From a virus: a DNA stretch of 21,917 nucleotides. Shown one piece after another: positions 1 through 21,917 of the stretch. The translations under genes were made by a program, and so were the position numbers. Numbering within the stretch: the stretch's first letter is position 1; each line of letters begins with the position of its first letter. The stretch is taken from positions 1 through 21,917 of the IMG/VR virus record IMGVR_UViG_3300025759_000799; one strand, 5' to 3'. The notes under the pieces were generated by a model. It ran no database searches. It saw only the letters and a list, made by a program, of their open reading frames with translations, and was not told the DNA's origin.

Positions 1-97
1 CGTTTTCCCAGAGTTCACACCAATGCAACGAGAAACAATGATTACCGGTTTCTGTGAACCATGCTGGGAAGCCATCATGATGGATGAGGACGAATAA
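1..97 (+). CDS. C-terminal fragment of a small CxxC protein (partial)
   Basis: The window opens inside an open frame read from base 2, which gives 31 residues ending ...GFCEPCWEAIMMDEDE at TAA 95-97. The fragment has one Cys-x-x-Cys pair, which could be half of a zinc knuckle or a redox pair, followed by an acidic tail. The true start lies outside the window unless ATG 23 or ATG 38 is used. The stop overlaps the next ATG (TAATG), so the gene belongs to the same translationally coupled operon. No family is recognised. Confidence 0.55.
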   Translation, partial: VFPEFTPMQRETMITGFCEPCWEAIMMDEDE

Positions 98-168
98 TGT
101 TTTACATCATCTTCATTCTCTCCACATTAGCGTTACTGTGGTGGATGAAGAACGGTGACTGGCTGTGA
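97..168 (+). CDS. 23-residue single-pass membrane microprotein
   Basis: A 24-codon frame starts at the ATG overlapping the previous stop and ends at TGA 166-168. The peptide is MFYIIFILSTLALLWWM followed by KNGDWL. It is one continuous hydrophobic helix of about 17 residues with a short polar tail, so it should insert in the inner membrane. Stop/start overlaps on both sides (TAATG before, GTGA after) are the main evidence that it is translated. Its role is unknown. It could modulate a holin or be a small inhibitory peptide, but nothing in the sequence decides this. Confidence 0.5.
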   Translation: MFYIIFILSTLALLWWMKNGDWL

Positions 169-284
169 AGAAAGCAATCGAAGCCACCTTGTTGGCAGTC
201 ATCGGTGTCGCATCCATCTGGCTTTGTGTTACAATCTCAGTCATCTACATGCTCGGCAAAACTCTTTACGAATGGGATGACTGA
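165..284 (+). CDS. 39-residue membrane protein
   Basis: It starts at GTG 165, overlapping the previous stop by four bases (GTGA), and ends at TGA 282-284, which itself overlaps the ATG of the RusA-like gene. The protein has a basic start (KKAIEA), a hydrophobic core of about 25 residues (roughly residues 8-31) and an acidic end (YEWDD). That charge pattern suits one transmembrane helix with a cytoplasmic N-terminus. It sits directly after another membrane microprotein, so the two may act as a pair. No family is recognised. Confidence 0.55.
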   Translation: MKKAIEATLLAVIGVASIWLCVTISVIYMLGKTLYEWDD

Positions 285-670
285 TGATCTGGGAAGGTCG
301 ACCACGAACAAAGCAGCGCCCCCGTCTCGGAAAGAGACGGCGGGCGTACACACCTGCACCAACCTTGCAGTTTGAAAAATCTATCCGTGAAGCATGGATC
401 GCCCAGCACGGATCGGAACCATTGAAAGGCCCGTGTGGCATGACAGTGGAGATCGGATCGAACCACATTTATGTGGACGTATACGAAATCGAAGAATCGT
501 TGCGACCAAAATATGTGACCGGTGACGTAGATAACTACCAGAAAGCCATCCAGGACGCACTGAACGGAGTAGCATATGAAGATGACAAACAGGTCCACTA
601 CCTTGACCTCCGACTCACTAAAGCGAACGTATCAGACTACGATCAACGGTCAGACGATCAACAAGGGTGA
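284..670 (+). CDS. RusA-like Holliday junction resolvase
   Basis: This 128-residue protein matches the RusA family in length and motifs. RusA enzymes are small dimeric Mg2+-dependent nucleases that cut four-way junctions and resolve branched phage DNA before packaging. The diagnostic block is GDVDNYQKAIQDALNG (residues 80-95), followed by YEDDKQV. The aspartates at 81, 83 and 100/101 correspond to the acidic catalytic residues of the family. The N-terminus is rich in Arg and Lys (KQRPRLGKRRR), as expected for DNA binding. The ATG overlaps the upstream stop (ATGA). The C-terminal tail (SDYDQRSDDQQG) is polar and is overlapped by the next gene. Confidence 0.85.
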   Translation: MIWEGRPRTKQRPRLGKRRRAYTPAPTLQFEKSIREAWIAQHGSEPLKGPCGMTVEIGSNHIYVDVYEIEESLRPKYVTGDVDNYQKAIQDALNGVAYEDDKQVHYLDLRLTKANVSDYDQRSDDQQG

Positions 671-824
671 CATCATGCGGCTGGAAGGACGGAACCACTG
701 GTTCCGTTTCCTGTACGTTCACGACAACGGAGACGTGACGTTCTGGGGGCCAGTCACAAAGCAAGGTCAACAGAAATCTCAGGGCCAGTTCATCACCGTT
801 CACCCTAAGATGGTCAAGCAGTGA
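576..824 (+). CDS. small beta-rich phage protein (DUF7246-like), start inside rusA-like gene
   Basis: This 82-residue protein of unknown function has a conserved-looking core, TINGQTINKGDIMRLEG then WFRFLYVHDNGDVTFWGP, ending HPKMVKQ. It resembles small actinophage proteins with an SH3-like beta fold; the family label is from memory. Two starts are credible. ATG 576 has GGAG six bases upstream but overlaps the resolvase by 95 bases. ATG 675 has AGGG seven bases upstream and barely leaves the resolvase stop, but it would drop the INGQTINKGD segment that looks like part of the domain. I favour 576. The stop overlaps the next start (GTGA). Confidence 0.65.
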   Translation: MKMTNRSTTLTSDSLKRTYQTTINGQTINKGDIMRLEGRNHWFRFLYVHDNGDVTFWGPVTKQGQQKSQGQFITVHPKMVKQ

Positions 825-1324
825 GTTTCAAAGATAAAACATTCCAGCAGCGATGGAATGACGAAATGTGGCATCACAGCGAAGATGCTTTCGAGCAACG
901 CTGGGAACACATCAAGCATCGTTTCGGAATGAACCAGATGGGAGACGAAACTCTCATCGAACCCTGGTCACTGTCACCATTCATCCGTCACACACCAGAT
1001 TATATTTGCAAACTGAAATCTGGTGCCCAAGCATTCCTTGTCGAAGTACAAGGAACAGGGAAAGACATGCTGCACAAGTTCAAGTTTGAGAAACTTGAAA
1101 TGCTCGGACACTGGAACAAACACCAAGATGTCTGGTTCTGGTTATGGGACAACAAAAACCAGCGGGAAACACTAATCAGTCTCAACAGAATCAGGTTGCT
1201 GATCGCACAAGGCAAAGCAACCAGAGACAGTTTCGACGGAGGCAAACGCCCCTATTGGGCGTTGCCAGTAGGGGAAGTGTACGAACAATCCGATTGGTAT
1301 GAATCCAGAAACAGGTACATGTGA
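821..1324 (+). CDS. possible PD-(D/E)XK-type nuclease
   Basis: The 167-residue protein starts at GTG, overlapping the previous stop. Residues around 55-90 read TPDYICKL, about eight residues, then FLVEVQGTGKD and HKFKFEKL. A PD turn, a hydrophobic strand ending in ExQ and a following lysine suggest the core of a PD-(D/E)XK or VRR-NUC type nuclease in which the usual ExK lysine is replaced by Gln. The rest is rich in Trp and charged residues (HQDVWFWLWDNKN). Its place two genes after a junction resolvase fits a DNA-processing role. The assignment rests on a short motif. It could be a structural homologue without catalysis. Confidence 0.45.
   Translation: MSFKDKTFQQRWNDEMWHHSEDAFEQRWEHIKHRFGMNQMGDETLIEPWSLSPFIRHTPDYICKLKSGAQAFLVEVQGTGKDMLHKFKFEKLEMLGHWNKHQDVWFWLWDNKNQRETLISLNRIRLLIAQGKATRDSFDGGKRPYWALPVGEVYEQSDWYESRNRYM
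1079..1099 (+). repeat. 9-bp perfect inverted repeat in the nuclease-like gene
   Basis: TTCAAGTTT-GAG-AAACTTGAA. Its arms resemble, but do not match, the dispersed palindrome. It encodes KFKFEKLE. Confidence 0.5.
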
Positions 1325-1713
1325 TGAGCGAAGAAACCTGGCAAGACATCGTGGAGAAGCCGCTACCGAGAACACTGGAAGAACCCGTAGCGGGCCGCAC
1401 ATGGATTCTGGAAAACCATCTGGACAACCAGCCGGAAACACCATTCCAAGCCCTGATGGAAGCAGCCCCACACCAGGAGCCACGCATCTCCAAACAGGAA
1501 GTGATGTCAGTGGAAACGATCCTGTCAAGGATCGTGGACCAACATCTAACGGAAGAAGAAAAAGCCGTTATCGAAACGACCCTGTACGCAGGGCACTCAA
1601 TCAGAACCGCAGCAGAAATCCTGGGCATCCCTAAAAGTGTTGTTCATCGACTGAAAAACTCTGCGATGCAAATCATTGAACGTGAAATGAGGAACAATGG
1701 ATACGGCAACTGA
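1324..1713 (+). CDS. sigma-70 region 4-like helix-turn-helix protein
   Basis: The protein has 129 residues from ATG 1324; a GTG at 1321 is an alternative. The N-terminal half is polar and shows no recognised domain. The last third, from LTEEEKAVIETTLYAGHSI to the LGIPKSVVHRLKNSAM segment (about residues 75-121), has the spacing of sigma factor region 4. An acidic first helix is followed by AAEILGIPKSVVHRLK as turn and recognition helix. No region 2 is present, so it is not a full sigma factor. It may be a phage transcription regulator that touches the -35 region or host polymerase, or a terminase-small-subunit-like DNA binder. It is the only clear HTH protein in the window. Confidence 0.6.
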   Translation: MSEETWQDIVEKPLPRTLEEPVAGRTWILENHLDNQPETPFQALMEAAPHQEPRISKQEVMSVETILSRIVDQHLTEEEKAVIETTLYAGHSIRTAAEILGIPKSVVHRLKNSAMQIIEREMRNNGYGN

Positions 1714-2227
1714 ATGTTTCAATCTGAAAACATTGAACGGACTATCAAGCAGGTGGCCGGTCAAACCCGAAACTTGGAACGTGGCAGCACAAATCCTTGT
1801 TATCGAACTTTCCGTCACATTCGAAGGACAACAAGCCCCCAACATTGACGAAGTGCCACAAGAACAGTTGGAAGAACTGTTCAACCTAGGGCAACTAGAC
1901 GACATCGCCAGAATGGCGATGCGTTCACTATACGAAACCGAACAAGAACGTGACTACCGGCAAGAAGTCATCGACATCCTCGTCAAGAAACAAGCCGACT
2001 ACGGACCCAGAAACATTCTCCGGTTCGGAGAACCAGGACTACAAGTCCGAACCTGGGATAAAATCGCCAGGCTCGGGAACCTTAAAGAAAACAACAGGGA
2101 CCCAGAAAACGAATCTGTCCGAGACACCAAAGTTGATATCGTCGGCTACACTGTGATCGCACTCATGCTCAGACTCGGATGGTTCGAACTCCCACTCCAA
2201 TACTCCATGTTCAACCATGACAAATGA
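1697..2227 (+). CDS. DUF1599 / nucleotide modification associated domain 1 (Nmad1) protein
   Basis: The 176-residue protein begins inside the previous gene (17-base overlap, GAGG just upstream). From about residue 90 it shows the DUF1599 pattern. VKKQADYGPRNI gives KxxDYG, then VRTWDKIARLGNL, then PENESVRDTKVDIVGYTVIA with paired acidic residues. In this family the acidic and Lys residues form a helical pocket reminiscent of MazG/dUTPase-like enzymes, and its members are associated with modified-nucleotide metabolism in phages. That role is family knowledge, not shown here. The first 90 residues have no recognised domain. A copy of the dispersed palindrome lies at its fifth to ninth codons. 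Confidence 0.7.
   Translation: MDTATECFNLKTLNGLSSRWPVKPETWNVAAQILVIELSVTFEGQQAPNIDEVPQEQLEELFNLGQLDDIARMAMRSLYETEQERDYRQEVIDILVKKQADYGPRNILRFGEPGLQVRTWDKIARLGNLKENNRDPENESVRDTKVDIVGYTVIALMLRLGWFELPLQYSMFNHDK
1717..1729. repeat. dispersed palindrome TTTCA-ATC-TGAAA
   Basis: Only exact copy in the + strand operon. It lies inside the start of the Nmad1-type gene and just past the stop of the HTH gene (1711-1713). Confidence 0.7.
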
Positions 2228-2346
2228 ACAGCCCACAACAAACCCGACAAGTTCTAACGAACCTACTGGAAGTGATGCGTCAACTGAAAGTTGAAAGCAT
2301 CAGCATCAAACAGTTAGAACAAATCATCGAAAGACTGAACCGATGA
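2224..2346 (+). CDS. 40-residue helical protein, unknown
   Basis: A short frame from ATG 2224 to TGA 2344-2346, with ATGA overlaps at both ends. The peptide starts MNSPQQTRQVLTNLLEVMRQ and continues LKVESISIKQLEQIIERLNR. It is predicted as two amphipathic helices with leucine/isoleucine spacing, compatible with a small coiled-coil or dimeric binding peptide. Operon position and exact coupling to both neighbours support translation. No function can be assigned. Confidence 0.6.
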   Translation: MNSPQQTRQVLTNLLEVMRQLKVESISIKQLEQIIERLNR

Positions 2347-2603
2347 TGAACAAAAAAGAACAACGGGAACGTGACCTGGAACGAATCAAACAATCCCAAC
2401 GTCACAAACGAGACCACTCAGCCTACTTCAACCTAGTCGGAGGACCATTCCACGGTCTACGACTCAGACTCTACGCCCCGTGGGACACGTTGAAGTTTGA
2501 AAACGGGGCACGATACGAAATCAGTCAACCACTAGCCAAAAACGGAGAATGGGTTTACATCCATGACAAGGAAAGCACAGGCATCGAAGCCCCAAACACC
2601 TGA
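2343..2603 (+). CDS. 86-residue GGPxxG-motif phage protein, unknown
   Basis: After a very charged helical start (NKKEQRERDLERIKQSQRHKRD), residues 30-80 carry NLVGGPFHGLRLRLY, a PWDTLKF strand, GARYEIS and GEWVYIHDK. The GGPxxG turn followed by beta strands recurs in short, uncharacterised proteins of actinophages and other phages. The start ATG overlaps the upstream stop. The last 41 bases are shared with the next gene. Codon third positions are strongly A/C, like the rest of this operon. Confidence 0.65.
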   Translation: MMNKKEQRERDLERIKQSQRHKRDHSAYFNLVGGPFHGLRLRLYAPWDTLKFENGARYEISQPLAKNGEWVYIHDKESTGIEAPNT

Positions 2604-2757
2604 CGTTGAAACCATCGAACAATGGTTGCAGTCAAAAGGCATCGGACTTTGGCCGAGCGTGTCAGCAATGATCACCGACCCGAGAGAACTCAGGCAAGCA
2701 GCACAATGGTTCCACAAGCAGATGTGTGAACTACAGGAACACATCGACCGAACCTGA
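2563..2757 (+). CDS. 64-residue protein, last gene of the + strand operon
   Basis: It starts at ATG 2563 inside the previous gene and ends at TGA 2755-2757, 16 bases before the terminator stem. The protein is soluble and probably helical (VETIEQWLQSKGI; DPRELRQAAQWFHKQM). No in-frame alternative start exists after the overlap, and the upstream Shine-Dalgarno match is weak, so translation may depend on coupling. No family is recognised. Confidence 0.55.
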   Translation: MTRKAQASKPQTPDVETIEQWLQSKGIGLWPSVSAMITDPRELRQAAQWFHKQMCELQEHIDRT

Positions 2758-2770
2758 CCCACAAACTAAG

Positions 2771-2802
2771 AAACCCCCCACACCATCCGGTGTGGGGGGT
2801 TT
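2771..2802. terminator. bidirectional intrinsic terminator at the convergence of the two operons
   Basis: An 11-bp perfect stem (2774-2784 with 2789-2799, CCCCCCACACC/GGTGTGGGGGG) has an ATCC loop. AAA at 2771-2773 faces TTT at 2800-2802. On the + strand it is followed by TTTTTGTGTTT; on the - strand it is followed by TTTC. It should stop the + operon efficiently and the - operon more weakly. Confidence 0.93.
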
Positions 2803-2807
2803 TTGTG

Positions 2808-2820
2808 TTTCAAACTGAAA
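2808..2820. repeat. dispersed palindrome TTTCA-AAC-TGAAA
   Basis: Intergenic. It follows the + side T-run of the convergent terminator and sits seven bases from the endolysin stop. The symmetry extends by one base each side (GTTTCA...TGAAAC). Confidence 0.8.
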
Positions 2821-2826
2821 CCAGGA

Positions 2827-3657
2827 TCACATCCAAACACCAACAAGATCAACAATCACATGCGTCTCAGTACGCACAAACAACATGAACTTGCCGTCAG
2901 TCACCGGCACATCAATCTGATTCGCACACGGATCAGAATACCGATAGTTCAAATCAGACGTGATAGGACGAGCAGTAGCAGCAGGATAAGCAGTAATGAA
3001 CCCACGACCCGCAGCATCAACAGCAGTCAAGTTCACCTTCACAGCCTTAGCACCAGCAGGAACCTGAACCTCAACAGTGCCACCCGAAGGCACCTTGCCA
3101 GCAACCCGAAGCCCGCTAGTTTCCCGAGTGTCCAACAGGCGACGCTTATCGAAAACAAGTTCTTTCACAACAATCTTCTTTCTACCAGGAAACGGATACC
3201 CCTGCCTTGGGGCAGGGCTACCGGCAGACACCCAACTGGAATGCCCGTCGATTTCAATCGGTTGCATATGCCACGCCTCATTCGACACGTTGCAATGCAA
3301 ACCCCAAACGTGACTGATCGCAGAACCCTGCGGCAAAACATCATCCCAAGAAACACCGACATGAATCCCGCCATTAGGGGACCTTTTCACCAGATCGACA
3401 GCACACGCACCAATGAACCCGTCACTGTACTTCTGATTCTGATGAAACGACTTGCCCTCCGGCGCAAACCCCGGCTTGTCAGGCTGAGTCCCATCCTCAC
3501 GGAAATGTCCTCCGATACCAATCTCGCCACCCTTATAAGCCAGCCAAGCCAGCAGCCGTTCCAAATACTCTGGATGGTAATGAGGGAGCAGTTCCGCACG
3601 AATCTGCTCCAAAGTACGGTACGAAGTACCGTACCTCCAAGGATACGAATCAGCCAT
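2827..3657 (-). CDS. endolysin: M15-type zinc peptidase with actinobacterial C-terminal domain
   Basis: This 276-residue two-domain protein is likely to cut peptidoglycan peptide bonds at lysis. Residues 1-140 resemble the D-Ala-D-Ala carboxypeptidase/VanY (M15) fold. SFH (His72), AVD (Asp88) and NEAWH (Glu127, His130) match the usual zinc ligands and catalytic acid, with a longer loop than usual between His and Asp. After a Pro-rich linker, residues 170-276 form a beta-rich domain (RLLDTRETSG, VKVNLTAVDAAGRGF, THVIVDLVGVW) of a kind I associate with secreted actinobacterial proteins, here perhaps for wall binding. There is no signal peptide, so it needs a holin. ATG overlaps the end of the upstream gene by eight bases. 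Last gene of the late operon. Confidence 0.8.
   Translation of the reverse strand: MADSYPWRYGTSYRTLEQIRAELLPHYHPEYLERLLAWLAYKGGEIGIGGHFREDGTQPDKPGFAPEGKSFHQNQKYSDGFIGACAVDLVKRSPNGGIHVGVSWDDVLPQGSAISHVWGLHCNVSNEAWHMQPIEIDGHSSWVSAGSPAPRQGYPFPGRKKIVVKELVFDKRRLLDTRETSGLRVAGKVPSGGTVEVQVPAGAKAVKVNLTAVDAAGRGFITAYPAATARPITSDLNYRYSDPCANQIDVPVTDGKFMLFVRTETHVIVDLVGVWM
3614..3634 (-). repeat. perfect inverted repeat near the endolysin start
   Basis: The arms GTACGGTAC and GTACCGTAC (nine bp) have a three-base centre, 23 bases into the endolysin gene. In the mRNA the loop is UUC closed by C-G. It could slow ribosomes or mark a processing site. Confidence 0.6.
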
Positions 3658-6600
3658 TACCAGTCAACCTTTCCAACAAACGTCGCATAGCATCATCTTC
3701 AGCCTGGCTGCGTGCATCCATACTCCTAGCGTACATTTCGCCACGAATGTTCGACGGAGTGTTCTGACGCAACGGGACACCAGTGAACCCTAGAACGGAT
3801 TGCAGACGGCGTTCCTGATACTTCTGCTGATTCGGGTCAAGACGAGAGAACCGTCCAGCCAACGGAATCATATCCTCAATCACTTTCTGTGCCCGATCAG
3901 ACATCAACAACTGTCCGTTCACAACCTCAGCATCACCAGCAAGCGCCTTATCGGCAGCGAACTTGATCAGATTACTGACACCAGGGACAGCCATCCCAGT
4001 GAACGGGATTTCACCTTGAAACAATGACGGTGCCTGACGTGCAACCATCTGACCGTCAGGTCCACGCTCAAACAAATCGGTTCTCATCGGGGCGTTCGTG
4101 AACAACGAACGCCCCCGCAACAACTCCACCGGAGTTTTCACCAGCGGAGAAGTATCCGACAGCAACCTGACCGGATTGAACTCGTCACCAGTAGCAGTAA
4201 TCGAAGCCAAATCTTGCCGGAACCTGAGAGACGGCAAATCAGGAGTCAAATACCATGCTGAACCGCCACCCTCACCGGCAGGAATCCTGATCGCACCAAG
4301 TTCCTCAAACCATGACGGCACAACAGTATCGTCATCCTCGGAAGCAATCTCCAAGTTCTTTTTCAAATTGAAATACGACTGGTTCAACTTCTGAGGGAAC
4401 CTAGTCCACACCTGAGACTGGAGAGCCATGTTCCGAGAATAGAACGTCCAGAACGGCATCACACGCTTAGCGACACGATCAAACTCTGAAATGTCACGAT
4501 AGTTGAAATGGAACATTTCGACCCTACGGATCGCCTCATTCATATCGCCGCCACGAAGAATCACATCGTAACCGTGACTGCCACGCAGCAGCGCCTCAAC
4601 ACCAGATGACTTCCCACGAATGTAACCAGTCGGAACGAACTCCACACTGAACGGATTCCAGGAACGCTTACCAATCAACTGGCTGCCAACCTCCTGCGGA
4701 GTCAAACCCCAACCCGTAGCAGAAGCAGACCTCAACGCTTCCTCGAAAGCCTCCAACTCTCGTTTCGAATACCCGTGCTGAGCACCCCACTTCAAAGCAG
4801 CATCCAAACCAAAATCACGGTTGCCGTTACCGGCAACCCGTGCGAACACGGTCGGCTCATGATACTGACGGAGCAGACGATTGAACCGGACAACATTTCG
4901 AGTTGAAACACCATCCAGATACATGCCGAACGCACCAGAATAAAAGTTGCGCCACACGAAACCAGGAGACGTAGTAGCCCAACCCTTCCACACGTTCATA
5001 ATCTTGTCGTGACCCTCAATGAACTTGCGGAGCTTACCCCAATCCTCAGCAGACCTAGGCACAGACTGGAAAGCCTCATCGAACCATTTAGGCACAGAAA
5101 TCTGTGAATCAATCATCTTGAAACCATCTTCCAACACCCTCTGCATGTGGCGCTGGAACTTAGGGTCACTCAGATTCTTCACAATCTCATTCGAAGCATC
5201 CCTGGCAGTTTGACGTGCCTTATACGCAGACATGTCATGAGCCAAAGCCTGCGATTCCATCTTCTTCACAATATCTGAAATCGGATCGGCACCAGCATCC
5301 TGCAACGACTGTTTCACAACCATCGTGCGAGCCTTCAACTCGCCAGCCAAAGCCCCATCAACACCCTGGCGTGCGACATGAACCCGATCAAAATTATCGA
5401 GAACATTATTCAGCCGCAACATCAACGTGTCCGAATCAGTGACTAGCACATCGAACGCATGTGCAGCATCAGTGTACGCATCGTTGGCCTTCAGCCACCG
5501 ATCACGAGCCTGCAAAAGTTTCGTGTTAGCGCCCTGCACCTTCTGGCGAAGAACATACTGTTCCTTCGCATTCGGTGGCTTCATAGTCGGATCAGAAAGC
5601 TTATCGTACTGTTTCTGAAGTTTGCCCTGCTGCTTCGTCAGAACATCCAACTGCTTAGACAGTTCAGCCTGGTCTTTCAACAAAGCGTTACGGGCAGCCT
5701 CATTCTTCTTGCCACGCAACTTCTTGATCTGAGCCGTAGCATCATCAATCGTCTTGTTCAGATCATCAATTTCAGATTGAAACTTTTTGATCTTACGCAT
5801 GATCGGTGCCTTCTTGGCACCGAGAGCCTTACGGCCACGGGACTGGGCAGCCTGAAGTTGCCCTTCCCACATTTGCAAAGCAGCCTGCTTCTGATTGACA
5901 AGATCATTAGCATCATCAATCTTGTCACTCAACGACTTCAACCTGTCGCTCTGAGCCAACAACTTTTCCTCAGTATCCAACAGGTTAGAAGCAACCCCCT
6001 TACGGGCCTTCACAACCTCAGCATTAGCAGTCTTGATCGTTGCTCGGCGGGCATCCATCCCGGCACGAATCGCATCATCCTGAGCCTTGATAGCAGACTC
6101 AAGTTCAGTGTTCAGTTTCGCAGCCTTGCTGACATTCAAATCAACCTGATCGGCAGCCTTATAGATCGAACGACGCAAATGCGCTTTCTGTGCCTGAGCC
6201 ATATAAGCAGACATGAGGACACGAATGTCGTCCTCAAACAACTTGTACCCGTAATCAGGATGCCTCAAAGCAATATCGTTCAACTGCTTGATTGTCGCAT
6301 ACTCCAACCCGATATCAGGGATCGTTTCACCAAGGAACTCCATCCCAGGCTTCAACGTCCTCGTCTTTTGGAAAGCCTCAGCAGCATTCAAACCTGCACT
6401 AGAAAGCCGAGTATCGCCACTTAAGACGGCCCGCTTACCCTTAGAGGTAAGCAGGTGGTTCACATAGTTATCGACATAGCCGAAATCGAGGCCCATCGAA
6501 ACCATTTCTTTATGGATATCATCGTAGAACCCGGACAGACGTTGCGCCAAATCGTTGTCCAGAATGCCACGCTCAATATCGTCAGCCAACTTGATGGCGT

Positions 6601-7849
6601 CCTCATCAGACAACTTCGGAAGTTCCTTACCGAACATCCGTTTCACATCAATCATCTTCTTATCAAGCCAACTATACGATTCGGCCTTGGCGAGCTTGAT
6701 CGCAACAAGGCCACGGGCCGCATCAGCAGAACTGGAAGCACCAGTCAAAACCTCGTTCACGAAACGACGTTCAGCCTGACCGATAACATCATCACCGCCA
6801 GTAAAAATGCTGCGTGCCTTACGGGCAGCAGCAGAATTACCGTAAGCCATCTTGATGTTGCCCTTCAGGTTCTCAGCCATTTCAGCCAAAGCCCTACTGG
6901 CACGCTCACCACCAACATTCAGGCTGATATTGCCACGCCCGAACGTCAAACCGAAATCGGCTTGCAAACCAAGTTCACGCAACAACTGATCGTCAGCACC
7001 AGCAGCACGCTGCAAACCCTTACGGGTAAAAGCGCCACGGCCACGCAAACCAGCCTCACGGGCCAGGTTCTCAACACCCTCACCAACAATGTTCCGCTTC
7101 GCCGCTTCCTTCACAATCGTCTCAGCCAAACCACGCCGAGAACCAGAACGCAAAGCAGCATCCAAAGCCCTATTAGCATCAACGGCTTGACGGCCAGCAC
7201 GACGCACCGCACGGGAACCCAAACCCTCAGCCTGTGCAGCAGCACGGGCGATACCAGCAGCCCGCCCAGCCTCATACGCCCTACCGCCAGCAGTCAAACC
7301 CCTGACCGTACCGCCAGTCGCATACGTCAACGGGTCAGCAGCAATATCACCAATGAAACCGATAGTTGCGCCAACCCAAGGATTCCAACCCCTTTCCTCA
7401 GTGAACGCATTCTTATCGTTCATCAAATCCCGGAAACGATAATTGTCTCGGGTTTGCTGCCACCATTCCCCGAAACTAGCATCGCCACTATCTAGCGCAT
7501 CCCACGTTTCCTTGAGGCCACTGACAACAGCAGCCCTGGGCGTGTCAACGACATCAAGAATCCCACTGAAAATCTTTGATGCCGTTGAAGGCTCCGGTGC
7601 CTTGAACGCACCGTTTTCAAACTGAAAACCTGCCACAGCCTTCGAAATATCATCAGCAGAAAAACCAGGACCGTAACCAGCCATGCCAGGAACACCACCA
7701 ACCCCCGGTGTGACGGGGGTTGGTCGTAGCACGTTAGCTAAATCTGCTGCACTAGTACCAAGACCACCCAAACCCACATTTACCCGTGGGAGAGGATTAT
7801 ATCCTTCTCGTTGAGCAGCAGCCTCACGAATCTGATCAATCAACGCCAT
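3650..7849 (-). CDS. very large internal virion / DNA-ejection protein (1399 aa)
   Basis: The largest gene of the window. The N-terminal quarter is Gly/Ala rich, with a hydrophobic stretch near residues 155-190 (NPWVGATIGFIGDIAADPLT). Residues about 580-765 are a long Lys/Gln/Asp-rich coiled coil. Near residues 1112-1140, HFNYRDISEFDRVAKRVMPF and WTFYSRN recall a motif I know from large phage virion proteins. Size and position at the end of the podovirus structural operon, next to the lysin, match ejection proteins such as T7 gp15/gp16, which leave the capsid and form a conduit across the envelope. No peptidoglycan hydrolase motif was seen. It could instead be a large minor head protein. ATG 7849 is preceded by the stop of the 301-aa gene with a three-base gap. 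Confidence 0.65.
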   Translation of the reverse strand: MALIDQIREAAAQREGYNPLPRVNVGLGGLGTSAADLANVLRPTPVTPGVGGVPGMAGYGPGFSADDISKAVAGFQFENGAFKAPEPSTASKIFSGILDVVDTPRAAVVSGLKETWDALDSGDASFGEWWQQTRDNYRFRDLMNDKNAFTEERGWNPWVGATIGFIGDIAADPLTYATGGTVRGLTAGGRAYEAGRAAGIARAAAQAEGLGSRAVRRAGRQAVDANRALDAALRSGSRRGLAETIVKEAAKRNIVGEGVENLAREAGLRGRGAFTRKGLQRAAGADDQLLRELGLQADFGLTFGRGNISLNVGGERASRALAEMAENLKGNIKMAYGNSAAARKARSIFTGGDDVIGQAERRFVNEVLTGASSSADAARGLVAIKLAKAESYSWLDKKMIDVKRMFGKELPKLSDEDAIKLADDIERGILDNDLAQRLSGFYDDIHKEMVSMGLDFGYVDNYVNHLLTSKGKRAVLSGDTRLSSAGLNAAEAFQKTRTLKPGMEFLGETIPDIGLEYATIKQLNDIALRHPDYGYKLFEDDIRVLMSAYMAQAQKAHLRRSIYKAADQVDLNVSKAAKLNTELESAIKAQDDAIRAGMDARRATIKTANAEVVKARKGVASNLLDTEEKLLAQSDRLKSLSDKIDDANDLVNQKQAALQMWEGQLQAAQSRGRKALGAKKAPIMRKIKKFQSEIDDLNKTIDDATAQIKKLRGKKNEAARNALLKDQAELSKQLDVLTKQQGKLQKQYDKLSDPTMKPPNAKEQYVLRQKVQGANTKLLQARDRWLKANDAYTDAAHAFDVLVTDSDTLMLRLNNVLDNFDRVHVARQGVDGALAGELKARTMVVKQSLQDAGADPISDIVKKMESQALAHDMSAYKARQTARDASNEIVKNLSDPKFQRHMQRVLEDGFKMIDSQISVPKWFDEAFQSVPRSAEDWGKLRKFIEGHDKIMNVWKGWATTSPGFVWRNFYSGAFGMYLDGVSTRNVVRFNRLLRQYHEPTVFARVAGNGNRDFGLDAALKWGAQHGYSKRELEAFEEALRSASATGWGLTPQEVGSQLIGKRSWNPFSVEFVPTGYIRGKSSGVEALLRGSHGYDVILRGGDMNEAIRRVEMFHFNYRDISEFDRVAKRVMPFWTFYSRNMALQSQVWTRFPQKLNQSYFNLKKNLEIASEDDDTVVPSWFEELGAIRIPAGEGGGSAWYLTPDLPSLRFRQDLASITATGDEFNPVRLLSDTSPLVKTPVELLRGRSLFTNAPMRTDLFERGPDGQMVARQAPSLFQGEIPFTGMAVPGVSNLIKFAADKALAGDAEVVNGQLLMSDRAQKVIEDMIPLAGRFSRLDPNQQKYQERRLQSVLGFTGVPLRQNTPSNIRGEMYARSMDARSQAEDDAMRRLLERLTGNG
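4009..4021. repeat. dispersed palindrome TTTCA-CCT-TGAAA
   Basis: Inside the 1399-residue gene, near its 3' end. It has the only C/C/T centre among the exact copies. Confidence 0.55.
4089..4115 (-). repeat. 11-bp perfect inverted repeat in the 1399-aa gene
   Basis: GGGGCGTTCGT and ACGAACGCCCC with a five-base loop. There is no T-run on either strand, so it is not a classical terminator. Confidence 0.6.
4363..4375. repeat. dispersed palindrome TTTCA-AAT-TGAAA
   Basis: Inside the 1399-residue gene, where the - strand encodes YFNLKK. Identical in all 13 bases to the intergenic copies at 11181 and 18272. Confidence 0.65.
5770..5782. repeat. dispersed palindrome TTTCA-GAT-TGAAA
   Basis: Inside the coiled-coil-encoding part of the 1399-residue gene (encodes KFQSEI). 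Confidence 0.55.
7615..7627. repeat. dispersed palindrome TTTCA-AAC-TGAAA
   Basis: Inside the 5' part of the 1399-residue gene (encodes GFQFEN). The symmetry extends to TTTTCA...TGAAAA. Confidence 0.65.
7697..7724 (-). repeat. 11-bp perfect inverted repeat near the 5' end of the 1399-aa gene
   Basis: ACCAACCCCCG and CGGGGGTTGGT with a six-base loop, about 125 bases after the start codon. It encodes a Pro/Gly/Val-rich linker. Confidence 0.6.
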
Positions 7850-7852
7850 GTT

Positions 7853-8758
7853 TTACAGGCTTTCTCCAGTGATAAGCTGATAGATAGCACCCAAACGGGC
7901 ACGGTTATCCAGTTCCATTTGAGACGGCCGAGTTGTCTGCTTAGCCTTATCGACCTGATAGTTAGCCATACGGCCAAGCATCTGATTAGCACCAAAAGAC
8001 AAAGCAGGCTTAGCCATCCCCGACCCCTGCATCGGGGTCGTCTTACCCAAAGTGCCAGTGACATTCGCCAACTGGTAAGCCCTAGAGTTAGGGTTGGCAC
8101 CCTCAGCAGCAGTCATAGGGGCACGCTTACCCAACTGTTCACGATACGCACTGGTAACATCAGAAACCTCAGGACGACCAATAAGATCATACGCATTCTG
8201 AGGCTGAGCATAAGACTCAAACTGTGAACGCTTCTGCTCATAAGCAGAACGGTCACGTCGTTCCTTAGCCATATCCGTAGCAAGATTCGTGATCAACTGC
8301 TGAACAGAAGCCTCAGTTGCAGGAGCCGTATTCCCGAAAGTGTCAGTCGTCATAGGCAGATAGCCCATCAACGACTCGTCACCCTTCGCCTTCTCCCAAA
8401 CAGTCTTAGCAACACCAACAGGATCTTCACCCTGAGACAACGAACCCAAAGCCTGCCGCAAGGCAGGATTCTGAGCATACGTTGAAGCCAAATCAGAAAT
8501 ATAACCCTCATAGTTGCCAGGATCAGTAGGAGCCTGACTGATACCCAAAAGGCTGCCAAGATCGACACCAGAGTTATACAAAGCATCCTGAACAAAGTTC
8601 AAAGCCTGCTGAGGTCGAGCGAACTGGTTATCTTGAGAACCCATATAGCCGGGACCCAAACCCAGAACACTCATAGCGTAACGCAAATCGTACTGGCCTG
8701 GAGTTTCAGTTTGAAACTCCTGAGAATCCTCAATACCATTCTTATTCAAATCGGCCAT
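7853..8758 (-). CDS. putative virion/ejection protein (301 aa)
   Basis: A soluble Gln/Ala/Ser-rich protein beginning MADLNKNGIEDSQEF. DxNxNGxxD at residues 3-11 has the form of an EF-hand or thrombospondin-type calcium loop, so a Ca2+ site near the N-terminus is possible. The rest has amphipathic helices (VQQLITNLATDMAKERRDRS) and no recognised domain. It lies between a Q-rich protein and the 1399-residue ejection protein with one- and three-base gaps, so a role in the internal core is inferred from context. ATG 8758 has AGGA upstream. Confidence 0.55.
   Translation of the reverse strand: MADLNKNGIEDSQEFQTETPGQYDLRYAMSVLGLGPGYMGSQDNQFARPQQALNFVQDALYNSGVDLGSLLGISQAPTDPGNYEGYISDLASTYAQNPALRQALGSLSQGEDPVGVAKTVWEKAKGDESLMGYLPMTTDTFGNTAPATEASVQQLITNLATDMAKERRDRSAYEQKRSQFESYAQPQNAYDLIGRPEVSDVTSAYREQLGKRAPMTAAEGANPNSRAYQLANVTGTLGKTTPMQGSGMAKPALSFGANQMLGRMANYQVDKAKQTTRPSQMELDNRARLGAIYQLITGESL
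8704..8716. repeat. dispersed palindrome TTTCA-GTT-TGAAA
   Basis: About 40 bases inside the 5' end of the 301-residue gene (encodes EFQTET). The symmetry extends to GAGTTTCA...TGAAACTC. Confidence 0.65.
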
Positions 8759-8759
8759 A

Positions 8760-9899
8760 TCACAATCCTAACTGTGCCGGATCAATACCCAACTGTGCAG
8801 CCTGCATAAGCATATTCGCACGCTGCTGAGCCTGCTGGTTCTGCCAACCAAGATTCTGCATATACAACTCTGCCTCCAACTGCTTGCGGGCAGAATCCAT
8901 CTGAGAAGTCTGGGCAGCACGCTGAGCAGCAATCTGATTCAACAAAGCAGCCTCATCACGAGCCATCCCTGTCTGGACATCAGCACCCAACTGCTGAGCA
9001 ATCGACTGACGATCAGCCATCGACTGACCGTACAACGAACCGATATCACCCAGCGTTGAACCAGCCGCAGTAAACAAATTCTGCAACGGTGCAGCCTCCG
9101 CTTGCACCGCCCCAGCATCAGCCGCAGACAAAATCTGATTCATCTGACCAACATCAGAAGCCTGAGCCGCAGCATTCTCAGCAGCCAACTGCTGCAAAGC
9201 CGCCTGGCGTGCAGCAACCGCATCACTGATCTGCTGCCCAGCCTGAGCAATCCTGGGCTGCAAAGCCCCAGCGATGTCCTGCAAACGTGCCGTACCAGCC
9301 TGACCGGCAGCCGTCACATCGGCTGCCGTTTTATCCCAACGCTGATTGATTGAAGCCGGATCATACATCCCCATAAGGATGTCACCGTAACCCTGATACG
9401 GGTTCACCTGATTCGACATCGAAGAAGCCAGTTCTCGCATCGCTGAAACCATCGCAGGACTAGCACCAGGGTAACCACTGGGACCGTCAGCGCCAGTAGA
9501 CCCGATTTCTGGTGCGCTTCGAATAGCAGCAAGAATCTCAGCAGACGAATAACCAGAATTGGCCATATCGGCAGCAATGTTCGGGTCCAAACCAGACAGT
9601 TCGCCAGTCAACTGAGAATAGTAGCGTCGATAAGCATCCTGTTGAGGACTATAAGTAGTGCTGCCAGCAGCAGGACGAGGGATGTCTGCCATAGCAGTAG
9701 GGTCGGCAGCAGTAGGACGATAATACTGAGTCCTACCAGAAGTCTCACCAGAACTCTGAGGCTGAGAATAAGTGATAGGCGTATACGACGGACTACCAGC
9801 AGCAAGATTACGATAATAATCCGTCACCCGACTCTGCTGTGAAGGCACAACAGGAGTAGGAACCTGCCCAGGCACAAAAGGATAATTATTATCAGCCAT
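8760..9899 (-). CDS. Gln/Ala-rich putative internal virion protein (379 aa)
   Basis: The first third is Pro/Ser/Tyr-rich and probably disordered (many PSYTP, PQSSGE and YRP stretches). Residues about 200-379 are a long, strongly alpha-helical Ala/Gln repeat region (AGQQISDAVAARQAALQQLA; QAQQRANMLMQAAQLGI). This composition is common in internal virion and ejection proteins and in minor head proteins, and its gene neighbours support this. ATG overlaps the upstream stop (TGATG) with AGGGGG upstream. No enzymatic motif is visible. Confidence 0.55.
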   Translation of the reverse strand: MADNNYPFVPGQVPTPVVPSQQSRVTDYYRNLAAGSPSYTPITYSQPQSSGETSGRTQYYRPTAADPTAMADIPRPAAGSTTYSPQQDAYRRYYSQLTGELSGLDPNIAADMANSGYSSAEILAAIRSAPEIGSTGADGPSGYPGASPAMVSAMRELASSMSNQVNPYQGYGDILMGMYDPASINQRWDKTAADVTAAGQAGTARLQDIAGALQPRIAQAGQQISDAVAARQAALQQLAAENAAAQASDVGQMNQILSAADAGAVQAEAAPLQNLFTAAGSTLGDIGSLYGQSMADRQSIAQQLGADVQTGMARDEAALLNQIAAQRAAQTSQMDSARKQLEAELYMQNLGWQNQQAQQRANMLMQAAQLGIDPAQLGL

Positions 9900-10324
9900 C
9901 AGAAAGTCCCCCTCAAAGCACCATACGGGTCATACCCGGCAGCCCTAGCCTGCTGCATCTGCTCATACAACGACAACATCGCATTCTGATACTGAGCGTC
10001 ACGCAAAGCCTGCTGCTGCTCCAACGCAGACTGCTCAGTAGCATAATCCTGCCGAAACCGGTCAGTTTGCCGCTGAAAATTCTGAGCCTCCTGGGTTTGC
10101 GCTCCACGGCGCAAACCGGAATGATACAAACCACGCCGATTATACGAACGACCAATGTTCGGGAACTGTTCCTTGAACATACGGTTCGCATCAGACATGC
10201 CACGCCGGAAACGTTCCTGCCCCAAGAAACGCCCGTAATTTTGCATCACATCCTGAATGCCCTTATCAGTCGTCAACTGATTCGTTTGCATCCCGTAATC
10301 ATATGAAGGAGTGCTATAAGCCAT
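9899..10324 (-). CDS. putative small virion protein (141 aa)
   Basis: A helical protein rich in Gln, Arg and Tyr. The motif RRGLYHSGLRRGAQTQEAQN resembles a short segment, RGLYxSGxR, that I have seen in small structural proteins encoded next to tail or ejection genes. The C-terminal half is a Gln-rich helix (SALEQQQALRDAQYQNAM). ATG 10324 is chosen over GTG 10327 because GAAAGG lies at optimal spacing of eight bases. The last four bases overlap the next gene. Function is inferred from position only. Confidence 0.55.
   Translation of the reverse strand: MAYSTPSYDYGMQTNQLTTDKGIQDVMQNYGRFLGQERFRRGMSDANRMFKEQFPNIGRSYNRRGLYHSGLRRGAQTQEAQNFQRQTDRFRQDYATEQSALEQQQALRDAQYQNAMLSLYEQMQQARAAGYDPYGALRGTF
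10094..10117 (-). repeat. 9-bp perfect inverted repeat in the 141-aa gene
   Basis: GGTTTGCGC and GCGCAAACC with a six-base loop. It encodes the GLRRGAQT segment. Confidence 0.55.
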
Positions 10325-10334
10325 CACATCAACC

Positions 10335-10347
10335 TTTCAAAATGAAA
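10335..10347. repeat. dispersed palindrome TTTCA-AAA-TGAAA overlapping a ribosome binding site
   Basis: Fills the gap between the stop of the short fibre gene (10348-10350) and the 141-residue gene. On the - strand its right arm runs into GAAAGG, the Shine-Dalgarno sequence for ATG 10324. Confidence 0.75.
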
Positions 10348-11172
10348 TCAGACCGTAGAAAAACTAAACGATCCAGCAATCTCACTGTTGCTATCAACAC
10401 CATAAATTTGTGCCACACCAGTAGAAGAAATGTTCATACGAGCACCCTTACCGGCAGTCACATCAGCAGAAGCAATCGGAACAACAATCATCGTCGGAGG
10501 ACGATAAGTGGAAGGCATCGTGAACACCGTCGTCCCCACGGTGTAAGTACCGTTCTCCAAAACAAACTGGACTTCCACCGTCGTCCCAATCTTCCTATAA
10601 CGCAAACTTTGACGACCAGAAACAGTCGTCCAACCATTAGTAGGAGTCAAACTCAGCCACGAACCCTCAAGGTTCGTCATGGCAGCAACAGCCGTGCTAG
10701 CACCAGTACCACCGTTACTAATAGCCAAATCTGTCCCAGACCAATCATCATTATTGATCGTGGACTGAACCGCCAAATCACCCAAACCAAGATTCGAACG
10801 TGCGCCAGCAGCATCACTAGCACCAGTGCCACCATCAGCAACGGCAACATCAGTACCCCCAGCATAATACAACGTACTCGTGTCAGTAATCCCATGCACA
10901 TTCGTCGTATCAGACGAATGAGCAGACACATCAGCATCAATAGCCGCATCAACATACGTCTTATTAGCCGCATCAGTCCCAACAGTAGGAGATGTGACAT
11001 TCACAATCTTGTTCGACCCGGCATCAAAAGCCGAAGTCATAGCCTTCGACCCATCCCGATGAATAACACTGTTGTTCGCAAAATCAACAACATCAGAAAA
11101 GTTTGTGTTCACCTCGGTAGCATCAGCCGCCGTACCATTCACAAACGTATTCGAAACACTAGCAGTAGCCAT
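10348..11172 (-). CDS. short tail fibre-like protein (274 aa)
   Basis: The sequence is low in charge and rich in Ser/Thr/Asn/Gly, typical of beta-helical fibre shafts. It begins with residues common at fibre attachment ends ([20 protein letters not shown]). Two copies of the fibre motif GGTGASxAxxAxxNLE/G lie near residues 113-130 and 153-168. The C-terminal 100 residues ([14 protein letters not shown] ... [20 protein letters not shown]) look like a compact beta knob that could contact a receptor. Start ATG 11172 fits GAAAGG six bases better than ATG 11175. It lies after the nozzle gene, as expected for a tail appendage. Confidence 0.75.
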
Positions 11173-11180
11173 CATGAACC

Positions 11181-11193
11181 TTTCAAATTGAAA
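11181..11193. repeat. dispersed palindrome TTTCA-AAT-TGAAA overlapping a ribosome binding site
   Basis: Begins directly after the nozzle gene stop (11194-11196). Its right arm on the - strand forms GAAAGG, the Shine-Dalgarno sequence for the short fibre gene. Confidence 0.75.
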
Positions 11194-12750
11194 TCAACGC
11201 AACTGCTTACGCCGGAACGGCAAAGCAATCGAATCAACCCACCAACGACCAGGATTATCCTCAGAACTAAAACGGAACTGAACCGCATAACTAGAACCAG
11301 CAGAAGGCTGCCGAGCAAAGAAATAAGTATCATCAAAATCTGCTGCCCACGGATCACCCCAATCCATAGTTCCCCACAACGAATCTTCGTCAGTCACAAT
11401 AGGGATCGTAGACGACTTACGAACATTGTTCTCATAGAAATCATGGAACACATCCATGTCCAACGTCGTAGAAGTCTCAGCAGCCGCAGTAACCCGAGGC
11501 CGCTGCCACCGCTTCTTCGAAGCAGTCTCACCACCAGTAATCCAAGAAGTCCTGTAATAGCCGTCAATACGAGTAACAACATCATCAACGCCATCGTTGA
11601 TGATGTCAACCGAATACTCACGGTCATACCGATACAAATTGTTATCAGACAAATGAACACTGTAAAGCGAATGCTCAGCAGACATAGATTCCCAATGCCA
11701 CATGTCAGTGATCTGCTTGTCGTACCGAGTCAAAGACCGGCTCGACGGATCGTAAACGAACAGCCACCAGTCAACATCCTCAGCAGGACCAGCAACAAGA
11801 GACATGAACAAACGTCCATCAGCCCACACAACACGATGACTGCCAGAATGAGCAATTTTCCCTGACTCAACCCACCAACGCAAATTGTTCGTCAACGGCA
11901 CAACCCCAGAACCGTTGTACGCCATGATCTGACCGTCACCAGAAATCCAATACGCAACACCACTATTGTACGCAACATTCCGGCAACAATTGATCCCAGA
12001 AGCCCCAGTCAAACGCTCAACAAAGAAATCGTCCCGAGAATAACCGTAAACCACATGCACCGAACGTGCCTTGAACACCAGCAACTGATCCTTGAACGGC
12101 ACCAAAGCCGTCACAGGATCACCATCATCACCAGGATCAACATCAAAATAGTCGTCAGTAGCCCAATCCTCAGGCTGCTGCAAATGCGAAAACCGGACAC
12201 GATGCGGATACCTCACACCAGACTCAACAGTGTCAGCAACCCACAAATAGCCGTTATGGTTCGCAACCATCCGAGCCTTCGGCATATCGCCACCATCAGG
12301 CAACGTGTAATCATCATTGAACGTTGACCCCAACGTGGTCAACGTTGACCCATCCCAAGACTGCGAAATGATCGACCCAGACGAACGACCGTTCGTAATA
12401 TAAACTTTCGAATTGAAACTCGTAGCCCGAATCACATCCGAAGTATCAGACAAATCCTCAGTCGTATCCGTCAAAGTGGAACCATCCCACTCCAACAAAC
12501 TCCCATCAGTAGCCGCCAGCAACATCACATCATTAGCGAAATACGACGGACAAAGAAACGTTGCACCCTGAAGCAACGAATCATACGCCTGAGATTGAAA
12601 CCCGCCACGCAACACAAAACCGCCACGCAACCCGAAATCAACATTCAAACAATCAGGTGTCTCATTCTCATTCAAGTTCTGCTGCTGAGAAGTCAGGTTC
12701 AACCCGCCCGAGAAATCTCGCATATAGATAACACCATTAGGAGTAGCCAT
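11194..12750 (-). CDS. tail tubular protein B-like nozzle protein (518 aa)
   Basis: Matches podovirus nozzle proteins (T7 gp12 / P22 gp10 class) in style. It opens MATPNGVIYMRDFSGGLNLT and then runs as repeating beta strands with Trp-Asp-Gly turns typical of a propeller (SLLEWDGSTL, SQSWDGSTL, IMAYNGSG). The best-conserved-looking part is residues about 212-275, VTALVPFKDQLLVFKARS to GVAYWISGDGQ. The protein would form the distal end of the short tail below the adaptor. The ATG overlaps the adaptor stop (TGATG) with AGGGGG upstream, which fits near 1:1 coupled synthesis with its partner. Confidence 0.8.
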   Translation of the reverse strand: MATPNGVIYMRDFSGGLNLTSQQQNLNENETPDCLNVDFGLRGGFVLRGGFQSQAYDSLLQGATFLCPSYFANDVMLLAATDGSLLEWDGSTLTDTTEDLSDTSDVIRATSFNSKVYITNGRSSGSIISQSWDGSTLTTLGSTFNDDYTLPDGGDMPKARMVANHNGYLWVADTVESGVRYPHRVRFSHLQQPEDWATDDYFDVDPGDDGDPVTALVPFKDQLLVFKARSVHVVYGYSRDDFFVERLTGASGINCCRNVAYNSGVAYWISGDGQIMAYNGSGVVPLTNNLRWWVESGKIAHSGSHRVVWADGRLFMSLVAGPAEDVDWWLFVYDPSSRSLTRYDKQITDMWHWESMSAEHSLYSVHLSDNNLYRYDREYSVDIINDGVDDVVTRIDGYYRTSWITGGETASKKRWQRPRVTAAAETSTTLDMDVFHDFYENNVRKSSTIPIVTDEDSLWGTMDWGDPWAADFDDTYFFARQPSAGSSYAVQFRFSSEDNPGRWWVDSIALPFRRKQLR

Positions 12751-13448
12751 CAGACCCCCTCAGTGTTACGACGCAACCAGCGAGAATACGACATCGGGTA
12801 ACGATTCTTTTTCGACCCACCAAAAATCTTCGGTGAATGCGAATCCTGCTTCATCGAAGAAGCAATGAACCGGTTCACACCCTGCTCATACTGGGCCATA
12901 TACAACTGGGACATACTGATGTCCTCCTGTGCCCGATAATACATGCCGAGCATATACCAGCAGATCACTTCATCGAACTCACGAGGCAAATCAGGCTCAT
13001 CAGAACCAGAAGGCCAACTGGTGAACGACCGGTACCCGTAAACAGTGTATTCCACTCCCGCAGTAGCGGGGGTGGGGAACAGATAGACAGCATCACCCTT
13101 CACCGTATACCAAGATGCTTCCCGAGTCGAATAATCGACATCGGGACCATCCAACATTTCCAGATACACAGACCAAGGAATGTAAACCAGATTCTCAGAA
13201 GGCCCAGTGATACTCGTTACATACTCAACGTTCTTAGTGGAAAACGCAGACCCACTCAAAGCATAAGCAGCCACACCAGAAGAAACCGTCAAAGTGTCCG
13301 ACACATGATTATCAACCCACTCAGGAACACGCCGCCGAATATCATTGTAGGCGGCACGGGCATAAACTTCCAGGTTCGAATCCGGCGCATCAACAGCATC
13401 CGTATCAGCGTGCCTGCGAACAAACGTGATCATTTGAGAAAGATTCAA
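12750..13448 (-). CDS. tail tubular protein A-like adaptor (232 aa)
   Basis: The protein resembles the head-to-tail adaptor of podoviruses (T7 gp11 / P22 gp4 class). An N-terminal helix (LSQMITFVRRHADTDAVDAP) leads into NLEVYARAAYNDIRRRVPEW. A beta-rich middle follows, then the helix LPREFDEVICWYMLGMYYRA near residues 153-172. It would sit between portal and nozzle. The start is TTG 13448, with AAGGTGGGGG upstream that overlaps the fibre gene's stop codon. The next ATG (13433) is 27 bases from this signal and less likely. A one-mismatch copy of the palindrome covers the start. Confidence 0.75.
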   Translation of the reverse strand: MNLSQMITFVRRHADTDAVDAPDSNLEVYARAAYNDIRRRVPEWVDNHVSDTLTVSSGVAAYALSGSAFSTKNVEYVTSITGPSENLVYIPWSVYLEMLDGPDVDYSTREASWYTVKGDAVYLFPTPATAGVEYTVYGYRSFTSWPSGSDEPDLPREFDEVICWYMLGMYYRAQEDISMSQLYMAQYEQGVNRFIASSMKQDSHSPKIFGGSKKNRYPMSYSRWLRRNTEGV

Positions 13449-13463
13449 TTTGAAACCCCCACC

Positions 13464-16400
13464 TTAGATTTCACAAATAAGAGCACCAGAGAAACCGTTC
13501 GTATCTTTACGAGACGACACACCCCAAGTAGTCGTCCCACCAGACAACTGATACCCCAACGTATACACCGTCACACCACTCGGCAAATACCCAGTCCAAG
13601 CAACATGCAAATAGTCACGACCCGAACCGGTAGCAATATATGACGAAGTTGCCAAACGATCAGTTGAGTTTGACGCAGGATTAGAGTTCTTCGCCAACGA
13701 AAGTTGCCGCAAATAGTTGGTTGACGAACTATCAGTCAGCACCGTGCAGCTAAAAGACCAAATGCCTGCCGTGTTCGTAGTGATATAAGTCCCATTAGAA
13801 CCATGCAGACCGGAACCATCATACGTTTCCGTATCCCACGTCAACGGAGTTGACGTATTGTGCGCCAAACTCCACGTTCCGTTATCATGCAACTCGAAAT
13901 ACGGGTGATTAGTCTTAACATTACCGGTGACATCAACACCAGTTGATGTCGTCGTCAACTTCTCGTTGCCGCCATAAAACAAACCGACTTCAGCGCCAAG
14001 CGTACCCTCAACAGCCCACCCATTATTCACGTCATCATAGATACCCCAACGTGCCGGGGTATCGTCATTCGACATGAACACAACTTTTTCATCAATGCTA
14101 TAACCATCCCAGGTCATACCACCAGACACATTGATAGTGCCATAAGGATTTGAGGCACCCTCAACCGAAGCAATCGTTCGACCAGAAGCACCCAAAACAA
14201 TGTTGCCACCAGCAACAACATCACCAGTAGTAGCAGTAATATCCCCACCACTACTAGTAATATTACCAGTGCCATCAATCGGGCCATTTACATCAATGCC
14301 ACCGGAAACCAACCCTGAAACAGTCAAAACATCCCCGGAGCCTGCCGTGAAACCGCCAGTAACATCCAGGTTGCCAGTGATCGTCCCGCCAGTCAACTTC
14401 AAGTAGCGGGCATCACCACGGGTATCATTATGATATTGCGTATGATCGTCATCAGCCAAACCGGTTAGCAAACCATGATCGGTGGCACCATCCGCACCAT
14501 CCGCACCCGCAGGACCCTGGGGTCCCTGCGGACCGGTATCACCCTGCGGCCCCTGGGGGCCAGTAGGACCCGTATCGCCCTGTGGACCCTGTGGACCGGT
14601 TGGGCCAGTAGACCCTTGAGGACCCTGCGGACCAGTTGCTCCTGTATCACCCTGCGGTCCCTGCGGACCTGTAGCGCCAGTGTCACCCTGCGGACCCTGA
14701 GGTCCCTGAGGTCCAGTATCGCCTACAGCACCTTGAGGACCAACTGCGCCCTGAGGACCAACTGCACCTTGAGGACCAGTAGCCCCGGTATCTCCCTGCG
14801 GGCCTTGAGGCCCAGCAGGACCAATATCGCCTTGTGGCCCTTGCGGGCCAGTAGCACCAGTATCTCCTTGTGGCCCTTGCGGGCCGGTGGGTCCAGTGTC
14901 CCCCTGAGGACCCGCAGGACCTTGCGGTCCCTGCGGACCAGTATCACCATCTAAACCATCCGCACCCGCAGGACCCTGAGGTCCCTGCGGGCCGGTAGCA
15001 CCAACATCACCTTGCGGGCCTTGCGGCCCCGTAGTACCTTGCGGACCCTGTGCGCCTTGCGGACCAGTCAAACCTTGCGGACCAGTATCACCTTGAGGAC
15101 CTTGTGGGCCAGTCGGGCCGGTATCACCCTGTGGGCCTTGAGGTCCCGTAGGACCAGTGGCTCCCTGCGGTCCAGTCGGACCAACATCACCCTGCGGGCC
15201 AGTAAGCCCCTGTGGGCCAGTATCGCCCTGAGGACCAGTTGGTCCAGTCGGCCCAGGGTCGCCCTGGGGACCCTGGGGACCAGTCGGCCCAGTGTCACCT
15301 TGTGGCCCTTGCGGGCCGGTATCCCCAACCGCACCTTGAGGACCCGTATCACCCTGAGGACCCTGCGGTCCTTGAGGACCGGTATCACCCGTCAATCCCT
15401 GTGGACCAGTCGGGCCAGTCGCACCCTGTGGACCAGTATCCCCTTGTGGACCCTGCGGGCCAACAGCGCCCTGGGGTCCTTGTGCGCCCTGAGGGCCGGT
15501 ATCTCCCTGAGGTCCGGTAGGACCTTGAGGACCGGTATCACCAGTAGCACCTTGCGGTCCGACAGCACCCTGGGGACCAGTAGCACCAGTAGCACCCTGG
15601 GGACCCTGCGGGCCTTGCGGCCCCTGGGGTCCCTGCGGACCCTCAGGTGGAAGTCCAGTCTCCCAAAGACCTGATGTGTCGTTCCAAATCAGAACTTCAC
15701 CATCAGCCAAACCAGTCAGATCAACATTCTCAAGATCGCCCACACCATGAGAAAACGTTGGACGGACAAACAGGACACCATTATTAGCATGAGAATGAAT
15801 AACGGCAGCAACAAGAACCTTGTTGTAGCCGTTACCAGGCTCAGTAGTAGTCAACCCGCCAGCAACCGACTCGCTAGCCCACAACAAATCGCCATCAGAC
15901 CAGCCCGAAGTGTCCAAACCCCGAACCTTGCCGAAAGCAGTCACATAACCGTCAGCACCATTCAAAATGTCATGAGTAGCCACACCCATCACATAAGTAG
16001 ACGGATAAGTCCCATCAGCAAGAAACGGGGCGGCCAAAAGCCGCCCCGATGAACCCAAAGAACCAGCAAACATGACAACAGTACCATCAGTGATAGTGCT
16101 GCCAGTCTGATTCTTCACATAAAACAACAGTTCCTGACCGACCTGCAAAACAGCAGCAGCCCCAGCCATCCCAACATTGACAGTACCCTCATCCTCATTC
16201 CACGCCAACTGACCCTCAATAACAGGATCAACACCAGCCGTGGTTTCAAACTGAAAACTGTCAGCAGTAACCTCAGAACCATCAACCAGCAGATCGCCAG
16301 TCAACGTCCCACCAGTCAACTGCAAATATCGTGCATCGCCCCGAGTATTATTATGGTACTGAGGATGATCATCGTCAGCCAACCCAGTCAGCCCACCATG

Positions 16401-16517
16401 ATCACCCCCAGAACCAGCAATAGCATCATCAATACGCTCACCCAAACTGTCCTTCAACGACATCAACGCCCTACGGACGTTAGGGTCAAGAGAACGATAG
16501 TTAGGGATATTAGTCAT
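13464..16517 (-). CDS. collagen-like tail fibre with C1q-like head (1017 aa)
   Basis: A modular adhesin. Residues 39-77 and again 680-718 carry the same unit ([18 protein letters not shown], then [13 protein letters not shown]). Residues about 110-260 are a beta domain seen in other phage fibres. Residues about 292-678 are an unbroken run of about 129 Gly-X-Y triplets, mostly GPQ, GDT and GAT, which should form a collagen triple helix. A beta shaft follows and residues about 880-1017 ([15 protein letters not shown] ... SGALICEI) look like a C1q/TNF jelly-roll trimer head. It is probably the receptor-binding fibre. Start ATG 16517 has ATAGG upstream. Unusually, it lies before the adaptor and nozzle genes. 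Confidence 0.85.
14482..15644 (-). repeat. Gly-X-Y collagen repeat block
   Basis: About 129 in-phase nine-base units, each starting with a glycine codon. Codons are heavily shuffled at third positions (CCN and GGN vary unit to unit), so the repeat is cleaner in protein than in DNA. It is also the centre of the longest stretch of the late operon without a copy of the dispersed palindrome. Confidence 0.95.
16026..16048 (-). repeat. 9-bp GC-rich inverted repeat in the giant fibre gene
   Basis: CGGGGCGGC and GCCGCCCCG with a five-base loop. On the - strand it is followed by TTTCTT, so it might act as a weak terminator inside the gene. Confidence 0.55.
16244..16256. repeat. dispersed palindrome TTTCA-AAC-TGAAA
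   Basis: Inside the giant fibre gene, 5' of the collagen block (encodes SFQFET). Confidence 0.65.
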
Positions 16518-16533
16518 CTGAACCTATCAGTGA

Positions 16534-16710
16534 TCAGGCGTCAAGCCAAGCCTGAGCGGAACGGCCAACCCAGTTCCACACAGCAACCAGACCAGCAATG
16601 CCAGCAGCCTTGAAAAACGACACATCAAAAACAGCCGCAGTCAAAGGCGCAGCAGTAGCACCAGCAACAAACGTGATCACAGCACGATCAAAAGCATCAC
16701 GGTAACTCAT
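16534..16710 (-). CDS. holin, r1t-like (58 aa)
   Basis: The protein is MSYRDAFDRAV, then two hydrophobic segments at about residues 12-30 and 34-50 separated by DVSF, ending WVGRSAQAWLDA. Length, the charged start and two short helices match r1t-type holins common in phages of Gram-positive hosts. These make inner-membrane holes that release the endolysin. ATG 16710 lies right after the previous stop (TGATATG). ATG 16722, four codons earlier, is an alternative that overlaps the previous gene. The endolysin is 13 kb downstream, so the lysis genes are split. Confidence 0.6.
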   Translation of the reverse strand: MSYRDAFDRAVITFVAGATAAPLTAAVFDVSFFKAAGIAGLVAVWNWVGRSAQAWLDA

Positions 16711-16711
16711 A

Positions 16712-16924
16712 TCAAACCCCATGTTTCTCATCATGTTCAAGATGCCACTCAATATGCTTATCGAGCCGACCATCAATCTTGTCAACCTTAGAATCAATCG
16801 ACCGAAGCAAACCAGCATTCGCCTCATGATCCCGATTGTTACGGCGATGCATACGTTCCAGCAACGTCACAATAACCCCACTCGGTGCAAGCACAGCCAA
16901 AAGCACCCCCTGCCAAACCTGCAT
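16712..16924 (-). CDS. DUF2746-like membrane protein with coiled coil (70 aa)
   Basis: One N-terminal transmembrane helix (VLLAVLAPSGVIVTLLE, about residues 7-23) is followed by a basic patch (RMHRRNNR) and a soluble coiled coil (LLRSIDSKVDKIDGRLDKHI). This matches small actinophage proteins annotated as DUF2746, from memory. Lying directly before a holin-like gene, it may be a second holin component, antiholin or spanin-like factor. By topology rules the basic patch after the helix suggests the coiled coil is cytoplasmic. Start ATG 16924, with AAGG and GGTAAG upstream. Confidence 0.6.
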   Translation of the reverse strand: MQVWQGVLLAVLAPSGVIVTLLERMHRRNNRDHEANAGLLRSIDSKVDKIDGRLDKHIEWHLEHDEKHGV

Positions 16925-16927
16925 GAC

Positions 16928-17191
16928 TTACCCGGCCTTAACAGACTGCTTCTTCGGGCGACCACGCTTCTTAGGCGCAGGCACAACAGGTTCCTCCACA
17001 ACCGAAACACCTTCACGCTCAGAACCCCAAAAAACGTATTCCTCAGCATCGTCAACAAACGACTCAAAAGAATGACGTTCAGGAGCATCCTGAACCTCAT
17101 AATCCCCAATCGGAACCGTGCCAGCATAAACACGATTCACCATGTCAGGATTACGCCACATTTCAACAGGAACCCTGTCAATACCACTCAT
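16928..17191 (-). CDS. small acidic protein with C-terminal AT-hook (87 aa)
   Basis: Start ATG 17191 is preferred because GAGG lies five bases upstream. The upstream GTG at 17230 would place the N-terminus inside the terminator hairpin. Residues 1-60 are acidic (DAPERHSFESFVDDAEEY), and the last 20 include KKRGRPKKQ, a textbook AT-hook core (GRP flanked by Arg/Lys) that binds the minor groove of A/T-rich DNA. Similar short proteins follow capsid genes in some phages. Whether it is a virion protein, a DNA-compaction factor or a host-chromatin effector is open. It is the first gene after the capsid terminator, so it should be made at a lower level. Confidence 0.6.
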   Translation of the reverse strand: MSGIDRVPVEMWRNPDMVNRVYAGTVPIGDYEVQDAPERHSFESFVDDAEEYVFWGSEREGVSVVEEPVVPAPKKRGRPKKQSVKAG

Positions 17192-17206
17192 CGCAACCTC
17201 AAAAGA

Positions 17207-17219
17207 TTTCAAACTGAAA
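17207..17219. repeat. dispersed palindrome TTTCA-AAC-TGAAA
   Basis: Intergenic. It overlaps the T-run of the post-capsid terminator and precedes the AT-hook gene by 15 bases. Confidence 0.8.
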
Positions 17220-17249
17220 AACCGGGGCACCGAAAGCGGTGCCCCGGTT
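17220..17249 (-). terminator. intrinsic terminator after the major capsid gene
   Basis: The perfect 13-bp stem (AACCGGGGCACCG, 17220-17232, with 17237-17249) has a four-base loop. On the - strand it is followed by TTTTTCAGTTT. It lies 40 bases past the capsid stop. It probably lets capsid mRNA accumulate while some transcription reads through. The T-run merges with the palindrome at 17207-17219. Confidence 0.9.
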
Positions 17250-17289
17250 CAACAGCACCACCAGCAATATAATCTGATGGCTAAATGGA

Positions 17290-18255
17290 TCAGGCAGGAG
17301 CCGTAACTCCAGACAGCTTACCAATCGAACGACGAGAATCAGTCGCAAACGTGCCGTAGCACAGAATCAGACCATACTCGGCATCCTTATCGTAAGGCTG
17401 CACGAAACCGTTGAACTTCATCCACTTCGAATCAAGCACCGACAGCTTCACATGGTTGCTGTTCAGGAAGTACCACTCGCCAGACGGGCAGTAATCCGAC
17501 CAAACAACAACGCCACCCTTATGGAGCAGGTTATCGAAACCAGCCTTCGCAGTGCTCGCATCAGTGAACCGCTGCTGAGCCTGAAGCAGTTCCTCATAAC
17601 CCTCATACAGAGCCTGAGTCGTCACCTCAAAGTCGCACTTGTCAGTACCATACGACACCGAGTTGTACTTGTTCGACAGAACAGGAAGGGTGAGGGCACC
17701 AACCGAAGTGGCGACCGAAGCCTGCCACCAAGTATCAGCCGTACCATCAATCCCACCAACATCAGTGGACGAGTTATTCGTCCACAGCTTCAGACCAGCC
17801 CACTCCTTAGCCGAAGGCGTGTAAGTCGTCTGCCCGTTGTCAGTACCAGCACCATCAGCCAGGAAGAACATTTCCTCAAAGACCTCGGCAGCCGTGGTCT
17901 CAGCGTTCATCGTCTTAGCCTTCAGCAGATTGATAACAGCCTTATCACCGCTGTTCTTCGCCTGCTCCAGACCGCTGATCGGAACATAAATAGCCGACTG
18001 CTTCCAGTCGTACTCGGCAGTGTCGATGATTTCATCGACCGCCGGGGTAAGCGTATCGTAACCAGAGTAGTTCTGGAACGTGCTGTTACGGGCACCCATA
18101 ACCGGATGCACCGCATTACGTCCACCCTGAGCGTCAAGCTTCGCACGCCGCTTCAGGAAGTCCAGAACAGCAGTACGAGCAAAAATGTTGTCAGTGGCCT
18201 TCCCCGAAGTGAAGTAACGCTCCAGAGTAGTACCAATAATGTTATCCATAGCCAT
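17290..18255 (-). CDS. major capsid protein (321 aa)
   Basis: The protein resembles HK97-fold coat proteins of podo- and siphophages. Recognisable stretches include TERYFTSG-like N-arm residues, TAEYDWKQSAIYVPISGLEQ, GDKAVINLLKAKTMNAETT and GVVVWSDYCPSGEWYFLNSN. There is no HK97-type N-terminal delta domain. A separate scaffold gene upstream supplies that role. ATG 18255 has GGGAGA five bases upstream, the strongest ribosome site of the block. It is bracketed by scaffold and a strong terminator, consistent with the highest expression of the operon. Its codons mix G and C more than its neighbours. Confidence 0.85.
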   Translation of the reverse strand: MAMDNIIGTTLERYFTSGKATDNIFARTAVLDFLKRRAKLDAQGGRNAVHPVMGARNSTFQNYSGYDTLTPAVDEIIDTAEYDWKQSAIYVPISGLEQAKNSGDKAVINLLKAKTMNAETTAAEVFEEMFFLADGAGTDNGQTTYTPSAKEWAGLKLWTNNSSTDVGGIDGTADTWWQASVATSVGALTLPVLSNKYNSVSYGTDKCDFEVTTQALYEGYEELLQAQQRFTDASTAKAGFDNLLHKGGVVVWSDYCPSGEWYFLNSNHVKLSVLDSKWMKFNGFVQPYDKDAEYGLILCYGTFATDSRRSIGKLSGVTAPA

Positions 18256-18271
18256 AGCAATCTCCCAAAAG

Positions 18272-18284
18272 TTTCAAATTGAAA
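18272..18284. repeat. dispersed palindrome TTTCA-AAT-TGAAA
   Basis: Sits in the 35-base gap between scaffold stop and capsid start, six bases upstream (in the sense of transcription) of the capsid Shine-Dalgarno GGGAGA. Confidence 0.8.
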
Positions 18285-18290
18285 ACCTGA

Positions 18291-19247
18291 TCAGCCGCCG
18301 CTAGAAGCGGCGATCTGCTCAAACAGTTCACCAATGTCATTGAAGTCATCTACCGGAATATCAGAAGCCCGGAACGAACCCTTAGAGGAAGCGGAAGCAG
18401 TACGCTTACGCTGAGCACGCTTAGCCTCATCAGCCTCACGTTGCTTAGCAGCAGCCTCAGCAGCAGCACGACCAGCCTGATCATTCTGCTTCTGCATCTG
18501 AACATTACGCTGCCCAGACAAATACCAGTGAGCATCAATCAGAGACATGTTCTTAGCAGCCGCAACCTTCAGCGTTTCGACAGCATCAAAACTTTCCCCG
18601 AACTGATTACGCAACGAGTCAACCTCGGCACGAACCTCAGCCTTGATACGCTCAGTTTCCAAATCCGCAAGACGCCGCTCCAACTGAGCGGCAGCCTGCT
18701 GAGCCTGCATAGCCTGCTCAGCCCACGGACGAATATCCTCATCAAGTTCATCCAGACTAAACCGCTTATCTTGCTGACCCGCACCAGCCTGCTGATCAAG
18801 CAAACCATACGCATTAGCAAAAGCTTCCAACGTGCCCATAGGGTCACGTTCGAACGCAGTCTGAACATCCTGCGCCCATTGAGCAGCCTTGCGAACCTCG
18901 GCTACCTCCTGGGTTTTACGGGTGTAATCCTGATTACGCATGTACCCGTCACGCAATTCACGCAACGTGACCACACCATCTTCACCCGCAACCTTGAAAG
19001 GAACCTGCCGGTCAGCATATTCCTCCCAATTCCACGAAACATCACCGGCTCCATCATCGAAGTTATCGGTTTCTTCGTAATCGCCTAGATCATCAACATC
19101 ATCAGTGGACTCCAGAACATCTGGTTCATCCACCTGGACATCATCGTAATCGCCAGCGTCATCCTCAAAATCGGCAGAACCATTATCTGCCGACTCATAC
19201 TCACTGGAAACAGCAGCGAAAACCTCGTCCAAATCAGTATCAGGCAT
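18291..19247 (-). CDS. scaffolding protein (318 aa)
   Basis: Start ATG 19247 is set by GGAGA six bases upstream. Residues 1-70 are extremely acidic (DFEDDAGDYDDVQVDEPD). Near residues 85-115 come VPFKVAGEDGVVTLRELRDG and YMRNQDYTRKTQEV, a pattern I associate with phage scaffolds. Residues about 170-225 are a helical coiled coil (QQAAAQLERRLADLETERIK). Residues about 262-290 are Lys/Arg-rich (KQREADEAKRAQRKR), the kind of helix that docks on coat protein. It lies directly before the capsid gene. A hairpin (CGCCGCT/AGCGGCG, 18296-18312) covers its last codons. Confidence 0.85.
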   Translation of the reverse strand: MPDTDLDEVFAAVSSEYESADNGSADFEDDAGDYDDVQVDEPDVLESTDDVDDLGDYEETDNFDDGAGDVSWNWEEYADRQVPFKVAGEDGVVTLRELRDGYMRNQDYTRKTQEVAEVRKAAQWAQDVQTAFERDPMGTLEAFANAYGLLDQQAGAGQQDKRFSLDELDEDIRPWAEQAMQAQQAAAQLERRLADLETERIKAEVRAEVDSLRNQFGESFDAVETLKVAAAKNMSLIDAHWYLSGQRNVQMQKQNDQAGRAAAEAAAKQREADEAKRAQRKRTASASSKGSFRASDIPVDDFNDIGELFEQIAASSGG

Positions 19248-19263
19248 ATCATTTCTCCATTTT

Positions 19264-19300
19264 GGGAGAGTCCTATAAGATTGCTCTCCTATAATAAACA
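19264..19300 (-). promoter_or_regulatory. candidate promoter/leader upstream of scaffold
   Basis: Read on the - strand, TTATAGGA occurs twice 16 bases apart (19294-19287 and 19278-19271), between a terminator and the scaffold ribosome site. GGAGAG and CTCTCC flank the second copy as an inverted repeat. TATAGGAGAG resembles the initiation part of T7-class promoters, but no polymerase gene is in the window and no -35 box is clear. Confidence 0.25.
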
Positions 19301-19301
19301 A

Positions 19302-19327
19302 AAACCGTCCCAAAAAAGGGACGGTTT
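19302..19327 (-). terminator. intrinsic terminator between decoration and scaffold genes
   Basis: A ten-bp stem AAACCGTCCC/GGGACGGTTT (19302-19311 with 19318-19327) has an A6 (T6 on - strand) loop, then TTTTTGTTT on the - strand. It ends the portal-decoration segment, so scaffold and capsid need their own promoter or read-through. The 133-base gap around it (19248-19380) holds this, the candidate promoter and an imperfect hairpin near 19339-19371. Confidence 0.88.
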
Positions 19328-19380
19328 CTGTACCAGAATGGTATAGTGGGCAGTTTTACCACATACCCAGGTGGCCCAAA

Positions 19381-19704
19381 TCAGGTAGCGAGGCCGCTGT
19401 GCCAGCCCGTTGCGCTGGTCCGAGTCACGATCAGAGTGTCACCAGCAGCAGCAGTGGCAGCAGTGCCGGTGATCGTGTCAGAACCAGTCTTGGCAACAGT
19501 GACAGCACCAGCGCCAACCTGAACAATGAAGAACACCGTACCGATACCGTAATCGACATCAGTCGATTCCGGCAGAGTCAGCGTGGTAGCCGAACTATGC
19601 GAAACGGTGATCACAGTGAACGGCGAAACATTGTTCGCCAGAGTGTTCGAAGCGCCACTGTACGACAGCAGACGGTTCGAACCAAGGTTAGTAACATTAG
19701 CCAT
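19381..19704 (-). CDS. putative head decoration or head fibre protein (107 aa)
   Basis: It is a Thr/Ser/Ala/Gly-rich all-beta protein with almost no charge (TLTLPESTDVDYGIGTVFF, VQVGAGAVTVAKTGSDTIT, DTLIVTRTSATGW). This strand pattern occurs in capsid decoration proteins and head fibre tips. ATG 19704 is used because AGGGGAG lies seven bases upstream; ATG 19710 is too close to it. The position between portal and scaffold supports a head component. A terminator follows, so it can be made independently of scaffold. It could instead be a small tail appendage. Confidence 0.55.
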   Translation of the reverse strand: MANVTNLGSNRLLSYSGASNTLANNVSPFTVITVSHSSATTLTLPESTDVDYGIGTVFFIVQVGAGAVTVAKTGSDTITGTAATAAAGDTLIVTRTSATGWHSGLAT

Positions 19705-19723
19705 AGTCATTCTCCCCTAGAGG

Positions 19724-19736
19724 TTTCATTTTGAAA
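19724..19736. repeat. dispersed palindrome TTTCA-TTT-TGAAA
   Basis: Intergenic, between portal stop and decoration gene, directly upstream of the latter's AGGGGAG Shine-Dalgarno sequence. Confidence 0.8.
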
Positions 19737-19806
19737 GCGCAGCAAACCCGACCTCCCAGCGTCCTGTTCGGTACTAAGACCTGCCACTTCCACCCGAAGG
19801 CAGCAT

Positions 19807-21726
19807 TTACATTCCAGGCATCGGACCTGGAACACCTTGCGGTGGCATACCGCCACCGCCCATCATTTGAGCAAGCATTTCAGGAGGGATGCCCGCCATT
19901 TCTGGCGGCATCCCCGGAGGCATCTCCGGAGGCATACCTTCAGGTGGCATACCCGGAGGTGCTGCTTCCGGCATCGGAGGCTGCGGACCCGGACCCATCA
20001 TTTGATCCGCATTCTTGATGCCAAACCCGAAACGCAACACATGCTCAATAATCTTCTGATCGTTCAACAGCCCCGAACCCAACATCGGAGACAACACATC
20101 CATCAACTGCAACGCAGACTGACGACGGAACGACTCATTATGAGGTTGAGAAGAACCAGCCTCAACCTCAAACACAAAATCGCCCTGCAACACAGTGCGA
20201 TCATAACGCACCCAACTAACAACCTTATTCTCGTCAATCACCCGAGCAACATCCTCAGTGTCCATAAACACCTGAGAAAGTTTGATCATACGCTCAGCGA
20301 CCCGGCCCATAGCCTGCTCAATCTTATACAACTTGTCCGAAGAACGAGCATTAGCAGCATCCTGAATCAAACCGGCTTCCGTGGCAGTACGGCGAATATT
20401 CGCCGCCTGCCCACGGGAATACTCAGTGACACCAGAAATCATGTTGATGTCGTTCAGAATCATATCCGACTGGGTATACCACTCAGGATGCAACGCAGTC
20501 GGCTGAACCGACTGCAACACATCCCCAAACGGACGATCCTCCAACACATCAATCAGGACATCATCGTCACCAGACTCAAGAGCCTGCATACCTTCCGGGC
20601 CGATAGCCGCAGAACGCACCATATGAATCCGCTTACCATGCTTACGATCATTGATCATAGCGGTACGGGTCATAGCCAACTCTAGCTGCAAACCATAAAT
20701 GGTTTCCAAATCACCAATCGGATAAAACCGTTCAGGGACCTCATAGTTCGGCATGAACACAAACGGATGCACACCAGGGAACGGAGACTGAGAAGGCTTC
20801 TGCAAAAATTCTTCGCACCCATCAGCGAAAACACAAACAGTTTCGTTGATCAAATCATAATACTCGTAGACAACAACGAAACCAGCATCCTTAGAACGAT
20901 GCGAATCATCAACCTTCACATCATCCCGAGCATCCGACAACACCGTAGCCTTCAACTTGCGTCGAGCCGAAGGCTGCCAATCCTCATTTTCACGGGCAAC
21001 CTGAATAGGCACAAACGAACGCTGAGCAATCCAACGCAAATCCTGCATACGCAAAGCATCAGGATCAACAACCATATCGAACGGGCTGATACGACGCACC
21101 AAAGGTGCGTCTTTCACCGTTTCCTCAACAGTACGAGGAACAGATTCAATAACCTCATCCATTGTCGGAAGATCATCTTCCAACACACCAGACTGAGCCA
21201 ACTGCTGCTGCATCATCACCTGTTCACGAACAGCGTCCTGCCATTCGTCAACAGACAACTCACGGTCAGCCATCTTAGTTTCCCAAGTGATCTTCACCCA
21301 GCCGTGACCAAGAATAACGAAATCCTTAGCGGCAGCACGGATTTCGTCCTGGACATCAAACTCACGCCAATGATGATTCACCACCGCTTCAACAACAGCA
21401 GCAGTTTCACGATCCTTCGGATTCTTAGCAGTAACATTCACCTTCGGAATGTTCACAGCAATCGACGGAACAATCACGTTCACAGTCGAAAACGCCATAT
21501 TCGGCACAACAATATCCTCATATGAACCAAGTTCATCCCAAGGATACTTGTTGCTATAAATCTTGATCAGGTTAGACCACTTGTCATCCCACTCAGAATC
21601 CTTACGGAGACGCAAAGAGTTCTGCACGTTCGCCCGATGACGACCAAGTTTCTTCTTAGCGTTATCACGACCATAGCCATCACCAGACGACTCCTGGTCA
21701 ATGAACGCATCATAATTACTTGGCAT
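19807..21726 (-). CDS. portal protein (639 aa)
   Basis: It is a head-tail connector of about the length of podovirus portals. It would form the dodecameric ring through which DNA is packaged and ejected. Recognised parts include the N-terminal helix region, ETAAVVEAVVNHHWREFDVQ, FVILGHGWVKITWE, APLVRRISPFDMVVDPDA, PIGDLETIYGLQLELAMTRT and GQAANIRRTATEAGLIQDAA. The last 65 residues are a Met/Pro/Gly tail of PPGM and PPEM repeats, unusual and probably disordered. ATG 21726 overlaps the end of the upstream gene by 11 bases, with AGGTG upstream. Confidence 0.88.
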   Translation of the reverse strand: MPSNYDAFIDQESSGDGYGRDNAKKKLGRHRANVQNSLRLRKDSEWDDKWSNLIKIYSNKYPWDELGSYEDIVVPNMAFSTVNVIVPSIAVNIPKVNVTAKNPKDRETAAVVEAVVNHHWREFDVQDEIRAAAKDFVILGHGWVKITWETKMADRELSVDEWQDAVREQVMMQQQLAQSGVLEDDLPTMDEVIESVPRTVEETVKDAPLVRRISPFDMVVDPDALRMQDLRWIAQRSFVPIQVARENEDWQPSARRKLKATVLSDARDDVKVDDSHRSKDAGFVVVYEYYDLINETVCVFADGCEEFLQKPSQSPFPGVHPFVFMPNYEVPERFYPIGDLETIYGLQLELAMTRTAMINDRKHGKRIHMVRSAAIGPEGMQALESGDDDVLIDVLEDRPFGDVLQSVQPTALHPEWYTQSDMILNDINMISGVTEYSRGQAANIRRTATEAGLIQDAANARSSDKLYKIEQAMGRVAERMIKLSQVFMDTEDVARVIDENKVVSWVRYDRTVLQGDFVFEVEAGSSQPHNESFRRQSALQLMDVLSPMLGSGLLNDQKIIEHVLRFGFGIKNADQMMGPGPQPPMPEAAPPGMPPEGMPPEMPPGMPPEMAGIPPEMLAQMMGGGGMPPQGVPGPMPGM

Positions 21727-21917
21727 CAGACTTCACCTGTTCCGACTTATTTAGATGATCAGACAAACGTTGCATCGAACCACTAGTGGTTCCCGTCCCA
21801 GTGGTATGCCAAGCCGGGATAGCCTCATGGCCCTGCTCGGCAGCCTCAGCGACCTGACGGCGCTGATAATCACGAATCGTGTCATGACGCCAAGCGTCAT
21901 CACCCTGACCGGTTTTG
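21716..21917 (-). CDS. C-terminal part of an unknown protein (partial)
   Basis: An open frame enters from the right edge and gives 66 residues before TAA 21716-21718. It begins KTGQGDDAWRHDTIRDYQ, has a helical RRQVAEAAEQGHEAIPAW segment, then a Thr/Gly stretch and SMQRLSDHLNKSEQ. It overlaps the portal start, so it is translationally coupled. In many phages the terminase or a minor head protein precedes the portal, but nothing in this fragment identifies either. Confidence 0.6.
   Translation of the reverse strand, partial: KTGQGDDAWRHDTIRDYQRRQVAEAAEQGHEAIPAWHTTGTGTTSGSMQRLSDHLNKSEQVKSDAK

Follow-up and report, generated by a model that had tools for sequence, protein, structure and literature searches.

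A probable phage endolysin that joins a long-loop M15-type peptidase to a beta domain of bacterial exported proteins

A gene of an uncultured virus, analysed here within a stretch of 21,917 nucleotides (IMG/VR record IMGVR_UViG_3300025759_000799; hereafter the window), probably encodes a two-domain phage endolysin, in which an M15 peptidase is followed by a short linker and by one copy of a beta domain of bacterial exported proteins that would serve as the surface-binding part (Table 1). A first-pass annotation had proposed the fusion of such a peptidase with an exported-protein domain. The fusion is real and lies in one ORF of 276 amino acids; the coordinates given for it (2827-3657) were correct, and the ORF is on the minus strand, a point on which that annotation was silent. 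The lysin has the ordinary modular architecture, but both of its parts are uncommon: the peptidase belongs to a long-loop M15 family, and the tail is a borrowed exported-protein domain that has no name and is referred to here as the LDTR domain. The catalytic family escapes profile libraries in the case of the window protein. The LDTR domain is abundant in some Actinomycetota and Chloroflexota genomes, yet no Pfam or NCBIfam model and no function was found for it, and a lysin that has it in place of the peptidoglycan-binding domain of other lysins offers a direct and simple route to its ligand.

Table 1 Features of the window discussed in the text
Feature	Position	Strand	Details
Endolysin gene	2827-3657	minus	276 aa; ATG at 3657, stop 2827-2829; terminal gene of the minus-strand block
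M15-type zinc peptidase domain	3184-3657	minus	Residues 1-158; AlphaFold2 model, nearest folds, residue conservation
Linker	3145-3183	minus	Residues 159-171; gap between the two domains; pLDDT 48 for residues 161-165
C-terminal beta-sandwich domain	2830-3144	minus	Residues 172-276, one copy, LDTR motif; bacteria-only profile and AlphaFold2
Terminator-like hairpin	2771-2802	minus	Directly follows the lysin where two gene blocks converge; 14 pairs, 9 G-C
Portal	19807-21726	minus	Same block as the endolysin gene
Major head protein	17290-18255	minus	Same block as the endolysin gene
Collagen-like fibre, 1017 aa	13464-16517	minus	Long collagen repeats, PF01391 E 1e-58
1399-aa giant protein	3650-7849	minus	Without Pfam family; sole listed match E 0.38
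Candidate holin, 97-aa ORF	16534-16827	minus	Phage_r1t_holin PF16945 over residues 44-83; tentative

The start of the endolysin gene shares 8 bases with the end of the upstream giant gene, and no signal peptide was evident by eye in its 276 residues. Three terminator-like sites were found in the region (mean 1.7 in shuffled sequences), and the hairpin just downstream of the lysin has the longest stem, with 14 pairs against 5 and 7 in the other two. The candidate holin, located about 13 kb from the lysin, matched PF16945 with an E value of 0.0078 and 16.7 bits, below the cut-off of 26.9, and also matched a PHROGs family labelled nuclease (E 0.0055); we regard it as a tentative assignment for the holin of the window. 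The 21.9-kb record may be a fragment, and a lysin gene with 100% protein identity is present in a second record of 38.8 kb. A foreign origin judged by base composition was rejected, as GC was 54.0 in the N-terminal and 52.1 in the C-terminal domain compared to 51.2 in the window, and third-position GC (54.4 and 44.8, respectively) fell inside the range of 41.9-60.2 of six other genes in the block. In Podoviridae sp. ct52p938 (MW202803.1, Manatee Spring), a lysin occupies the same gene slot, the portal is 50% identical to that of the window, and the giant protein has a 27% identical relative that is annotated there as 'chromosome segregation'. Elsewhere in the window, a small plus-strand protein (1321-1713) showed sigma-factor-like PHROG matches (phrog_1740, E 1.9e-5).

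The window lysin had no match at E ≤ 1 in Pfam, NCBIfam or PHROGs, and PF01471 (PG_binding_1) was likewise unmatched in the Pfam scan. The M15 assignment, also made in the first-pass annotation, therefore needed other evidence, and it was borne out through the PF02557 matches of relatives, the predicted fold and the conserved catalytic residues, with no direct match to a curated model. When residues 1-158 of the window lysin and the corresponding stretch at locus L003 were used as queries, 41 viral loci were obtained, some of them near-identical. The alignment of 34 members leaves out seven near-copies, and the 38 full-length proteins that were scanned correspond to the 41 loci minus four identical ones plus L177. 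PF02557 (VanY) matched 13 of the 34 aligned relatives at E ≤ 10 (best 3.7e-6) and four of the 38 full-length proteins at E ≤ 1e-3. The hallmark of M15 enzymes is a set of His, Asp and His zinc ligands together with a catalytic Glu in an ExWH motif. In the lysin family, R53, H72, D88 and H130 were present in all 34 aligned members and E127 in 33, the exception (L014) having an insertion that adjoins an intact EAWH. H72, D88 and H130 are the predicted zinc ligands, and E127 is the predicted catalytic residue.

The AlphaFold2 model of residues 1-158 had a mean pLDDT of 92.7. Foldseek ranked Ply500, VanXYc and LysB4 as its three nearest folds, none of them at E 0.001. With VIA-align, Ply500 (2vo9) aligned with Z 9.1 and rmsd 3.2 over 124 residues and LysB4 (6akv) with Z 9.0; these two phage endolysins led 20 solved entries listed at Z ≥ 2, all of which we take from their titles to be M15-type enzymes. 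Taken on the predicted model, the M15-type fold and residues are established by computation. Searches by sequence were uninformative in three comparisons: the window protein against solved structures gave one chance match, a mandelate racemase; the catalytic-family profile A5 against solved structures gave three D-Ala-D-Ala carboxypeptidase sequences, all with E near 0.3; and the profile-profile comparison of A5 with P0005, the VanY-type lysin of MW202803.1, gave no useful alignment. Ply500 (from a Listeria phage) and LysB4 (from a Bacillus phage) follow the two-part endolysin plan and have the M15 catalytic fold and M15-type residues in common with the window lysin. However, identity in the structural alignment is 17% and their C-terminal domain is a different one; the window lysin also differs from them in its His-to-Asp distance (16 compared to the canonical 7) and in having no direct match to a curated family.

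The usual M15 spacing is His-x6-Asp, from which the lysin family departs. The distance from His to Asp was 16 residues in 33 of the 34 members and 12 in the remaining one, with the extended segment located at residues 73-87 in the window lysin, whereas it was 7 in the canonical P0005 (SNHGLGIAVD). The longer-than-usual loop remarked on in the first-pass annotation is a mark of the whole family and not a peculiarity of the window gene. The lysin of MW202803.1 is unlike that of the window in other respects as well, since it has the canonical SxHxxGxAxD, matches PF02557 and is encoded in a genome in which no beta domain was found over 38 kb.

Members of the catalytic family were found here solely in uncultured phage records. 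When three family members were compared by tblastn with 50,697 records of isolated phages, the catalytic domain had no match: the whole window protein (limit E 1) and L033 (limit 1e-5) gave none, and the five matches of L018 (limit 1e-5) were confined to its PG_binding_1 tail. A search of isolated phages with the C-terminal domain alone gave five matches with E values of 2 to 9. A PG_binding_1 tail was found in 21 of the 38 family members, and the beta domain took the tail position at three of the 41 loci, namely the window gene (represented by its near copy L002), L003 and L021. The other 14 of the 38 matched neither tail type, and some of these may match PG_binding_3 instead. The family thus combines a catalytic domain with a separate C-terminal domain that is swapped among relatives, and tail exchange of this kind is the ordinary behaviour of modular endolysins. 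At L003, the gene immediately before the lysin homologue is small and holin-like (PF23809, E 2.3e-5, 24.7 bits, cut-off 27), and in MW202803.1 a VanY-type lysin follows the homologous giant protein in the same slot. Together with the varied tails, these observations indicate that the slot is a lysin slot in which the tail is exchanged. A second L003 gene (7785-8069, minus strand) carries the C-terminal domain once; it lies at the cut end of the record, and its N-terminal part is missing.

The C-terminal domain (RLLDTRETSG...THVIVDLVGVW, residues 173-275) had been likened in the first-pass annotation to a domain of actinobacterial exported proteins, and this likeness was confirmed. A profile of 52 bacterial copies, from which every viral row had been removed, scored 71.4 bits on window residues 173-274 (i-Evalue 1.8e-19 at Z=50,000), whereas the highest score among 2,000 shuffled versions of the window domain was 9.3 bits. 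The same bacteria-only profile scored 61.4 bits on L003, 47.5 on L021 and 40.3 on the incomplete second gene of the L003 record. Identity with Streptomyces plasmid proteins was 31-39%, with matches in 10 of 11 records. The phage copy is therefore directly related in sequence to the LDTR domain in exported proteins of Streptomyces, Acidimicrobiia and Chloroflexota. The bacterial carriers differ from the lysin in being large and exported, as judged by eye from many N-termini that resemble signal peptides, and usually hold three tandem copies, whereas a single copy is joined to a lysin domain in the phage protein. No Pfam model reached its cut-off over the domain in three bacterial proteins scanned, and no NCBIfam model covered it in six. 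In the literature searched, drawn largely from outside subscription journals, neither the LDTR domain nor this lysin family had a description that we recognised, and the letters RLLDTR retrieved one unrelated paper.

AlphaFold2 predicted an eight-stranded, all-beta C-terminal domain with a mean pLDDT of 94.5, and R2, D5 and R7 of the LDTR motif are among eight positions that were invariant in 56 domain copies. A fold search of the PDB with this model gave no match at E ≤ 0.001, and several carbohydrate-binding modules were near the top of the ranking. The best VIA-align match was the fibre tip of the Bdellovibrio mosaic adhesive trimer Bd2133 (8ond, 8ok3), with Z 8.4, rmsd 2.4 and 15% identity over 91 of 105 residues, although a middling Z of this size may reflect merely a common arrangement. 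Overall, several of the highest-ranked folds were carbohydrate-binding modules or fibre tips. A viral structure library gave four matches at E ≤ 0.001, the best being a Xanthomonas phage protein labelled DUF2793-containing, and profile A6 matched solved structures at chance level (E 0.1 and above). In the available part of its description, the Bd2133 tip is a beta-sandwich of a kind not characterised before, with trimeric packing; the tip was included on a glycan array, for which that part of the paper reports binding for Bd2439 only (PMC10769870). Bd2133 differs from the lysin domain in its low identity, its absence from the sequence matches of profile A6 and its place in a long fibre, and the likeness is one of fold.

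In the proposed mechanism, the lysin, which seems to lack an export signal, would be released through a holin, and its zinc peptidase would cut a peptide bond of peptidoglycan. This bond would most likely be L-Ala-D-Glu, as judged from Ply500 and LysB4, both of which are specific for L-Ala-D-Glu. The C-terminal domain would take the place that PG_binding_1 has in the sister lysins and may recognise a wall or surface glycan that is also used by exported proteins of the host. The surface-binding role is the best inference because PG_binding_1 is found at the same position in 21 of the 38 sister lysins; a carbohydrate-binding role is weakly suggested by analogy, the fold matches being weak. The 14 members that match neither tail type imply that the tail need not bind the wall, and they are also what speaks for a mere stabilising tail or shield without a ligand. 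We consider such a tail unlikely, since the eight invariant positions in 56 copies and the wide reuse of the domain in exported proteins suggest a shared task. A different role for the whole protein, as a virion-associated wall hydrolase acting at entry instead of a lysis endolysin, would suit the 8-base overlap with the giant gene of the structural block. However, the L003 relative stands beside a holin-like gene, and 21 of 38 members have PG_binding_1 at the C-terminus, a common arrangement in endolysins. In addition, among the 15 of 88 ORFs scanned with Pfam or PHROGs, the only other lysis labels were the weak holin and a phrog_5107 'amidase', although another lysin could lie elsewhere because the record may be a fragment. 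The 'amidase' match (E 9.1e-8) covers the last third of a minus-strand protein (11194-12750) that also matches an internal virion protein family, which makes that protein a likelier virion-associated enzyme than the window lysin. Entry is thus an improbable role for the window protein, and we favour the lysis endolysin.

The number of domain copies bears on how the C-terminal domain may work. Among 75 complete arrays at the loci of the relatives search, 73 held exactly three copies and the other two held two, with linkers between tandem copies of mostly 11-22 residues. A count of 117 distinct arrays from the fetched bacterial loci and L133, with 14 incomplete arrays set aside, comprised 87 three-copy, four two-copy and 26 single-copy arrays, three being the maximum; the share of 26 is overstated, as single-copy proteins were fetched on purpose. 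The one- and two-copy counts are upper bounds, as L151 and L152 seem by eye to hold extra degenerate copies and L115 (G007:C8:2745-3765) has its three copies divided between two neighbouring ORFs, a pattern such as a frameshift or a sequence error would leave. The lysins of the window, L003 and L021 carry one copy each, so the window lysin does not share the three tandem copies of the bacterial proteins. Collagen-like runs and GVxG motifs point to trimeric stalks. Two of the 26 single-copy and none of the 87 three-copy proteins had a collagen-like run of 10 triplets or more. A density of at least one GVxG per 100 residues was found in eight of 26 and one of 87, respectively, counted outside the domain as a control because three-copy proteins also hold up to six GVxG motifs. 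Either sign was present in nine of the 26 single-copy proteins, from four genomes, and neither in 17, some of which are fragments; complete single-copy proteins without a stalk sign include L141, L142, L153, L155, L181 and L189.

These counts raise the alternative that oligomerisation is the main task of the C-terminal domain, through which three lysin chains would trimerise; any surface binding would then come from the trimer. The copy counts (73 of 75 and 87 of 117 arrays with three, none above), the stalk signs beside nine of the 26 single-copy domains and the trimeric Bd2133 tip as top fold match (Z 8.4) together suggest, without proving, that three domains work together, and if they do, a single-copy lysin would be expected to form a homotrimer. 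Four arrays nevertheless hold two copies, the single-copy proteins were selected on purpose, six of the nine with stalk signs come from a single genome (G506), and the Z score could reflect just a common arrangement. We slightly lowered our estimate for this alternative because 17 of 26 single-copy arrays are without either sign, and it now stands as a possibility that we rather doubt. A more specific proposal, which we hold slightly more doubtful still, is that the domain is a three-fold surface-binding module, present in bacteria as three tandem copies or as one on a trimeric stalk, so that the single phage copy would give a homotrimeric endolysin with three catalytic heads on a glycan-binding base. 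The model for such a design is LysBT1, an amidase endolysin that, in the available part of its description, trimerises and has a single SLH domain, which host proteins carry in three tandem copies (PMC12285257). As far as that part of the source goes, LysBT1 resembles the window lysin in using a domain of host surface proteins as its binding part, in one copy against three in the host. However, LysBT1 is an amidase and not an M15 enzyme, its SLH domain is helical where the window lysin has a beta sandwich, and trimer and binding are only predicted for the window lysin. If true, the three-fold proposal would be a second, unrelated instance of the LysBT1 design and would give the LDTR domain its function. 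Our preferred reading continues to be a two-domain endolysin whose C-terminal part binds the surface.

The first-pass annotation had taken the domain as the best clue to the host, whose group would be named if the domain occurred mostly in one actinobacterial lineage. The domain proved to be spread over lineages and beyond Actinobacteria. A relatives search gave 204 confirmed matches, of which 80 were kept, mostly from Streptomyces and Kitasatospora, in a list biased by a Streptomyces-derived query; further carriers among the 80 were Acidimicrobiia, Microbacterium, Terrabacter, Chloroflexi and two gammaproteobacteria. Genomes drawn evenly from each group, with the centres included, were scored with profile A3 at E ≤ 1e-10 on at most 23-32 candidates per genome, which gives lower bounds: the domain occurred in at least 16 of 198 Actinomycetota, at least 10 of 151 Chloroflexota and at least two of 200 Pseudomonadota genomes. 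In the class to which an Acidimicrobiia genome belongs, at least 20 of 148 genomes had it. Of the 16 carriers in the Actinomycetota draw, nine recur in the list for that class, and this overlap together with the class draw indicates that Acidimicrobiia contributes heavily, while the domain still names no lineage. The matches were not confined to groups outside Actinobacteria either, as those with names were mostly actinobacterial. The host clue holds to the extent that an actinobacterial-type host fits, with no named lineage and with Chloroflexota as a possible alternative; restriction to one lineage is contradicted by the Chloroflexota and Pseudomonadota carriers.

In a tree of 62 domain copies, the window copy stood beside the phage lysin L021 (85/93, on a long branch) and with no host lineage; 31 of the 59 inner branches were open, and the phage branches were long. 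The catalytic profile A5 found no match at E ≤ 1e-8 in 296, 396 and 301 genomes of the groups drawn above (overlapping groups, at most 9-12 candidates per genome, without a positive control), so the absence of a prophage match shows little. A genome-contig scan with profile A2 also found no relative. There were 186 domain matches in nine bacterial genomes chosen as carriers compared to three of 41 lysin loci, which makes capture from a bacterium the simpler reading, and the probable donor was of Actinomycetota or Chloroflexota type. The capture of a host domain, as the first-pass annotation had it, is thus upheld by copy counts as the simpler reading, although the tree shows no direction and leaves the host lineage unplaced.

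Several carriers of the domain stood apart. At L108, in a record titled Planococcus, the domain was closest to a Microbacterium copy (98/92), so that the record is likely to be mislabelled or contaminated. On L133, a viral-collection contig, a protein of 947 aa (2279-5122, plus strand) resembles the bacterial proteins in its signal-like N-terminus and its three LDTR copies. At L151 (G611:C1 near 350429), LDTR copies, some of them degenerate, are followed by a domain that looks sortase-like by eye and is presumably a sortase. L184 and L186 (genomes G525 and G455, from the Chloroflexota draw) encode S53-protease-like proteins, which we assume to be S53-type proteases, ending in one or two LDTR copies. 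Some genomes hold tens of domain copies, with 56 matches in G009 and 31 in G423.
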